Positions 1-64,000 of a stretch of 64,000 nt of DNA are shown piece by piece. The stretch is from Jatrophihabitans telluris. Its GTDB lineage: Bacteria > Actinomycetota > Actinomycetes > Mycobacteriales > Jatrophihabitantaceae. Position 1 is the first letter of the stretch; the number at the start of each line of letters is the position of its first letter. The notes under the pieces are model-generated. The model was not told the DNA's origin, did not search any database, and was given only the letters and a program-made list of their open reading frames with translations. The stretch is from contig NZ_CP097332.1 of the NCBI RefSeq assembly GCF_023516435.1, forward strand, positions 1,612,001-1,676,000, given 5' to 3'. A program made the position numbers and the translations under genes.

Positions 1-59
1 TGGGGGACGACCCGGCGGCCACTTACCGGCATCGAGAGATGCCACCGAAGGGAACCACC

Positions 60-281
60 GTGAAGGACACCATTCACCCCGAATACGTGGTCACTGAAGT
101 GACCTGTTCGTGTGGGAACTCGTTCACCACCCGCAGCACGGCCAAATCCGGCCAGATGCACGCCGAGGTCTGCTCCGCCTGCCACCCGTTCTACACCGGC
201 AAGCAGAAGATCATGGACGTCGGCGGTCGCGTGGACAAGTTCGAGAAGCGCTACGGCAAGCGCACCCGCACCAACGCTTAG
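60..281 (+). CDS. rpmE: 50S ribosomal protein L31
   Basis: Small protein of the large ribosomal subunit, bridging to the 30S head. The 73-residue product starts VKDTIHPEY, the normal L31 N-terminus, so the GTG at 60 is preferred over the in-frame ATG at 39. A GAAGGGA ribosome-binding site sits just before the GTG. Two cysteine pairs (CSC near residue 15 and CSAC near residue 35) make this the zinc-binding C+ form rather than the zinc-free paralogue that replaces it under zinc limitation. It is the first gene of a conserved actinobacterial block (rpmE-prfA-prmC-Sua5-wecA-atp). A stem-loop follows it. Confidence 0.95.
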
Positions 282-290
282 CTCCATCGA

Positions 291-339
291 CGGCGCCCGT
301 CGGCTGCCGCCCCACTGAGGGCGGCGCCGGCGGGCGCCG
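291..339 (+). terminator. Nested stem-loop after rpmE
   Basis: An outer 9-bp repeat (CGGCGCCCG 291-299 with CGGGCGCCG 331-339) encloses an inner 7-bp stem (GCCGCCC 306-312 with GGGCGGC 319-325, 6-base loop). A T-rich stretch (TTGTCTGTT) follows. This looks like a terminator or attenuator separating the abundant L31 message from prfA; it could also be an mRNA-stabilising hairpin. Confidence 0.55.
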
Positions 340-429
340 TTGTCTGTTCGCCCGGTGTTGGTGCCGCCTCCGGCAGGCGACCGCCGCCAACACCAGCCAT
401 ACCGCCGGAAAGACGAACGGAGCACCGAG

Positions 430-1515
430 ATGGCCGAAGGTTCCTCCAACCTGACGCAATTGCTCGACGAATACGCCGAGACCGAGAAGGCGCTGGCCGA
501 CCCAGCCGTGCACGCTGACCAGGCCGCGGCCAGGCGGCTGGGACGCCGTTACGCGCAGCTAGCGCCGATCGTCGCGACCGCCCGCGAACTGGAAGCCGTG
601 CGCTCGGACCAGGCGGCGGCTCGCGAGTTGGCCTCCGAGGACGCCGCGTTCGCCGCCGAGGCCGAGGAGCTGGCCGAACGAATCCCCGAGCTGGAATCCA
701 AGCTGCGGGAGCTACTCGTCCCCAAGGATCCCAACGACCCCAAGGACGTGATCCTCGAGATCAAGGCCGGCGAGGGCGGCGATGAATCTGCGTTGTTCGC
801 GGGCGATCTGCTGCGCATGTACCTGCGTTACGCCGAGCGCCAGGGGTGGACGACCGAGGTCCTCGACGACGAAGCGACGGACCTGGGCGGGCACAAGTCG
901 GTGACGGTCGCGGTGCGCGGTCGCACGCCGGAACAGGCAGTCTGGCAGCGGCTCAAGTACGAGGGTGGCGTGCACCGAGTCCAGCGGGTACCGGTCACCG
1001 AATCGCAGGGTCGAATCCACACCTCCGCCGCGGGTGTTCTCGTGCTACCCGAAGCCGAGGACGTCGACATCGAGATCGACCCCGGCGACCTGCGCATCGA
1101 CGTCTACCGCTCATCGGGACCGGGCGGGCAGAGCGTGAACACCACCGACTCCGCCGTGCGCATCACCCACATCCCCACCGGGACGGTCGTGGCCATGCAG
1201 AACGAGAAAAGCCAACTGCAGAATCGGGAAGCCGCGCTGCGGGTACTGCGGGCCAGGCTGTTGGCCCACGCCCAGGAGCAGGCTGCCCAGGCGGCATCCG
1301 ACGCCCGACGGTCCCAAGTGCGCACCGTCGACCGCTCCGAGCGCGTTCGTACCTACAACTTCGCCGAGAACCGAATCGCCGACCACCGGGTCAACTTCAA
1401 GGCCTACAACCTCGACCAGGTGCTCGACGGCGCTCTGGACGACGTCATCGACGCGCTCACCCAGGCCGACACGGATGCGGCGCTGGCCGGGTCCGGTTCG
1501 CCCGGCTCCGACTGA
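430..1515 (+). CDS. prfA: Peptide chain release factor 1
   Basis: RF1 reads UAA and UAG stop codons and triggers peptide release. The 361-residue length is normal. The PVT anticodon-like tripeptide is at residues 188-190 and the GGQ loop that enters the peptidyl-transferase centre is at 232-234 ([11 protein letters not shown]). The ATG at 430 is chosen because upstream in-frame codons encode non-family sequence, and a GGAG lies 5' of it. The modifying enzyme PrmC is encoded 3 bases downstream, so the two are almost certainly co-transcribed. Confidence 0.97.
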
Positions 1516-1518
1516 GCA

Positions 1519-2397
1519 ATGACAGATGCTGACGCACGAGACCGCCTACCCAGCGTGTTGGTCCGAACCGGTGCCGCAACGCTGGGCGCGGCCCGGGTCG
1601 CCTCGCCCCGGGTCGATGCCGAACTGCTGCTGGCCCATCTGCTCGGTCTCGGCCGAACCGGCCTGATCAGTGCCTCGGCCGTGACGGAGGAGGTCCGGGT
1701 TCGCTTCCAGGAACTCATCGCCGAACGCGCCAGTGGGGTGCCGGTACAGCACCTGACCGGCACCGCGCCGTTCCGGCACCTGCAGTTGCGGGTGGGGGCC
1801 GGCGTGTTCATCCCACGTCCGGAGACCGAACTGCTGGTGGAGATCGCCGCGGACGCGCTCGCCGAGGCGAACATCGTGCTCGACCTGTGCTCCGGTTCCG
1901 GCGCGCTCGCGCTGTCGATCGCACAGGAGCTCAACCCGCCGCGGGTCATCGCCGTCGAGCGGTCCGCGGCAGCTCTGCGGTGGTTGCGAAGCAATGCTGC
2001 CGACCGTGCCGAGGCCGGCGATCGGCCCATCCAGATCATCGAGGCCGACGTCGACGAGCCGGAGCTGCTGGCCGAGCTGACCGGCGCGGTGGACGTGGTC
2101 GTGAGCAATCCGCCCTACGTACCCAGGACAATCTCCTCCCAGCTCGGGCGCGAGATCGCCTTCGACCCGCCCGAAGCCGTCTTCGCCGGGCCTGATGGAC
2201 TCGCACTGATGCCGGCGCTGTTCGCGACCGCGGCCCGGTTGCTTCGTCCGAGGGGGTTGTTCGCCTTCGAACACGACGAGTCCCATCCGAGCGCGGTCGC
2301 CGACCTGCTGACCGGCGCGGGTGCCTGGGACGACGTGACCGGCCACCGGGATCTGGCCGGTCGGGGCCGTTTCACCTCGGCCCGCCGCGCGGGCTGA
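1519..2397 (+). CDS. prmC: Release factor glutamine N5-methyltransferase
   Basis: SAM-dependent enzyme (HemK/PrmC) that methylates the Gln of the GGQ motif of release factors. The 292-residue protein has an N-terminal helical substrate-recognition domain (about 1-90), the SAM-binding motif DLCSGSGALAL (about 121-131) and the signature NPPY at 197-200, which binds the Gln side chain. The ATG begins 3 bases after the prfA stop codon, so translational coupling is likely. prfA-prmC adjacency is conserved across bacteria. Confidence 0.96.
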   Translation: MTDADARDRLPSVLVRTGAATLGAARVASPRVDAELLLAHLLGLGRTGLISASAVTEEVRVRFQELIAERASGVPVQHLTGTAPFRHLQLRVGAGVFIPRPETELLVEIAADALAEANIVLDLCSGSGALALSIAQELNPPRVIAVERSAAALRWLRSNAADRAEAGDRPIQIIEADVDEPELLAELTGAVDVVVSNPPYVPRTISSQLGREIAFDPPEAVFAGPDGLALMPALFATAARLLRPRGLFAFEHDESHPSAVADLLTGAGAWDDVTGHRDLAGRGRFTSARRAG

Positions 2398-2496
2398 CCC
2401 GGCGGCCGGGCAAGATGGCGGGACGGGACCACGCACGACAGGGTCCGCCCGAGCGAGCCGGCAGCCGACTCGCGCGACGAGCCGGGAGTTCAGACG

Positions 2497-3141
2497 TTGA
2501 GCGACATGTTGGACTGCACCGATCCCACTGACCGGTCCAATGCGATTGCGGCGGCCGTCCGCGCCGTCGAAGGGGGCTCGGTCATCGTCCTGCCGACCGA
2601 CACCCTCTACGGCGTCGGCGCCGATGCGTTCAGCCCGTCCGCGGTCACCGGGGTGCTCGCCGCCAAGGGCCGCGGCCGGGACATGCCGGTCCCGGTGCTG
2701 GTCGGGTCCTGGCAGACCATCGAGGGCCTGGTCAGCTACGTCACGCCGCCGACCCGCGCGCTGATCGAGGCCTTCTGGCCCGGCGGCCTGACGCTGATCG
2801 TCGAACATGCGCCGTCGTTGGCCTGGGATCTCGGCGACGCCCGGGGGACCGTCGGGATCCGGATGCCGCTGCACCCGGTGGCGCTGGAGTTGCTGGAGCG
2901 CACCGGGCCGATGGCCGTGTCCAGTGCGAACCGAACGTCGATGCCACCCGCGACCACCGCCCAGCAGGCCTACGACCAGCTCGGCGAGTCCGTGTCGGTC
3001 TACCTGGACGGCGGGCCGGTTCCGATCGGCAAGCCGTCGACGATCGTCGATCTGACGGGCGACGTGCCTCGCCTGGTTCGTGAGGGCGCCGTGACGCTGG
3101 CTCAGCTGACCGAGGTCGTGGGCGTCGTCGAGACCCGCTGA
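2497..3141 (+). CDS. L-threonylcarbamoyladenylate synthase (Sua5/YrdC family)
   Basis: Makes threonylcarbamoyl-AMP from threonine, bicarbonate and ATP, the first step of the t6A37 modification of ANN-reading tRNAs. The 214-residue product has the family core: GGSVIVLPTDTLYGVGADAF near the N-terminus (the PTDTxYGL-type motif), KGRGRDMPVPVL, and a C-terminal STIVDLTG. It is the short YrdC-like form without the Sua5 C-terminal domain. The TTG at 2497 is used because GGGAG lies 8 bases upstream; the in-frame ATG at 2506 is an alternative. Position between prmC and wecA matches other actinobacteria. Confidence 0.93.
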   Translation: MSDMLDCTDPTDRSNAIAAAVRAVEGGSVIVLPTDTLYGVGADAFSPSAVTGVLAAKGRGRDMPVPVLVGSWQTIEGLVSYVTPPTRALIEAFWPGGLTLIVEHAPSLAWDLGDARGTVGIRMPLHPVALELLERTGPMAVSSANRTSMPPATTAQQAYDQLGESVSVYLDGGPVPIGKPSTIVDLTGDVPRLVREGAVTLAQLTEVVGVVETR

Positions 3142-3250
3142 GTCCGGCTTGCATCGCGGGCCCAGCCACGAGGGTTAACCTCAGACGATCCCGGCCGGCG
3201 TCCATGTGGGCGCGGCCTCACCGTCCGGACGAAGGAGCAGCGAGGGCGCA

Positions 3251-4366
3251 GTGCATCCGTCACTGGAATACGCCCTGGTGGGCTGCATGGCCGCGATCGG
3301 CGCGTATTTGTTCACGCCGCTGGCCCGCCAACTGGCGATCCGCTGGGGCGCGGTGGCCAAGCCGCGCGATCGCGACGTGCACGCCAGTGACACTCCGCGC
3401 CTGGGAGGCACCGCGATCCTGGTCGGGTTCGCGATCGCCATGGTCATCGCTCATGCGCTGCCGACCCTGCGTGGCACCTTCGCCAACGGCACGGAGATCA
3501 GCGGCGTGCTGTGGGGCGGGCTCATCGTCTGCCTGCTCGGCGTGCTGGACGACCGCTACGAGCTGGACTCCCTCACGAAGTTCGCCGGGCAGATCCTGGC
3601 CGCGGCGGTGATGTCGATCGTCGGTGGCATTCAGCTGCTGACCGTCTATGTCCCCTGGGGCCACACCGGGATCGTGCTCGACCGCGACGCCAGCGTCGAG
3701 CTCACCATCCTGCTGACCGTGCTGACCATCAACGCCATCAACTTCATCGACGGCCTGGACGGACTCGCCGCCGGCGTCACCGCCATTCAGGGCGTGGCCT
3801 TCTTCGCCTACAGCTATCACCTGGCCGCGGCCGGCAACACCGACATCGCGGCCGCACCGACCCTCATCAGCGCGGGATTGGTCGGCGCGTGTCTGGGGTT
3901 TCTGCTGCACAACTTCGCCCCCGCCCGGATCTTCATGGGCGATTCGGGCTCGATGCTCGTCGGGTTGATGCTCTCGGCCGCCGCCACCACGGCGGTGACG
4001 AAGGTGGATCCCCAGTCCCTGGGTCGCGCCGGCGCGCTGCCGTTGTATCTGCCGCTGGTGCTCCCGCTGGCGGTGCTGGCGTTGCCGTTCGGCGACCTGG
4101 TGCTGGCGGTGGTGCGCCGCCTGAGGCGCGGGCAGTCCCCGTTCGCGCCCGACAAGGAGCACCTGCACCATCGGCTGATGGAGCTCGGCCACAGCCATCG
4201 TCGCGCCGTGCTGCTGCTGTACTTCTGGTCGGCCGTGCTGGCCTTCGGGGCGGTGGCGATGGCACTGACCAACGGGCCGTGGCTGGTGATCTCGGTGGTT
4301 GCCCTACTGCTGCTGGCCGGCATGCTCGTCACCGCCATCCCACGACTTCGATCGGCCCGGCTGTGA
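3251..4366 (+). CDS. WecA/Rfe-like undecaprenyl-phosphate GlcNAc-1-phosphate transferase
   Basis: Membrane enzyme of the MraY/WecA family that transfers a sugar-1-phosphate from a UDP-sugar to polyprenyl phosphate; in mycobacteria the equivalent (Rv1302) starts arabinogalactan linker synthesis. About 11 hydrophobic helices are visible. Family motifs are present: DRDVHASDTPRLGG near the N-terminus, Mg-binding LDD at 99-101, NFIDGLDGL, MGDSGS at 229-234, and HLHHR at 304-308 (the HxHH-type motif that separates WecA from MraY). The GTG at 3251 fits the family N-terminus; the GTG at 3206 would add 15 residues but has no ribosome-binding site. A GAAGGAG precedes the chosen start. A TAACCT at 3176 may be its -10. 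Confidence 0.92.
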   Translation: MHPSLEYALVGCMAAIGAYLFTPLARQLAIRWGAVAKPRDRDVHASDTPRLGGTAILVGFAIAMVIAHALPTLRGTFANGTEISGVLWGGLIVCLLGVLDDRYELDSLTKFAGQILAAAVMSIVGGIQLLTVYVPWGHTGIVLDRDASVELTILLTVLTINAINFIDGLDGLAAGVTAIQGVAFFAYSYHLAAAGNTDIAAAPTLISAGLVGACLGFLLHNFAPARIFMGDSGSMLVGLMLSAAATTAVTKVDPQSLGRAGALPLYLPLVLPLAVLALPFGDLVLAVVRRLRRGQSPFAPDKEHLHHRLMELGHSHRRAVLLLYFWSAVLAFGAVAMALTNGPWLVISVVALLLLAGMLVTAIPRLRSARL

Positions 4367-4439
4367 ACCTGGCGCAGGATGCGGGAACACCAGGCGGCGA
4401 CTGCGTGTGGTCAGTGTCAGGCTCGCGGGAAGGATCAGG

Positions 4440-4811
4440 ATGAGTGCGGTCAAAACCCGCTGGCTGTTGCTCGCGGTGACGGCGGCGGTCGGAGGATTGC
4501 TCTTCGGCGTCCTGGCCGCCGCCGGTCCGCGCGCCGCGCTGAGTTTTCTCGGCGGCGAAGTCATCGCGGTCTTGCTCTTCGAGGTGAGCGGGTTCAATAT
4601 CCGTTACACGGAGCGGTATCTGCCCAACCTGACGATGGTGGCGGCGATGTTCAGTTATGTCATGAGCGCGATCGCGTTGGCCGTGATCCTGCTGGTCTCC
4701 TCGCCTCGCGTGGTCGACGCGCAGGCGATCGCCATCGGCCTGGTCGCCGGGGTCATCGTGTGGGTCGGGACGGAAGTAGCCCGTACCAGGGTGCGGTCCG
4801 CGCGTCCCTGA
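4440..4811 (+). CDS. AtpI-like small membrane protein before the atp operon
   Basis: 123-residue protein with four predicted membrane helices and little else, matching the ATP synthase I-chain family in size and position (Rv1303 lies in the same place). AtpI proteins are thought to help c-ring assembly or Mg uptake and are not needed for catalysis. The ATG at 4440 has GGAAGG about 10 bases upstream; upstream in-frame sequence overlaps wecA and is Cys/Arg rich, so it is rejected. The assignment rests on topology and context more than on motifs. Confidence 0.7.
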   Translation: MSAVKTRWLLLAVTAAVGGLLFGVLAAAGPRAALSFLGGEVIAVLLFEVSGFNIRYTERYLPNLTMVAAMFSYVMSAIALAVILLVSSPRVVDAQAIAIGLVAGVIVWVGTEVARTRVRSARP

Positions 4812-4834
4812 GAGCCTGTTAGCATTTCGAGCAG

Positions 4835-5221
4835 ATGAACCAGCCATCCAAACCCGATGCTTCCGCGCCGGGTGGTGACCCCTGGGCGGCGTTCGGCTAC
4901 ATGGTCGCCGGCGTTGCCTTCTACGGAGTCATCGGGTGGGGGCTCAGCGTGTGGCTCCACGCCGACTACTGGATTCCCATCGGAATCCTGGCAGGTTTGG
5001 GGCTCGGGATGTATCTGGTTTTTTCCCGTTATCGCATCGGGGGAACCGAAGCATCCGGCAGTTCGCACGGCAGCACGCACGACCGCATCAACAACGGCAA
5101 GACCAGCACGCACAACAGCACACCAAGCGGTACCAGCACCACCGACGCGTCAGAGCCGCGCCCTGACGATGCAGCCCCAGATGTACGGCCAGATAGTGAT
5201 GACCGAGGAGAGACTGCGTGA
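4835..5221 (+). CDS. AtpZ/AtpI-type two-helix protein with Ser/Thr-rich tail
   Basis: 128 residues. Residues 15-65 form a two-helix hairpin (PWAAFGYMVAG...GIGLxLGMYLV-like) typical of the ATPase gene1/AtpZ family that accompanies Fo genes. The C-terminal 60 residues are Ser/Thr/Asp-rich and probably disordered. Its stop overlaps the atpB GTG start by 4 bases (GTGA, 5218-5221), so the genes are translationally coupled. A TAGCAT at 4820-4825 lies 9 bases before the ATG and may be a -10 giving a very short leader. This makes two AtpI-like genes in tandem before atpB. Confidence 0.72.
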   Translation: MNQPSKPDASAPGGDPWAAFGYMVAGVAFYGVIGWGLSVWLHADYWIPIGILAGLGLGMYLVFSRYRIGGTEASGSSHGSTHDRINNGKTSTHNSTPSGTSTTDASEPRPDDAAPDVRPDSDDRGETA

Positions 5222-6036
5222 GCGCCACAGGCATGGTCCTAGCAGGCAAGGCATACACCACACCGGGCCCGCTCGAGTTCTTCCTGCCTGATTTCACCGG
5301 CAAGCACTGGAACGACGGTGGCTACAACGTCCTGCTGACCAAAGCCTCCGTGCTGCTCGTGCTCGGCGCCGTGCTGGCCTACTGGTTCCTCGCTGCGACC
5401 TCCCGCCGCCAGGCCCTGGTCCCCACCAAGGGTCAGTACCTGGGCGAGCTGGCCTACAGCTTCATCCGCAACGGCGTCGCGCAGGACATCATCGGTGCCA
5501 AGCAGTACCGCAAGTACGTCCCGCTCCTGGTCTCGCTGTTCTTCTTCGTGCTCTTCAACAACCTGTTCGGCATCGTGCCGTTCCTGACTTTCTCCACCTT
5601 CTCCCGGGCGAGTTTCGCCTACGGCCTGGCCCTGCTGGTGTGGGTGATCTACAACGGCGTCGGTGTGGCTGACAAGGGTTTCTTCGGCTACCTCAAGCAC
5701 GTGACCGTCCCCTCGGGTGTGCCGAAGGTGATGCTGATCCTGCTCATTCCGCTGGAGTTCTTCTCCAACATTCTCGTCCGCCCGATGACCCTGTCGTTGC
5801 GTCTGTTCGCCAACATGTTCGCCGGGCACCTGCTGCTCGTGCTGTTCTCGACCGGCGGAGCGTGGCTGCTCGTCGACGCGACCGGTTCGATCGTTTTGAA
5901 ACCCGCGGGCATCCTCGCCTACCTTCTCGGTATCGCCATCGGCTTCCTCGAAGTCATCGTGGCGGTGCTGCAGGCCTATGTGTTCACCCTGCTGACGGCG
6001 ACCTACATCGGTGGATCGCTGGCGGCAGACCACTGA
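5218..6036 (+). CDS. atpB: ATP synthase Fo subunit a
   Basis: 272-residue integral membrane stator subunit that forms the two proton half-channels against the c-ring. The conserved helix TLSLRLFANMFAGH carries the essential arginine (Arg195), equivalent to E. coli aArg210. The GTG start overlaps the preceding stop by 4 bases. Several hydrophobic helices and the C-terminal EVIVAVLQAYVFTLLTATYI helix are as expected. First structural gene of the order a-c-b-delta-alpha-gamma-beta-epsilon. Confidence 0.97.
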   Translation: MSATGMVLAGKAYTTPGPLEFFLPDFTGKHWNDGGYNVLLTKASVLLVLGAVLAYWFLAATSRRQALVPTKGQYLGELAYSFIRNGVAQDIIGAKQYRKYVPLLVSLFFFVLFNNLFGIVPFLTFSTFSRASFAYGLALLVWVIYNGVGVADKGFFGYLKHVTVPSGVPKVMLILLIPLEFFSNILVRPMTLSLRLFANMFAGHLLLVLFSTGGAWLLVDATGSIVLKPAGILAYLLGIAIGFLEVIVAVLQAYVFTLLTATYIGGSLAADH

Positions 6037-6119
6037 CCGTCCCGCAGTAAGACTTTCCCAACGCGCACCACGCGCACCACGAGAACGGTCACAACGACCG
6101 ACAACGAAAGGAAACCCCA

Positions 6120-6338
6120 ATGGGTGGCTCCCTCAACATGGTTGGTTACGGCCTCGCCGCGATCGGCCCCGGTATCGGTGTCGGCCTGGTGTTCGCCGCT
6201 TACATCAACGGCACGGCCCGTCAGCCGGAGATGCAGAGCCGGTTGCAGCCGATCGCGTTCCTCGGCTTCGCCCTGACCGAGGCCCTTGCCATCATCGGTA
6301 TCGCCCTCGCGTTCGTGCTCAAGGCCAAGAACGGCTGA
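6120..6338 (+). CDS. atpE: ATP synthase Fo subunit c
   Basis: 72-residue proteolipid with two helices joined by the polar loop ARQPEMQ. The proton-binding carboxylate is Glu54 in the second helix (LTEALAIIG), and the GIGPGIGVG glycine ridge of helix 1 is present. No Na+-site signature is seen, so H+ coupling is expected. An AAAGGAAA ribosome-binding site lies about 9 bases before the ATG. The 83-base gap from atpB contains a short repeat (ACGCGCACC twice). Confidence 0.97.
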
Positions 6339-6376
6339 TCCAGCCCTGACGTCCATCGACCGTTAGAGGTTCTGCA

Positions 6377-6946
6377 ATGACACCGATTTTTCTAGCCGCA
6401 GACGCCGAGCCGAATCCGCTCGGCTTCAACGTGGCCGAGTTCGTGCTCGTGCTCATCGTCTTCGTGCTGCTGTACCTGCTGGTCCGCAAGTTCGTCGTGC
6501 CCGCCTTCGAGAAGTCCTTCGCCGAGCGGCGGGACGCGATCGAGGGCGGCATCGAGCGGGCCGAACAAGCCCAGGCCGAGGCGGCTCGCCTGCTGGAGCA
6601 GTACAACGCCCAGTTGGCCGAGGCGCGCTCGGAGGCGGCCCAGATCCGCGAGGGTGCCCGGGCTGAGGCCCAGCGCATCGTCGAGGATCTGCGTACGCAG
6701 GCGCAGGAGGAGTCGGCGCGCATCGTCGCCCGGGGCGAGGAACAACTGGCGGCCCAGCGCAGCCAGGTGGTCCGCGAACTGCGCGGTGAGATCGGCACCC
6801 TGGCGGTCGAATTGTCGGAGAAGATCATCGGACAGAAGCTGAGTGACGACGCGACGGTGCGCAGCACGGTCGACGCCTTCCTGGCCGACATCGAGGCCCA
6901 GCAGTCCGCCGGTCACGGTGCCGCCAGCCCGGGGGGATCTGCATGA
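6377..6946 (+). CDS. atpF: ATP synthase Fo subunit b
   Basis: 189-residue peripheral stalk subunit: one N-terminal membrane helix (about 20-40, VLVLIVFVLLYLLV) followed by a long Ala/Glu/Arg-rich coiled coil (about 50-165) that dimerises and reaches delta. The stop overlaps the atpH start by 4 bases (ATGA, 6943-6946). Unlike mycobacteria, where a b-delta fusion occurs, b and delta are separate here. Confidence 0.96.
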   Translation: MTPIFLAADAEPNPLGFNVAEFVLVLIVFVLLYLLVRKFVVPAFEKSFAERRDAIEGGIERAEQAQAEAARLLEQYNAQLAEARSEAAQIREGARAEAQRIVEDLRTQAQEESARIVARGEEQLAAQRSQVVRELRGEIGTLAVELSEKIIGQKLSDDATVRSTVDAFLADIEAQQSAGHGAASPGGSA

Positions 6947-7770
6947 TCCACGCAGCGTCCCGCCTGGCCCTCGTGGAGTCCCGCGAGCGGCTGAACGGGG
7001 TGCTGTCCGGCCTTGGCACGGACGGCACCGGGCCGAGCACGCTGGCTTCGGAGCTCTACGGCACGGCTGACCTGCTCGTGGGTCAGCCGCGCCTGCGCCG
7101 GACTCTGGCCGACCCGTCCACCGATGCGACCAACCGGGGCAACCTGTTGCGTTCGCTGTTGGCCGGACGGCTGAGCGGGCCGACTCTGGAGGTTGCCGGG
7201 GCCGTCGTGGAACAACGCTGGTCCTCGGCCTGGGACCTAGCCGATGCCCTGGAGATCCTCGCCGACGAAGCGTTGCTGGCCTCGGCCGAGCAGCAGGGCA
7301 CGCTCGACACGGTGGAGGACGAACTCTTCCGCTTCGAGCGCATCCTCGACGGTGCACCCGAGCTCACCGCGGCGCTGGACGAGCAGGGCGCTCCACCCGC
7401 GCGCCGGATCGAGTTGCTTCGGTCGGTGCTCGGCAGCAAGGTTCAGCCGATCACGCTGGAACTGCTCGAACACGCCGTCACCAGCGCGCGCAAGCGTTCG
7501 ATCGCGCTGGCCATCGATGATCTGCTCGAGGCCAGCGCGGCTCGTCGTCAGCGCTCGGTCGCCCGGGTCATCTCGGCGACCGAACTCACCGAGGCTCAGA
7601 CGGGCCGGCTGACCGCCGTGCTCAGCGAGCTCTACGGCCGCCCGATCAGCGTGCGGAGCGCGATCGACCCGGGTATCCGTGGGGGACTGGTCGTGCGTGT
7701 GGGCGACGAGGTCATCGACGGGACCATCGCCTCCAGGCTGGCCGCGGCCAAGATCGCACTGTCGCACTGA
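6943..7770 (+). CDS. atpH: ATP synthase F1 subunit delta
   Basis: Subunit delta (OSCP) caps F1 and links it to the b-stalk. The product is 275 residues, longer than the ~180 of most bacteria but in the size range I recall for actinobacterial delta subunits. The C-terminal delta signature is visible (ITLELLEHAVTSAR..., ATELTEAQTGRL, IDPGIRGGLVVRVGDEVIDGTI). The ATG overlaps the atpF stop, so the two are translationally coupled. Confidence 0.94.
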   Translation: MIHAASRLALVESRERLNGVLSGLGTDGTGPSTLASELYGTADLLVGQPRLRRTLADPSTDATNRGNLLRSLLAGRLSGPTLEVAGAVVEQRWSSAWDLADALEILADEALLASAEQQGTLDTVEDELFRFERILDGAPELTAALDEQGAPPARRIELLRSVLGSKVQPITLELLEHAVTSARKRSIALAIDDLLEASAARRQRSVARVISATELTEAQTGRLTAVLSELYGRPISVRSAIDPGIRGGLVVRVGDEVIDGTIASRLAAAKIALSH

Positions 7771-7901
7771 CGGCGACACGACAACGCCCGGCGCTCGCGT
7801 CGGGCAGCATGAGCAACAGGCAGGGCGGCTCGTAGCGGCTCTGAGGAGCTACGAACCGATATGACCACCGCAGTTCGCGAGAAGAGACAGAGGAACATGA
7901 C
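7771..7901 (+). promoter_or_regulatory. atpH-atpA spacer with two hairpins
   Basis: The longest gap inside the atp operon (131 bases). It contains GCCCG (7786-7790) paired with CGGGC (7801-7805), and a perfect 7-bp stem TCGTAGC (7830-7836) with GCTACGA (7848-7854). A GAGGA ribosome-binding site precedes the atpA ATG. No T-run follows either hairpin. These may be mRNA processing or stoichiometry-setting structures between Fo/delta and the highly expressed alpha and beta subunits. Confidence 0.4.
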
Positions 7902-9485
7902 ATGGCTGAGCTGACCATCTCCGCCGACGAGATCCGGAGTGCGCTCGAGGGCTACGTGTCCTCCTACACCCCGGAGGCCTCCCGCGAGGAGGTCGGCGTC
8001 GTGGCCGACACCGGCGACGGCATCGCCCACGTCGAAGGCCTGCCCAGTGCCATGACCAACGAACTCCTGGAGTTCGACGGCGGCACCCTGGGCCTGGCGC
8101 TGAACCTCGACGTCCGCGACATCGGTGTCGTCATCCTCGGTGACGCCTCCAAGATCGAGGAGGGACAGCCGGTCAAGCGCACCGGCGAGATCCTGTCGGT
8201 CCCGGTGGGCGACGCCTTCCTCGGCCGCGTCGTCAACCCTCTCGGTGTTCCCATCGACGGCCTCGGCGAGATCGAATCAGAAGGCCGCCGCGCACTGGAG
8301 CTGCAGGCCCCCACCGTGGTCCAGCGCAAGGAGGTCCGCGAGCCGCTGCTCACCGGCATCAAGGCCATCGACGCCATGACCGCCATCGGTCGCGGCCAGC
8401 GCCAGCTGATCATCGGGGACCGCCAGACCGGCAAGACGACCGTCGCGCTCGACGCCATCATCAACCAGCGCAACAACTGGAAGACCGGCGATCCGAAGCA
8501 GCAGGTCCGCTGCATCTACGTCGCCATCGGTCAGAAGGGTTCGACGATCGCCGCGGCGAAGAAGACCCTGGAGGAAGCCGGCGCGCTGGAATACACCACC
8601 ATCGTCGCGGCGCCCGCCTCCGACTCGGCTGGTTTCAAGTACCTGGCCCCCTACACCGGCTCGGCCATCGGTCAGCACTGGATGTACGCCGGCAAGCACG
8701 TCCTCATCGTGTTCGACGACCTGTCCAAGCAGGCCGAGGCCTATCGCGCCGTGTCGCTGCTGCTGCGCCGTCCGCCGGGCCGCGAGGCCTACCCGGGCGA
8801 CGTCTTCTACTTGCACTCGCGGCTGCTCGAGCGTTGCGCCAAGTTGTCCGACGAGCTCGGCGGCGGCTCGATGACCGGTCTGCCCATCATCGAGACCAAG
8901 GGCAACGACGTCTCGGCCTACATCCCGACCAACGTCATCTCGATCACCGACGGCCAGTGCTTCCTGGAAACGGACCTGTTCAACGCAGGCGTCCGGCCGG
9001 CCATCAACGTCGGTATCTCGGTGTCGCGGGTCGGTGGTTCGGCGCAGACCAAGGCGTTGAAGTCGGTAGCCGGCCGTCTCCGGGTCGACCTGGCCCAGTA
9101 CCGCGAACTGGAGGCCTTCGCTGCCTTCGGCTCCGACCTGGACAAGGCCAGCCAGCAGCAGCTACGTCGCGGCTCCCGACTCGTGGAGCTGCTCAAGCAG
9201 CCGGCAGCCTCACCGTTCTCGCCGGAGAAGGAGGTCGTCTCGATCTGGGCCGGCACGACCGGCGTCCTGGACGATCTCGAGGTCGCCGACGTGCGCCCCT
9301 ACGAGGCCGCGCTGCACGACTACATCGCGCACAACGCCCCTGGCATCTTCGACACCATCGTCAACACCGGCAAGCTGGAGGACGACACCATCGCGGAGCT
9401 GGAGAAGGCGGCCGCCGAGGTCAAGTCGCAGTTCACCGCCGAGAAGGCCAGCGCCAAGCAGGCCGCTGAAGCGGCGGCGAAGTAG
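7902..9485 (+). CDS. atpA: ATP synthase F1 subunit alpha
   Basis: 527-residue non-catalytic nucleotide-binding subunit. The P-loop GDRQTGKT is at 172-179, and the alpha signature with a Ser-rich PAIN-type segment ([18 protein letters not shown]) is at about 365-380. The C-terminal Ala/Lys-rich extension ([13 protein letters not shown]) recalls the actinobacterial alpha C-terminal tail reported in mycobacteria to limit ATP hydrolysis; that role is inference here. The start has GAGGA 6 bases upstream. Confidence 0.97.
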
Positions 9486-9488
9486 CCG

Positions 9489-11886
<2,398 letters not shown>

Positions 11887-11966
11887 CGTTTTCGCGGTGG
11901 CCCTTCGAGGGTTGCGCCGCTTGAGGTCTGACGTTCAACCAGAGGTCGAGACAGGAAGAGGGATCG

Positions 11967-12356
11967 ATGCCCAACACGATGCAGGTCGAGCTGGTCTCGG
12001 TCGAGCGCCCGATCTGGTCGGGTGAGGCGACCGCGGTGTACGCGCGGACGCCCGAGGGCGAGATCGGCGTCATGGCCGGACACGCCCCGCTGCTGGGCGC
12101 GCTCGAGCCTGGCTGGCTGGTGCGGATCCAGCAGGCCGACGGGGTCGAGCAGCGTATCGCCGTCCACGGCGGGTTCCTCTCCGTTCGGCACGATGGCGTC
12201 TCAGTCCTGGCTGAGATCGCCGAATCCTCGGACGAGATCGACGTCGCCCGAGCCCGGGCCGCACTGGAACGGGCTGGATCCGGCAGCGACGACGACACGG
12301 TCGCCGCCCGGAACCGGGCGCTGTCCCGGCTCCGCGCGGCCGGGGAACAGGTATAG
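11967..12356 (+). CDS. atpC: ATP synthase F1 subunit epsilon
   Basis: 129-residue rotor-foot subunit. The N-terminal beta-sandwich ([40 protein letters not shown]) is typical; the C-terminal helical region that regulates hydrolysis is present but short. An AGGAAGAGG ribosome-binding site lies upstream. Last gene of the atp operon proper, followed by the DUF2550 gene on the same strand as in mycobacteria. Confidence 0.95.
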
Positions 12357-12408
12357 CGGACTTGCCGTTCGGGTCACGGCCCGAACCTGATCGCCACGGA
12401 GGCACGCG

Positions 12409-12828
12409 GTGACGACGGTCGAGATTCTCGCCTTCGTCGCCGTGTGCCTCCTGTTCGTCCTGGCGCTGGCCGCCTGGTCACTCGTGGTGCTCCACCAGCG
12501 ACGGATGGTCTCCTCCGTCGGTGGCCTTGCGGTCGCCTTCAAGCGCGGGGAAGAGCGCTGGGCCAACGGGGTCGGCCGCTACTCAGGCGACGAGTTCATC
12601 TGGTACCGGACCCTGACGTTCTCACCGGCACCGGCTCAGCGGCTGCCCCGCACGGAACTCCGGGTGCTGTCGAACCGAGCCTGGGACGCCAAGCGGGACA
12701 TGGCGCTTCGGCCCAACCTGTCCATCGTCGAGTGCAGCTTCCGCGGGGAGACGATCAGTCTCGGATTCCCCGACAACGGGCGTACCGGCTTCCTGTCGTG
12801 GCTGGAAGCGGCGGCACCGCGCTTCTAG
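12409..12828 (+). CDS. DUF2550 single-span membrane protein
   Basis: 139 residues: one N-terminal membrane helix (about 5-28, EILAFVAVCLLFVLALAAW) then a cytoplasmic domain with GGLAVAFKRGEERWANGVGRY, matching the DUF2550 family (Rv1312-like) that follows atpC throughout actinobacteria. Function unknown. The GTG start at 12409 has GGAGG 7 bases upstream. Its 3' end overlaps that of the convergent adenosyltransferase gene by 4 bases (CTAG serves both stops), so the two transcripts must overlap. Confidence 0.85.
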   Translation: MTTVEILAFVAVCLLFVLALAAWSLVVLHQRRMVSSVGGLAVAFKRGEERWANGVGRYSGDEFIWYRTLTFSPAPAQRLPRTELRVLSNRAWDAKRDMALRPNLSIVECSFRGETISLGFPDNGRTGFLSWLEAAAPRF

Positions 12829-13403
12829 CCGCTCCGGCCGCCGCCCGGCTGCCAGAGCACATCCCCGCCCGGGTTGGCCGCCCGCGCCAGAATGAAGAGC
12901 AGGTCCGAGAGCCGGTTGAGGTAGGTGGCCGTCAACGGGTTCGTCCGGTCCTCATCCTTCTGGATCAACGCCCAGCAACTGCGCTCGGCTCGCCGGGCCA
13001 CCGTGCGCGCCGCGTGCAACAGCGCGGCGCCGGCGGTCCCGCCGGGCAGGATGAACGAGCTCAGCGGTTCGAGGTCGGCGTTGAACTCATCGCACCAGGC
13101 CTCCAGCCGGTCGACATAGTCCTGCGCCACCCGCAACGGCGGATACTTCGGCTCGGCCACGATCGGGGTGCACAGGTCCGCTCCGACATCGAACAGATCG
13201 TTCTGGAGCTGGGCGATGACCGCGGCGATGCGCGGCGGTAACTGTCCCAGGGCGGCGGCCACACCCAAGCAGGCATTGGTCTCGTCGGTGTCGGCGTAGG
13301 CACTGACCCTGATGTCGGTCTTGGCGACCCGGCTCATGTCGCCGAGCGCGGTGGTACCGGTGTCGCCGGTCTTGGTGTAGATCCGGGTCAGGTGGATGGC
13401 CAT
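12825..13403 (-). CDS. PduO-type ATP:cob(I)alamin adenosyltransferase
   Basis: Converts cob(I)alamin and ATP to adenosylcobalamin, the cofactor needed by the mutase at 15.8 kb. The 192-residue protein has the PduO signature: N-terminal TRIYTKTGDTGTTALGD (ATP binding), DETNACLG, and C-terminal RRAERSCWALI and YLNRLSDLLFILAR. The ATG at 13403 is chosen over the TTG at 13412 because it matches the family start MxxHLTRIYT and lies 7 bases from TAGATT, a -10 for a leaderless message. Divergent from murA. Confidence 0.94.
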   Translation of the reverse strand: MAIHLTRIYTKTGDTGTTALGDMSRVAKTDIRVSAYADTDETNACLGVAAALGQLPPRIAAVIAQLQNDLFDVGADLCTPIVAEPKYPPLRVAQDYVDRLEAWCDEFNADLEPLSSFILPGGTAGAALLHAARTVARRAERSCWALIQKDEDRTNPLTATYLNRLSDLLFILARAANPGGDVLWQPGGGRSG

Positions 13404-13410
13404 GCCCGCC

Positions 13411-13446
13411 AATCTAGCCAGTGGCCCACCACCCGATGACTAGGCT
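13411..13446. promoter_or_regulatory. Divergent leaderless promoters, adenosyltransferase / murA
   Basis: Two -10 hexamers point in opposite directions: TAGATT on the minus strand (13411-13416), 7 bases before the adenosyltransferase ATG, and TAGGCT on the plus strand (13441-13446), 6 bases before the murA GTG. Neither gene has a ribosome-binding site. Both are predicted to start transcription at the start codon. Confidence 0.6.
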
Positions 13447-13452
13447 GTCCGG

Positions 13453-14730
13453 GTGCAGGTATTTCGAGTGGTCGGCGGTGCCCGGTTGTCGGGTGAGGTT
13501 CCCATCGTCGGCGCCAAGAACAGTGTCCTGAAACTCATGGCGGCCGCGCTGCTGGCGCCAGGGCAGACCACCATCGCGAATCTGCCCGCGATCTCCGACG
13601 TGACGATCATGAACCAGCTGCTCGAGCGGCTGGGGTGTGAGGTTTCCGAGCATCGCGACGCCGCGGGGACCGATGTGGTGGCCATCGGGGTCCCGGAGCT
13701 TCCCTCCGACCGGGCCCCCTACGAACTCGTTCGCAAGATCCGAGGATCGATCTGCGTGCTGGGACCGTTACTGGCCCGGTGCGGTCGTGCGCAGGTCGCC
13801 CTGCCCGGCGGCGACGCGATCGGCTCCCGCCCGCTCGACATGCACTTCATGGGCCTGGAGAAGATGGGCGCCGAGGTTCGGGTCGAGCACGGGTACGTGA
13901 TCGCAGAAGCCGGCGAGCTGCGCGGCGCCACGATCTGGCTCGACTTCCCGAGCGTCGGCGCGACCGAGAACATCCTCACCACGGCCACTCTGGCCAAGGG
14001 GACCACGGTCATCGACAACGCGGCCCGCGAACCGGAGATCGTCGACCTGTGCCAGATGCTGGTGTCGATGGGCGCGCAGATCGACGGGGTCGGGACCTCG
14101 ACCCTGGAGATCACCGGGGTCGACAGCCTGCAGCCGACGTCGCATCGCGCGGTGGCCGACCGGATCGTGGCCGGCACCTGGGCGGTGGCGGCGGCGATGA
14201 CCCGTGGGGACGTGACTATTCGCGGCGGAAACGCCGCTCATCTGGAGATCGCCCTGGACAAGCTCCACCACGCCGGAGCCACGGTGGAGGTGCTGGCCGA
14301 CGGGTTCCGGGTGGCAGCGCAGGACCGGCCGCGAAGCTTCGACGTGGTGACCCTTCCCTATCCGGGCCTGGCCACCGACCTGCAGCCGCAGGCCATCGCC
14401 TTGCTCTCCATCGCCGAAGGCACCGCGATGATCACCGAGAACCTGTTCGAGGCGAGGTTCATGTTCTGTGACGAGATCGCGCGCATGGGGGCCGATGTTC
14501 GTACCGACGGCCACCACGCGGTCGTCCGGGGCAAGCCGGAACTGTCCGGTGCCCCGGTGCGCGCGACCGACATCCGGGCTGGGGTGGGCCTGGTGCTCGC
14601 CGGTCTGGTGGCCGAGGGCGTCACCGAGGTCTCGGAGATCCACCACATCGATCGCGGGTACGTCCGCTTCGACGAGCAGATGCGCTCCCTCGGCGCCGAC
14701 GTGACCCGGGTCGAGTCGGAGATCTTCTGA
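13453..14730 (+). CDS. murA: UDP-N-acetylglucosamine 1-carboxyvinyltransferase
   Basis: First committed step of peptidoglycan synthesis: enolpyruvyl transfer from PEP to UDP-GlcNAc. 425 residues, normal length. The [14 protein letters not shown] motif (22-35) binds PEP. The active-site loop reads [11 protein letters not shown]: Asp121 replaces the usual Cys, the substitution found in mycobacterial MurA that blocks fosfomycin alkylation. The GTG start has no ribosome-binding site and follows TAGGCT by 6 bases. Gene order after the adenosyltransferase matches M. tuberculosis Rv1314c-Rv1315. Confidence 0.96.
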
Positions 14731-14747
14731 CCGTCGAAGCGGCGACG

Positions 14748-15053
14748 TCAGCCCTCGAGCAGCCGGCGCGCCTTGTCGGCGTCGGCGGTGAACACCAGGA
14801 CGTCATAGTGGTTGGCGTCCAGACGCGAGACGGTGCAGCGGACACCGCCGGCCGAGAGCCGGTTCTTCACCGTCAGTGCCTGCGAACGACCCGCTGATCC
14901 CAGCACTGCAGTCAGCATGCCCAGGTCCGCCCCCGGGCCGTGGGCCGGACGGCCGGTGCGAGGGCGGGACGGCTTGAACACCCACCGCACGACGAAGGCC
15001 AGCATGACGGCCACGACGAAGGCGGTGATCGGCACCGAGAGGTCGAAGCCCAT
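14748..15053 (-). CDS. Small membrane-anchored protein with DUF2007-like domain
   Basis: 101 residues. One N-terminal membrane helix (about 6-27, VPITAFVVAVMLAFVVRWVF), a basic/Pro linker, then a small alpha/beta domain (ALTVKNRLSAGGVRCTVSRLDANHYDVLVFTADADKARRLLEG) with the layout of DUF2007/putative signal-transducing domains. No catalytic motif seen. TATCGT (15060-15065, minus strand) lies 6 bases before the ATG, so the message is probably leaderless. Convergent with murA. Confidence 0.6.
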   Translation of the reverse strand: MGFDLSVPITAFVVAVMLAFVVRWVFKPSRPRTGRPAHGPGADLGMLTAVLGSAGRSQALTVKNRLSAGGVRCTVSRLDANHYDVLVFTADADKARRLLEG

Positions 15054-15093
15054 CTAACGACGATAGGCCGGGATGGGCACGCCGGTCACGGTC

Positions 15094-15630
15094 TCAGGCA
15101 TCCTTGCTGCGCGCGCCGGTGACAACCGGCGGCTCGACCGACCACGGGAAGTTGATCCAGCGATCGGTCCGCTTCCAGACGTACTCGCACTTGACCGTCG
15201 AAGGCGGCTTCTCGTACACCACCGCGCACCGGACGTCCGCGACGTAGTCGGCGCAGAAATCCTTCACCAACCGCAGCGTGGCGCCGGTGTCGGCCACATC
15301 GTCGGCGATCAGGACCCTGGCTCCGGAGAGGTCCACCGGCTGCGGGACCGGGGGCAGGACGACGGGCATCTCCAGCCGCGAGTCGACGCCGGTGTAGAAC
15401 TCCACGTTCATCACGTGCAGGTTCTTGACGTCGAGGGCGTAGCCGAGCGCGCCCGCCGCGAACAGGCCGCCGCGGGCGATGGCCAGAATGAGGTCCGGAC
15501 GGAAACCGTCCTCGGCGATCGAGGCCGCGAGTTCGCGGCTGGCCACCCCGAAGGCCGCCCAGGTGAGGTTCTCCCGCTCGTCGGCGGCGCCGACCGCACT
15601 CGTCCCGTCCGTCCCGTCCGTCTGGCCCAT
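15094..15630 (-). CDS. Phosphoribosyltransferase family protein (Gpt-like)
   Basis: 178 residues. The PRPP-binding loop VLIADDVADTGATL (about 110-123) is diagnostic of type I phosphoribosyltransferases. ILAIARGGLFAAGALGY is the upstream PPi-loop, and WINFPW near the C-terminus resembles the aromatic stacking segment of xanthine/hypoxanthine PRTases. The substrate is probably a purine base. The ATG at 15630 precedes a low-complexity GQTDGTDGTS stretch (from a GTCCC/GTCCG repeat) and the conserved ENLTW start; longer in-frame starts run into the divergent mutase promoter and are rejected. Confidence 0.8.
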   Translation of the reverse strand: MGQTDGTDGTSAVGAADERENLTWAAFGVASRELAASIAEDGFRPDLILAIARGGLFAAGALGYALDVKNLHVMNVEFYTGVDSRLEMPVVLPPVPQPVDLSGARVLIADDVADTGATLRLVKDFCADYVADVRCAVVYEKPPSTVKCEYVWKRTDRWINFPWSVEPPVVTGARSKDA

Positions 15631-15739
15631 GGCGCGATCATGCCAGAGCCACGGCGGGCACCCCTGGGGATGCCGGACGTAGCGGTACGGCCGGAGCAAA
15701 CGGTCCGGCTCCGACGGCTGCGAACTGAACCACATCCGC

Positions 15740-15753
15740 CTACCCACGGGTAG
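15740..15753. promoter_or_regulatory. 14-bp palindrome upstream of ecm (TetR-type operator candidate)
   Basis: CTACCC-AC-GGGTAG, perfect 6-bp arms with a 2-bp centre, 22 bases before the ecm ATG and over the -35 region of its probable promoter (weak -10 CATCAT at 15763-15768, 7 bases before the ATG). Same YTACYSRYSRGTAR layout as sites near ccr, the aldehyde dehydrogenase operon and 30427. Confidence 0.55.
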
Positions 15754-15775
15754 CGCTGGTGTCATCATCGGCAAC

Positions 15776-17782
15776 ATGGCCGACGTGCAGCGGGACAAAC
15801 CCTGGGTGATGCGGACCTACGCCGGCCATTCCAGTCCGGCCGAATCCAACGCGCTCTACCGGCGCAATCTGGCCAAGGGCCAGACGGGTCTGTCCGTCGC
15901 CTTCGACCTGCCCACCCAGACCGGGTACGACCCGGACGCGGAACTGGCGCGGGGGGAGGTGGGCAAGGTGGGCGTCCCGATCGCGCATATCGGTGATCTG
16001 CGGGCGCTCTTCGAAGGGATCCCGCTGGAGCAGATGAACACGTCGATGACGATCAACGCCCCGGCGATGTGGCTGCTCGCGTTGTATCTCGTCGTCGCGG
16101 AGGAACACGCGCACGCCGCCGGCCTCGATCCCGCCGAGGTCCGCGGCAGGCTCGCCGGTACCACTCAGAACGACATCGTGAAGGAGTACCTGTCCCGAGG
16201 GACCTACGTCTTCCCACCCGCCCCGTCGCTGCGGCTGATCACGGACATGATCGCCTACACCGTCGCCGAGGTGCCCAAGTGGAACCCGATCAACATCTGC
16301 AGCTATCACCTGCAGGAAGCGGGGGCCACGCCCGTGCAGGAGCTGGCGTTCGCGCTGTGTACGGCGATCGCGGTGCTCGACTCGGTCCGCGAGAGCGGGC
16401 AGGTGCCGCCCGATCGGTTCGGCGAGGTGGTCGCCCGGATCTCCTTCTTCGTGAATGCGGGGGTTCGCTTCGTCGAAGAAATGTGCAAGATGCGGGCGTT
16501 CGTGCAGTTGTGGGATGAGATCACCGCCGAGCGTTACGGGGTGAGCGACGCCACGCAGCGCCGGTTCCGCTACGGCGTGCAGGTCAACTCGCTCGGCCTG
16601 ACCGAGGCGCAGCCGGAGAACAACGTCACCCGGATCCTGCTCGAGATGCTGGCCGTGACCCTGTCCCGCGACGCCCGGGCCAGAGCGGTGCAGCTGCCGG
16701 CCTGGAACGAGGCGCTGGGACTGCCCCGGCCGTGGGACCAGCAGTGGTCGTTGCGCATGCAGCAGGTGCTCGCCTTCGAAACCGACCTGCTCGAGTACGG
16801 CGACCTGTTCACCGGCTCGCCGGTCGTGCAGGCCAAGGTCGACGAGCTGACCTCCGGCGCGCGGGCGGAGATCGCCCGAATCCTCGACCTCGGTGGGGCC
16901 GTCGCCGCGGTGGAATCGGGATACTTGAAGTCGGCGCTGGTCAGCTCGCTCGCCCAACGGCGTCGGCGGATGGAGTCCGGGGAGGACGTGGTCGTCGGCG
17001 TGAACCGTTTCCTGGAGACCGAAGCGAACCCGCTGACCGCGGACCTGGACGCCGCCATCCTCACGGTCGAGCCGGGAGTGGAGGCCGCGGCCGTCACGGC
17101 CCTCACGCACTGGCGGGCCGAGCGTGATCAGATCGAGGCCGACGCCGCGCTGGCCGAGTTGATCAAGGTTGCCGCTACGGCGGACAACCTGATGACGGCG
17201 ACGCTGCGTTGCGCGCGCGCCGGAGTCACCACCGGCGAGTGGGCCACCGCCCTGCGCTCGGTGTTCGGGGAGTACCGGGCGCCGACCGGGGTCGGGTCGG
17301 CATCGGCCGGCTCGTTCGACGATGCCTTCGACGTCCTTCGCCGCCGAGTGGCCCAGACCGGAGCAGAACTCGGCGCGCCGCTGAAGTTCCTGCTCGGCAA
17401 GCCTGGTCTGGACGGGCACTCGAACGGCGCCGAGCAGATCGCGGTCCGGGCCCGCGACGCCGGGTTCGAGGTGGTCTATTCGGGCATCCGGCTGACCCCG
17501 GCGCAGATCGTCGCCTCAGCGGTCGAGGAGGACGTCGATGTCATCGGACTGTCGGTGTTGTCGGGCTCGCACCTGTCGGTCGTGCCCGAGGTCCTCGCCG
17601 GCTTGCGCGAGGCCGGACTGGACGACGTACCCGTGATCGTCGGCGGGATCGTGCCGGACTCCGACGCCGAGCGGTTGCGTGCGGCAGGCGTCGCCCGCGT
17701 CTTCACGCCCAAGGACTTCCAGATGAGCACGGTTCTCCACGGCGTGGTGGACGCGATTCGCGAGGCGCACGATCTGAGCTGA
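15776..17782 (+). CDS. ecm: Ethylmalonyl-CoA mutase (MeaA-type B12 mutase)
   Basis: Adenosylcobalamin-dependent rearrangement of (2R)-ethylmalonyl-CoA to (2S)-methylsuccinyl-CoA in the ethylmalonyl-CoA pathway. 668 residues in one chain: N-terminal mutase TIM barrel (about 1-520; starts KPWVMRTYAGHSS, GQTGLSVAFDLPTQTGYDPD) and a C-terminal B12-binding domain with LDGHSNG, lower-axial-ligand His548. The N-terminal sequence is the MeaA/Ecm type, clearly different from the alpha/beta methylmalonyl-CoA mutase and from isobutyryl-CoA mutase. Ccr, epimerase, MeaB and the adenosyltransferase are all in the window. No ribosome-binding site; a weak -10 gives a probably leaderless mRNA under the palindrome at 15740. 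Confidence 0.9.
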   Translation: MADVQRDKPWVMRTYAGHSSPAESNALYRRNLAKGQTGLSVAFDLPTQTGYDPDAELARGEVGKVGVPIAHIGDLRALFEGIPLEQMNTSMTINAPAMWLLALYLVVAEEHAHAAGLDPAEVRGRLAGTTQNDIVKEYLSRGTYVFPPAPSLRLITDMIAYTVAEVPKWNPINICSYHLQEAGATPVQELAFALCTAIAVLDSVRESGQVPPDRFGEVVARISFFVNAGVRFVEEMCKMRAFVQLWDEITAERYGVSDATQRRFRYGVQVNSLGLTEAQPENNVTRILLEMLAVTLSRDARARAVQLPAWNEALGLPRPWDQQWSLRMQQVLAFETDLLEYGDLFTGSPVVQAKVDELTSGARAEIARILDLGGAVAAVESGYLKSALVSSLAQRRRRMESGEDVVVGVNRFLETEANPLTADLDAAILTVEPGVEAAAVTALTHWRAERDQIEADAALAELIKVAATADNLMTATLRCARAGVTTGEWATALRSVFGEYRAPTGVGSASAGSFDDAFDVLRRRVAQTGAELGAPLKFLLGKPGLDGHSNGAEQIAVRARDAGFEVVYSGIRLTPAQIVASAVEEDVDVIGLSVLSGSHLSVVPEVLAGLREAGLDDVPVIVGGIVPDSDAERLRAAGVARVFTPKDFQMSTVLHGVVDAIREAHDLS

Positions 17783-17786
17783 AGGC

Positions 17787-17792
17787 TAGGCT
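17787..17792 (+). promoter_or_regulatory. -10 box for leaderless nucS
   Basis: TAGGCT ending 6 bases before the nucS GTG. No ribosome-binding site is visible, so transcription likely starts at the GTG. It lies only 4 bases after the ecm stop codon, so nucS has its own promoter despite the tight spacing. Confidence 0.55.
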
Positions 17793-17798
17793 GCCGGA

Positions 17799-18458
17799 GT
17801 GCGTCTGGTCATTGCTCGCTGCTCGGTCGATTACATCGGGCGACTGACCGCCCATCTGCCCATGGCGCCGCGGCTGCTGATGGTCAAGAACGACGGGTCC
17901 GTCCTCGTCCACGCCGATGGTGGTTCCTACAAGCCGCTCAACTGGATGTCGCCGCCGTGCAGGCTGGTCGAGGCCGATGGCCAGTGGACGGTGACCAACA
18001 AGGCCGGTGAGCAGCTGGTGATCACGCTCGAGGACGTGCTGCACGATTCCAGTCACGAACTCGGCATCGATCCGGGCCTGGTCAAGGACGGGGTCGAAGC
18101 CCACCTGCAGGTACTGCTGGCCGAACACATCGAGACCCTGGGCGACGGGTACCGCCTGGTTCGCCGGGAGTACCCCACCGCGATCGGCCCGGTGGACATC
18201 CTGGCCCGCGATCCGGCGGGGTCGGCGGTCGCCGTGGAGATCAAGCGTCGGGGCGAGATCGACGGTGTCGAGCAGCTGACCCGCTACCTGGAACTGCTCA
18301 ACCGGGATCCGCTCCTGGCCCCGGTTCGCGGCGTGTTCGCCGCTCAGGAGATCAAGCCGCAGGCCCGAACGCTGGCTCAGGACCGGGGGATCGAGTGCCT
18401 GGTGCTGGACTACAACGCCATGCGCGGCCTCGACAACTCCGCCGACCGGCTGTTCTGA
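17799..18458 (+). CDS. nucS: Mismatch-specific endonuclease NucS (EndoMS)
   Basis: 219-residue endonuclease that cuts both strands at G-T, G-G and T-T mismatches and carries the non-canonical mismatch repair of actinobacteria lacking MutS/MutL. N-terminal dimerisation domain about 1-105 ([33 protein letters not shown]); C-terminal PD-(D/E)xK nuclease with Asp133 (PVDILARD), Glu147 and Lys149 (AVEIKRR). The C-terminus (SADRLF) ends in a short hydrophobic tail as in clamp-binding NucS proteins. Length and order fit Rv1321. Confidence 0.95.
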
Positions 18459-18487
18459 GCCGCGGCACGGTGGCACTTTCCTTCGGG

Positions 18488-18507
18488 GCTACTCGTCAGT
18501 AACCTCG
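18488..18507 (+). promoter_or_regulatory. Operator/-10 module of the aldehyde dehydrogenase operon
   Basis: GCTACTCGTCAGTAACCTCG: a 14-bp palindrome-like core (18489-18502) overlaps the -10 TAACCT (18500-18505), which ends 6 bases before the ATG at 18512. The same arrangement, differing at 2 bases, occurs in front of ccr on the other strand. A repressor bound here would cover the -10 of a leaderless promoter. Confidence 0.6.
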
Positions 18508-18511
18508 GGCT

Positions 18512-20083
18512 ATGACTGCGGTGTCGTCGCCTTCCAGCCCGCCCGAATCGACCGCCCCGGCTCGGCCAGCCGGTCGCGAGGACGGCACCTTCGAGTCGGT
18601 CAACCCGGCCACCGGCGCGTCGCTGGGCCGATATGCCGTCGCCGATTCGGCCGAGGTCGACGACGTCGTGGCCCGGGCCAGGGACGGGGCCGTCTGGTGG
18701 CAGTCGCTGGGGGAGCCCGGGCGGCGAACGATTCTCCGACGGTGGCGTGCCGAACTGGTGGCCAGGTCCGACGAACTGGCGCGCCTGATTCACCTCGAGA
18801 ACGGCAAGACGATGGCCGACGCGGTCATCGAGGTCAGCATCGCGATCGCCCACCTGGACTGGGCCGCCCGGCACGCGCGCACGGTTCTCGGCAAGCGCCG
18901 TGTCAATCCAGGCGTCCTCGCCCCCAACCACGCAGCAACCGTGGAGTACCTGCCGTTCGGGGTCGTCGGCGTCATCGGTCCCTGGAACTACCCGGTGCAC
19001 ACGCCGATGGGTTCGATCTCCTATGCCCTTGCGGCCGGCAACGCGGTGGTCTTCAAGCCGAGCGAGTACACCCCGGGGATCGGGCAGTGGCTGGTCGATT
19101 CCTTCGCGCCGTTGGTCGAGGATCGCGCGGTGTTCGTCCTGGTCACCGGACTCGGCGCGACCGGGGCCGCGCTGTGCCGGGCCGGCATCGACAAGCTGGC
19201 CTTCACCGGTTCGGCCCGCACCGGCAAGCTGGTGATGGCGGCCTGTGCCGAGCATCTCACCCCCTGCCTGGTGGAGTGTGGCGGCAAGGATCCGATGATC
19301 GTGGCGGCCGACGCGAACCTCGACCTCGCGGTGGACCAAGCGCTCTGGGGTGCGATGTCCAACGGTGGTCAGACCTGCGCAGGCGTCGAGCGCGTCTACG
19401 TCGAGGCAGCGGTCTACGCCGACTTCGTCGAACGGGTGGCCGTGCGAGCTCGTCAACTCCGATCCGGCGGTGCCGGTGCCGGTGCCGGTGCCGGTGGCGG
19501 TGGCGCACACGATCATGTCCCGGACTACGGCCCGATCACGATGCCGGGCCAGCTCGAGGTCATCGCTCGGCACATCGATGCCGCCCTGGCTGACGGTGGG
19601 CGCGCGGTGGTCGGCGGCCCGAACTCGGTGCGCCCTCCGTACGTGGACCCGGTGGTGCTCGTGGACGTGCCGGCCGATTCGATCGCGGTCACCGAGGAGA
19701 CGTTCGGACCCACCGTCGTAGTGAGCCAGGTCGCCGATCTGGACGAGGCCGTACGACGGGCCAACTCCACGACCTACGGGCTCGGGGCTTCGGTCTTCAG
19801 CCGGCGCCAGGGCAGACAGGTCGCAGACCGGCTCGACGCGGGCATGGTGAGCATCAACTCCGTACTGACCTACGCCTCGATTCCGGGCCTGCCGTGGGGT
19901 GGCAGCAAGGACTCCGGCTTCGGGCGCATCCACGGCCCGGACGGGCTGCGGGAGTTCGCGCGTTCGCGAGCCGTCACGCGGGAGCGCTTCCCGATCCCGC
20001 TCAAGGTCACGAGTTTTGCCCGCGGCGAGAAGGCTATCGGGCAGTTACGGCAACTGGTTCGAGCCCGGTGGGGCCACCGCTGA
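18512..20083 (+). CDS. Aldehyde dehydrogenase family protein (succinate-semialdehyde dehydrogenase-like)
   Basis: NAD(P)-dependent oxidation of an aldehyde to the acid; 523 residues. WNYP (about 162-165) and the Rossmann region FTGSARTGKLV are present, with general-base Glu255 (LVECGGKDP) and nucleophile Cys289 (GGQTCAGVERVYVE). The closest remembered relatives are actinobacterial GabD2/betaine-aldehyde-type enzymes; substrate not certain. Residues about 320-333 are a Gly/Ala run (GGAGAGAGAGGGG) encoded by six GGTGCC/GGTGGC hexamers, where relatives have a short loop. First gene of a probable operon with the dehydrogenase and lyase downstream. Confidence 0.85.
   Translation: MTAVSSPSSPPESTAPARPAGREDGTFESVNPATGASLGRYAVADSAEVDDVVARARDGAVWWQSLGEPGRRTILRRWRAELVARSDELARLIHLENGKTMADAVIEVSIAIAHLDWAARHARTVLGKRRVNPGVLAPNHAATVEYLPFGVVGVIGPWNYPVHTPMGSISYALAAGNAVVFKPSEYTPGIGQWLVDSFAPLVEDRAVFVLVTGLGATGAALCRAGIDKLAFTGSARTGKLVMAACAEHLTPCLVECGGKDPMIVAADANLDLAVDQALWGAMSNGGQTCAGVERVYVEAAVYADFVERVAVRARQLRSGGAGAGAGAGGGGAHDHVPDYGPITMPGQLEVIARHIDAALADGGRAVVGGPNSVRPPYVDPVVLVDVPADSIAVTEETFGPTVVVSQVADLDEAVRRANSTTYGLGASVFSRRQGRQVADRLDAGMVSINSVLTYASIPGLPWGGSKDSGFGRIHGPDGLREFARSRAVTRERFPIPLKVTSFARGEKAIGQLRQLVRARWGHR
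19469..19504 (+). repeat. Hexanucleotide repeat inside the aldehyde dehydrogenase gene
   Basis: Four GGTGCC units followed by two GGTGGC units, all in frame, encoding a GAGAGAGAGGGG-like loop before the conserved GPIT segment. Copy-number change would alter loop length without shifting the frame. Confidence 0.85.
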
Positions 20084-20188
20084 GACCGTGTGACTAGTAC
20101 CCCACCGAACGGCGTGCCTCGAGTCGGCCGGTTACCGTCAGCTCGGAGCGTGACGCAACTGTCCCGGTCAGGAAGGGTGATCTCGGCG

Positions 20189-21961
20189 ATGACGCGAGAG
20201 TTCAAGCGAGTCGGTGTGGTCGGGCTCGGCACCATGGGCGCCGGGATCGTCGAGGTGTTCGCCCGTCAAGGCCTTCAGGTCGTCGCCGTCGACCGCGACG
20301 AGGAGGCCGTCACCCGCGGCCGGGGACATCTGCAGACCTCGACCGGTCGGGCCGTGGCCCGCGGCAAGCTCACCGAGCAGGATGCGGCCACCCTGGTCGA
20401 TCGGGTCAGCTTCAACACCGAACTCAAGGCAATGGCTGATGTCGACCTCGTCGTCGAGGCCGTGCCGGAAAACCTCGATCTGAAAAGGTCGATCTTCGCC
20501 GCGCTGGACGAGATATGTCCGCCCGAGACGATCCTGGCCACCAACACCTCGTCCTTGTCGGTCACCGAGATCGCCGTCGCGACGGGGCGTCCGGGCAAGG
20601 TCGTCGGGCTGCACTTCTTCAATCCCGCGCCGGTGATGAAGCTCGTCGAGATCGTCCGCAGCGTGGTCACCGAGCCCGACGTCGTCGCCGACATCGAAGC
20701 GTTCGCCGCTGCGCTCGGCAAGACGGACGTGACCATCGGCGATCGGGCCGGGTTCATCGCCAACGCCCTGCTGTTCGGCTATCTCAACCACGCCGCGGCA
20801 ATGTACGAATCCCACTACGCCAGCCGCGAGGACATCGACGCGTCGATGAAGCTCGGTTGCGGGTTGCCCATGGGTCCACTGGCCTTGCTCGACCTGATCG
20901 GTCTGGACACCGCGTACGAGATCCTCGACACGATGTACAAGCAATCGCGCGACCGGTTGCATGCACCGACCCCGATCTTCAAGCAGATGATCACCGCGGG
21001 CCTGCTCGGCCGTAAGACGGGCCGCGGCTTCTACAGCTACGAGAAGGCCGACTCGCCCGTCGTGATCGCCGATCCGCAGACACCGAGCAGCGAACCGCTG
21101 TCCGGCGGGCGAACGGTCGACTCGGTCGGGGTGGTCGGCTCTGGCACCATGGCGACCGGCATCGTCGAGGTGCTGGCCAAGGCGGGTCTGGACGTGCACT
21201 ACGTCGCCCGGGGCGCGGACAAGGTGGCCAGGGTCCGCAACGCCGTCGAGCGATCGACTGCGAAAGCCGTTGAGCGCGGCAAGATGTCGCCTGCCGATCG
21301 CGACGGGGCATTGAGCCACATCAGCGGTTCGAGCGAGCTCGCCGATCTCGCTCAGGTCGACCTGGTCGTCGAGGCCGTGGTCGAGGATCTGTCGGTGAAG
21401 CGGCTGCTGTTTGCCGAGCTCGATGCGGTGTGCAAGCCCGGCGCCGTTCTGGCCACCACGACGTCCTCGCTGCCGGTCATCGAGTGCGCCGCGGCCACCA
21501 GCCGTCCGGGCGAGGTCATCGGAATGCACTTCTTCAACCCGGCAGCCGTCATGAAGCTGGTCGAGGTCGTCAGCACGGTGGCCACCGAGGCCGAGGTGGA
21601 GACCACCGTGCTGCAGTTGACCGCAAGGATCGGCAAGCACGCCGTCCGGTGCGGGGACCGGGCCGGTTTCATCGTCAACGCCTTGCTGTTTCCGTACCTC
21701 AACGACGCGGTGCGCATGCTGGAGGCGCACTACGCCACCAGTGAGGACATCGACTCGGCCATGAAGGTCGGCTGCGGCTACCCGATGGGCCCGTTCGAGC
21801 TTCTGGACGTCGTGGGCCTGGACGTCTCACTGGCCATTCAGCGGGTGCTCTACCTGGAGTTCCGCGAGCCGGGCTTCGCCCCCGCGCCGTTGCTGGAGCA
21901 TCTCGTCACGGCCGGCCGGTTGGGGCGCAAGACCGGCAAGGGCTTCCGCGAATACGCTTGA
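20189..21961 (+). CDS. Fused tandem 3-hydroxyacyl-CoA dehydrogenase (3-hydroxybutyryl-CoA dehydrogenase type)
   Basis: 590 residues made of two complete dehydrogenase units of about 290 each. Unit 1: Rossmann GVVGLGTMGAG near the N-terminus, NTSSLSVTEIA, GLHFFNPAPVMKLVE (catalytic His), GFIANALLFGYLN. Unit 2 (from about 308): GVVGSGTMATG, TTSSLPVIECA, GMHFFNPAAVMKLVE, GFIVNALLFPYLN. Both keep the catalytic His-Glu pair, so both may be active. Likely reaction: (S)-3-hydroxybutyryl-CoA to/from acetoacetyl-CoA. The ATG at 20189 follows GGAAGGG; the longer frame from 20090 has no family similarity. The lyase gene follows after 3 bases. Confidence 0.9.
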   Translation: MTREFKRVGVVGLGTMGAGIVEVFARQGLQVVAVDRDEEAVTRGRGHLQTSTGRAVARGKLTEQDAATLVDRVSFNTELKAMADVDLVVEAVPENLDLKRSIFAALDEICPPETILATNTSSLSVTEIAVATGRPGKVVGLHFFNPAPVMKLVEIVRSVVTEPDVVADIEAFAAALGKTDVTIGDRAGFIANALLFGYLNHAAAMYESHYASREDIDASMKLGCGLPMGPLALLDLIGLDTAYEILDTMYKQSRDRLHAPTPIFKQMITAGLLGRKTGRGFYSYEKADSPVVIADPQTPSSEPLSGGRTVDSVGVVGSGTMATGIVEVLAKAGLDVHYVARGADKVARVRNAVERSTAKAVERGKMSPADRDGALSHISGSSELADLAQVDLVVEAVVEDLSVKRLLFAELDAVCKPGAVLATTTSSLPVIECAAATSRPGEVIGMHFFNPAAVMKLVEVVSTVATEAEVETTVLQLTARIGKHAVRCGDRAGFIVNALLFPYLNDAVRMLEAHYATSEDIDSAMKVGCGYPMGPFELLDVVGLDVSLAIQRVLYLEFREPGFAPAPLLEHLVTAGRLGRKTGKGFREYA

Positions 21962-21964
21962 GTC

Positions 21965-22897
21965 ATGTCCGCACGACAACTGCCTGATCAGATCGGCTGG
22001 GACGGGTTACCCGAGCGGGTGACCATCTGTGAGGTCGGTCCCCGCGACGGCTTGCAGAACGAGTCCGGCGTCGTCGACCTCGCGGTGAAGCTGGAGTTCC
22101 TCGATCGGCTGGCCGACGCTGGTCACACCCTGATCGAGGCCACCAGCTTCGTGCACCCCGCCTGGGTCCCGCAGCTGGCCGATGCCCAAGAGCTGCTGGC
22201 CAAACTCGATCGGCGTCCCGGTGTTCGATACCCCGTCCTGGTTCCCAACGCGACCGGTCTGGACCGTGCTCTGGCGGCCGGCGTCGAGCAGATCGCGATC
22301 TTCGGCAGCGCTACCGAGACCTTCGCCCGCAAGAACCTGAACCGGTCCCGGAGCGAGTCCGTGGCCATGTTCGCGCCCGTCGTGAGCCGGGCTCGCGCGG
22401 AGGGACTGGCCGTGCGGGCTTACCTGTCGATGTGTTTCGGCGATCCGTGGGAGGGCCGGGTGCCACTTCGGCAGGTAGCCGACGCTGCCGGGGAACTGAT
22501 GGCGCTGGGGTGCACCGAGCTCAGCGTGGGTGACACCATCGGGGTCGCGACACCGGGGCAGGTCCGTGCCCTGCTGGCGATGCTGTCCGGGGACGGGATC
22601 GATCTCGACCAGGTGGCGGTCCACTTCCACGACACCTACGGCCAAGCGCTGGCCAACACGCTGGCCGCGTTGCAATGCGGTGTGCACATCGTCGACGCGT
22701 CGGCCGGCGGCCTGGGTGGCTGCCCGTACGCCGAGAGCGCGACCGGCAACCTGGCGACCGAGGATCTCCTCTGGCAACTCGACGGTCTGGGCGTGCAGAC
22801 GGGTGTCGACCTGGACAAGCTGGTCAGCACCAGCGTCTGGATGGCCGAACGCCTGGGGCGCCCGAGCCCGTCGCGCGTCGTGCAGGCCTTGGGCTGA
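21965..22897 (+). CDS. Hydroxymethylglutaryl-CoA lyase-like enzyme
   Basis: 310-residue DRE-TIM metallolyase. EVGPRDGLQNE (about 21-31) carries the metal/catalytic residues, SVGDTIGVATPGQV is the barrel motif with the second Asp, HFHDTYGQAL gives the metal-binding His pair, and the G-loop GGLGGCPYA holds catalytic Cys253. Cleaves HMG-CoA to acetoacetate and acetyl-CoA, the last step of leucine degradation; related 3-hydroxy-3-methylacyl-CoA substrates cannot be excluded. It starts 3 bases after the fused dehydrogenase, so the two are co-translated. Confidence 0.9.
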   Translation: MSARQLPDQIGWDGLPERVTICEVGPRDGLQNESGVVDLAVKLEFLDRLADAGHTLIEATSFVHPAWVPQLADAQELLAKLDRRPGVRYPVLVPNATGLDRALAAGVEQIAIFGSATETFARKNLNRSRSESVAMFAPVVSRARAEGLAVRAYLSMCFGDPWEGRVPLRQVADAAGELMALGCTELSVGDTIGVATPGQVRALLAMLSGDGIDLDQVAVHFHDTYGQALANTLAALQCGVHIVDASAGGLGGCPYAESATGNLATEDLLWQLDGLGVQTGVDLDKLVSTSVWMAERLGRPSPSRVVQALG

Positions 22898-22920
22898 TCT
22901 CCGGCCGGTTCGAGGCTGAC

Positions 22921-22926
22921 TAACCT
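22921..22926 (+). promoter_or_regulatory. -10 box for leaderless gene at 22933
   Basis: TAACCT ending 6 bases before the GTG start; no ribosome-binding site between. Confidence 0.5.
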
Positions 22927-22932
22927 GGTGGG

Positions 22933-23292
22933 GTGCCGCGCCGGAACCACTCAGCTCGATCCTCCGCCCGGTCGACACGGGAGTCCGGCAGACAGCACGG
23001 TGCCGCGGGCCCCGACGGCGGCCGTCCCAGTGCCTTCGACCAACGCACCGAGTCCTGGCGGGGTGAGCAGTACGTGGTGCGGGCAGTCACGGGCTCCGGA
23101 TCAGCGGGCCCGTATCGATGCCCGGGATGTGACCAGGTTCTGGCGGCGGGCGTCGCGCACATCGTGGCGTGGCCGGCCCACCACGACGATGCCGCGGACC
23201 GCCGGCACTGGCACAGCGCCTGCTGGGCGGCGCGGGCCGCGCGCGGTCCGGATGTCCTGCGCTCGCGCAATGCTCCGCGCTACGGCCGGTGA
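22933..23292 (+). CDS. Small actinobacterial zinc-ribbon-like protein, function unknown
   Basis: 119 residues. Basic, low-complexity N-terminus (1-35) then a compact domain: QRTESWRGEQYVVRAVTG, CPGCDQVLAAGVAHIVAWP, RRHWHSACW. The CxxC plus HWHxxC arrangement suggests one bound zinc. Similar proteins are common in actinobacteria, often labelled ATP/GTP-binding without evidence; no P-loop is present here. The GTG start is supported by the -10 at 22921. Convergent with the exporter gene, 7 bases between stops. Confidence 0.65.
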   Translation: MPRRNHSARSSARSTRESGRQHGAAGPDGGRPSAFDQRTESWRGEQYVVRAVTGSGSAGPYRCPGCDQVLAAGVAHIVAWPAHHDDAADRRHWHSACWAARAARGPDVLRSRNAPRYGR

Positions 23293-23299
23293 CAGGCCC

Positions 23300-24502
23300 T
23301 CAGCGCGCGGCCTGACGTGGCAGGACGACCTCGCGCAGGATCAGGGTGATCACGGCGACCAGTGGGATCGACACGAGGAAGCCGATCACGCCGAACAGGG
23401 TGTAGCCCGCCAACGCGCCGACGACCGCCGCGGCCGGACTGATCCGGACGTCGCGGTGCAGCAGCCTCGGGTAGAGCCAGATGCGCTGCGCGGTGTACCA
23501 GGCCAGTAGGAAGACGACCGTCGCGATACCCGAGGCCGTCGACTCCAGAAACACGACCGTGGCCACGACGGCGGTGGCCAGCACCTGGCCGACCAGCGGC
23601 GCGATCTCGAGCACCGCGACGATGAAGGCGAGCGCGAACGGGTACGGGACCCGGATGGTCCAGAAGAACACCAGGCTCACCAACCCCGAACAGAGCGCCA
23701 ACCCGGCCGTGCCGATGACGTACCGGCCGATCTGCAGCACGATCTTGTCGCCGATCCCGCGAACCCGGGCCCGGCGGGAAGCCGGCGACAACCGGTAGGC
23801 GAAACCGGTGATGTCGCGCAGGTACAGCAGGAAATACAGGGTGAGCACGCCGAGGGAGAAGACTTCGAAGATGGTGGTGGCCACCGTCGATCCCACCGAG
23901 AACAGGTTGGTCGCCAACTGCTGGATCAGCTTGGAGTCCTGCAGGTACTTCTGGATCGAGGTCAGGAGGCCGAAGCGGCGGTCGAGCTCGGCGATCCGCT
24001 GATTGTGTTGCAGCTGAGTGACGTAGTGGGGCAGCTGGTCGACGAACGTGGTCGTCTGCGAGACCAGCGGGGGAACGACGGCCAGACCGAGTCCGGTCAG
24101 GAACAGCACGGCCGTGAGGAAGACGGCGGCGACCGACAGGCCCCGGGGGAGCCCCCACGACTCGACCTTGCGGACAGCGGGATCGAGACCGGCGGCCAGG
24201 AACAGCGACAGAGCGATGAGGATCAGCGTGTGCTGGCCCTGTTCCAGGGCGCGGAACAGCAGGTAGGCGAACCCGAAACCGATGGCCGCGGTCAGGCCCA
24301 GCCGGAACGGAGAGTAGGTCGCGAACTGGCGGCCGCGGGTCGGGCGGTAGGTGGCCAGTGGGTCGGTGCGTCCCGGCAAGCCTGTTGCGGTACTCGAGCC
24401 CGGGGGGCCGGCTGCGCCAGCACCCACGGGCGCGGGGCTCTCCTGAGCGGCTGCGCTGTCCCGCGCTGCCGAGACCGCGCCCGGACCGGCGGGTTCGATC
24501 AC
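23300..24502 (-). CDS. AI-2E family transporter (PerM/YhhT type)
   Basis: 400-residue polytopic membrane protein with about 7-8 helices. Its N-terminal 50 residues are cytosolic and Ala/Pro/Gly rich. The conserved parts of the AI-2 exporter superfamily are seen: RALEQGQHTLILIALSLFLAAGLDPAV near the first helices and, at the C-terminus, the GALAGYTLFGVIGFLVSIPLVAVITLILREV segment. Substrate unknown; some members export AI-2, others are Na+/H+ antiporters. Its start overlaps the upstream DivIVA-like gene stop by 4 bases, so they form an operon. Confidence 0.85.
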   Translation of the reverse strand: MIEPAGPGAVSAARDSAAAQESPAPVGAGAAGPPGSSTATGLPGRTDPLATYRPTRGRQFATYSPFRLGLTAAIGFGFAYLLFRALEQGQHTLILIALSLFLAAGLDPAVRKVESWGLPRGLSVAAVFLTAVLFLTGLGLAVVPPLVSQTTTFVDQLPHYVTQLQHNQRIAELDRRFGLLTSIQKYLQDSKLIQQLATNLFSVGSTVATTIFEVFSLGVLTLYFLLYLRDITGFAYRLSPASRRARVRGIGDKIVLQIGRYVIGTAGLALCSGLVSLVFFWTIRVPYPFALAFIVAVLEIAPLVGQVLATAVVATVVFLESTASGIATVVFLLAWYTAQRIWLYPRLLHRDVRISPAAAVVGALAGYTLFGVIGFLVSIPLVAVITLILREVVLPRQAAR

Positions 24503-25416
24503 GAAGCGGTCGTTCCGGCCGTAGGCGGCACGCTGGCTGCGACAACGGCCGCGAGACGCTCGTGCAGTGCGCTGAGCTGGGTGTGGATCCCGATCCGCTC
24601 GTGGTCGAGCCGGTCGACCTCGGCCTGCGCGGCGGCAATCAGCGCGTCGGCGCGAGCCTCGGCCGCCTCATAGTCGGCCTGGGCCTGCTCCTCGGCCTTC
24701 GTCCGGCGGGCGCGCTGGGTGAGTTCGAAATCCTCCTCCGCGGTCGCGCGTCGCTGCGACGAGAGCTGGTCGGCATCGGCCCGCGCCCGCGCTGACGTGC
24801 GGTCCAGCTCGGCCCGCTCGGCGTCGGCGGCCTCGCGCCTGGCGGCCGTCTCCGCCTCGAAGGCGCTTGCTCGGGAGGCGATCTGGGTGGCCGCGCGCTC
24901 CAGCTCGCTCCTGGCCTGGGCCCTGGCCTGAGCCAGCTTCTGGTCGGCCTCGGCCGAGCGCTGCGCCGCGGCGGCGGTCAGCCGCTGCTGCTCGGCGGCA
25001 GCCTCGCCGCGTACTCGCTCGGCGTCGGCACGCGCGGCGCCCAGCACCCGCTCGGCTTCGACCTCGGCCGCGCGGCGGATCTGAGCCGCTTCCTCGTTGG
25101 CCAGCTGCAGCATGTCCCGAATGCGGTCCGAGACGTTGGTGGGGTTGAGCTCAGCAGCCTTGGCGGCCCGGGCGGCGCTGTCGGCCTCACGCTTGAGCGA
25201 CTCGATGTGCGCGGCGTTGCTCGCCAGCTGGGCGGCCCGGTCGGCACTGGTGGCCAACGCCGCTTCGCGGGCGGCCGAGATCTCGGCGATCTCCGCCTCG
25301 GCGCGGGCGACATACTCGTCTACCTGGCGGCGGTCGTAGCCGCGCATCCCCACGTCGAAGTGTGGGACGTCGTCGCCGAGCAGGGGCAGGAGTTCGGTGC
25401 TGTTGTCTGCTGCCAT
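24499..25416 (-). CDS. DivIVA-domain coiled-coil protein
   Basis: 305 residues. Residues about 18-40 (FDVGMRGYDRRQVDEYVARAEAEI) match the membrane-curvature-sensing DivIVA N-terminal motif. The rest is almost continuous Ala/Glu/Arg coiled coil to about 290. Such proteins act as polar or septal scaffolds; this one is distinct from a full Wag31 because it lacks the usual linker and C-terminal domain. Coupled to the exporter gene by a 4-base overlap, which suggests that it positions or organises that transporter (inference). Confidence 0.75.
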   Translation of the reverse strand: MAADNSTELLPLLGDDVPHFDVGMRGYDRRQVDEYVARAEAEIAEISAAREAALATSADRAAQLASNAAHIESLKREADSAARAAKAAELNPTNVSDRIRDMLQLANEEAAQIRRAAEVEAERVLGAARADAERVRGEAAAEQQRLTAAAAQRSAEADQKLAQARAQARSELERAATQIASRASAFEAETAARREAADAERAELDRTSARARADADQLSSQRRATAEEDFELTQRARRTKAEEQAQADYEAAEARADALIAAAQAEVDRLDHERIGIHTQLSALHERLAAVVAASVPPTAGTTAS

Positions 25417-25501
25417 GCCTCAATGGTCGCATGCAGGCCTGACCAAATCAGGCGTGCTTGCCGGTGTGTTCATCAGGGTTCATTCAGAACCCCGGCGAGG
25501 A

Positions 25502-26845
25502 TCAGGCGCCCCGGAAGCGATTGATTGCCTGCAGGTGGCGGGCCCGGAACTCGTGGTCGAGCACTCCGAGCCCTTCGGACGCGGCCAGGCAGAGCACGCC
25601 GACCTTGCCCTGATGCAGGTTGCGATGGACGTCGTAGGCCGCCTGACCGGTCTCGGCGAGCGGGTAGACCCTCGATACGGTCGGGTGGATCGCGCCTTTC
25701 GCGACGAGCCGGTTCGCCTCCCATGACTCCTTGTAGTTGGCGAAGTGGGAACCGACGATTCGCTTGAGGTTCATCCAGAGGTAGCGATTGTCGTACTCGT
25801 GCCAGAAGCCCGAGGTCGAGGCGCACGTCACGATGGTGCCGCCGCGTTTGGCCACGTAGACCGAAGCCCCGAAGGTCTCGCGCCCCGGATGCTCGAACAC
25901 GATGTCCGGGTCCTCGCCTCCGGTCAGTTCCCGGATCTTGGCGCCCAGTCGCTTCCACTCCCGCGGATCCTGGGTGTTGTTCTCGGACCAGAAGCGGTAA
26001 CCCTCCGCGCTGCGGTCGATGATGAGTTCGGCTCCCATCCGGCGGCACAGCTCCGCTTTCTCGGGCGAGGACACCACACAGACCGGGATCGCGCCGCCGT
26101 TGAGGGCGAACTGGGTCGCATAGCCCCCCAGGCCACCGGATGCTCCCCAGATCAGCACGACGTCGCCCTGCTTCATCCCGGCGCCGTTGTGGCTGACCAG
26201 CTGGCGGTATGCGGTCGAGTTCACCAGGCCGGGGGAGGCCGCCTCCTCCCACGTCAGGTGCTCGGGCTTGGGCATCAGCTGATTCGACTTCACCAGAGCC
26301 AGTTCGGCCAGGCCGCCGAAGTTCGTCTCGAATCCCCAGATGCGCTGCTGCGGATCCATCATCGTGTCGTCGTGTCCTTGCGGATCCTCCAGTTCGACCG
26401 AGAGGCAGTGCGCCACGACCCGGTCACCGACCCGCCACCTGGTGACCCCCGGGCCGACCGCCAGCACCACGCCGGACAGGTCCGAACCCACGACGTGATA
26501 AGGCCGATCGTGTTTCTGGGCCAGGCTGGAGGACTTGCCGTAGCGCTGCAGGAAACTGAAGGTCGACACCGGTTCGAAGATCGAGGTCCATACCGTGTTG
26601 TAGTTGATCGCGCTGGCCATCACCGCGATGAGGGCCTCACCCGGGCCGATCTCGGGAGTCGGTACCGGTTGCAGGTGCAGCGACTTTCGCGGGTCCTTGT
26701 CCTTGGTGTCCAGGCCGGCGAACATGTCCACCTCATCGGCGCGGACGACGACGCCCTGATAGCGGTCGGGCACCCCTACCGCGGCGACGGCCGCGGGCTC
26801 GTTCGAAGCGATGGCAGCGCGGATCTGGTCGGCGAAATCGGCCAC
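25502..26845 (-). CDS. ccrA: Crotonyl-CoA carboxylase/reductase
   Basis: NADPH-dependent reductive carboxylation of crotonyl-CoA to (2S)-ethylmalonyl-CoA, the key step of the ethylmalonyl-CoA pathway and a supplier of polyketide extender units. 447 residues, the same length I recall for Streptomyces Ccr. MDR fold: KDPRKSLHL, MASAINYNTVWTSIFEP, HVVGSDLSGVV, then the NADPH-binding WGASGGLGGYATQFAL and the CO2-site segment HPGRETFGASVYV; ends LQAINRFRGA. The GTG at 26845 has AGAGGAG 8 bases upstream; the GTG at 26881 is less likely. It is transcribed from a leader of about 80 bases with the operator module at 26933. Confidence 0.95.
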   Translation of the reverse strand: MADFADQIRAAIASNEPAAVAAVGVPDRYQGVVVRADEVDMFAGLDTKDKDPRKSLHLQPVPTPEIGPGEALIAVMASAINYNTVWTSIFEPVSTFSFLQRYGKSSSLAQKHDRPYHVVGSDLSGVVLAVGPGVTRWRVGDRVVAHCLSVELEDPQGHDDTMMDPQQRIWGFETNFGGLAELALVKSNQLMPKPEHLTWEEAASPGLVNSTAYRQLVSHNGAGMKQGDVVLIWGASGGLGGYATQFALNGGAIPVCVVSSPEKAELCRRMGAELIIDRSAEGYRFWSENNTQDPREWKRLGAKIRELTGGEDPDIVFEHPGRETFGASVYVAKRGGTIVTCASTSGFWHEYDNRYLWMNLKRIVGSHFANYKESWEANRLVAKGAIHPTVSRVYPLAETGQAAYDVHRNLHQGKVGVLCLAASEGLGVLDHEFRARHLQAINRFRGA

Positions 26846-26932
26846 GATGGCGGGCTCCTCTACAGGCTCTGGCGCGGGCACGGCGTCCCGCCGGAAACGC
26901 GGATGGTCATGAGCGACGAGCGGATGTTGCGA

Positions 26933-26952
26933 CGAGGTTACTGATCAGTAGC
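26933..26952 (-). promoter_or_regulatory. Operator/-10 module of ccr
   Basis: On the minus strand GCTACTGATCAGTAACCTCG: a perfect 12-bp palindrome (TACTGATCAGTA, 26939-26950) fused to the -10 TAACCT (plus-strand positions 26935-26940). It matches the module at 18488-18507 at 18 of 20 positions. It lies about 90 bases upstream of the ccr start codon. Confidence 0.6.
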
Positions 26953-26999
26953 TTGGCCGTCCGGACGAGGTGACCCGCTCCACACCCGGGCGCGAGCCG

Positions 27000-27425
27000 T
27001 CAGGCGCTGCGGTCCGGGGCGTGCTCCACGAGCTCGACCAGCACGCCGCCGGCGTCCTTGGGATGGACGAAGTTGACCCGGCTGCCGGCCGTGCCCCGCC
27101 GGGGTGCCTCGTAGAGCAGACGTAGTCCCTTGCCCGACAGCTCGGCCATCGTCGCCTCGATGTCGTCGACGGTGTAGGCCAGCTGTTGTACGCCCGCTCC
27201 GTTGCGATCGAGGAACGTGGCAATGGTGGACGTGTCATCGAGCGGGGCGAGCAGTTGGATGCGGGTGCTGCCGTCGCCCACGGCCAGCATCGCCTCCCGC
27301 ACGCCCTGCTCGGTGTTGACCTCCTCGTGCACGCTGTGGATGCCGAAGTTCTCGGCGTAGAAGGCGATTGCCTCGTCGAGGTCGGCTACCGCGATACCCA
27401 CGTGGTCGATCCGCAGAATCGTCAT
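27000..27425 (-). CDS. mce: Methylmalonyl-CoA/ethylmalonyl-CoA epimerase
   Basis: 141-residue vicinal-oxygen-chelate protein with two beta-alpha-beta-beta-beta units. The N-terminal RIDHVGIAVADLDEAI holds the first metal-binding His, LAYTVDDIEA begins the second half, and GVLVELVEH ends with the metal-binding Glu. Interconverts the C2 epimers of methylmalonyl-CoA and, in the ethylmalonyl-CoA pathway, ethylmalonyl-CoA, bridging Ccr (2S product) and Ecm (2R substrate). The ATG at 27425 fits the family start (M-x-LRIDHV). Position between ccr and the thiolase resembles Rv1322A-Rv1323. Confidence 0.92.
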   Translation of the reverse strand: MTILRIDHVGIAVADLDEAIAFYAENFGIHSVHEEVNTEQGVREAMLAVGDGSTRIQLLAPLDDTSTIATFLDRNGAGVQQLAYTVDDIEATMAELSGKGLRLLYEAPRRGTAGSRVNFVHPKDAGGVLVELVEHAPDRSA

Positions 27426-27515
27426 GGTCACATCGTCGGGGCCGTAAACGCATGCGGCAGCGCGGGGTGGCACGGTTCATAGGGATTGGCTCTCACCGTG
27501 CGCCGGACACCCGGT

Positions 27516-27521
27516 TATCGT
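27516..27521 (+). promoter_or_regulatory. -10 box for leaderless thiolase gene
   Basis: TATCGT ending 6 bases before the ATG at 27528. No ribosome-binding site. It sits in the 102-base divergent region shared with the epimerase gene. Confidence 0.5.
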
Positions 27522-27527
27522 GGGTGC

Positions 27528-28727
27528 ATGTCTGAAATCACGTCGGTCATAGTCGGCGGCGCCCGTACGCCGATGGGCCGCCTGCTGGGATCGCTCAAGG
27601 ACTTCACCGCGCCTGCGCTGGGCGGACTGGCGATCCGTGGCGCGCTGGAGAAGACGGGCGTAGACCCGCGATCGGTCCAGTACGTGATCATGGGCCAGGT
27701 GTTGCAGGCCGGGATCGGGCAGGGGCCGGCCCGACAGGCGGCAGTCGAAGGCGGGATTCCGATGGACGTCCCGGCCATCACGCTGAACAAGCTGTGCCTG
27801 TCGGGGATCAACGCGATCACGCTGGCCGACCAGCTCATCCGGCTGGGGGAGTACGACATCATCGTGGCCGGCGGTCAGGAGTCCATGACCCGGGCCCCGC
27901 ACCTGTTGCTGGGCTCTCGCGAGGGATTCAAGTACGGCGACGTCACCATGGCCGACCACATGGCCTACGACGGGCTGTCCGACGCGTTCACCGACCAGCC
28001 GATGGGTGCCCTGACCGAAGACGCCAACACCGAGCGGCAGGCGTTCACCCGCGCCGAGCAGGACGCCTTCGCCGCGCGCAGTCACCAGCTGGCGGCTTTG
28101 GCCTGGAAGAACGGGGTGTTCGACGACGAGGTCATCTCGGTGAGCATTCCCCAGCGCAAGGGCGACGCGCTGGAGTTCCGCTACGACGAGGGCGTTCGCG
28201 CCGACACCTCGGTCGACACTCTGGCCAAGTTGCGCCCCGCGTTTCGCAAGGACGGCACCATCACCGCCGGCAACGCCTCGCAGATCTCAGACGGCGCCGC
28301 CGCAGTGGTCGTGATGAGCAAGAGCAAGGCCGAGGAGCTGGGCCTGGACTGGATCGCTGAGATCGGCGCGAATTCCTCCGTCGCGGGACCGGACTCGACG
28401 CTGCAGTCGCAGCCGGCCAATGCGATCGCGGCGGCCGCGGCCAAGGAGGGCATCTCGGTGTCTGACCTCGATCTGGTCGAGATCAACGAAGCATTCGCGG
28501 CGGTCGGCCTGGCCTCGACGAAGCAGCTCGGCATCGATCCCGAGATCGTCAACGTCAACGGCGGGGCGTTGGCCGTCGGGCACCCGATCGGGATGTCCGG
28601 CGCCCGCATCGTCCTGCACCTGGCCCTGGAACTGCGTCGTCGAGGCGGCGGAATCGGAGCGGCGGCCCTGTGCGGCGGCGGCGGCCAGGGCGACGCTCTG
28701 ATCCTTCGCGTCCCGGCCGCCTCCTAG
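27528..28727 (+). CDS. Acetyl-CoA C-acetyltransferase
   Basis: Biosynthetic-type thiolase condensing two acetyl-CoA to acetoacetyl-CoA, the entry step to crotonyl-CoA. 399 residues. Acyl-accepting Cys90 ([12 protein letters not shown]), the NEAFA loop, His in [16 protein letters not shown] and the C-terminal Cys in [12 protein letters not shown] are all present. The ATG at 27528 matches the family N-terminus and the leaderless -10; the frame extends upstream to 27486 without similarity. Corresponds in order to fadA4 of mycobacteria. Confidence 0.95.
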
Positions 28728-28789
28728 GCGTCCGGTCGCGCGCATGCCGCCGGGCTCCGATCGTGATGTGCGGACGGGGCCGGACCGGC

Positions 28790-29887
28790 ATGAGGCGTGA
28801 GCCGCCCCGCGCCTCTGCTCGCGATGATCTGGACACCCTGATCGATCAGGCTCGCCAGGGCGTGCCGCGGGCGGTGGCCCGGCTGCTCAGCCTGGTCGAG
28901 AACGAATCCGGTCAGCTGCGCGAGATCGCGGCTGCGTTGGCGCCGTTCACCGGTCGGGCCCGGGTGATCGGGCTGACAGGCGCGCCCGGCGTCGGCAAGT
29001 CCACCATGACGTCTGCGCTGGTCTCGGCGCTGCGCGATCAGCGGTTGCGGGTCGGCGTGCTGGCCATCGACCCCTCGTCCCCGTTCAGTGGCGGTGCGCT
29101 GCTCGGCGACCGGGTGCGGATGCAGGAACATGCCGTCGACAGCGGGGTGTTCGTCCGGTCGTTGGCGTCCCGGGGCCACCTGGGGGGCTTGAGCGCGGCG
29201 GTACCGCAGGCACTGCGCGTGCTCGACGCCGCCGGGTTCGATGTCGTCCTGATCGAAACGGTCGGCGTAGGCCAGTCCGAGGTCGACGTCGTCCGCCTGG
29301 CCGACACAACAGTGGTCATGCTGGCGCCGGGGATGGGGGACGGCATCCAGGCTGCCAAGGCCGGCATCCTCGAGATCGCTGACATCTTCGTGGTGAACAA
29401 GGCTGATCGTCCCGGCGCCGATGCCGTGAGCCGGGACCTGCGGCAGCTGCAGTCCTACGGCGCCGGCCGCGGCGATCGCGCGGCTTCGGACGATCGATCG
29501 GACGGGCCCGCATCGCTCGAGCGGTGGACGGTGCCGGTCGTCTCGACCTGCGCCGAAACCGGACAGGGGATCGGAGATGTCCTGGCCGCGCTGGAAGCCC
29601 ATCATCGCTGCCTGACGCGTTCCGGCCTTCGGGCCCGGCGTACCCGCGGGGCCGCGGCGGAGATCGAGGCTCTGGCCTTGGCCGAGGTGCACCGCCGGTT
29701 CGCCGCGGTCGCCGGCTCGCACGCCGTGAACGCGTTGGCCGAACGGGTCAGCGCAGGCGCGCTCTCGCCCCACGCAGCGGCGGACGTGCTTGTCTCAGCG
29801 CTGGATCAACACGCTGACGGATCCACCGGGCTCACGGGGTCATCGACCGGGACACGAGCGGGACGGGACGGGCCTCAGGCGCACTAG
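28790..29887 (+). CDS. meaB: MeaB/ArgK-type GTPase, chaperone of B12 mutases
   Basis: G3E-family P-loop GTPase that gates cofactor loading and protects acyl-CoA mutases from inactivation; the likely client is the Ecm at 15.8 kb. 365 residues. Walker A GAPGVGKST is at about 64-72, base-switch region AIDPSSPFSGGALLGDRVRM, ETVGVGQSEVD (G3-like), NKADRPGAD (G4 NKxD). C-terminal helical dimerisation region follows. The start is uncertain: ATG at 28790 is used, ATG at 28766 is an alternative. The 3' end overlaps the convergent haemoglobin gene by 4 bases. Confidence 0.92.
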   Translation: MRREPPRASARDDLDTLIDQARQGVPRAVARLLSLVENESGQLREIAAALAPFTGRARVIGLTGAPGVGKSTMTSALVSALRDQRLRVGVLAIDPSSPFSGGALLGDRVRMQEHAVDSGVFVRSLASRGHLGGLSAAVPQALRVLDAAGFDVVLIETVGVGQSEVDVVRLADTTVVMLAPGMGDGIQAAKAGILEIADIFVVNKADRPGADAVSRDLRQLQSYGAGRGDRAASDDRSDGPASLERWTVPVVSTCAETGQGIGDVLAALEAHHRCLTRSGLRARRTRGAAAEIEALALAEVHRRFAAVAGSHAVNALAERVSAGALSPHAAADVLVSALDQHADGSTGLTGSSTGTRAGRDGPQAH

Positions 29888-30357
29888 CCACCGGGACGAA
29901 ACGGCGGCGCGACGCCCCATCCCCAGTGCGGCACGGGGGCGTGCTCGGTCGGCTCGGCGCCTGGTTGAGAGTTCGACATCGCGATGCGCGTGCCCCATTC
30001 GAGGTAGCCGATCAAGGCGGCGCGAAACTCCGGGTCATCGGGCAGAGCGGCGTCGTCGGCGGCCAGGCTCATCAGGGTCGCGAACCGCAGCCGCTGCTCG
30101 GCCGTGATGGCCAGATTGCGGTGATGGGCAAGCATGTTCTCGTAACCGCCGTGCTCGCGGGTGTACCGATCAGGTCCGCCGAAGACCTCCGCCCACCAGT
30201 CGCCCACGTGCCGGCGATGGTTTACGGGGACGCCGCCCGGAAAGAACGGGGCGAGCAGTTCGTCCTGCTCCACACGGTCGTAGAAGGCGTTGATCATGCG
30301 GGACAGCGGCTCGTGGCCGCCCGCCCACTCGTACAGGCTCGGTTGTTCAGCGCTCAC
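29884..30357 (-). CDS. glbO: Group II truncated haemoglobin (GlbO type)
   Basis: 157-residue 2-on-2 haem protein. The N-terminus SLYEWAGGHEPLSRMINAFYDRV matches group II globins, with the B10 aromatic in FYDRV. The proximal His is in the segment MLAHHRNLAI (F8 region). The C-terminal tail PVPHWGWGVAPPF, including the WGWG, is shared by actinobacterial TrHbO proteins. Proposed roles are O2 delivery to terminal oxidases or NO/peroxide chemistry. The GTG start follows TACGCT (minus strand, 30364-30369) by 6 bases, so it is probably leaderless. Confidence 0.92.
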   Translation of the reverse strand: MSAEQPSLYEWAGGHEPLSRMINAFYDRVEQDELLAPFFPGGVPVNHRRHVGDWWAEVFGGPDRYTREHGGYENMLAHHRNLAITAEQRLRFATLMSLAADDAALPDDPEFRAALIGYLEWGTRIAMSNSQPGAEPTEHAPVPHWGWGVAPPFRPGG

Positions 30358-30363
30358 GGCTGG

Positions 30364-30369
30364 AGCGTA
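30364..30369 (-). promoter_or_regulatory. -10 box for leaderless glbO
   Basis: TACGCT on the minus strand, 6 bases before the GTG of the haemoglobin gene; no ribosome-binding site. Confidence 0.5.
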
Positions 30370-30426
30370 ATCATGTAATCGAGGCGGCGGCCAGCCCGTT
30401 CGCGCGAGCGGTCATGATTTCACGTA

Positions 30427-30440
30427 TTACTCACGAGTAA
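30427..30440. promoter_or_regulatory. 14-bp palindrome between glbO and the S53 peptidase gene
   Basis: TTACTC-AC-GAGTAA, perfect 6-bp arms, directly continued by TAACCC (30438-30443), which would be a plus-strand -10 as in the ccr and aldehyde dehydrogenase modules. A second possible promoter for the peptidase is TTGACA (30460-30465) with TACGGA (30482-30487). Confidence 0.5.
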
Positions 30441-30521
30441 CCCTGTTGGACCGCCGTCGTTGACAAAGGCAGAACCGCTCGTACGGATGCCGCCGCTGCG
30501 GCCTACCTCACCGGGGATGCC

Positions 30522-32366
30522 ATGACCGTTCGTTGCCTGAAGTTCGCCGCCGCAAGCGCGGGACTGCTGCTCGCCGCCGGCCTGAGTGTCGCCGTTCTGC
30601 CGTCACCGGCCGGCGCCGCGGGGACCGGCTACACCGTGACCCAGAACGTCCTGCCGGGCCTGGCCCGGGCAATCGACCAGGGTGCGACCGCGTCCGGCAC
30701 GCCGCTGACGCTCACCGTCGCCGCGGCTCGTCCGGATGCGGCGGGGGAGAAATCGTTCATCTCCGCCGCCCACGATCCCGCCAGTGCCCAGTACCGCAAG
30801 TTCCTCAGCCCGACCCAGTTCGCCCAGCGCTTCGGGGTGCCGACCGCGCAGCGCAGCGCAATCACCGGTTACTTCACCGCCGGGGGAGCGACCGTGTCCC
30901 GAACCTCGACTGCGGGTGACATCTACACGGTGCGCGCCACGACCGGCCAGTTGAGCAGCCTGCTGCACACCAGCTTCCGCAACTACCGCTACGGCGCCAC
31001 CGCGTTTCTGGCCAACACCAGCGCGCCGGTCACGCCCGCGGTCCTGGGCATCACCAATATCAGCGGGCTCAACACCCTGCAGCGCTACTCCATCCCCGCC
31101 AAGGCGCAGCACAAGCCGGCCCAGGCAACGTGCCTGCCCGTACTGAACTGCGTAGGCGGCACCAGCCCGCAGGATCTCTGGAAGGTCTATGACCAACCAT
31201 CGGCAAGCACCGGTCAGGGTCAGAAGGTCGCGATCTTCGGTGAGGGCCAAAGCGACGGTGTGATCAGCGATCTGCGGGCGTTCGAGTCGAAGTTCGGGCT
31301 GCCGCAGGTTCCGGTCACCGTCAAGCACCCGAGTGGCGACACTGGTTTCTCCGATGACGCCGGGCACATCGAGTGGAACATCGACACCCAGGCCTCGACC
31401 GGCATGGCCCCCAACGTCAGTGGCCTGGACCTTTACTTCGGATCGGACCTGTCCGACGCCGACGTGGCGCGGGTCTTCTCGACCTACACCGACGACACCA
31501 GTTCCCCGCTGCAAGCCTCAGCCAGCTACGGCGAGTGCGAAACGGTGCCGGTGGTCAGCCCGATCGTCGGGCAGGTGTTCACCGCTCCGGGATTGGCTTC
31601 GCTTCCGGTCGGTTTCGGTCTCGGTAACAACTCCGACGCGACCCTGGACCAGATCACCAGGCAGGCCGCGGCCGAGGGCAAGACCATCTTCGTCTCGACC
31701 GGTGACACCGGATCCTCCTGCCCGATCGTGGCGTTCCCGGTCATCGGCGCGGGCAACGGCGTCGTCAACCAGGCCGTGCCGGTGACGAACTCACCCGCCT
31801 CGCTGCCCTACGTCACCGCCGTCGGCGGGACCGTGCTCTACACCGATAGCAGCGGCAACCGCAGCCGCGAGTACGGCTGGGCCTTCTCCGGCGGCGGATC
31901 GACGCTGTTCACGCCGGAGCCGGACTACCAGGTAGGCACCGCGGGCAACACAGTTCCGTGCGTGACCGATACCTCGGTGACCTGCCGCGGAATCGCGGAC
32001 GTGTCCGCACAGTCCGGCGACGTGACGGGTAACGGCTACGACATCGTCTCCTCCGGTACGTACACCGAAGGCGGAGGTGGTGGGACGTCGCTGTCCTCGC
32101 CGTTGTGGGCGGGCATGTGGACCCGGGTCCAGTCGGCGGCCACGACGAGCGCGGGCAACGGCTTCGCCAACTACGCCCTGTACCGGGTCGGCAACAGCGC
32201 AGCCAGCTACGGAAGGGACTTCTTCGATGTGAACTCTGCCGATCTGGCCACCGGACTGCCGGCCTCGAACGGTCTGTATCCGACCACGCCGGGCTGGGAC
32301 TACGTCACCGGCTTCGGAACGCCGAAGGTCAGTGGCCTCATCTGCGACCTCGACGGCAGGTGCTGA
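30522..32366 (+). CDS. Secreted S53 (sedolisin/kumamolisin-like) serine-carboxyl peptidase
   Basis: 614 residues. Signal peptide about 1-33 (basic start, hydrophobic core, PAGAAG cleavage region). Pro-kumamolisin activation domain about 40-180 (YRKFLSPTQFAQRFG is typical). The catalytic domain has Glu284 and Asp288 (HIEWNIDTQ, spacing of 4 as in sedolisin) and Ser523 (GGTSLSSPLWAG). The Ca2+ site is in the C-terminal DVNSAD...GWDYVTGFGTPKVSGL segment. Such enzymes are acid-active endopeptidases matured by loss of the propeptide. A GGGGAT ribosome-binding site precedes the ATG. Confidence 0.93.
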   Translation: MTVRCLKFAAASAGLLLAAGLSVAVLPSPAGAAGTGYTVTQNVLPGLARAIDQGATASGTPLTLTVAAARPDAAGEKSFISAAHDPASAQYRKFLSPTQFAQRFGVPTAQRSAITGYFTAGGATVSRTSTAGDIYTVRATTGQLSSLLHTSFRNYRYGATAFLANTSAPVTPAVLGITNISGLNTLQRYSIPAKAQHKPAQATCLPVLNCVGGTSPQDLWKVYDQPSASTGQGQKVAIFGEGQSDGVISDLRAFESKFGLPQVPVTVKHPSGDTGFSDDAGHIEWNIDTQASTGMAPNVSGLDLYFGSDLSDADVARVFSTYTDDTSSPLQASASYGECETVPVVSPIVGQVFTAPGLASLPVGFGLGNNSDATLDQITRQAAAEGKTIFVSTGDTGSSCPIVAFPVIGAGNGVVNQAVPVTNSPASLPYVTAVGGTVLYTDSSGNRSREYGWAFSGGGSTLFTPEPDYQVGTAGNTVPCVTDTSVTCRGIADVSAQSGDVTGNGYDIVSSGTYTEGGGGGTSLSSPLWAGMWTRVQSAATTSAGNGFANYALYRVGNSAASYGRDFFDVNSADLATGLPASNGLYPTTPGWDYVTGFGTPKVSGLICDLDGRC

Positions 32367-32408
32367 GGCGCCTTCCCTCCAGTCCGCGTCCGCTCGTCGG
32401 ACGTGACC

Positions 32409-32476
32409 GCCACGAGTTGCCACGCTCGGTCTTGCCGGCTCCCCCGTTCCCGGCAGGCAGCGTGGCAACTCGTGGC
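32409..32476. terminator. Perfect 18-bp inverted repeat between convergent genes
   Basis: Left arm 32409-32426 and right arm 32459-32476 (AGCGTGGCAACTCGTGGC) are exact reverse complements. A second 6-bp stem is nested inside (TGCCGG 32433-32438, CCGGCA 32450-32455). It lies 43 bases after the peptidase stop and 66 bases from the convergent DUF2127 stop, fitting a bidirectional terminator. Confidence 0.65.
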
Positions 32477-32492
32477 TACTTTGGTGCCAGCT

Positions 32493-32537
32493 CGGTGCGG
32501 TGCGGTGCGGTGCGGTGCGGTGCGGTGCGGTGCGGTG
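32493..32537. repeat. Pentanucleotide microsatellite CGGTG x9
   Basis: Nine exact tandem CGGTG units, then a degenerate CGGTT. The tract ends 4 bases short of the DUF2127 stop codon on the minus strand, so it lies just 3' of that gene and 3' of the inverted repeat. Confidence 0.95.
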
Positions 32538-32541
32538 CGGT

Positions 32542-33297
32542 TCAGTGCGTCGCCGAGGCAGTCTCGACCTCGAGCAACGACGCTTCGTGCAGTTCTGCCT
32601 CATAGGCTTGGTGTCCGCCACGCAGGCCGAACAGTCGCTTGGACAGCAGCAGGTACGCGACCGCAGCGACATTGAGCGCGAAGGCGGCGGCGCGAAGCAG
32701 GGTCACCTTCTCGGACAACTCGTAGATCTCCAGCGGCAGGAACAGCGACGTCGCCACCACCGCGAAGTACTCACCCCAGCGCTTGAGCTTCCACAGCCCG
32801 ACACCCTCGATGAGCTGCAGGACGCCGTAGAAGATGAGGAAGGCAGCGACCAGGTTCAGGGTTGTGCCTTTGGCGTTCAGGGCTTTCTCGATCGAATGGA
32901 TCAGGCCGGAGTCGGTGGCGTTCCAGCCGAGCTGGTTGAAGAGGGGTTTGGCCGCGGCCAGATCCTTCTCGAACAGCTGGCGGACGCTGACCTGGCTGGA
33001 CTTGAACTGAAGGACCGCCACACCGAGCACGAGGATGAACCCGCCGCGAACGAAGCGTTCGAGGGCGAGGAAGCGCAGGATGAAGGCCGACCGCAGTGCC
33101 TTGCCTCGCAGGAGCACCGGAGCGTCCTCGGCCGGACCCTGTCCGTGCGGCGACCCAAGGATGTAGTCCCCGCAGCGCAGACACCGCCAGGCTTCACCGA
33201 GCGGCGTGGTGGCCAGGAGCTTGGCGCGTAGCGCCTGCTCGGCCGGGGCGTAGGTGACGTGCCCGTGGCGCGAGCATGAGCGCAGGTTCCAGTCCAC
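32542..33297 (-). CDS. DUF2127 membrane protein with N-terminal CxxC
   Basis: 251 residues. The N-terminal 50 residues hold CxxC (CLRCGDYILG) plus upstream Cys/His, a possible zinc ribbon. About four membrane helices follow, with the DUF2127 core YGVLQLIEGVGLWKLKRWGEYFAVVATSLFLPLEIYEL. Function unknown. The GTG start follows TAGGGT (minus strand, 33304-33309) by 6 bases, so the mRNA is probably leaderless. Its stop codon abuts the CGGTG microsatellite. Confidence 0.75.
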   Translation of the reverse strand: MDWNLRSCSRHGHVTYAPAEQALRAKLLATTPLGEAWRCLRCGDYILGSPHGQGPAEDAPVLLRGKALRSAFILRFLALERFVRGGFILVLGVAVLQFKSSQVSVRQLFEKDLAAAKPLFNQLGWNATDSGLIHSIEKALNAKGTTLNLVAAFLIFYGVLQLIEGVGLWKLKRWGEYFAVVATSLFLPLEIYELSEKVTLLRAAAFALNVAAVAYLLLSKRLFGLRGGHQAYEAELHEASLLEVETASATH

Positions 33298-33303
33298 GCG
33301 CCG

Positions 33304-33309
33304 ACCCTA
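33304..33309 (-). promoter_or_regulatory. -10 box for leaderless DUF2127 gene
   Basis: TAGGGT on the minus strand, 6 bases before the GTG start. Confidence 0.5.
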
Positions 33310-33374
33310 CCGGCCGCGGTTGCCGCCTCGTTTTCGCCGGGAGGCTCGTTCAGTGACCGAACAGTGATGCCGGC

Positions 33375-34592
33375 TCAGCGATAAGCCGAGATCCCGGTCA
33401 GCTTCTCCCCGAGCACCAGCGTGTGCACCTCATGGGTTCCTTCGTAGGTGTACACGGTCTCGAGGTTCACCGCGTGTCGCAGGACCGGATACTCGGTGGT
33501 GATGCCCGAGCCGCCGAGGATGGAACGTGCCTCTCGGCACACCTCCAGGGCCGCGCGCACGTTGTTGAACTTGCCGTAGCTGATCTGATGTGGCTCGATC
33601 CGGTGGGCGTCCTTCAACTCCGACAACCGACGGGCGACCAGCTGCATGTTCTGCACCGTTACCGCGAGCTCGGCGAGCTTGCGCTGGGTGAGCTGGAAGG
33701 ACGAGATCGGCTTGCCGAACTGAACCCGGCTGCTCGCGTAGGCCAGCGTGCTCGCCAGCGCATCGCGAGCCGCGCCCACCGCGCCGTTCACGATGCCGAA
33801 CCGGGCCTCGGTCAAGGCACCGAGCGGAGCCCGCAGGCCACGAGCCAGCGGCAGTTGCGCGCTGGCCGGTAGCCGGACCTCGTCGAAGCTCAGCTCCGAG
33901 GTGATCGAGGCACGCAGTGAAATCTTGTGGTGAACATCGGTTGCGGTGAACCCAGGGGTGCCGCGCTCGACCAGAAAGCCGCTGATGCCTTCCTCGGTCC
34001 GCGCCCACACGACGGCCACGTCGGCGATCGAGCCGTTGGTGATCCACATCTTCGATCCGTGCAGGATCCAGTCGGCGTTCTCACCGTTGCCATCGCGGCG
34101 GGCACGGGTGCGCATCGAACCGGGATCCGAGCCGGCGTCGGACTCGGTCAGGCCGAAGCAGCCGATGGCCTCGCCCGTGGCCATCCGCGGGAGCCAGTGC
34201 TGCTTCTGCTCCTCGCTGCCGTAGGCGTAGATGCTGTACATCGCCAGCGATCCCTGAACGCTCACCAGCGAGCGCAGCCCTGAATCGACCGCCTCGACCT
34301 CGATGCACGCCAGGGCATACTGGCTCGGCTTGGCCCCGGGGCAGCCGTAGCCGTCCAGGTGCATGCCGAGCATGCCGAGCTTGCCGAACTCGAGGGCCAG
34401 ATCGCGCGCCGGAAGCGTGCCCGCCTCGAACCACTCGGCGATGTTGGGCCGCAACTGGTCGTCGGCGAACTTGCGGATCGAGTCCCGCAAGAGGCGATCG
34501 TCGGAATCGAGGAGTTCGTCCAAGCCGAGCAGGTCCAGCCGGGACAAGGCCTCGGCCGGGGAGATCGATGCGGGGGCGCCGTTGCCAGTCAT
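33375..34592 (-). CDS. Acyl-CoA dehydrogenase, glutaryl-CoA dehydrogenase-like
   Basis: FAD-dependent dehydrogenase of 405 residues. CFGLTESDAGSDPGSM (about 160) and WITNG are FAD/substrate motifs; the C-terminal YTYEGTHEVHTLVLGEKLTG carries the catalytic Glu in the position seen in glutaryl-CoA dehydrogenases. Oxidative decarboxylation of glutaryl-CoA would give crotonyl-CoA, feeding Ccr; other short-chain acyl-CoAs are possible. It does not look like methylsuccinyl-CoA dehydrogenase, which is longer. Divergent from a MarR gene. The ATG follows TATGGT by 6 bases. Confidence 0.85.
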   Translation of the reverse strand: MTGNGAPASISPAEALSRLDLLGLDELLDSDDRLLRDSIRKFADDQLRPNIAEWFEAGTLPARDLALEFGKLGMLGMHLDGYGCPGAKPSQYALACIEVEAVDSGLRSLVSVQGSLAMYSIYAYGSEEQKQHWLPRMATGEAIGCFGLTESDAGSDPGSMRTRARRDGNGENADWILHGSKMWITNGSIADVAVVWARTEEGISGFLVERGTPGFTATDVHHKISLRASITSELSFDEVRLPASAQLPLARGLRAPLGALTEARFGIVNGAVGAARDALASTLAYASSRVQFGKPISSFQLTQRKLAELAVTVQNMQLVARRLSELKDAHRIEPHQISYGKFNNVRAALEVCREARSILGGSGITTEYPVLRHAVNLETVYTYEGTHEVHTLVLGEKLTGISAYR

Positions 34593-34598
34593 GCGGCC

Positions 34599-34653
34599 AC
34601 CATACGACGGGCTCCGTGCCCTCGTCTCGATTGTGTGTCGGTGGTCCTAAGCT
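34599..34653. promoter_or_regulatory. Divergent leaderless promoters, acyl-CoA dehydrogenase / marR
   Basis: TATGGT on the minus strand (34599-34604), 6 bases before the dehydrogenase ATG, and TAAGCT on the plus strand (34648-34653), 7 bases before the marR ATG. The 68-base shared region is short enough for one MarR dimer to affect both promoters, but I see no clear palindrome in it. Confidence 0.5.
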
Positions 34654-34660
34654 GTCGCAC

Positions 34661-35176
34661 ATGCCCGCGCCACTGCCCTTCGACCCCGTCGCCCGCGCCG
34701 GCGAGTCCTGGCAGCGGTGCTATCCCGACGCCGGCGAACCGGTGTACTCGGCCATGCGGGCCGTCACGTCGATCATGCGGGCGCAGCAGATCCTGATCGC
34801 GGGGCTGGACACCGCGCTCAGACCGTTCAACCTGACCTTCTCCCGCTACGAAGCGCTCGTCCTGTTGACCTTCTCCTCGACCGGGGCGCTGCCCCTGTCC
34901 AAGATCGGCGAACGCCTGCAGGTCCACGCCACCAGCGTGACCAACGTCGTCGACCGGCTCGAGGCTTCCGGCTTCGTCAAACGGGAGCCGAATCCCCGTG
35001 ACGGGCGCGGCACTCTCGCGGTCATCACCGAAGCCGGCCGCGAGGTGGCCGACGCGGCCACGCAGGAACTGCACCGCAACCGCTTCGGCCTGCAAAGCCT
35101 CGATCAGGACGACCTGGACCGGCTGTTCGGGACCTTGCGCCGGCTGCGCGCCGACGCCGGCGATTTCGTGGAGTAA
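34661..35176 (+). CDS. MarR family transcriptional regulator
   Basis: 171 residues. Winged-helix core: LTFSRYEALVLLTFSSTGALPLSKIGERLQVHATSVTNVVDRLEASGFVKREPNPRDGRGTLAVITEAG, with recognition helix (HATSVTNVVDRL) and the wing carrying the conserved D-x-R (PRDGRG). Dimerisation helices lie at both ends. Divergent orientation next to the acyl-CoA dehydrogenase suggests that it controls that gene in response to an acyl-CoA or aromatic ligand (inference). The ATG at 34661 is supported by the -10 TAAGCT 7 bases upstream. Confidence 0.88.
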   Translation: MPAPLPFDPVARAGESWQRCYPDAGEPVYSAMRAVTSIMRAQQILIAGLDTALRPFNLTFSRYEALVLLTFSSTGALPLSKIGERLQVHATSVTNVVDRLEASGFVKREPNPRDGRGTLAVITEAGREVADAATQELHRNRFGLQSLDQDDLDRLFGTLRRLRADAGDFVE

Positions 35177-35187
35177 CCGTCGCTGGG

Positions 35188-35193
35188 TACGTT
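35188..35193 (+). promoter_or_regulatory. -10 box for leaderless phosphoesterase gene
   Basis: TACGTT ending 7 bases before the ATG at 35201; it lies just after the marR stop. Confidence 0.45.
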
Positions 35194-35200
35194 GGGGCGG

Positions 35201-36874
35201 ATGAATTCCCGGATCGGCGAGACGCTGCTGCGAGCCAGGCGTTACGGCGCCTTCGCCCTGCGCCTGGCGATCCGGTGGAGCTTGCGGATCGCCCTGCCGG
35301 TAGTTTTCGCCAACGCGCTACTACGTGCCTTTCCCTACAAGGGGACGGCGGCCGGTATCCCGTTCCAGGTTCGGGGCACGCTGTTCACCCGCCCTGGGCT
35401 GAGCGCAGACACCTCGGTCGGCAACTGGGAGTTCCCGCACGTGGACGGGCTGCCGATCGGCCTGCACATCTCACCGACCGACGTCGACCTGCTGCGGCTG
35501 AGCAAGGCCGCCAACCCCGACAGCACGGCCTTCGTGGACGCGCTGAAGGCCGACCTGAACAGCGAGATCCCGTTCATCGGCCTCTGGCTGGCGGGCCTGT
35601 TGCTGGCCGGCGTCGTCGTCGGGCTGCTCGCTGCCGCGATGGTGAACATGGCCCAGCGCTACCTGCGACGCCTGCCTCGGCGCGACAACGAGTTGCGGAT
35701 CAGGGTGCATCAGGCGGCGACCGCCGGCATCGTCGTGTTGCTCGTGTCGGGCTACGGAGTGCTCAGCTACGACCGCGACTGGACCAAACAGTCCAAGCTC
35801 ACCGGCACGTTGGGTGCCGTCCAACTCTTCCCCTCCCAGCTGTCGGACTTCTACAACCAGCAGAACAAGGCCTATGACGTGCTCGGGGCCGTCGTCGGCA
35901 TCCAGGCCTCGTTGCAGCAGCGCATCGACGCGGCCAAGACCCCCGACACCGCCTACAACATCATGTTCATCTCGGACATGCACCTGGCCGCGACCTACCC
36001 GCTCGTCGCGCAGTACGTGGACAACTTCGACGTCAAGCTGATCGTCAACACCGGTGACGAGAGCGAGTTCGGCACCAGCGGTGAGTTGACCCCCGGGTTC
36101 CGCTCCGCGATCAAAGCGGTCGCGGCCAAGGCACCCATGCTGTGGATGGCCGGTAATCACGATTCACCCGATGTGCAAAGGGTGATGAGTCAGATTCCGA
36201 ACGTCTTCGTCCTGGGGGACAAGCTGCGCCAGAACGACGGCTCCTACGTGGTCAGCGGATCCCGGATTCACGCCTTCGGCCTCAATATTGCGGCCGTCCC
36301 GGACCCCCGCGTCTACGGCGCGGTAGGTTCCTACGGCTCTGGTGAGGACAAGGTCACCAACCCGCTCGAGATCGCCGCGATGGACCAGGCCGTCAACGGA
36401 ATCCCCGACGATTTGAACCTCGACATCATGGCCAGCCACGAACCTTCGGCGGTGAACGAGCTCAAGGCGAAGCTGCCCGGACGGATCCGGCAGCTGGACT
36501 CCGGGCACACCCACGCGCAGAACGCCACCGGTGACCTCCAGTCCGGTGGAATCATCAACCTCGTCGAGGGCTCCACCGGCGCGGGTGGCCTGGACAACAT
36601 CAATCGAGGCGAGAAGGCGCCGCCGGTGGAGTTCAGCATCGAGTCGGTGGCCTCGAACTGCCAGTTCGCGAAGCTGCTGCGCTTCCAGCTGGCCGACCCG
36701 TCCCTGCCGACCGATCCGACCGCGCTCACCGTGGGGGACAACGTGACGGTGTCGAGCGTCTACCTCAGCCCGCAGAAGATCACCGCCGGGCGCACCTGCT
36801 CAACCGTGGACGGCCTCTCGCCGGTCCGTCGGCTCACCGCGCCCATCGCCTCGGACGAACTCGCCCCACCCTGA
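35201..36874 (+). CDS. Membrane-anchored metallophosphoesterase
   Basis: 557 residues. One N-terminal hydrophobic segment (about 20-45), an extracytoplasmic stretch, then two further helices (about 125-150 and 170-190). The C-terminal calcineurin-like domain keeps every metal motif: SDMH (Asp259, His261), NTGDES, AGNHDS, ASHEP and DSGHTHAQ. This domain most likely faces outside, so a periplasmic or cell-wall phosphate ester is a plausible substrate; none can be named. Ser/Thr-rich C-terminal domain of about 80 residues follows. A longer frame from 35192 adds only MGR. Confidence 0.82.
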   Translation: MNSRIGETLLRARRYGAFALRLAIRWSLRIALPVVFANALLRAFPYKGTAAGIPFQVRGTLFTRPGLSADTSVGNWEFPHVDGLPIGLHISPTDVDLLRLSKAANPDSTAFVDALKADLNSEIPFIGLWLAGLLLAGVVVGLLAAAMVNMAQRYLRRLPRRDNELRIRVHQAATAGIVVLLVSGYGVLSYDRDWTKQSKLTGTLGAVQLFPSQLSDFYNQQNKAYDVLGAVVGIQASLQQRIDAAKTPDTAYNIMFISDMHLAATYPLVAQYVDNFDVKLIVNTGDESEFGTSGELTPGFRSAIKAVAAKAPMLWMAGNHDSPDVQRVMSQIPNVFVLGDKLRQNDGSYVVSGSRIHAFGLNIAAVPDPRVYGAVGSYGSGEDKVTNPLEIAAMDQAVNGIPDDLNLDIMASHEPSAVNELKAKLPGRIRQLDSGHTHAQNATGDLQSGGIINLVEGSTGAGGLDNINRGEKAPPVEFSIESVASNCQFAKLLRFQLADPSLPTDPTALTVGDNVTVSSVYLSPQKITAGRTCSTVDGLSPVRRLTAPIASDELAPP

Positions 36875-36929
36875 CCGGAGCGGTGACGGAGATGGTCGCC
36901 CTTTCGGCCGGCTCTCGCTGAGGTCGAGG

Positions 36930-38957
36930 TCAGGTCCAGCTCAGGCCGACCCGGTCACTGATGAAGGCCAGCGCATCCGTTCGTTCCGCGATCACCGCGG
37001 ACCTGGCTCGTCCGGCGCCGTGTCCGCCGTCGAGTTCTACGCGGAGCAACACCACGCTGGCCGGGTCGGCGGCCGCCTGCAATCGGGCCGCGAACTTGTA
37101 GCTGTGGGCGGGCACGACCCGGTCGTCGTGGTCGCTGGTCATCACGAGCGTGTCGGGCACGGCCAGGCCGTCGGTGATCCGGTGGTAGGGCGAATACGCG
37201 TAGGCGTCGAGGAATTCCTCTCGCGAACGGGCCGGATCGCCGTAATCCGACGTCCATGCCCAGCCGATCGTGAAGTGGGTGAACCGCAGGACGTCGAGGA
37301 CTCCGACCTCGGGGACCGCGGCTGCGAAGAGGTCGGGGCGCTGGGTGATCAGGGCACCCACCAGCAGGCCGCCGTTCGACCCGCCGTTGACGGCCAGCTG
37401 CCCCGGGCTGGTCCAGCCCTGCGCCACCAGGTATTCCGCCGCCGCGATCGCGTCGTCGAAGACGTTCTGCTTGTTGTGCAGGCGACCGGCGTCGTGCCAG
37501 GGCACGCCGTACTCGCCGCCACCGCGCAGGCTCGGCACCGCCAGGACGCCGCCGGCCGCGACGAAGGCCGCGCGGGATACGTTGAACGCCGGCACCACCG
37601 GGATGCGGAATCCCCCGTATCCGTAGAGCAACGTCGGGTGTGGGCCGACGGCCATCCCTGTCTTGTGCACGAGGAACATCGGGATCGACGTGCCGTCGGC
37701 GGAGGTGAACCGGACCTGTTCGGTGACGATGTCGGCCAGCACGGGCGACCGGCTGTCGAACAGCAGTAGCTCCTCGCCGGCGTCGAGGTCGTACTGGAGC
37801 ACCACCCGCGGGGTGGCGAAGGACGTGTACGTCAGGTGCAGCAGTCCCGAGGCCCGGCGCGCCTGGACCTCCAGGACGGACCCGAGCCCAGGAAGCCTTA
37901 TCTCATCGAGCTGATCGCCGCTGAGCGAGCGGAGCGTGAGTACGGAGTGGGCGTCGCGCAAGCGGTGCAGGAGCAGTCGGCCACCCGCCGCGTAGGCCTC
38001 ACTGAGGATGTCGTCCTGCTCGGCGACGATTTCGCGCAGCGCGCCCGACTGCAGATCGAGTGCGACAACCCGCCCCCGGGGTGCGTCCAGGTCGGTGAAC
38101 AGCACGAGCTCGCCGTCGAGACTGTCGACCAGTTGCCACGCGGCATCGTCCCGCTCGATCAAGGGCCGGGGGTGCAGCTCTGCGACGGTGGAGATCCACA
38201 GCCGGTTCGTGGGATCGGTGCCGCGCTGGCCGGCGATCACCAACCACTGATCGTCCGGGCTGATCTCGGCTGAGAAGATCACCTGCGGCTCGTCGGGCAA
38301 CTCGAAGACGAGCTGGTCCTCGGCCACGCCGAGACGGTGGAGCTGAATCCGGTGGCCGCTGTTGGCTTCGATCAGGCTGAACTCATCCGGCCGCGGGAAG
38401 CATCCGTAGAAAAAACCGGAGCTGTCGGGCAGCCACTCGGCAGCGGTGAACTTCGCCCACGGCACCTCGTCGGCCAGATCCTGCCCGGTCTCGACCGAGC
38501 GCACCCGCCAGGTCTGCCAGTCGCTGCCTGCCTCGGAATAGGTGTATGCCACCAGCCGTCCGTCCGGGCTGGGGACAGCGCTGGCGATCGAAGTGGTCGA
38601 GCCGGTGCCGATCTGGTCGGGGTCGATCAGCGGCACACCGATCTGCTCGGGGTTGTCGCTGACGTGGTAGCTCAGCTGCTCGGCGGTGCCGTCGTTGACG
38701 AACCGGAACCACCGGTCGCCGCGGCACCGTGGCGCTGTCTGGACCGGCAACGAGGCGAGTTCGCCGACCCGCGCCGCGATCTGGGTGCGGCCGGGCAATG
38801 CGTCGAGGGCCTCGCGTGCGTACCGCGCCTGGTGGCTGACCCAATCGCGGATCTCCGGATCCTCCGACGGCCCCTCCAACCAGCGGTAAGGGTCGGGTAC
38901 CGCGGTCTGGAAGAAGTCGTCGCTGACCTCGACCGTGCGAGTCTGGGGATACGCCAT
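36930..38957 (-). CDS. Prolyl oligopeptidase family serine peptidase (S9A)
   Basis: 675 residues, cytoplasmic (no signal peptide). N-terminal VPDPYRWLEGPSEDPEIRDWV is the S9A hallmark; a beta-propeller (about 70-400) gates the active site; the C-terminal alpha/beta hydrolase holds Ser527 (GGSNGGLLVG), Asp in TSDHDDRVVP and His in DGGHGAG. Cleaves short peptides after proline. The ATG at 38957 matches the family start and follows TATCGT (minus strand, 38964-38969) by 6 bases; the frame continues upstream across the divergent gene start and is rejected there. Confidence 0.93.
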   Translation of the reverse strand: MAYPQTRTVEVSDDFFQTAVPDPYRWLEGPSEDPEIRDWVSHQARYAREALDALPGRTQIAARVGELASLPVQTAPRCRGDRWFRFVNDGTAEQLSYHVSDNPEQIGVPLIDPDQIGTGSTTSIASAVPSPDGRLVAYTYSEAGSDWQTWRVRSVETGQDLADEVPWAKFTAAEWLPDSSGFFYGCFPRPDEFSLIEANSGHRIQLHRLGVAEDQLVFELPDEPQVIFSAEISPDDQWLVIAGQRGTDPTNRLWISTVAELHPRPLIERDDAAWQLVDSLDGELVLFTDLDAPRGRVVALDLQSGALREIVAEQDDILSEAYAAGGRLLLHRLRDAHSVLTLRSLSGDQLDEIRLPGLGSVLEVQARRASGLLHLTYTSFATPRVVLQYDLDAGEELLLFDSRSPVLADIVTEQVRFTSADGTSIPMFLVHKTGMAVGPHPTLLYGYGGFRIPVVPAFNVSRAAFVAAGGVLAVPSLRGGGEYGVPWHDAGRLHNKQNVFDDAIAAAEYLVAQGWTSPGQLAVNGGSNGGLLVGALITQRPDLFAAAVPEVGVLDVLRFTHFTIGWAWTSDYGDPARSREEFLDAYAYSPYHRITDGLAVPDTLVMTSDHDDRVVPAHSYKFAARLQAAADPASVVLLRVELDGGHGAGRARSAVIAERTDALAFISDRVGLSWT

Positions 38958-38963
38958 AGGCGA

Positions 38964-38969
38964 ACGATA
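38964..38969 (-). promoter_or_regulatory. -10 box for leaderless prolyl oligopeptidase gene
   Basis: TATCGT on the minus strand, 6 bases before the ATG; no ribosome-binding site. Confidence 0.5.
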
Positions 38970-39044
38970 TCCGCATCGGGGAATCGAGCGACCGGTGCTC
39001 GGTGTTGGTCCGAACCGTAAGGACTGTCCAATCGAAGGAGTGAC

Positions 39045-39917
<873 letters not shown>

Positions 39918-39975
39918 GCCGCTGCCCAGGGGGGGCGGTTGCGTCGGCCCGAGTGCTGATGAGGAAAATGGAGTC

Positions 39976-41007
39976 ATGCCTCCCGTAAGCCCCGACCGAC
40001 CGCGTAGCGCGGCGGCTGCCCCCTCGCCGGCGACGGCTGCCGCCATGACCGGAGCGGTCGATCTGGCCGCCGTGAAGGCCCGTTCGGAGGCGGCGGCGCG
40101 AGCTGCTTCGGCGCCGCCGCCGGCCGGGGGGCAATACGTGGTCGCGGTCGACCAGGCCAACTTCCAGGCCGAGGTGCTCGACCGCTCGTTCCAGGTTCCG
40201 GTGCTGCTCGACCTCGCCGGTGCCCGGTCGGAGGCTTCCCAACAGCTGTCGCCGCTGCTCGACAAGCTGGCCAACGAGGCCCGCGGGCGCTTCGTCGTTG
40301 CCCGGATCGATGTCGACGGCAATCCGCAGATGGCGCAGATGCTGCAGGTGCAGGCGATCCCGACCGTCTTCGCGGTGATCAGTGGTCAGCTCGTGCCCGG
40401 ATTCCAGGGCAGCCTGCCCGAGCCTCAGCTGCGCGAGTTCATCGTCGCGTTGCTCGATGCCGCGGCCCAAGCCGGCCTGTCCGGTTCGGTCGCCGCCGCC
40501 GATGGCGACCAATTCGAGCCGGGGGGCCCCGGCCCGGCCGACCAGCCGAGCAGCCCGGCTGGCGCGACCGACGCGGCCGGCCCGGCGCAACCGCCGGAGG
40601 ACCCCAGGTTCAGCGCAGCCGAACAGGCCCTGGACGACGGCGATTTCGACCTGGCCGCCGAGCGGTACAACGCCATCCTCGCCGCGGAGCCCGCCAACTC
40701 CGAGGCGCAGCTGGCGCTACGGCAGGTCGGCATGCTCAAGCGTCTGAGCCAACTTGCACCGGACGTCCTGGCGCGTGCCGACGCGGCTCCCGACGACGCC
40801 GCCCTGCAGCTGTCCGCCGCCGACGCGGAGCTGGCGAACAACCAGATCGAGGCGGCTTTCGCCCGCCTCATCGGGCTGATCCGCCGGCTACGGGGCGACG
40901 AGCGGTCGCCGATCCGCGAGCGGCTGGTCGAGTACTTCGAACTGCTCGGGCCCGACGATCCTCGGGTGGCTCCGGCGCGCCGGGAGCTGGCCAACGCACT
41001 GTTCTGA
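39976..41007 (+). CDS. Thioredoxin-like/TPR protein (CnoX/YbbN type) lacking the CxxC
   Basis: 343 residues. Ala/Pro-rich N-terminus (1-50), a thioredoxin fold about 53-160 (VPVLLDLAGARSEASQQL...VARIDVDGNPQMAQMLQVQAIPTVF with the cis-Pro loop), an acidic Pro/Gly linker, then TPR-like helices about 205-343. The active-site position reads DLAGARSEA, with no cysteines, so it cannot be a thiol oxidoreductase. E. coli CnoX (YbbN) pairs the same domains and acts as a chaperone handing substrates to GroEL/DnaK; M. tuberculosis Rv1324 is the positional equivalent. The stop codon is part of the first unit of a 12-bp tandem repeat. Confidence 0.87.
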   Translation: MPPVSPDRPRSAAAAPSPATAAAMTGAVDLAAVKARSEAAARAASAPPPAGGQYVVAVDQANFQAEVLDRSFQVPVLLDLAGARSEASQQLSPLLDKLANEARGRFVVARIDVDGNPQMAQMLQVQAIPTVFAVISGQLVPGFQGSLPEPQLREFIVALLDAAAQAGLSGSVAAADGDQFEPGGPGPADQPSSPAGATDAAGPAQPPEDPRFSAAEQALDDGDFDLAAERYNAILAAEPANSEAQLALRQVGMLKRLSQLAPDVLARADAAPDDAALQLSAADAELANNQIEAAFARLIGLIRRLRGDERSPIRERLVEYFELLGPDDPRVAPARRELANALF

Positions 41008-41085
41008 GGACCGTTCTGAGGACCGTTCTGCGGACTGTTCTGAGGACCGTTCTGAGGACCGTTCTGAGGACCGTTGTGGGGACCG
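41002..41085 (+). repeat. Seven 12-bp tandem repeats starting at a stop codon
   Basis: Seven units of TTCTGAGGACCG (41002-41085). Units 1, 2, 4, 5 and 6 are exact; units 3 and 7 differ at 2 positions each. The first unit contains the last Phe codon and TGA of the preceding gene. The unit length is a multiple of 3, so every exact copy repeats an in-frame TGA. Confidence 0.95.
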
Positions 41086-41113
41086 TCGCGGGGACACTGC
41101 GGCCACGAACGAC

Positions 41114-41169
41114 AGCGCGGCCCGAGCACCGGCTTCCTCCACTGGGAGGCGCCGCGCTCGGGCCGCGCT
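41114..41169. terminator. Stem-loop between CnoX-like and pirin genes
   Basis: Perfect 14-bp arms AGCGCGGCCCGAGC (41114-41127) and GCTCGGGCCGCGCT (41156-41169), with an inner CCTCC/GGAGG stem (41136-41140, 41145-41149). It lies between convergent genes, so it is probably a bidirectional terminator. Confidence 0.65.
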
Positions 41170-41182
41170 CGTCGTGCCGGGG

Positions 41183-42160
41183 TCAGTGACCGCGTGGCAC
41201 GTGGGGCATGATCGCGTCCGGCGGGATGACGCCCAGCTTTCCCGATTGGTAGTCCAGCATCGTCTGCTGCAGTTCCTCCCGGGTGTTCATCACGAACGGT
41301 CCGTAGTGCACCATCGGCTCGCGGATCGGTTCGCCACCCAGCAGGATGACTTCGAGGGCCTGGGTGCGGCTGTCCTGCTTCTCATCCGCAGTTAGCGTGA
41401 CGCGGTCACCCGCGCCGAAGACCGCCAGTTGACCGGCGTGGATCGCTGTCCGTTCCTCGCCGACCGTACCCGAGCCGGCCATGACGTAGGCCAGGGCGTT
41501 GTATTCGGCCTGCCACGGCATCGACAGTTGCTGACCGGGATGGATCGTTGCGTGTATCAGGGTGATCGGGGTGTGAGTCGAGCCGGGGCCGCGGTAGCCG
41601 TCGACCTCTCCGGCGATGACCCGGAGCAGCGCGCCACCGTCGGGGCTGGCGAGCAGGGTGATCTGGCCGGACTCGATGCCCTGGTACTTCGGCGCAAGGA
41701 ACTTGTCCTTCGCGGGCAGGTTCACCCAGAGCTGGAAACCGTGGAAAAGGCCGCCGGCCTCGACGAGCTTCTCCGGCGGGGTCTCGATGTGCAGCAGTCC
41801 GGCTCCTGCGGTCATCCACTGGGTCGAGCCCTCGGTGATCACGCCGCCACCGCCGTGGGTGTCCTGGTGGATGAACTGGCCCTCGATCAGGTACGTGACC
41901 GTCTCGAAGCCACGGTGCGGATGCCAGTGGGTGCCCTTGGGCTCCCCGGCGGGGTAGTCGACCTCGCCCATCTGGTCCATCATGATGAACGGGTCGAGGT
42001 ACTCATAACGAACTCCGGCCAGCGCGCGGCGAACGGGAAAGCCCTCGCCCTCCAGACCGGCGGGTGCGGTCGAGATCGCCAGCACCGGGCGCTCGACGTC
42101 CCCCAAGGAACTCGCCTTCACGCGTGGCAGTGCGAGCGTGTCGGCGGTAATGGCAGCCAT
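41183..42160 (-). CDS. Pirin family protein
   Basis: 325-residue bicupin. The first cupin carries the metal-binding motif HWHPHRGFETVTYLIEG and later HIETP (His/Glu). A second pirin C-terminal cupin covers about 190-300 (ALAYVMAGSGTVGEE, GEPIREPMVHYGPFVMNTREE). Pirins are iron proteins; some are quercetin dioxygenases and some are redox cofactors for regulators. The ATG at 42160 has a full AGGAGG 10 bases upstream, so it is strongly translated; the frame upstream to 42193 is not used. Confidence 0.92.
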   Translation of the reverse strand: MAAITADTLALPRVKASSLGDVERPVLAISTAPAGLEGEGFPVRRALAGVRYEYLDPFIMMDQMGEVDYPAGEPKGTHWHPHRGFETVTYLIEGQFIHQDTHGGGGVITEGSTQWMTAGAGLLHIETPPEKLVEAGGLFHGFQLWVNLPAKDKFLAPKYQGIESGQITLLASPDGGALLRVIAGEVDGYRGPGSTHTPITLIHATIHPGQQLSMPWQAEYNALAYVMAGSGTVGEERTAIHAGQLAVFGAGDRVTLTADEKQDSRTQALEVILLGGEPIREPMVHYGPFVMNTREELQQTMLDYQSGKLGVIPPDAIMPHVPRGH

Positions 42161-42202
42161 CTCTGTAAGCCTCCTAGGTCGTTGCGTCTGCAACTATACG
42201 GC

Positions 42203-45013
42203 TCAACCAGGGGTGCTCTGTCGGTATTCCGGCCGACTCCGTGTCATCAGCGCCGCGATGAGCACCGCCACCAGCGGCACGAGAACCGCTGTCCCGATGA
42301 TATTGGGCCACCACGGCACGGCGAAGGGGTGTGGATCCACGACTGTCGCGCTGCCACCGAAGTCCTTGTGCGCCTGGCCCCGTTCGGCCCAGATGACCAT
42401 CCAGGGCGGGACGAAGCCCAGCAGTGTGCCGAGCAGGGCACCGATGACCCCGACGACCGCGGCCCGCGCCATCGACAGCCGGCGCCGCGTCGACAGCGGC
42501 GCGCCCACGGCCCACAGGGTGGCCAGGTCGGGCCGCGAGTCCACCATGGCCAGCGACGTGGCCAGCGCGGTCGCCCCGGCGGCCACGGTGACCGCCACAC
42601 CCAGTGCGATGAGGATTATCCAGCCCTGCTGGTCGGAGTAACCGCGTTCGAACTGCGGGCTCAGCCGGTGGTCGGCCAGCGCTGCCGTGACCGCTTGTTC
42701 CTCGGTCGCGGTGGCCGGCCGGGTCAGGTGGGCGACCACAGCCAGTGGAGTCGGACGTAGACCGATCCGCAGCGCGGTCTGCGGGGTGAGGAACAGGCCG
42801 ACACCGCTGCTGAACCCCGACCTGAGCACGGTGGCGTTGAGGGTGACCATCCGCAGCGGGTTCATCTTCCCGTCGGGCGTGACCTGGTCCAGTTCGAGGC
42901 TGGCCTGGCCGCCGTGCTGATCCAGCGCCGAGGCAACCACGACCGACCCTGAGGCCAGCGCCCGCTCGGCGGCCGGGTCATGCACACCGGTCAGCAGGAA
43001 GAGGTCGCCCGGATCGATGACGACGCTCGAGTCGAGCAGCGTCGGGCGTGAATAGATGACGCCACCGCAGCGGCGGGCATCGGCCGCCGGGGGCAGCGAC
43101 GAGCCCGGTTGGGCACCGCACGCCTGGTCGGCCGGGCGCGACACGGTCACCGCAGTGCAGGTGTCGGCGCGCGCCATCGGCCCGCAACCGGCGGCACTGA
43201 TGGTTGCGCTCTGGCTGGTGGGCAGGTACTGCTCCAACGCGCGGCGAGCTGAGGCCAGCGTCTGCTCGGTCGCCGCCGTGCTCGCCGCGGACCCTGCGTT
43301 GAAGGGCAGATCGGTGCCGAGCTGGACGAGGACTCCGCCAGGCGGGAGGGCGGGCGTGTACATGGCCCGGTCGCGAGCGGCCGTGCTGGCCGCGAAGATG
43401 GCGATCGATACTGCGGCGGTCGTCGCGGCCAGGACCGCGGCGAGCGCGGGTACCGCCGCGGTGCGGTTGCGTGAGGCGTCGCGAACGGCGATCCGGATCG
43501 AGACCGGCAGCCGAGGTCCGGCCAGTGCCGCCACGCTCAGCAGGCCGGGCGTCAGAGCGAGAATCCCCAACTCGCACAGGGCGATTCCGGGCAGGATCCA
43601 CAGCGCGTCAAGTCGCCGGGTGCCGATGATGCTCAGGATCAATCCGAGCCCGGCGGCAATCACCCCCAGTACCGACGACCGCCAGGGGGCCTTCGTTGCC
43701 CCGCGACGTCCGGCCAGCGCGGCGACCACGTCGACCCGTGACGCCCAACGAGCCGGTAGCAGGGCTCCCGCCAGCGCCGAGACGACACCCAGCAGGGCGA
43801 TCGCCGCCAGCTCCAGCGGCCGGAGCCGTAGCGGTCCGAGTACGCCCGCATGCTCGGCACGCAGGACGACCGCGGTCCCGATGCCGAGCAGGATTCCCAG
43901 CAACGAGGCCAGCACGCCCAGCACCAGACCCTCGGACAGCATCGAACGGGCGAGTTGGCGCCGGGTCCCACCGACGGCAGCGAGCAACGCCATGTCCCGT
44001 TGTCGACGGCGCGCGCTGACGGCGAACGCCGGTCCGGCGAGCAGGGCCAACTGCAGGATCACCAGGCCGACGGCGACGAAGATCGTCAGCGCCAGGCGGG
44101 CTGAGGCCGAGGTCCGCTGGTGCTGGAAGTAGGCAACGGCGGACTTCGGCGGGGGATTGAGGATGACTGCCCGCGAACTGACCAGATAGCCGGCCTCGTT
44201 CAGCCGCAGTACATCGGCCCAGCTCACACCGCCCGCGCTCGTCACCAACCACCGTGCCGTGCTCTGGTCCAGGGCGAGGCCGAGCCGGGCCGTCGTGGCC
44301 GACGTGACCCACGCCTGGTCCTCTGCGCCCTGGTACACGTCGTGCACGATCCCCACGACCGTGAGTTGGTTCGCCCCGCCGCCGGCGACCGTCCCCCGCA
44401 GTGACATCGTCGCTCCGATGTCGAGATGGGCATCCCGGGCCAGCTTGTCGCTGATGACGGCCTGCCCGGTTGCCGTTGCCCAGCGTCCGGACGTGCGGGT
44501 CAGGGCCGGGCGGATGGCCGCGTCGCCGAGATCCTGCTCGACGATGCTCACGTGCAACGCGCCGGCCGCGGTGTTGACGAGAACGTCGGTGGAGTTCACC
44601 TGCGTCACTGACGCGGTGGGCAACAGTGATCGAATCTCGCCGGCCGAGCCGATGGTCCGGAGCGTCTCGCCCTCGTTCAGCCGACCCGAGTAGGAGTCGC
44701 CGAGGACGTCCTGCTCGACGTGCGCGCCGGTGAACGTCACCTTCGCATCGGCATCGCCCATCCGTGAGGCCACCGCCTGCAGCGGACTCAGCGGGTTGCT
44801 GCGGGCGAAGACGTCGGCCGCGGCAACGACCGTCACGGGAAACGTGATCAGCACGATGATCAGGACGCTGCGCAGCCGGTTGCGGCGCACGGTTCGCCAC
44901 CCCATCCGCAGCAGCGCGCGGCGAGCGGCCACCCCCGGCCGCCGCGGCGGCCGGGCGGGCGCGGGCGCCGGTGAGTGAGATCCCCCCGGTGCCGGCGGGG
45001 CGATCGCGCTCAT
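42203..45013 (-). CDS. ABC transporter permease with two FtsX domains
   Basis: 936 residues. Pro-rich cytoplasmic N-terminus (1-45), first membrane helix about 48-70, large extracytoplasmic domain to about 300, FtsX/MacB core with three to four helices about 310-450, more helices about 460-550, a second large outside domain about 560-770, and a C-terminal FtsX core about 790-925. This is the ten-helix, two-unit layout of peptide or lipoprotein exporters and BceB-like resistance permeases. Partner ATPase and PadR regulator are encoded upstream with ATGA overlaps. Substrate unknown; defence against a membrane-active compound is a guess. Confidence 0.87.
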   Translation of the reverse strand: MSAIAPPAPGGSHSPAPAPARPPRRPGVAARRALLRMGWRTVRRNRLRSVLIIVLITFPVTVVAAADVFARSNPLSPLQAVASRMGDADAKVTFTGAHVEQDVLGDSYSGRLNEGETLRTIGSAGEIRSLLPTASVTQVNSTDVLVNTAAGALHVSIVEQDLGDAAIRPALTRTSGRWATATGQAVISDKLARDAHLDIGATMSLRGTVAGGGANQLTVVGIVHDVYQGAEDQAWVTSATTARLGLALDQSTARWLVTSAGGVSWADVLRLNEAGYLVSSRAVILNPPPKSAVAYFQHQRTSASARLALTIFVAVGLVILQLALLAGPAFAVSARRRQRDMALLAAVGGTRRQLARSMLSEGLVLGVLASLLGILLGIGTAVVLRAEHAGVLGPLRLRPLELAAIALLGVVSALAGALLPARWASRVDVVAALAGRRGATKAPWRSSVLGVIAAGLGLILSIIGTRRLDALWILPGIALCELGILALTPGLLSVAALAGPRLPVSIRIAVRDASRNRTAAVPALAAVLAATTAAVSIAIFAASTAARDRAMYTPALPPGGVLVQLGTDLPFNAGSAASTAATEQTLASARRALEQYLPTSQSATISAAGCGPMARADTCTAVTVSRPADQACGAQPGSSLPPAADARRCGGVIYSRPTLLDSSVVIDPGDLFLLTGVHDPAAERALASGSVVVASALDQHGGQASLELDQVTPDGKMNPLRMVTLNATVLRSGFSSGVGLFLTPQTALRIGLRPTPLAVVAHLTRPATATEEQAVTAALADHRLSPQFERGYSDQQGWIILIALGVAVTVAAGATALATSLAMVDSRPDLATLWAVGAPLSTRRRLSMARAAVVGVIGALLGTLLGFVPPWMVIWAERGQAHKDFGGSATVVDPHPFAVPWWPNIIGTAVLVPLVAVLIAALMTRSRPEYRQSTPG

Positions 45014-45771
45014 GAACCCGACGCTTCCAGCAGGGATTCCGCCGACGCGATCGGCTCGGTGCGATCCACGATCCGCCCGTCCCGCAGGAAGATGACCCGG
45101 TCGGCCCAGCCCGCGTGCCGCGCGTCGTGGGTGACCAGCAGGCCGGCGGCACCGGCGTCGCAGCGCGCCCGGAGCAGGCGCAGGACTTCCTCACCCGTCT
45201 GGGAGTCGAGCGCGCCGGTGGGCTCGTCAGCCAGGATCAGCCGCCGCTGACCGATGAGCGCGCGCACGATGGCCACCCGTTGCTGCTGGCCGCCGGACAG
45301 TTCGTCCGGGAATCGGTCGGCCTGGCCACCCAGGCCGACCTCGGCCAGCGCCGCCCGGCCTTCGGCGCGGGCCTGCCGGGTCGCGACGCCGTCGAGTTCC
45401 CTCGGGAGCATGACGTTCTCCAGGGCACTGAGCGACGGAATCAGATTGAGTTGCTGGAAGACGTAACCGATCGACCGGCGCCGCAGGGCGGCGAGTTGGT
45501 TCGGTGAGCGCGTGGTCAGGCTCTGCCCGCACACGGCCACGTCGCCGCTGGTAGGGGAGTCCAGGCCGCCGGCGAGTCCGAGCAAGGTTGTCTTGCCCGA
45601 CCCCGACGGCCCCATGATCGCGACGAGTTCACCAGCGTTCACCTCCAGATCGACGCCTTCCAGAGCATGCACGGCGAGCTCGCCGCTGCCGTGGGTACGC
45701 ACGACCGAGCGCAGCAGCAGTACCGGGACGGAGGCCGACATCGGTTCACGCGGGGCCAGGTCGCTGGTCAT
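45010..45771 (-). CDS. ABC transporter ATP-binding protein (MacB/LolD type)
   Basis: 253 residues. Walker A GPSGSGKTT, Q-loop in YVFQQLNLIPSLSALENV (a MacB/LolD hallmark), signature LSGGQQQRVAI, Walker B LILADEPTGALD, and H-loop VTHDARHA. Powers the FtsX-type permease encoded next. The ATG at 45771 overlaps the padR stop (ATGA, 45768-45771), and its own stop overlaps the permease ATG (45010-45013), so all three genes are translationally coupled. The frame runs on upstream inside padR without similarity. Confidence 0.94.
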   Translation of the reverse strand: MTSDLAPREPMSASVPVLLLRSVVRTHGSGELAVHALEGVDLEVNAGELVAIMGPSGSGKTTLLGLAGGLDSPTSGDVAVCGQSLTTRSPNQLAALRRRSIGYVFQQLNLIPSLSALENVMLPRELDGVATRQARAEGRAALAEVGLGGQADRFPDELSGGQQQRVAIVRALIGQRRLILADEPTGALDSQTGEEVLRLLRARCDAGAAGLLVTHDARHAGWADRVIFLRDGRIVDRTEPIASAESLLEASGS

Positions 45772-46385
45772 CGCACTGACCGTCCGGCCCGCTGCGCCGT
45801 TGCGGTGCTGGGCTGACGGGCCGACGCGCCGCTCGGCTGCGGAGCCGACGGCGCACCGGCCGCGGCGGCCCGCGCGACCCGGGTCTCGCAGTGGTCCAGC
45901 CACCGGATCTCGGCCTCGGCGTTGAAGATCAGCAGATCGGCGACGAGTTGCCAGGACAGGTCGTCCCCGGCACGCTCACGGGCACGGGTGTAATCCTGCA
46001 GTGATCGGACGGTCGCCGTTCGTTGGATCTGGACCAGTGCCGTGATGTCGACCCCGGGCGTCCGGGCCGCGAGGGCGAGCTTGATCGCCAGCTCACTGCG
46101 CGCCGGATCCGCAGACACCGGGGTGCTGAACCAGCGGCCGAGTTCGACGCGTCCAGCCTCGGTGATCGCGTACAACCGCTGGCCGTCGCGGGTGGAGCCG
46201 TCGTAGGCGGGACCGTCCACCTCGGCGATGAAGCCGTCTCGCTCGAGCCGGGCCAGCGTGCTGTAGACCTGGCCGATGTTCAAGGGCCAGGTCGAGCCGG
46301 TGGATTCCTCGAACTCGGTCCGCAGCTGGTAGCCGTGCAGCGGTCCTCGATCCAGCAGCGCCAGCAAGCCGTGTTTGACCGACAT
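45768..46385 (-). CDS. PadR family transcriptional regulator
   Basis: 205 residues. N-terminal winged helix: SVKHGLLALLDRGPLHGYQLRTEFEESTGSTWPLNIGQVYSTLARLERDGFI, the classic PadR signature with GYQL and the QVY recognition helix; C-terminal dimerisation helices about 110-170 and an Ala/Pro/Gln-rich tail. It heads the padR-ATPase-permease operon. A 46-bp near-perfect palindrome begins 8 bases upstream of the start codon and is the obvious autoregulatory operator. A GGGAG ribosome-binding site lies between operator and ATG. Confidence 0.93.
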   Translation of the reverse strand: MSVKHGLLALLDRGPLHGYQLRTEFEESTGSTWPLNIGQVYSTLARLERDGFIAEVDGPAYDGSTRDGQRLYAITEAGRVELGRWFSTPVSADPARSELAIKLALAARTPGVDITALVQIQRTATVRSLQDYTRARERAGDDLSWQLVADLLIFNAEAEIRWLDHCETRVARAAAAGAPSAPQPSGASARQPSTATAQRAGRSVR

Positions 46386-46393
46386 GTCGAACT

Positions 46394-46439
46394 CCCGTCC
46401 GTAGATACTCGGTATGCATACCCGGTATCTACGGACGGG
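46394..46439. promoter_or_regulatory. 46-bp palindromic operator of the padR-ABC operon
   Basis: Near-perfect two-fold symmetry about position 46416.5. The 14-bp outer arms (46394-46407 and 46426-46439, CCCGTCCGTAGATA and complement) are exact, and the 12-bp centre GGTATGCATACC (46411-46422) is exact. Asymmetry is confined to the few bases between arm and centre on each side. PadR proteins bind dyads of the ATAC/GTAT kind. It covers the likely promoter (TATCTA on the minus strand). Confidence 0.75.
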
Positions 46440-46456
46440 TCAAGCCCCTGCTGGCG

Positions 46457-48637
46457 TCAGTGCCCCGGGTGCCGCAACCAGATTCCCGCCAACGGGGGAA
46501 CCCGGACCGTGGCTGACGTCGGCTGGCCGTGCCAGGACGAACCGTCGGCGACGACCGCGCCGAGATTGCCGACGCCCGAGCCGCCATAGATCTCGGCGTC
46601 GGTGTTGAGGACCTCTTCCCACCGTCCGGTCAGCGGCAACCCGAGCCGATAGTCCTCGTGCGGCACCGGGGAGAAGTTCACGACGTTGGCCAGCACCGAG
46701 CCGTCATCGCCCCACCGCAGGAAGGAGAACACGTTGCCGGTGGCGTCGTTGGCATCGATCCAGGCGAATCCCTCCGGCGAGACGTCCTGCGACCAGATGG
46801 CACGGGTCTGGCGGTAGACGGCGTTTAGGTCGGTGACCAGGCGCAGCACGCCTTGGTGATCCTCGGCGCCGTCGAGCAGCCACCAGTCCAGTGAGCGAGC
46901 CTCGCTCCACTCCCCGCCCTGGGCGAACTCCGAGCCCTGGAAGATCAACTGCTTGCCGGGATGGGCCCACATGTAGGCGTACAGCGCCCGCAGGGTCGCC
47001 ATCTGCTGCCAGCGGTCACCGGGAATCTTGTTCAACAGCGAGCCCTTGCCGTGCACGACCTCATCGTGGCTGAAGGGCAGGACGTAGTTCTCCGAATACG
47101 CGTAGACCATCGCGAACGTCATCTGGTGGTGGTGGAACTGCCGGTGGATCGGTTCGCGCTCGATGTAGTCCAGGGTGTCGTGCATCCAGCCCATGTTCCA
47201 CTTGAAGCCGAAGCCGAGACCGCCGAGATGCGTCGGCCGGGTGACGCCGGGCCAGGACGTGGACTCCTCCGCGATCGTCACGACGCCGGGAACGCGCTTG
47301 TACACCGTGGCATTCATCTCCTGAAGGAAAGCCACGGCCTCGAGGTTCTCCCGGCCGCCGTACTTGTTCGGCAGCCATTCCCCGGCCTTGCGCGAGTAGT
47401 CCAGATACAGCATCGAGGCAACGGCATCGACGCGCAGCCCGTCGATGTGGAACTCCTCGAGCCAGAAGAGCGCGTTGGCGACGAGGAAGTTGCGGACCTC
47501 GGAGCGGCCGAAGTCGAAGACGTACGTGCCCCAGTCCGGCTGCTCGCCCCGGCGCGGGTCGGCGTGCTCGTACAGGGCCGTTCCGTCGAAGCGGGCCAGC
47601 GCCCAGGCGTCCTTCGGGAAGTGCGCGGGCACCCAGTCGACGATCACCCCGATGCCGGCCTGGTGCAGCTTGTCGACCAGGTAGCGGAACTCGTCCGGAT
47701 TGCCGAAGCGGCTGGTGGGGGCGTAGTACGAGGACACCTGGTATCCCCAGGAACCGCCGAAGGGATGCTCGGCCACGGGCAGCAACTCCACGTGGGTGAA
47801 GCCGGTGTCCTTCACGTAGGAGACCAGGTGCTCGGCCAGCTCGCGGTAACTCAGGCCCTGCCGCCAGGAACCCAGGTGCACTTCGTAGATCGACATCGGC
47901 GAGGCGTGCCACGGTGTGTCGGCCCGTTGGGCGAGCCAGGCGGCATCGTCCCACTCGTAGTCGGCGGTGAAGACGACGGATGCGGTCGCCGGCGGCACCT
48001 CGGTCGCAAAGGCCATCGGGTCGGCCTTCTCGCGCCAGACGCCGTCCTTGCCGAGGATGTTGAACTTGTAGCGGGTGCCGTCACCGACGCCGGGCACGAA
48101 CAGTTCCCACACGCCGGAGGAACCCAGTGAGCGCATCGGGAACGCCCGTCCCGACCAGTAGTCGAAGTCGCCCTGGATGCGGATCCCTTCGGCATTGGGC
48201 GCCCAAACCGCGAAGGACGTGCCCGTCACCGGTCCGGACGGAGTGTCGTAGCTACGCACGTGAGCGCCGAGGATGGTCCACAGTTCTTCGTGGCGTCCCT
48301 CACCGACCAGATGCAGGTCGAGTTCGCCGAGCGTGGGCAGCCAGCGGTACGGGTCGTCGACGATGAACCGCTGCTCGCCGTAACCCACCTCCAGGCGGTA
48401 GTCGGCCGGGTCGGAGTCCACCACGCCGGCGAACACCCCGCCGGGATGGATCTGCTCCAACGGCGTACGGGCGCCGTCGATCACCACGCTGACCGAGGAG
48501 GCCTCGGGCCGCAGGGTGCGGATCGCGGTGCGGCCCGGCTCGATCGGATGAGCACCGAGCACGGAGTGCGGCTGGGCGTGGTTTCCGTTGACGAGACGGT
48601 CCAGTTCGTCGGGACTCACGGGTGCTTGCACGGTCAT
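46457..48637 (-). CDS. glgB: 1,4-alpha-glucan branching enzyme
   Basis: GH13 enzyme creating alpha-1,6 branches in glycogen. 726 residues: N-terminal CBM48 modules (about 1-220), a catalytic barrel with nucleophile Asp404 (GLRVDAVAS), acid/base Glu457 (IAEESTSWP) and the transition-state Asp in [13 protein letters not shown], and a C-terminal beta domain. In the GlgE pathway it acts on linear chains made by GlgE. GAGGA lies 9 bases before the ATG. Third gene of the treS-mak-glgB operon, 72 bases after mak. Confidence 0.96.
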
Positions 48638-48709
48638 CGGTATCGGTCCTCACAGAAGGGAGAGCGTCGAGGGAAACGGCCGGAGGTTCGACCGCGGGAA
48701 CCCGGTACG

Positions 48710-50095
48710 TCAGCTGCGGCCGGCGGCCAGCCGCTGTAGGGAAGCCAGCGGAATCGGTAGCCAGTTGGGACGGTTGCGAGCTTCATAGACCAGTTCGTAG
48801 ACGGCCTTGTCCGCCTCGAACGCGCGCAGCAGCACGGTGACCTCCGCAGGATCAAGCCCGCCGCCCTCGGCGTAGCCCTGGCAGAAGGCGGCCCGGTTGC
48901 GGTCGGCCCACTCCGCCGCGCGAAACTCCGACTGTGACGTCGCGCCGATGTCGATCAGCTGGTGCCGGGCGGCGTAGTCGAAACTGCGCAGCATTCCCGC
49001 CACGTCGCGGATGGGGGAGTCCTGGCGACGGCGTTCGCCGATGCTCTTGGCGGGTTCGCCCTCGAAATCGAGGAAGACCCACCGGTGGACGGTTCGCAGC
49101 ACCTGTCCCAGATGCAGGTCGCCGTGCACTCGCTGCGCCAGCACGGGACGGTCGTAGTTGGCCAGATCGTCGTAGGCGTGGCGCAGTCCGTCGGCGACCG
49201 TGCTCAGCGCGGGGACCTCCGACAGCGCCGCGTCCAGACGCCCCTTCATGACGGCCGCGCGCTCGCCCAGTTCGGCTGAGCCCAGCTCGGAGGTCCCGAA
49301 AGCCCGCGCCAGGTCGGCGTGAACCTCCGCGGCCGACACGCCCAGTCGGTGCGCCTCGCCGGCAAAGTCGCCGCCGGCCTCCTCGGCGTGCAGGTCGCCC
49401 TCGGCCATGAGGTCCCGAACGCTGCCGGTGGCAAACTGCCAGCCGTCGGTCGCGGTGGTCATGAACTCCTGCAGCATGGCCAGGCTCCACGGCTGCCCGT
49501 CCACCTCGGCGGTCACGTGCCCGAGCAGCTTGGCGATGTGCCGCGCGCCGAGCCGGGTCAGCTCGGCGTGGATCTCGATATCCGGGTTCAGGCCCGGCTC
49601 GACCCGGCGAAACGCCTTCATGATCGCCGTGTCACCGAAGATGAGCGAGGTGTTGGACTGTTCGGCGGTCAGCGCCAGGCTGGTCTCGCCGACCGGGATC
49701 TCGCCGGGGTTGTCCAGGGCGTCGAACACCACGCCGTCGACGGTGTCCCCGGCTGCCATCCGGGCTAGCCACACCCCGGTGACCTCCTTGTCGTGCAAGG
49801 CGTCGTAGAGATGGATGGGGCGATCGTCGTCGATGTCGATCACGGTCCCGACCAGCACGTGGTCGAGGTGGTCGACGGTCTCGGTGCGAAAGACCAATGG
49901 CACCTGGTAGTGCTCGAGCTGGCCGTCGGAGTAGGTGACGTCCGCGATCCAGATCTGAACCGAGGGTGGCTCGGGTGCCAGTTCGGCCAGCAGGCGCGCG
50001 GCGATGACCCCGTCGCGGGACTTACCGGCATACCAGCGCTGCTGTCCGAGCCAGCCGCTGAGAACTCGGGATACCTCCGCCGGATCGACTTTCAC
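48710..50095 (-). CDS. mak: Maltokinase
   Basis: Phosphorylates maltose (from TreS) to maltose-1-phosphate for GlgE. 461 residues; N-terminal cystatin-like lobe then an aminoglycoside-phosphotransferase-type kinase fold with HGDLHLGQ (catalytic loop, Brenner motif) and VFLDFEGEP (metal-binding DFE). The GTG at 50095 overlaps the treS stop by 4 bases (GTGA, 50092-50095); the open frame continues upstream inside treS without similarity. Separate from treS here, whereas some actinobacteria carry a TreS-Mak fusion. Confidence 0.95.
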
Positions 50096-51972
50096 CCGGT
50101 ATCTCCTTCCCTGTCGCCGTCGCCGGGCAACGGCGCGGCAACGATCGGTACAGCGGTGCTCGGGCTTGCCGGAGCCGCGACGAGTTCGCCGCTGGGCTCC
50201 GTCCCTGACGGGCCGTGTTCGTCTCCGGCCTGCTCGCCCGGCGGTAGCTCGACGGTCAGGCCCGCCGACAAGGAACCACCGGCCGGCAGCCCGGTCCCGG
50301 CCTTGGGCTGGTGCTGTGGAATGCGCAGCCAGTAGAAGCCGTGCCCGGCGACGGTGAGCAGGTACGGCAGTTCCCCGATCGCCGGAAAGTGGCTGCCGCC
50401 GGTCATCTCGATCGGCTCGGCACCTTCCCAATGGCGCAGGTCCAGCTCGACGGCCTGCGGGAACCGGGACAGGTTGTTCACGCAGAGCACGACGTCGTCG
50501 CCGAAGGCCCGGACGAAGGACAGCACCGAGGGGTTCGACCCGCCGATGTCGGTGAAGGTGCCCATGCCGAACGCGGGATTGGCCTTGCGCAGACCGATCA
50601 TTCGCCGGGTCCAGTGCAGCAATGAGGAGGTGTTGCGCGTCTGGGCCTCGACGTTGGTGACCTGGTAGCCGTACACCGAGTCGGAGTTGACCGGCAGGTA
50701 GAGCCGTCCAGGCTCACAGGTCGAGAAACCGGCGTTGCGGTCAGGGGTCCACTGCATCGGGGTGCGCACGCCGTCGCGGTCCCCGAGCCAGATGTTGTCG
50801 CCCATCCCGATCTCGTCGCCGTAGTACAGCACCGGCGAGCCCGGCAGCGACAGCAACAGGGCGTTGAACAACTCGATCCGGTTGAGGTCGTTGTCCAGCA
50901 GCGGGGCCAGGCGGCGGCGGATGCCGATGTTGGCCTTCATGCGCGGATCCTGCGCGTACTCCGACCACATGTAGTCGCGCTCTTCGTCGGTCACCATCTC
51001 CAGCGTCAACTCGTCGTGGTTGCGCAGGAAGATGCCCCACTGGCAGGACTCGGGAATGGCCGGCGTCTGCTCGAGGATCTCCGAGATCGGATAACGGTTC
51101 TCGCGCCGCACGGCCATGAAGATGCGCGGCATCACGGGGAAGTGGAAGGCCATGTGGCACTCGTCGCCACCCACGGAGTAGTCACCGAAGTACTCGACGA
51201 CGTCGCCCGGCCACTGGTTGGCCTCGCACAGCAGGACGCGGTCCGGGTAGTTGGCGTCGACCTCCTTGCGCACGCGCCGCAGGAACTCGTGGGTTTCGGG
51301 CAGGTTCTCGCCGTTGGTGCCGTCCCGGACGAAGAGGTAGGGAACGGCATCCAGCCGGAACCCGTCGATGCCCACTTCCAGCCAGAACCGCAGCGCGTCG
51401 AGGATCGCGTCGCAGACCGCGGGATTGTCGAAGTTCAGGTCGGGTTGGTGGGAGAAGAACCGATGCCAGAAGTACTGCTTGCGAATCGGGTCGAAGGTCC
51501 AGTTCGAGGGTTCGGTGTCGACGAAGATGACGCGCGCGTCCGGGTAGCGGGTGTCGTCGTCGGCCCAGACGTAGAAGTCGCCGTACGGACCGTCCGGGTC
51601 GGTGCGACTGGCCTGAAACCACGGATGGGCATCGGAGGTGTGGTTCATGACGAAGTCGATGATCACCCTGATACCGCGATCGTGGGCCGCGTCGAGGAAC
51701 CGCTGGAAGTCGTCGATGGTTCCGAACTCCGGCAGCACCCCGGTGTAGTCGGATACGTCGTAACCGCCGTCGCGCAGCGGCGACGTGAAGAACGGCGGCA
51801 ACCACAGGCAGTCCACGCCGAGCCATTGCAGATAATCGAGCTTGTCGGTCAGGCCGCGCAGGTCACCGGTGCCGTCGCCGTTGGAATCGGCGAACCCCCG
51901 CACCAGGACTTCGTAGAAGACCGCTCGCTTGAACCACTCGGGGTCGCGATCGATCTGGACGGCTTCGGTCAC
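50092..51972 (-). CDS. treS: Trehalose synthase (maltose alpha-D-glucosyltransferase)
   Basis: GH13 isomerase interconverting trehalose and maltose. 626 residues. The N-terminus [27 protein letters not shown] is typical of TreS. Catalytic Asp in [10 protein letters not shown], acid/base Glu in LLCEANQWP and Asp in [11 protein letters not shown]. The C-terminal about 50 residues are a Gly/Pro/Glu-rich tail beyond the usual end. The GTG at 51972 has AAGGAG about 7 bases upstream; the longer frame to 52029 is rejected. First gene of treS-mak-glgB. Confidence 0.95.
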
Positions 51973-52157
51973 TGACGGCTCCTTGCTCCGCTCGGTCGTA
52001 GGCGAGCCGGCCTTCGTAGCCGCTCGCACCTGTCGTCCTCACTGCTCGTGCCTACTCTGCCACGAACCGGAAGCGCTCACAGCCCGCGGCAGGCAGCGCT
52101 TAACCCGGCTCGCACCGCACGGTCGATTTCGGCACCGGCCGGCCGGCGAACGCTGCC
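51973..52157. promoter_or_regulatory. treS upstream region with two AGCGCT sites and a small hairpin
   Basis: 185 bases between treS and the SPFH gene. Two similar sites, CGGAAGCGCTCACA (52068-52081) and GGCAGCGCTTAACC (52092-52105), have centres 23 bp apart and resemble LacI-family operators with a central CG. AGGCAGCG (52091-52098) also pairs with CGCTGCCT (52151-52158). A GCTGCC/GGCAGC hairpin overlaps the SPFH stop and may end that transcript. Confidence 0.4.
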
Positions 52158-53378
52158 TCAGGGCAGCGGCGGGATCGGCGGGATCGGCGGGATCGAGGGC
52201 AACGACGGCATCGGCGGCTCCGGGGGGATGCCCGCGTGCGCCTGCTCGCTGTCGGGATCGAAATCGGAGGCCCGGAAGTTGGCGGCTTCGGGTTGCTCTG
52301 CCGCCGGCGGGAGATTCGAGTCGAACCAGCCCGTCGTGTCGATCTTCTCCTGCTCGGCGTCGGCGGCGTGTCCGGCACCGGAGCCGCCACCGGACGATCC
52401 GCCGGTGCTCTCGGCCGACAGCCACGAGGGACCGCTGTCGGAGGCCTCGCCCCCGGACAGGCGCGACAACCCCTCCAGCGCCTTGGAGAACTCACTCGGC
52501 ACGATCCACATCTTGTTGGCGTCACCCTGGGCGATCTGCGGCAGGGTCTGCAGGTACTGGTAGGCCAGCAGCGCCGGATCCGGCCGGGCCGCGTGGATCG
52601 CGCCGAACGTGGTCTCGATCGCCTTGGCCTGGCCCTGGGCGGACAGGTACCGCGCGGCCCGCTCGCCCTCGGCGCGCAGGATCCGCGACTGCCGGTCGGC
52701 CTCGGCCGCCAGGATCGCGGCCTGTTTCTGGCCCTCGGCCGACAGGATCTGCGCCGCCTTCTGCCCTTCGGCCGTCTTGATCGCCGATTCCCGCTGGCCC
52801 TCGGCCGTCAGGATGATCGCGCGTTTGTCCCGGTCGGCGCGCATCTGCTTCTCCATGGCATCGCGAATCGAGGCGGGCGGCTCGATCGCCTTGATCTCGA
52901 CGCGGGCAACCCGGATGCCCCACGGGCCGGTCGCCTCGTCGAGAACTCCGCGCAGCTGGGTGTTGATGCTGTCCCGGCTGGTGAGGGTCTGTTCCAGGTT
53001 GAGGGCACCGACGACGTTGCGCAGCGTCGTGATGGTCAGCTGCTCGACGGCCTGGATGTAGTTCTGGATCTCATACGTCGCCGCTCGCGGGTCGGTCACC
53101 TGGAAGTAGATGACGGAGTCGATGGCCACGGTGAGGTTGTCCGAGGTGATGACCGGCTGCGGCGGGAAACTCACCACCTGTTCGCGAAGATCGATCAGAG
53201 GCCGGAGCCGATCGACGAACGGGACCAGCACCGCGACCCCGGCCCCTTGGGTCCGGGTGTAGCGGCCGAGCCGCTCGACCACGCCGGCGCGGGCCTGCGG
53301 AATGATCCGCACGCTTCGGACCAGCACGATGGCGGCGACCACGGCGACCACCACAGCGGCAATGAGGATCGGGGGCAT
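52158..53378 (-). CDS. SPFH/band-7 membrane protein (QmcA/stomatin-like)
   Basis: 406 residues. N-terminal membrane helix about 3-22, SPFH domain about 25-180 (IIPQARAGVVERLGRYTRTQGAGV, VDSVIYFQVTDPRAATYEI), then an Ala/Glu/Gln-rich coiled coil (repeats of AEGQ: EGQRESAIKTAEGQKAAQILSAEGQ). The C-terminal tail from about 320 is low complexity and ends in tandem PIPP units. Such proteins oligomerise into membrane cages that organise proteases or fluid domains. The NfeD partner gene lies just upstream on the same strand. Confidence 0.93.
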   Translation of the reverse strand: MPPILIAAVVVAVVAAIVLVRSVRIIPQARAGVVERLGRYTRTQGAGVAVLVPFVDRLRPLIDLREQVVSFPPQPVITSDNLTVAIDSVIYFQVTDPRAATYEIQNYIQAVEQLTITTLRNVVGALNLEQTLTSRDSINTQLRGVLDEATGPWGIRVARVEIKAIEPPASIRDAMEKQMRADRDKRAIILTAEGQRESAIKTAEGQKAAQILSAEGQKQAAILAAEADRQSRILRAEGERAARYLSAQGQAKAIETTFGAIHAARPDPALLAYQYLQTLPQIAQGDANKMWIVPSEFSKALEGLSRLSGGEASDSGPSWLSAESTGGSSGGGSGAGHAADAEQEKIDTTGWFDSNLPPAAEQPEAANFRASDFDPDSEQAHAGIPPEPPMPSLPSIPPIPPIPPLP

Positions 53379-53435
53379 GGGTGACCTTTCTCAGACGTCG
53401 GCAGGGAGGTTTCCAACGGGGCGGCCGGCCCCAAC

Positions 53436-53870
53436 TCAGTCGGGCGGGCCGTACCAGACCACCGCGGTCGCACCCTCGATGGCCACCACCTGCACGGTGG
53501 TGCCCGGCGCGAAGTTCTGGGCGCGTTCGGCCGCGCGGGCCGACCACTCGCCTCCGTTGAGGCGAACCCGGCCCGAGGTGTAGGTGACCGGGGCCAGCAC
53601 GACCGCCTCCTTGCCGACCAGCGCGTCGGCGTTCGTGGCGTGCACCCCGGGGGTGAGGTGCCGCCGGGCCAGGGGGCGCACGAAGAGCAACAGGACCGCG
53701 CCGGCGATCACGGCCAGGACGAGCTGTAGCGGCTCGGGGACGCCTACGGCGTCGGCGCCGGCACCGACCAGCGCCGCACCGGCGAGCATGATCAACACCA
53801 GATCCAGCGAGAACGCCTCCGCCACGGCGAGCAGTCCGGCCGCGATGATCCAGAGCAACCAGGTGGGCAT
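53436..53870 (-). CDS. NfeD-like membrane protein with OB domain
   Basis: 144 residues: two to three membrane helices (about 3-65) followed by a soluble OB-fold domain (about 75-142; DALVGKEAVVLAPV, GRVRLNGGEWSAR, PGTTVQVVAIEGATAVV), the short NfeD1b form. NfeD proteins work with SPFH proteins, and the two are adjacent here (58 bases apart). Function in membrane quality control is inferred from that pairing. Confidence 0.88.
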   Translation of the reverse strand: MPTWLLWIIAAGLLAVAEAFSLDLVLIMLAGAALVGAGADAVGVPEPLQLVLAVIAGAVLLLFVRPLARRHLTPGVHATNADALVGKEAVVLAPVTYTSGRVRLNGGEWSARAAERAQNFAPGTTVQVVAIEGATAVVWYGPPD

Positions 53871-53914
53871 AACTCATTGCACCACGCCGAAGGCAGAACC
53901 GGTTGGCTCTGCCC

Positions 53915-53920
53915 TATCCT
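53915..53920 (+). promoter_or_regulatory. -10 box for leaderless SDR gene
   Basis: TATCCT ending 6 bases before the ATG at 53927; no ribosome-binding site. Confidence 0.5.
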
Positions 53921-53926
53921 GCGCTG

Positions 53927-54715
53927 ATGATTCCTGCCGCATTCGACCTGGCCGGACAGGTCGCCGTCGTGACCGGTGCCGGCAGCCCCGACGGGATCGG
54001 GTTCGCCACCGCCGCTCTGCTCGGTGAGCTCGGCGCCGCCGTCGTGCTCGGCGGAACCAGCGAGCGGGTGCACCAGCGTGCCGGCGAACTGCGGGAGCAA
54101 GGCGTGCAGGCCGAGGCGGTCATCGGCGACCTCACCGATCCGGACACCGCGGCCCGCACCGTCGCGGCGGCCATGCGGCAGTGGAACCGGCTCGACATCC
54201 TCGTCAACAACGCGGGGATGATCTCGGTCGCGGAGCCGGACTTCCAGGCGGGCACGCTGCTCGAGACCGATGTGGTCAGCTGGCAGTCCTCGCTGCGGCG
54301 CAACCTGGATACCGCCTTCCACATGACACGGGCGGCGTTGGCCGTGATGCGCGGGCGCGGCTACGGCCGCGTCGTCATGGTGTCCAGCGTCACCGGACCG
54401 GTCATGGCCATGCGGGCCGACGTGGCCTACGCCAGCGCCAAGGCCGGCATCGTCGGCTTCGCCCGGGCCCTGGCGGTCGACCACGGCAGTGAGGGCATCA
54501 CCGTCAACGCCGTCGCCCCGGGCTGGATCGCCACCGGGTCACAGACCGAGTCCGAGTCGGCCGACGGGCGGCACACGCCGCTCGGGCGAAGCGGTCGCGC
54601 CGAGGAGGTGGCCGCCGCGATCGCCTGGTTGGCCTCACCCGGCGCTGCCTACGTCACCGGCCAATGCCTCGTCGTCGACGGCGGGAACTCGGTCGCCGAA
54701 CAGCGGGCCACCTGA
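53927..54715 (+). CDS. Short-chain dehydrogenase/reductase
   Basis: 262 residues, classical SDR. Cofactor motif TGAGSPDGIG (the TGxxxGxG with a two-residue insertion), NNAG at about 88-91, catalytic Ser in VMVSSVTG and YASAK (Tyr-x-x-x-Lys). The C-terminal YVTGQCLVVDGGNS is typical of FabG-like enzymes. Substrate unknown. It is inserted, on the opposite strand, between the NfeD/SPFH pair and glgE. The ATG at 53927 is supported by the -10 at 53915. Confidence 0.9.
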   Translation: MIPAAFDLAGQVAVVTGAGSPDGIGFATAALLGELGAAVVLGGTSERVHQRAGELREQGVQAEAVIGDLTDPDTAARTVAAAMRQWNRLDILVNNAGMISVAEPDFQAGTLLETDVVSWQSSLRRNLDTAFHMTRAALAVMRGRGYGRVVMVSSVTGPVMAMRADVAYASAKAGIVGFARALAVDHGSEGITVNAVAPGWIATGSQTESESADGRHTPLGRSGRAEEVAAAIAWLASPGAAYVTGQCLVVDGGNSVAEQRAT

Positions 54716-54740
54716 GGGTCGTCGAAGGGTTTGCGGTGGC

Positions 54741-56753
54741 TCAGCTCAGCGGGTGCACCGCGAAGATGTGCGCCGGCTGGTCCGGGGTGAGCCGGACGAA
54801 GTTGTGCTCGCCCCACTGATAGTTCGCCCCGGACAGCAGGTCACTGGCGGTGAAACCGGCGAACCAGTCGACGCCGAGCCAGTCGAGCCGCAGGTGCACC
54901 CACCCTTCGCGGACGTTGTGCGGATCCATCGAGCAGACCACCAGGATGGTGTCGCCGCTGCGCTCGTCCCGCTTGCTGAAGATGATCACGCCGTCGTTCT
55001 CGCTGGCGTGGAACCTCAGGTTGCGCAGTTGGTGCAGGGACGGGTGCGCGCGCCGGATCTCGTTGAGCCGGGTCAGCATCGGCGCCAGCGAATCTCCCCG
55101 ATCGATCGCGCCGTAGTAGTCACGCGGGCGGAGCTGGTACTTCTCCGAGTCCAGGTATTCCTCCGAACCGGGGCGCACGGCCGTCCCTTCGAAGAGCTCG
55201 AAACCCGAGTACACGCCGTAGGTCGGAGACATCATCGACGCGAGCACCGCCCTGATCGCGAAGCCCGGGCGGCCGGAATGCTGCAGGAACTCGTTCAGGA
55301 TGTCCGGGGTGTTCGGGAAGAAGTTCGGGCGCATGTAGTCCGACCCGGCCACCAGTTCCTCGCCGTACTGCTGCAGCTCCCAGGCGGTGTTGCGCCACGT
55401 GAAGTAGGTATAGCTCTGGGTGAAGCCCACCTTGGCCAATTCGTGCATCATCGCCGGCCGGGTGAAGGCCTCGGCGAGGAAGAGGACGTCCGGATACTTC
55501 TTCTTGACCGCCGCGATGAGCCATTGCCAGAAGTCCAACGGCTTGGTGTGCGGGTTGTCGACGCGGAAGATCCGGACCCCGCGTTCGACCCAGAGCATCG
55601 TGACGCGCAGTGACTCGGCGTACAGGCCCTTGGGGTCGTTGTCGAAGTTGAGCGGGTAGATGTCCTGGTACTTCTTCGGCGGGTTCTCGGCGTAGGCGAT
55701 CGTCCCGTCGGGCAGGGTCGTGAACCACTCCGGGTGCGAGCTCACCCAGGGATGGTCGGGCGCGCACTGCAGGGCCAGGTCGAGCGCCACCTCCATGTTG
55801 AGTTCGCGCGCCCGGGTCACGAAGGCCGCGAAGTCCCGCTCGTCGCCCAGTTCGGGGTGGATCGCGTCGTGGCCGCCCTCGGCGGACCCGATGGCCCACG
55901 GCGAGCCGGTGTCGGTGGGCTTGGCGTTGAGAGTGTTGTTCGGGCCCTTGCGGTTGATCTTGCCGATCGGGTGGATCGGTGGCAGGTAGACCACGTCGAA
56001 GCCCATGTCGCGGACGTAGTCCAGATGCTTGGTGGCGTCGGCGAAGGTGCCGTGGCGCGCCGGCCGGGCCGGGTCGTGCGGGTCGCCGGCCAGCTCCGCG
56101 CCGATCGAACGGGGGAAGAACTCGTACCAGGCGCCGTACAGGGCACGGGTGCGGTCCACCCAGATCTCGTACTTCGGGCCGGCCGTGATCAGCTCGCGCA
56201 CCGGATACCGGTAGGCCAGGTCACGGACCTCGCGGGTCAGGGACCGGGTGATCCGCAGCGGCACGTCGACGTCCTCGCGGCGCAGATCCTTCACGGCGGC
56301 GTGGGCGAGCTTGGCCTCGGCCTTGGTGCGGGCCAGCTCGGCGACCTTCTCGAACAGGCGCGCGCCGAGCTCGAGGTCGTTGGCCAGCTCCTCGGCGTTC
56401 TGTCCGGCATCGACCTTGACCTCGATGGCGTGGTACCAGGTGGCCAGCGGGTCGCTCCAGGCTTCCACCTGGTAGGTCCACATTCCGGGTGAGGTCGCGA
56501 TCACCTCGGTCCGCCAGCGGTCGGTCCCGCCGCCGAGCGGATGCATCCGGTTCAGCTCGGCCCCGGCCGCCACGGCCTTGCCCTTGGGGTTGCGCAGGAT
56601 CACGGAGGCGGCGACGGCGTCGTGCCCCTCTCGGAACACCGTCGCCTCGATGGTGACGGGTTCGCCGACCGCCGCTCGGGACGGCAGCGGAGCGAGATCG
56701 TTGCCAGCGCTGATAACGGGGTGGATTGCGGTGAGTCCAAGTCGTCCGGCCAT
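54741..56753 (-). CDS. glgE: Alpha-1,4-glucan:maltose-1-phosphate maltosyltransferase
   Basis: GH13_3 enzyme that extends alpha-1,4-glucans with maltose from maltose-1-phosphate. 670 residues: N-terminal beta-sandwich domain (about 1-110), four-helix segment S (about 115-190), then the barrel. Catalytic nucleophile Asp in FRVDNPHTKP, acid/base Glu in LFLAEAFTRP. The RKGPNNTLNAKPTDTGSPWAIG segment is the maltose-phosphate site loop of GlgE. The ATG at 56753 lies 6 bases from TACGGT (minus strand, 56760-56765); GTG at 56759 is an alternative. Divergent from glgP. Confidence 0.95.
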   Translation of the reverse strand: MAGRLGLTAIHPVISAGNDLAPLPSRAAVGEPVTIEATVFREGHDAVAASVILRNPKGKAVAAGAELNRMHPLGGGTDRWRTEVIATSPGMWTYQVEAWSDPLATWYHAIEVKVDAGQNAEELANDLELGARLFEKVAELARTKAEAKLAHAAVKDLRREDVDVPLRITRSLTREVRDLAYRYPVRELITAGPKYEIWVDRTRALYGAWYEFFPRSIGAELAGDPHDPARPARHGTFADATKHLDYVRDMGFDVVYLPPIHPIGKINRKGPNNTLNAKPTDTGSPWAIGSAEGGHDAIHPELGDERDFAAFVTRARELNMEVALDLALQCAPDHPWVSSHPEWFTTLPDGTIAYAENPPKKYQDIYPLNFDNDPKGLYAESLRVTMLWVERGVRIFRVDNPHTKPLDFWQWLIAAVKKKYPDVLFLAEAFTRPAMMHELAKVGFTQSYTYFTWRNTAWELQQYGEELVAGSDYMRPNFFPNTPDILNEFLQHSGRPGFAIRAVLASMMSPTYGVYSGFELFEGTAVRPGSEEYLDSEKYQLRPRDYYGAIDRGDSLAPMLTRLNEIRRAHPSLHQLRNLRFHASENDGVIIFSKRDERSGDTILVVCSMDPHNVREGWVHLRLDWLGVDWFAGFTASDLLSGANYQWGEHNFVRLTPDQPAHIFAVHPLS

Positions 56754-56759
56754 GCGCAC

Positions 56760-56833
56760 ACCGTATCGGCTTTGATCAATCTTCCAAGTCTGTAGCCAGA
56801 ATGTCTGTAAGCGCTACCGCCACCCGCTAACAT
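56760..56833. promoter_or_regulatory. Divergent glgE/glgP control region
   Basis: Minus-strand -10 TACGGT (56760-56765) is 6 bases before the glgE ATG; plus-strand -10 TAACAT (56828-56833) is 7 bases before the glgP ATG. TGTAAGCGCTACCG (56806-56819), a LacI-family-like site sharing AGCGCT with the two treS sites, overlaps the -35 position of glgP. Confidence 0.5.
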
Positions 56834-56840
56834 CTGCCGT

Positions 56841-59411
56841 ATGAAGGCTCTCCGTCGACTTACTGTTCGTGCCGCTCTCCCGGAGCAGCTCGCCCCGCTG
56901 GGGGAGATTGTGGCCAACCTGCGTTGGTCCTGGCACCCTGATTCCCTTGATCTGCTCGAATCGGTCGACCCGGAGCTGTGGGCTGACTGCAACGGTGATC
57001 CCGCCCGGCTCCTGGGTGGTGTGAGCACCGACCGGCTGGCGGCCCTGGCCAAGGACCGCAAGTTCCTGCGCCGGCTCTCGGACGTCTCCGATGACCTCAA
57101 GGACTACCTGGATCAGCCGCGCTGGTACCAGAACCAGCAGGCCGAGGGCAAGCAACTGCCCACCAGCATCGCCTACTTCTCGCCCGAATTCGGCATCACC
57201 GAGGTGCTGCCCCAGTACTCCGGCGGCCTCGGCATCCTGGCCGGCGATCACCTCAAGGCCGCCTCCGACCTGGGCGCACCGATCATCGGGGTGGGGCTGC
57301 TCTACCGCGCCGGTTACTTCGCCCAGTCCCTGTCGCGCGAGGGTTGGCAGCAGGAGCGCTATCCCTCGCTGGACCCGCAGGGCTTGCCATTGACCCCGCT
57401 GCGCGACGCCGAGGGCAACCTTGCCCGTGTCGTGCTCGACCTGCCCGAGGGCAGGGCGCTGCACGCCCAGATCTGGATCGCCTCGGTCGGCCGGGTGCCG
57501 CTGTTGCTGCTCGACTCCGACGTCGAGGAGAACGACGCCGCGGCGCGTGGCGTCACCGACCGGCTCTACGGCGGCGGCCCTGAGCACCGTCTGCTTCAGG
57601 AGCTGCTGCTCGGGGTGGGCGGCGTCCGCGCCATCCGCGCCTACTGCGCCATCACCGGCCACGACGCGCCGGAGGTGTTCCACACCAACGAGGGCCATGC
57701 CGGCTTCCTCGGCATCGAGCGCATCAGCGAACTCACCGACGGCGAGGCCAAGCTCGGTTTCGAGGAGGCCCTCACCGCCGTTCGCGCCGGGACCGTCTTC
57801 ACCACCCACACTCCCGTGCCCGCCGGTATCGACCGGTTCGACCGCACGCTCATCGAGGCTTACCTGGCCGATGTGCCGGGCGTGCCCGTCGAGCAGATCC
57901 TCACCCTCGGCGCCGAGGAGGACGCGACCAAGTTCAACATGGCCCACATGGGCCTGCGGCTCGGTCAGCGCGCCAACGGCGTCGCCCGGCTGCACGGCCG
58001 GGTGAGTCGCTCGATGTTCAACAACCTGTGGCCCGGCTTCGACTCCGACGAGGTGCCGATCACCTCGATCACCAACGGTGTCCACGCTCCGACCTGGATG
58101 GCCCGCGAGATCCTCGACCTGGCCGAGAAGGTCGCGGGCTCCGACGCGTTGGCCGCCGGCAGTGGCTGGGACGCCATCGACTCGATCTCCGATTCCGAGC
58201 TGTGGACGATCAAGCGCGGGCTGCGCGAGCGGCTCGTCGGCGAGATCCGGCGCCGGGTCCGCATCTCCAGCATGGAGCGCGGGTTCTCCCCGGTCGAGCT
58301 GACCTGGACCTCGACGATGTTCGACCCGGACGTGCTCACCATCGGCTTCGCCCGCCGGGTGCCGTCCTACAAGCGGCTCACCCTGATGTTGTCCGACCCG
58401 GGCCGGCTGAAGAAGATCCTGACCGACCCCGAGCGCCCGGTCCAGATCGTCGTCGCCGGCAAGTCGCACCCGGCCGATGACGGTGGCAAGGAACTCATCG
58501 CCCAGCTCGTCCGCTTCGCCGACGATCCCGAGGTCCGGCACCGGATCGCCTTCCTTCCCGACTACGACATCGGGATGGCCCGCTACCTCTACTGGGGCAG
58601 CGACGTCTGGCTGAACAACCCGTTGCGCCCGTTGGAGGCCTGTGGGACCTCGGGCATGAAGGCCGCTCTGAACGGCGGGTTGAACCTGTCGATCAGGGAC
58701 GGTTGGTGGGACGAGTGGTGCGAGGACGGCAAGAACGGCTGGGAGATCCCGTCGGCCGACGATTCGCTGTCCGGCACCACCGACAAGCACCGTGATGCCG
58801 TCGAGGCCGCCGCGCTCTACGACCTCATCGAGCATCAGGTCGCACAGCGCTACTACGACCGCAACAACAAGGGCGTGCCCACCCAGTGGGTGTCGATGGT
58901 GCGCTACACGTTGAAGTCACTCGGCCCCAAGGTGCTGGCCACCCGCATGGTCCGCGACTACATCTTCAACCTCTACGCCCCGGCCGCTCGATCAGGCCGG
59001 GTGATGATCGCCGACGACTACGCCTCCGCCAAGGATCTGGCCGCCTGGAAGAGCTGGGTCGCCGGCGCCTGGAAGGACGTCGCGGTCCGGCACGTCGACT
59101 CCCAGGTCGAGGGTGACCCGACCCTGGGCGGCTCGTTGCAGCTGCGGGCCGAGGTCGCCGTGTCCGGCCTGAAGTCCTCCGACGTCCAGGTCCAGGCAGT
59201 CTTCGGTCCGGTGGACGCGGACAACCGCATCACTTCGCCGAGCGTCGTCACGTTGGAGTTCGCCGACGAGCGCGATCACGTGGCGTTCTTCACCGGCGAG
59301 ATTCCACTGTCCAAGGCGGGTGCCTTCGGCTACACGGTGCGGGCGCTGCCGACGCATCCGTTGCTGGCCAATCCGGCTGAGACCGGCTTGATCGCCGTCG
59401 CCCACCACTGA
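56841..59411 (+). CDS. glgP: Alpha-glucan phosphorylase (GT35, DUF3417 type)
   Basis: Phosphorolysis of alpha-1,4-glucans to glucose-1-phosphate with pyridoxal phosphate. 856 residues. N-terminal DUF3417 region about 10-125 (LGEIVANLRWSWHPDSLDLLESVDPELW), then SPEFGITEVLPQYSGGLGILAGDHLKAASDLG. The PLP-binding segment EACGTSGMKAALNGGLNLS carries Lys607. This is the long actinobacterial form (M. tuberculosis Rv1328 position), not the E. coli MalP form. Predicted leaderless. Confidence 0.95.
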   Translation: MKALRRLTVRAALPEQLAPLGEIVANLRWSWHPDSLDLLESVDPELWADCNGDPARLLGGVSTDRLAALAKDRKFLRRLSDVSDDLKDYLDQPRWYQNQQAEGKQLPTSIAYFSPEFGITEVLPQYSGGLGILAGDHLKAASDLGAPIIGVGLLYRAGYFAQSLSREGWQQERYPSLDPQGLPLTPLRDAEGNLARVVLDLPEGRALHAQIWIASVGRVPLLLLDSDVEENDAAARGVTDRLYGGGPEHRLLQELLLGVGGVRAIRAYCAITGHDAPEVFHTNEGHAGFLGIERISELTDGEAKLGFEEALTAVRAGTVFTTHTPVPAGIDRFDRTLIEAYLADVPGVPVEQILTLGAEEDATKFNMAHMGLRLGQRANGVARLHGRVSRSMFNNLWPGFDSDEVPITSITNGVHAPTWMAREILDLAEKVAGSDALAAGSGWDAIDSISDSELWTIKRGLRERLVGEIRRRVRISSMERGFSPVELTWTSTMFDPDVLTIGFARRVPSYKRLTLMLSDPGRLKKILTDPERPVQIVVAGKSHPADDGGKELIAQLVRFADDPEVRHRIAFLPDYDIGMARYLYWGSDVWLNNPLRPLEACGTSGMKAALNGGLNLSIRDGWWDEWCEDGKNGWEIPSADDSLSGTTDKHRDAVEAAALYDLIEHQVAQRYYDRNNKGVPTQWVSMVRYTLKSLGPKVLATRMVRDYIFNLYAPAARSGRVMIADDYASAKDLAAWKSWVAGAWKDVAVRHVDSQVEGDPTLGGSLQLRAEVAVSGLKSSDVQVQAVFGPVDADNRITSPSVVTLEFADERDHVAFFTGEIPLSKAGAFGYTVRALPTHPLLANPAETGLIAVAHH

Positions 59412-59421
59412 CGCGTCCCTG

Positions 59422-59470
59422 ATCCGGGAGCGAGGCCGCGCCGTCAACCGGTGCGGCCTCGCTCCCGGAT
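59422..59470. terminator. Bidirectional terminator between glgP and glgX
   Basis: Perfect 18-bp inverted repeat, arms 59422-59439 and 59453-59470 (GCGGCCTCGCTCCCGGAT), 13-base loop, between convergent stop codons. Confidence 0.8.
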
Positions 59471-59485
59471 TCGCGTTCTACCGGC

Positions 59486-61657
<2,172 letters not shown>

Positions 61658-61708
61658 CGTCTGGCGACCTTACGCGGCCACTCGGTCCGCCCGCGCGCGA
61701 ACGCCGTC

Positions 61709-61737
61709 CGGCGTGCCGACCGGCGTGCCGATCGGCA
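61709..61737. repeat. 12-bp direct repeat and palindrome in the glgX/ABC divergent region
   Basis: CGGCGTGCCGAC (61709-61720) is followed directly by CGGCGTGCCGAT (61721-61732). The second copy opens the perfect 12-bp palindrome TGCCGATCGGCA (61726-61737). It lies 52-80 bases upstream of the glgX start and is a possible operator. Confidence 0.5.
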
Positions 61738-61805
61738 TTCACGAAGACCCGATCGCGGAGGGACAGCGCCGGGATCGCGGCCCTGTCTGCGCTTGTGCTA
61801 TCCCG

Positions 61806-62633
61806 ATGGGGTTGGATGGACCGGTGGCCGAGACGGAATTCGCGCTGGACCCCGATGCGACCCTGCAGCTGGAGCAGGTGACGGTGCGGCGCGGCGAGAA
61901 ACTGCTGCTCGACCAGATCGACTGGACGGTCGAGGAGGACGAGCGCTGGGTCGTGCTGGGTCCGAATGGGGCCGGCAAGACCACGATGCTGCAATTGGCG
62001 GCGGCGAATCTGCATCCCACGACGGGCACCGTGGCCATCTTCGGCGAGCGTCTGGGCGCCGTCGACGTGTTCGAGTTGCGCCCGCGGATCGGCCTGTCCT
62101 CGGCGGCCCTCGCCCAGCGGATTCCCGGGTCGGAGCTCGTGTCGGACGTGGTCGTGTCGGCCGGCTACTCGGTGCTCGGCCGGTGGCGGGAGGCCTACGG
62201 CCGCCTCGATGTGCGACGGGCCAAGGCGCTGCTGGAACGCTTCGGCGTCGGCGGCATGGCCGACCGGACCTACGGCACTCTCAGCGAAGGCGAACGCAAG
62301 CGCGTGCAGATCGCACGGGCGATGATGACCGACCCTGAACTGCTGCTGCTGGACGAGCCGGCGGCGGGCATGGATCTGGGCGGCCGGGAGGATCTGCTGC
62401 GCCGGCTCTCGCACCTGGCCGCGGACGCGCTCGCACCGGCGATCGTGCTGGTCACGCACCACGTCGAGGAGATTCCGGTTGGCTTCACCCACGCCATGCT
62501 GTTGCGCGACGGGCGCATCGTCGCCCAGGGGCTGACCAGCTCGGTGCTGACTTCGGAGCACCTCAGCGAGACCTTCGGTCTGCCGCTCAGGATCGAGCGG
62601 GATGCGGGCCGATTCTTCGCGCGCGCGGTCTGA
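61806..62633 (+). CDS. ABC transporter ATP-binding protein, orphan
   Basis: 275 residues. Walker A GPNGAGKTTMLQL, a signature variant LSEGERKRVQIARA, Walker B LLLLDEPAAGMDL and H-loop VTHHVEEIP. The core starts at LQLEQVTVRRGEKLLL. It resembles the YlmA/ModF-like group of single ATPases without an adjacent permease; none is encoded here. The start is uncertain: TATCCC (61799-61804) looks like a -10 whose +1 would fall at the in-frame TTG at 61812, while ATG 61806 and GTG 61824 are the other candidates. Confidence 0.85.
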   Translation: MGLDGPVAETEFALDPDATLQLEQVTVRRGEKLLLDQIDWTVEEDERWVVLGPNGAGKTTMLQLAAANLHPTTGTVAIFGERLGAVDVFELRPRIGLSSAALAQRIPGSELVSDVVVSAGYSVLGRWREAYGRLDVRRAKALLERFGVGGMADRTYGTLSEGERKRVQIARAMMTDPELLLLDEPAAGMDLGGREDLLRRLSHLAADALAPAIVLVTHHVEEIPVGFTHAMLLRDGRIVAQGLTSSVLTSEHLSETFGLPLRIERDAGRFFARAV

Positions 62634-62645
62634 GCGCGTCCTCTG

Positions 62646-62858
62646 ATGGCGCCGGCAAGCTCCGGCCGGCCGCGCTGGACGTACCCGCCCATCTCGTCGG
62701 TAATAGGCTCGGCACTGGTGCTCGCTGCCGCGGACAGCGCAGCCGCCGGCACTGCGGTCACTCCGACCACCACCCCAACGAACACCCCGACCACCACCCC
62801 AACGAACACCCCGAGCATCACCCCAGTCTTCAGCCGAGCAGCAGGGAGAGCAGCGTGA
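62646..62858 (+). CDS. Possible small Thr/Pro-repeat ORF, doubtful
   Basis: An open frame of 70 codons with an Ala-rich stretch (about 18-36) and then TPTTTPTN-type repeats. Its stop overlaps the enoyl-CoA hydratase GTG by 4 bases (GTGA), the coupling pattern seen in real operons here. Against it: no ribosome-binding site, no recognisable family, and a repeat-driven composition. It may simply be open by chance in a leader region. Confidence 0.2.
   Translation: MAPASSGRPRWTYPPISSVIGSALVLAAADSAAAGTAVTPTTTPTNTPTTTPTNTPSITPVFSRAAGRAA
62765..62812 (+). repeat. Two exact 24-bp tandem repeats
   Basis: Two adjacent identical 24-bp units (62765-62788, 62789-62812; each GACCACCACCCCAACGAACA plus CCCC), followed by a degenerate partial third unit (GAGCATCACCCC). 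They lie in the 221-base gap before the enoyl-CoA hydratase gene. A frame across them (62646-62858) would encode TPTTTPTN repeats. Confidence 0.9.
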
Positions 62859-63634
62859 GCGAACTCGTGCGGTGCGAGGTCGACGGAGCCGTCGCGACGA
62901 TCAGGGTCGACCGGCCGCCGGTCAACGCCCTCAACGTCGAACTGCAGGACGGCCTTCGCGCGGCAGCAGCCGAATGTACGGCCCGCGACGACATCCGCGC
63001 CGTGGTGCTCTACGGCGGTGAGAAGGTCTTCGTGGCCGGCGCGGACGTGAAGGAATTTCACGTGATGTCGGCCCAGGACATGCAGCGTCGGGGCGCTGCG
63101 CTGACCGACTCGCTGGACGCGATCGCCCAGATCCCGAAGCCGGTAATCGCCGCGGTCACCGGCTATGCCCTCGGTGGCGGATGCGAGCTCGCCCTGACGG
63201 CGGACTTCCGGATCAGCGCCGACACCGCGAAGTGGGGTCAGCCGGAAATTCTGTTGGGGCTGATTCCCGGCGCCGGCGGCACCCAGCGCCTGCCTCGGCT
63301 GATCGGCCCGGCGAAGGCGAAGGACCTCATCTATACCGGGCGTTTCGTCGACGCCGCGGAGGCACTCGCCATAGGTCTGGTCGACGCCGTCGTCGAGGCC
63401 GACCAGGTCTACCCCACCGCGCTGGCCATGGCGCGCAAGTTCGCCGCCGGCCCCGCGCTGGCGTTGCGCGCGGCCAAAGCTGCGATCGACAACGGTCTGG
63501 ACCTCGATCTGGCCAACGGCCTCCGGCTGGAGGCGCACCTGTTCGCCGGCATCTTCGCCACGGAGGACAAGCAGCGGGGGATCGCCTCCTTCATCGCCAA
63601 CGGGCCCGGCAAGGCCGACTTCGTCGGGAACTGA
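62855..63634 (+). CDS. Enoyl-CoA hydratase/isomerase family protein
   Basis: 259-residue crotonase. The oxyanion-hole segment VFVAGADVKEF (about 60-70) and GYALGGGCELAL are present, with both catalytic glutamates, Glu111 and Glu131 (GQPEILLGLIPGAGGTQRLPRLIG), so it should hydrate short enoyl-CoAs. It could supply the 3-hydroxybutyryl-CoA/crotonyl-CoA step needed between the fused dehydrogenase and Ccr, although it lies 36 kb from ccr. GGGAGAG precedes the GTG start. Confidence 0.92.
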   Translation: MSELVRCEVDGAVATIRVDRPPVNALNVELQDGLRAAAAECTARDDIRAVVLYGGEKVFVAGADVKEFHVMSAQDMQRRGAALTDSLDAIAQIPKPVIAAVTGYALGGGCELALTADFRISADTAKWGQPEILLGLIPGAGGTQRLPRLIGPAKAKDLIYTGRFVDAAEALAIGLVDAVVEADQVYPTALAMARKFAAGPALALRAAKAAIDNGLDLDLANGLRLEAHLFAGIFATEDKQRGIASFIANGPGKADFVGN

Positions 63635-63638
63635 GCCG

Positions 63639-64000
63639 ATGCCGACCGACACCCCTGCCGCACCGACAAGCGCGGCCAACCCCCACGCCAGCGCCGAACA
63701 GGTCGAAGCGGCCTGGAAGGACTCCAAGCTGGCCAACGTCCTCTATCACGACTGGGAGGCCGCAACCTACGACGAGAAATGGTCCATCAGCTTCGACCAG
63801 CGCTGCATCGACTACGCCCGCGATCGCTTCAGCCATGTCGCCGGGGTCGAGAACTGGCCCTACCCGCGTGCGCTCGAACTGGGCTGCGGAACCGGCTTCT
63901 TCCTGCTCAACCTCAAGCTGGCCGGCGTGCTCGAGGAGGGCCACGTCACCGACCTGAGTCCCGGCATGGTGGAGGTCGCGGTACGCAACGGCGCCGGCCT
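63639..64000 (+). CDS. Class I SAM-dependent methyltransferase, partial (cut by window end)
   Basis: Begins with ATG 4 bases after the hydratase stop and runs off the right edge; 120 codons are visible. After an Ala/Pro-rich start, KLANVLYHDWEAATYDEKWS leads to the SAM-binding motif ELGCGTGFF (from residue 80) and VTDLSPGMVEVA (motif II with the ribose-binding Asp). Substrate unknown. Close spacing suggests co-transcription with the enoyl-CoA hydratase. Confidence 0.85.
   Translation, partial: MPTDTPAAPTSAANPHASAEQVEAAWKDSKLANVLYHDWEAATYDEKWSISFDQRCIDYARDRFSHVAGVENWPYPRALELGCGTGFFLLNLKLAGVLEEGHVTDLSPGMVEVAVRNGAG

What the first reader, a model, noticed from the sequence alone, without database searches (positions are those of the whole stretch)
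26933..26952. Shared operator/-10 module in front of ccr and the aldehyde dehydrogenase/dehydrogenase/lyase operon
Minus-strand 26933-26952 and plus-strand 18488-18507 both read GCTACTnnTCAGTAACCTCG, differing only at the two n positions. In both, a TetR-like dyad (TACTnnnnAGTA) is fused to a -10 hexamer TAACCT. Two unlinked, oppositely oriented transcription units of the same carbon pathway carry it. This suggests a dedicated regulon for crotonyl-CoA/ethylmalonyl-CoA metabolism in an actinobacterium. A TetR-type regulator (CcrR) of ccr is known in Methylobacterium, but no candidate regulator gene is in this window.
Basis: partly seen in the sequence, partly recalled or inferred. Interest (0 to 1): 0.78.

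Follow-up and report, generated by a model that had tools for sequence, protein, structure and literature searches.

The report
Shared fat-metabolism switch before ccr
The two matching promoter sequences are real and belong to a genome-wide set of switch sites in front of fat-burning and two-carbon-assimilation genes in actinobacteria, probably read by a relative of the mycobacterial fat sensor FasR.

Summary
In detail: the 20-mer occurs exactly twice in the 4.19-Mb genome, before ccr and before the aldehyde dehydrogenase operon. Its dyad, TACYNNNNRGTA, is conserved: 79 of 80 named ccr loci carry it by ccr, and 77 of those 79 run into a TANNNT -10. In this genome it has 46 sites, about 36 at promoters; 16 precede 15 units of acyl-CoA or fatty-acid enzymes (ligases, acyl-CoA dehydrogenases, thiolases, EtfB, FabG1, mutase, lyase, Ccr, ALDH operon), others aceE, a lipid-type ABC ATPase and one tetR gene. 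So the regulon is wider than the ethylmalonyl-CoA pathway. That TetR, 171 kb outside the window, is the only one of 37 with the dyad upstream. It is FasR-like (PDB 6o6p, E 3.6e-58), and four mycobacterium-like fas promoters carry three near-copies of the dyad. Best reading: a FasR-type TetR represses these promoters and long-chain acyl-CoA releases it. Operator and regulon rest on sequence; binder, sign and ligand are inferred. Against: three of four ccr-bearing drafts without a FasR orthologue keep the operator, and 27 of 50 class-wide ccr promoters lack a strong one.

The parts
26939..26950 (-). operator dyad TACTGATCAGTA before ccr
   Evidence: dyad present in 79 of 80 named ccr loci; matrix score 22.2
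26935..26940 (-). predicted -10 hexamer TAACCT fused to the dyad
   Evidence: TANNNT in 77 of 79 relatives; no transcript data
25502..26881 (-). ccr, crotonyl-CoA carboxylase/reductase (start uncertain; GTG at 26846 possible)
   Evidence: TIGR01751, 602 bits against cut-off 378.6
18490..18501 (+). operator dyad TACTCGTCAGTA before the ALDH operon
   Evidence: matrix score 20.5
18500..18505 (+). predicted -10 hexamer TAACCT; ATG 7 nt downstream (leaderless predicted)
   Evidence: sequence; no transcript data
18512..20083 (+). aldehyde dehydrogenase
   Evidence: PF00171 E 3.7e-119; best NCBIfam model succinic semialdehyde dehydrogenase, below its cut-off
20162..21961 (+). two-domain 3-hydroxyacyl/3-hydroxybutyryl-CoA dehydrogenase (longest ORF from 20090)
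21965..22897 (+). HMG-CoA lyase-like
   Evidence: NF004283, 385 bits against cut-off 246
15741..15752 (+). third dyad TACCCACGGGTA, 35 bp before the mutase start
15776..17782 (+). acyl-CoA mutase, probably ethylmalonyl-CoA mutase (MeaA/Ecm; name recalled)
   Evidence: PF01642 and PF02310; methylmalonyl-CoA mutase equivalog 511 bits, below its cut-off 876
30428..30439 (+). fourth dyad TACTCACGAGTA, 94 bp before a kumamolisin-type protease gene and 71 bp upstream of a divergent truncated-haemoglobin-like ORF (name by eye); target unclear
   Evidence: protease Pfam

Best explanation
The shared module is the operator of a genome-wide acyl-CoA/fatty-acid regulon. A FasR-type TetR dimer (gene at genome position 1440230-1440874, 171 kb before the window) binds TACYNNNNRGTA. 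At ccr and the ALDH-HBD-HMGL operon the operator shares its last two bases with the -10 box, so the bound protein should block RNA polymerase. When long-chain acyl-CoA accumulates the protein should leave, and acyl-CoA ligases, acyl-CoA dehydrogenases, thiolases, electron-transfer genes and the crotonyl-CoA/ethylmalonyl-CoA enzymes switch on together. Shown by sequence: the operator, its conservation, its promoter placement, the gene set, the TANNNT overlap at ccr, and a dyad in front of the fasR-like gene. Inferred: that this protein is the binder, the sign of control, and the ligand.
For: 79 of 80 ccr loci have the dyad; T at position +4 in 77 of 79. In 1.5 Mb of those loci the dyad occurs 158 times, the reversed pattern 12, and the five other letter orders of the half-site 9 to 65. 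Own genome: 33 of 46 sites intergenic or within 90 bp of a called 5' end (rough gene caller), plus 3 corrected by hand; 0 of the 15 control sites examined, out of 84. Target identities: (several below the NCBIfam cut-offs). G013, another genus of the family: 7 of 10 site loci precede genes of the same kinds (most named by eye). Regulator: best matrix score near any of 37 TetR genes is 15.8 at the FasR-like gene, next 11.6; dyad upstream of 17 of 30 FasR-like genes in relatives (8 of 9 in the genus, own included; one of the 30 not placed) and 13 of 28 class-wide. Similarity to 6o6p including an identical SKPVLYQHF stretch; neighbours DUF3107, DUF3152, ThiF-rhodanese. Four unnamed mycobacterium-like fas promoters hold three near-copies of the dyad (0 of 300 simulations of one locus), in line with the three inverted repeats reported for FasR (PMC7382501, passages).
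Against: Three of four ccr-bearing genomes without a FasR orthologue (drafts of 120-380 contigs) keep a strong ccr dyad. Of 50 class-wide ccr promoters 23 score 13 or more, 27 do not; 20 of 46 with FasR against 3 of 4 without, so no association. Counts of TACYNNNNRGTA in this genome equal those of the reversed pattern (46 each). At a looser score of 11, letter shuffles of the window give 2-6 hits, like the 4 found. The published mycobacterial FasR is an activator, so repression is a change of sign. The protein scores 258.5 bits against the 330 cut-off of NCBI's mycobacterial FasR model. Other TetRs with a similar recognition helix exist. The -10 fusion is absent at 11 of 19 own targets. No binding or expression data.
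Confidence: 0.62

Rival explanations
1. The operator and regulon are real but are read by another regulator (a different TetR paralogue, a BkaR-like protein or a non-TetR factor).
For: Operators persist in three draft genomes without a FasR orthologue. A TetR of this genome with a similar recognition helix (SKPVVYEHF, L010) exists, and 25-34% paralogues are listed in many relatives. The BkaR core GTTA(N)T(N4)A(N)TAAC can be written over GTTACTNNNNAGTAAC (PMC3920632, passages).
Against: Upstream stretches of L010 and of the ten paralogues found in FasR-less genomes hold no site above 8.0. No TetR locus of this genome carries a strict BkaR-type palindrome, and the C/G pair is nearly fixed in the ccr loci: 158 sites against at most 7 for any other pair. 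Whether a BkaR orthologue exists here was not tested. The mycobacterium-like fas promoters bear the same half-sites.
Confidence: 0.25
2. The FasR-like protein acts as an activator at these promoters, as published for mycobacterial fas, rather than as a repressor.
For: FasR activates fas-acpS (PMC7382501, passages). At 11 of 19 annotated own targets the dyad does not run into TANNNT.
Against: At ccr the dyad overlaps TANNNT in 77 of 79 cases, and at ALDH the predicted start is 11 nt after the dyad, a repressor position.
Confidence: 0.18
3. A dedicated ethylmalonyl-CoA regulon with a CcrR-like TetR.
For: Three ethylmalonyl-CoA-type units in the window carry the dyad.
Against: The same dyad precedes beta-oxidation, ETF and fatty-acid genes elsewhere in the genome. 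CcrR itself was not compared.
Confidence: 0.04
4. Chance similarity of two promoters.
For: Genome-wide count equal to the reversed-pattern control; shuffles reach the window's number of hits at the loose score of 11.
Against: 0 in 100 shuffles for the 20-mer; 79 of 80 relatives; four window sites score 16 or more against a mean of 0.03 in 60 simulations.
Confidence: 0.01

Closest known systems
Mycobacterial FasR (Rv3208) and its fas-acpS promoter sites
   Same: TetR protein alignable over nearly its full length; same half-sites GTTACY/RGTAAC at fas-like promoters; acyl-CoA metabolism
   Different: Published target is FAS-I synthesis, by activation; here mainly degradation and ethylmalonyl-CoA genes, and at ccr the operator overlaps the predicted -10
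BkaR (Rv2506) of mycobacteria; PccD, reported as similar to it
   Same: TetR repressors of acyl-CoA catabolism; BkaR core GTTA(N)T(N4)A(N)TAAC
   Different: The shift-positive BkaR sites visible in the passage read GTTAA, not GTTAC; targets are branched-chain (BkaR) and propionyl-CoA (PccD) genes
FadR/PsrA/FadP-type fatty-acid degradation regulons (recalled)
   Same: Works like: acyl-CoA-released repressor of fad genes
   Different: Not compared here by sequence; this set includes ccr and the mutase
CcrR of Methylobacterium
   Same: TetR regulator of ccr
   Different: Narrow and alphaproteobacterial as recalled; homology not tested

Membership tests
FasR (Rv3208-type) regulators | TetR_N domain and near full-length similarity to mycobacterial FasR | tested here: met
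   PF00440 E 2.6e-15; 6o6p E 3.6e-58 over residues 8-207; that 6o6p is FasR is recalled, and NF053731 names FasR
FasR (Rv3208-type) regulators | NCBI equivalog cut-off for mycobacterial FasR (NF053731, 330 bits) | tested here: not met
   258.5 bits: a relative, not a member of the mycobacterial equivalog
FasR (Rv3208-type) regulators | Gene neighbourhood DUF3107, DUF3152, ThiF-rhodanese, MiaE-like, DEAD helicase (order in the reference genome recalled) | tested here: inconclusive
   all five found beside the gene in this genome; the reference order was not looked up
FasR (Rv3208-type) regulators | Binds the repeats of the fas promoter and the dyad of this report | tested here: inconclusive
   near-copies of the dyad at four mycobacterium-like fas promoters; binding not testable
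FasR (Rv3208-type) regulators | Released from DNA by acyl-CoA of C16 or longer | not testable with these tools
   property read in PMC7382501 passages
BkaR-type operator | GTTA(N)T(N4)A(N)TAAC with A as fifth base in the published shift-positive sites seen, and such a palindrome at a tetR promoter | tested here: not met
   no strict palindrome at any of 37 TetR loci; C/G nearly fixed in ccr loci
CcrR regulon | TetR orthologous to CcrR | not tested
   no CcrR sequence was used

The most novel reading that the evidence does not exclude
FasR, known as an activator of fatty-acid synthase in mycobacteria, is in many other actinobacteria a master acyl-CoA-sensing repressor of fatty-acid breakdown together with the ethylmalonyl-CoA pathway, using one operator that at ccr is merged with the -10 box; mycobacteria have turned the same protein and half-sites into an activator of synthesis.
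Probability: 0.4. Interest if true: 0.75.

Novelty: new member of a known kind. Interest (0 to 1): 0.6.

Why it matters
If true, carbon assimilation by the ethylmalonyl-CoA pathway and beta-oxidation share one sensor across many actinobacteria, whose polyketide makers use ethylmalonyl-CoA and methylmalonyl-CoA as building blocks (established knowledge). It gives a testable regulon, a handle on extender-unit supply, and a reason to ask what else FasR-type proteins control.

Tried and rejected
Dedicated pathway regulon: set aside on the genome-wide target list. Chance: rejected. BkaR-type operator: not met. PccD: the passages of PMC11596240 gave no motif letters; a table in PMC10933834 gives a Saccharopolyspora PccD sequence unlike this dyad. 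AcrT: reported motif differs. MadR: reported consensus differs. Corynebacterium glutamicum FasR: reported with an unrelated motif (PMC10933834, passages), so not used. TetR paralogues as regulator: the 11 upstream stretches scanned lack the dyad. Presence/absence of FasR against operator: little power, FasR being found in 97 of 108 class genomes. A consensus promoter scan of 18400-18560 found no sigma-70-like site. Genes near 133968, 500831 and 30428 (window) do not fit the pathway and remain unexplained.

Full report
Observation. The two 20-mers are at the stated places and are the only two in the window and in the genome. The window lies at 1612001-1676000 of a single 4.19-Mb contig. The best-matching named ccr loci, 87-79% identical, are records of Pseudonocardiales, Jatrophihabitans and Planosporangium (records very near the window may be left out there), so this is an actinobacterium, perhaps near Jatrophihabitans (inference). 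ccr is TIGR01751, 602 bits against a cut-off of 378.6; the other unit is ALDH, a double 3-hydroxyacyl-CoA dehydrogenase and an HMG-CoA lyase. The units are 8.4 kb apart in one cluster with a mutase, MeaB, a glyoxalase-family (epimerase-like) and a thiolase gene, so they are not unlinked.

Conservation. Seventy-nine of these 80 have TAC[CT]N4[AG]GTA between 500 bp before and 40 bp after the start of the match; L116 does not. In the 79, the fourth base after the dyad is T in 77, giving TANNNT fused to the dyad. In all 1,504,416 bases of these loci the dyad occurs 158 times; the reversed pattern occurs 12 times, and half-sites with the other letter orders give 65, 30, 28, 13 and 9. Other sites have next to them ORFs matching the window's 3-hydroxyacyl-CoA dehydrogenase, thiolase, epimerase-like protein and ALDH, or a mutase about 34% identical to the window's. 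These 80 are the relatives closest in Ccr. Over a wider draw, 108 class genomes, 55 have a Ccr match at E below 1e-120; I examined 50 of them (not G047, G068, G087, G095, G110), the best copy only. Twenty-three have a site scoring 13 or more and 27 do not; the eight genomes of one 7-10-Mb genus (g45) have none closer than 348 bp. Random pieces of the same loci reach 13 in 4.75%, but some of those pieces contain ccr promoters. The module is therefore common, not universal.

Own regulon. TACTNNNNAGTAAC occurs 6 times against 0 for the reversed pattern; TACTNNNNAGTA 8 against 7; TACYNNNNRGTA 46 against 46. So numbers of the short patterns show no excess; placement does. With a rough codon-composition gene caller, 24 of 46 are intergenic, 9 within 90 bp of a called 5' end and 13 coding; of the 13, three (1440915, 2032701, 3337186) lie before the fasR-like, fabG1 and CitE-like genes on inspection. 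Fifteen control sites of ACTYNNNNRAGT (the first 15 of 84) were all coding. Genes after the sites: three acyl-CoA dehydrogenase types (AidB-like; FadE5-like with two sites; one more), three AMP-binding ligases, two thiolases, EtfB, an FeS protein like EtfD, FabG1, a CitE/HpcH lyase, the mutase, the ALDH operon and Ccr, which makes 16 sites before 15 units; then AceE, an MlaF-like ABC ATPase and the FasR-like gene: 19 of 46 sites. Several of these are below the curated NCBIfam cut-offs, and the names EtfD, FadE5 and MeaA are recalled likenesses. The other 27 sites are coding or precede genes with no evident link, among them a secreted protein of no Pfam family (L039), an epimerase-like gene (by eye), an S53 protease, a glycosyltransferase, an IlvD-like dehydratase and an alpha/beta hydrolase. 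In G013, another genus of the family, TACYNNNNRGTAAC gives 12 matches (control 4) at 10 loci: EtfB, EtfD-like, FadE5-like, another acyl-CoA dehydrogenase, ABC ATPase, AceE-like and Ccr at 7, no clear link at 3 (only the EtfD-like and one dehydrogenase were checked with Pfam).

Regulator. The genome has 37 PF00440 matches, one under the cut-off, none in the window. The exact dyad is near only one of them; a matrix built from the 158 sites gives 15.8 at L017 and at most 11.6 at the others. L017 is similar to solved TetR entries 6o6p and 6o6n (E 3.6e-58 and 8.7e-56), which I take to be the FasR structures of PMC7382501 (entry codes recalled), and NF053731 names it FasR below its cut-off. Its dyad lies between it and a divergent alpha/beta-hydrolase-like gene (by eye). 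Among 30 FasR-like loci of relatives (41 genomes searched), own included, 17 have a dyad upstream, 12 do not and one, L149, could not be placed. Of 28 class-wide loci (97 of 108 genomes had a match), 13 do; eight of these are a TACYNAAAAGTA form, all from genus g45.

Link to FasR DNA. PMC7382501 (passages, and section 10 in full) says FasR activates fas-acpS through three inverted repeats, is released by acyl-CoA of C16 or longer, and was crystallised with a 25-mer. An 18-base pattern from that 25-mer, up to 2 mismatches, matched in 5 of 12 chosen genomes, six places; the reversed control matched twice. Four places (L276-L279, genomes unnamed, taken as mycobacteria because of this) lie before a FAS-I-like gene (Pfam FAS_AT_central for L277; the others by eye); L280 and L281 do not. 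These four promoters have three near-copies of the dyad, scores 10.6-15.0; three hits of 10.5 or more within 130 bp arose in 0 of 300 simulations of L277. The outer half-sites, GTTACT and GGGTAAC (GAGTAAC in one), are the ones seen here.

Mechanism. At ccr and ALDH the dyad lies just upstream of and into the predicted -10, a repressor position, and the ALDH transcript would be leaderless. Elsewhere overlap is seen in 8 of 19 own sites (ccr and ALDH included); among relatives in 0 of 22 mutase-type, 8 of 19 thiolase-type, 2 of 14 3-hydroxyacyl-CoA dehydrogenase-type, 2 of 13 epimerase-type and 1 of 4 ALDH-type neighbours. So the merged module marks ccr rather than the whole regulon. I infer repression by a FasR-type dimer with release by long-chain acyl-CoA. 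Shown: operator, conservation, gene set. Inferred: binder, sign, ligand.

Evidence against. FasR is not found at E below 1e-30 in 11 of 108 class genomes. Four of these have ccr (G045, G085, G097, G098; drafts of 120-380 contigs); three of the four keep the operator, and only 25-32% identical paralogues are listed there. This may be an assembly gap or a second reader of the operator. FasR presence does not go with the operator (20 of 46 against 3 of 4).

Literature. Ten searches were made; in the rows listed (at most 20 each, of up to 1,724 papers) no title or abstract start named FasR, or another actinobacterial TetR, as controlling ccr or this operator. I read passages of PMC3920632, PMC7382501, PMC7652896, PMC6460773, PMC8790568, PMC8872791, PMC11596240, PMC8546615, PMC10933834 and PMC5539140 (section 10 of PMC7382501 and section 9 of PMC8546615 in full). 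The original FasR paper was not held, so novelty in print is uncertain.

Noticed in passing
window 30428-30439: A strong dyad (TACTCACGAGTA) precedes a kumamolisin-type S53 protease gene and lies upstream of a divergent truncated-haemoglobin-like ORF; neither fits the regulon obviously.
   Followed up: partly
L276:1763 and L279:1245: Two of the four mycobacterium-like fas loci carry a further, stronger dyad (16.3 and 20.8) roughly 170-270 bp from the triple repeat.
   Followed up: no
L193, L195-L197, L200-L202, L207: In genus g45 the FasR-like gene is preceded by a conserved TACYNAAAAGTACGATGG that ends at a likely start codon; the arms fit the dyad but the centre does not.
   Followed up: no
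G000:C1:133968-133979 (L039): A perfect palindrome identical to the ccr dyad lies before a putative secreted protein with no Pfam match.
   Followed up: partly
G085, G097, G098: Draft genomes without a FasR orthologue that keep the ccr operator; gene loss or assembly gap undecided.
   Followed up: partly
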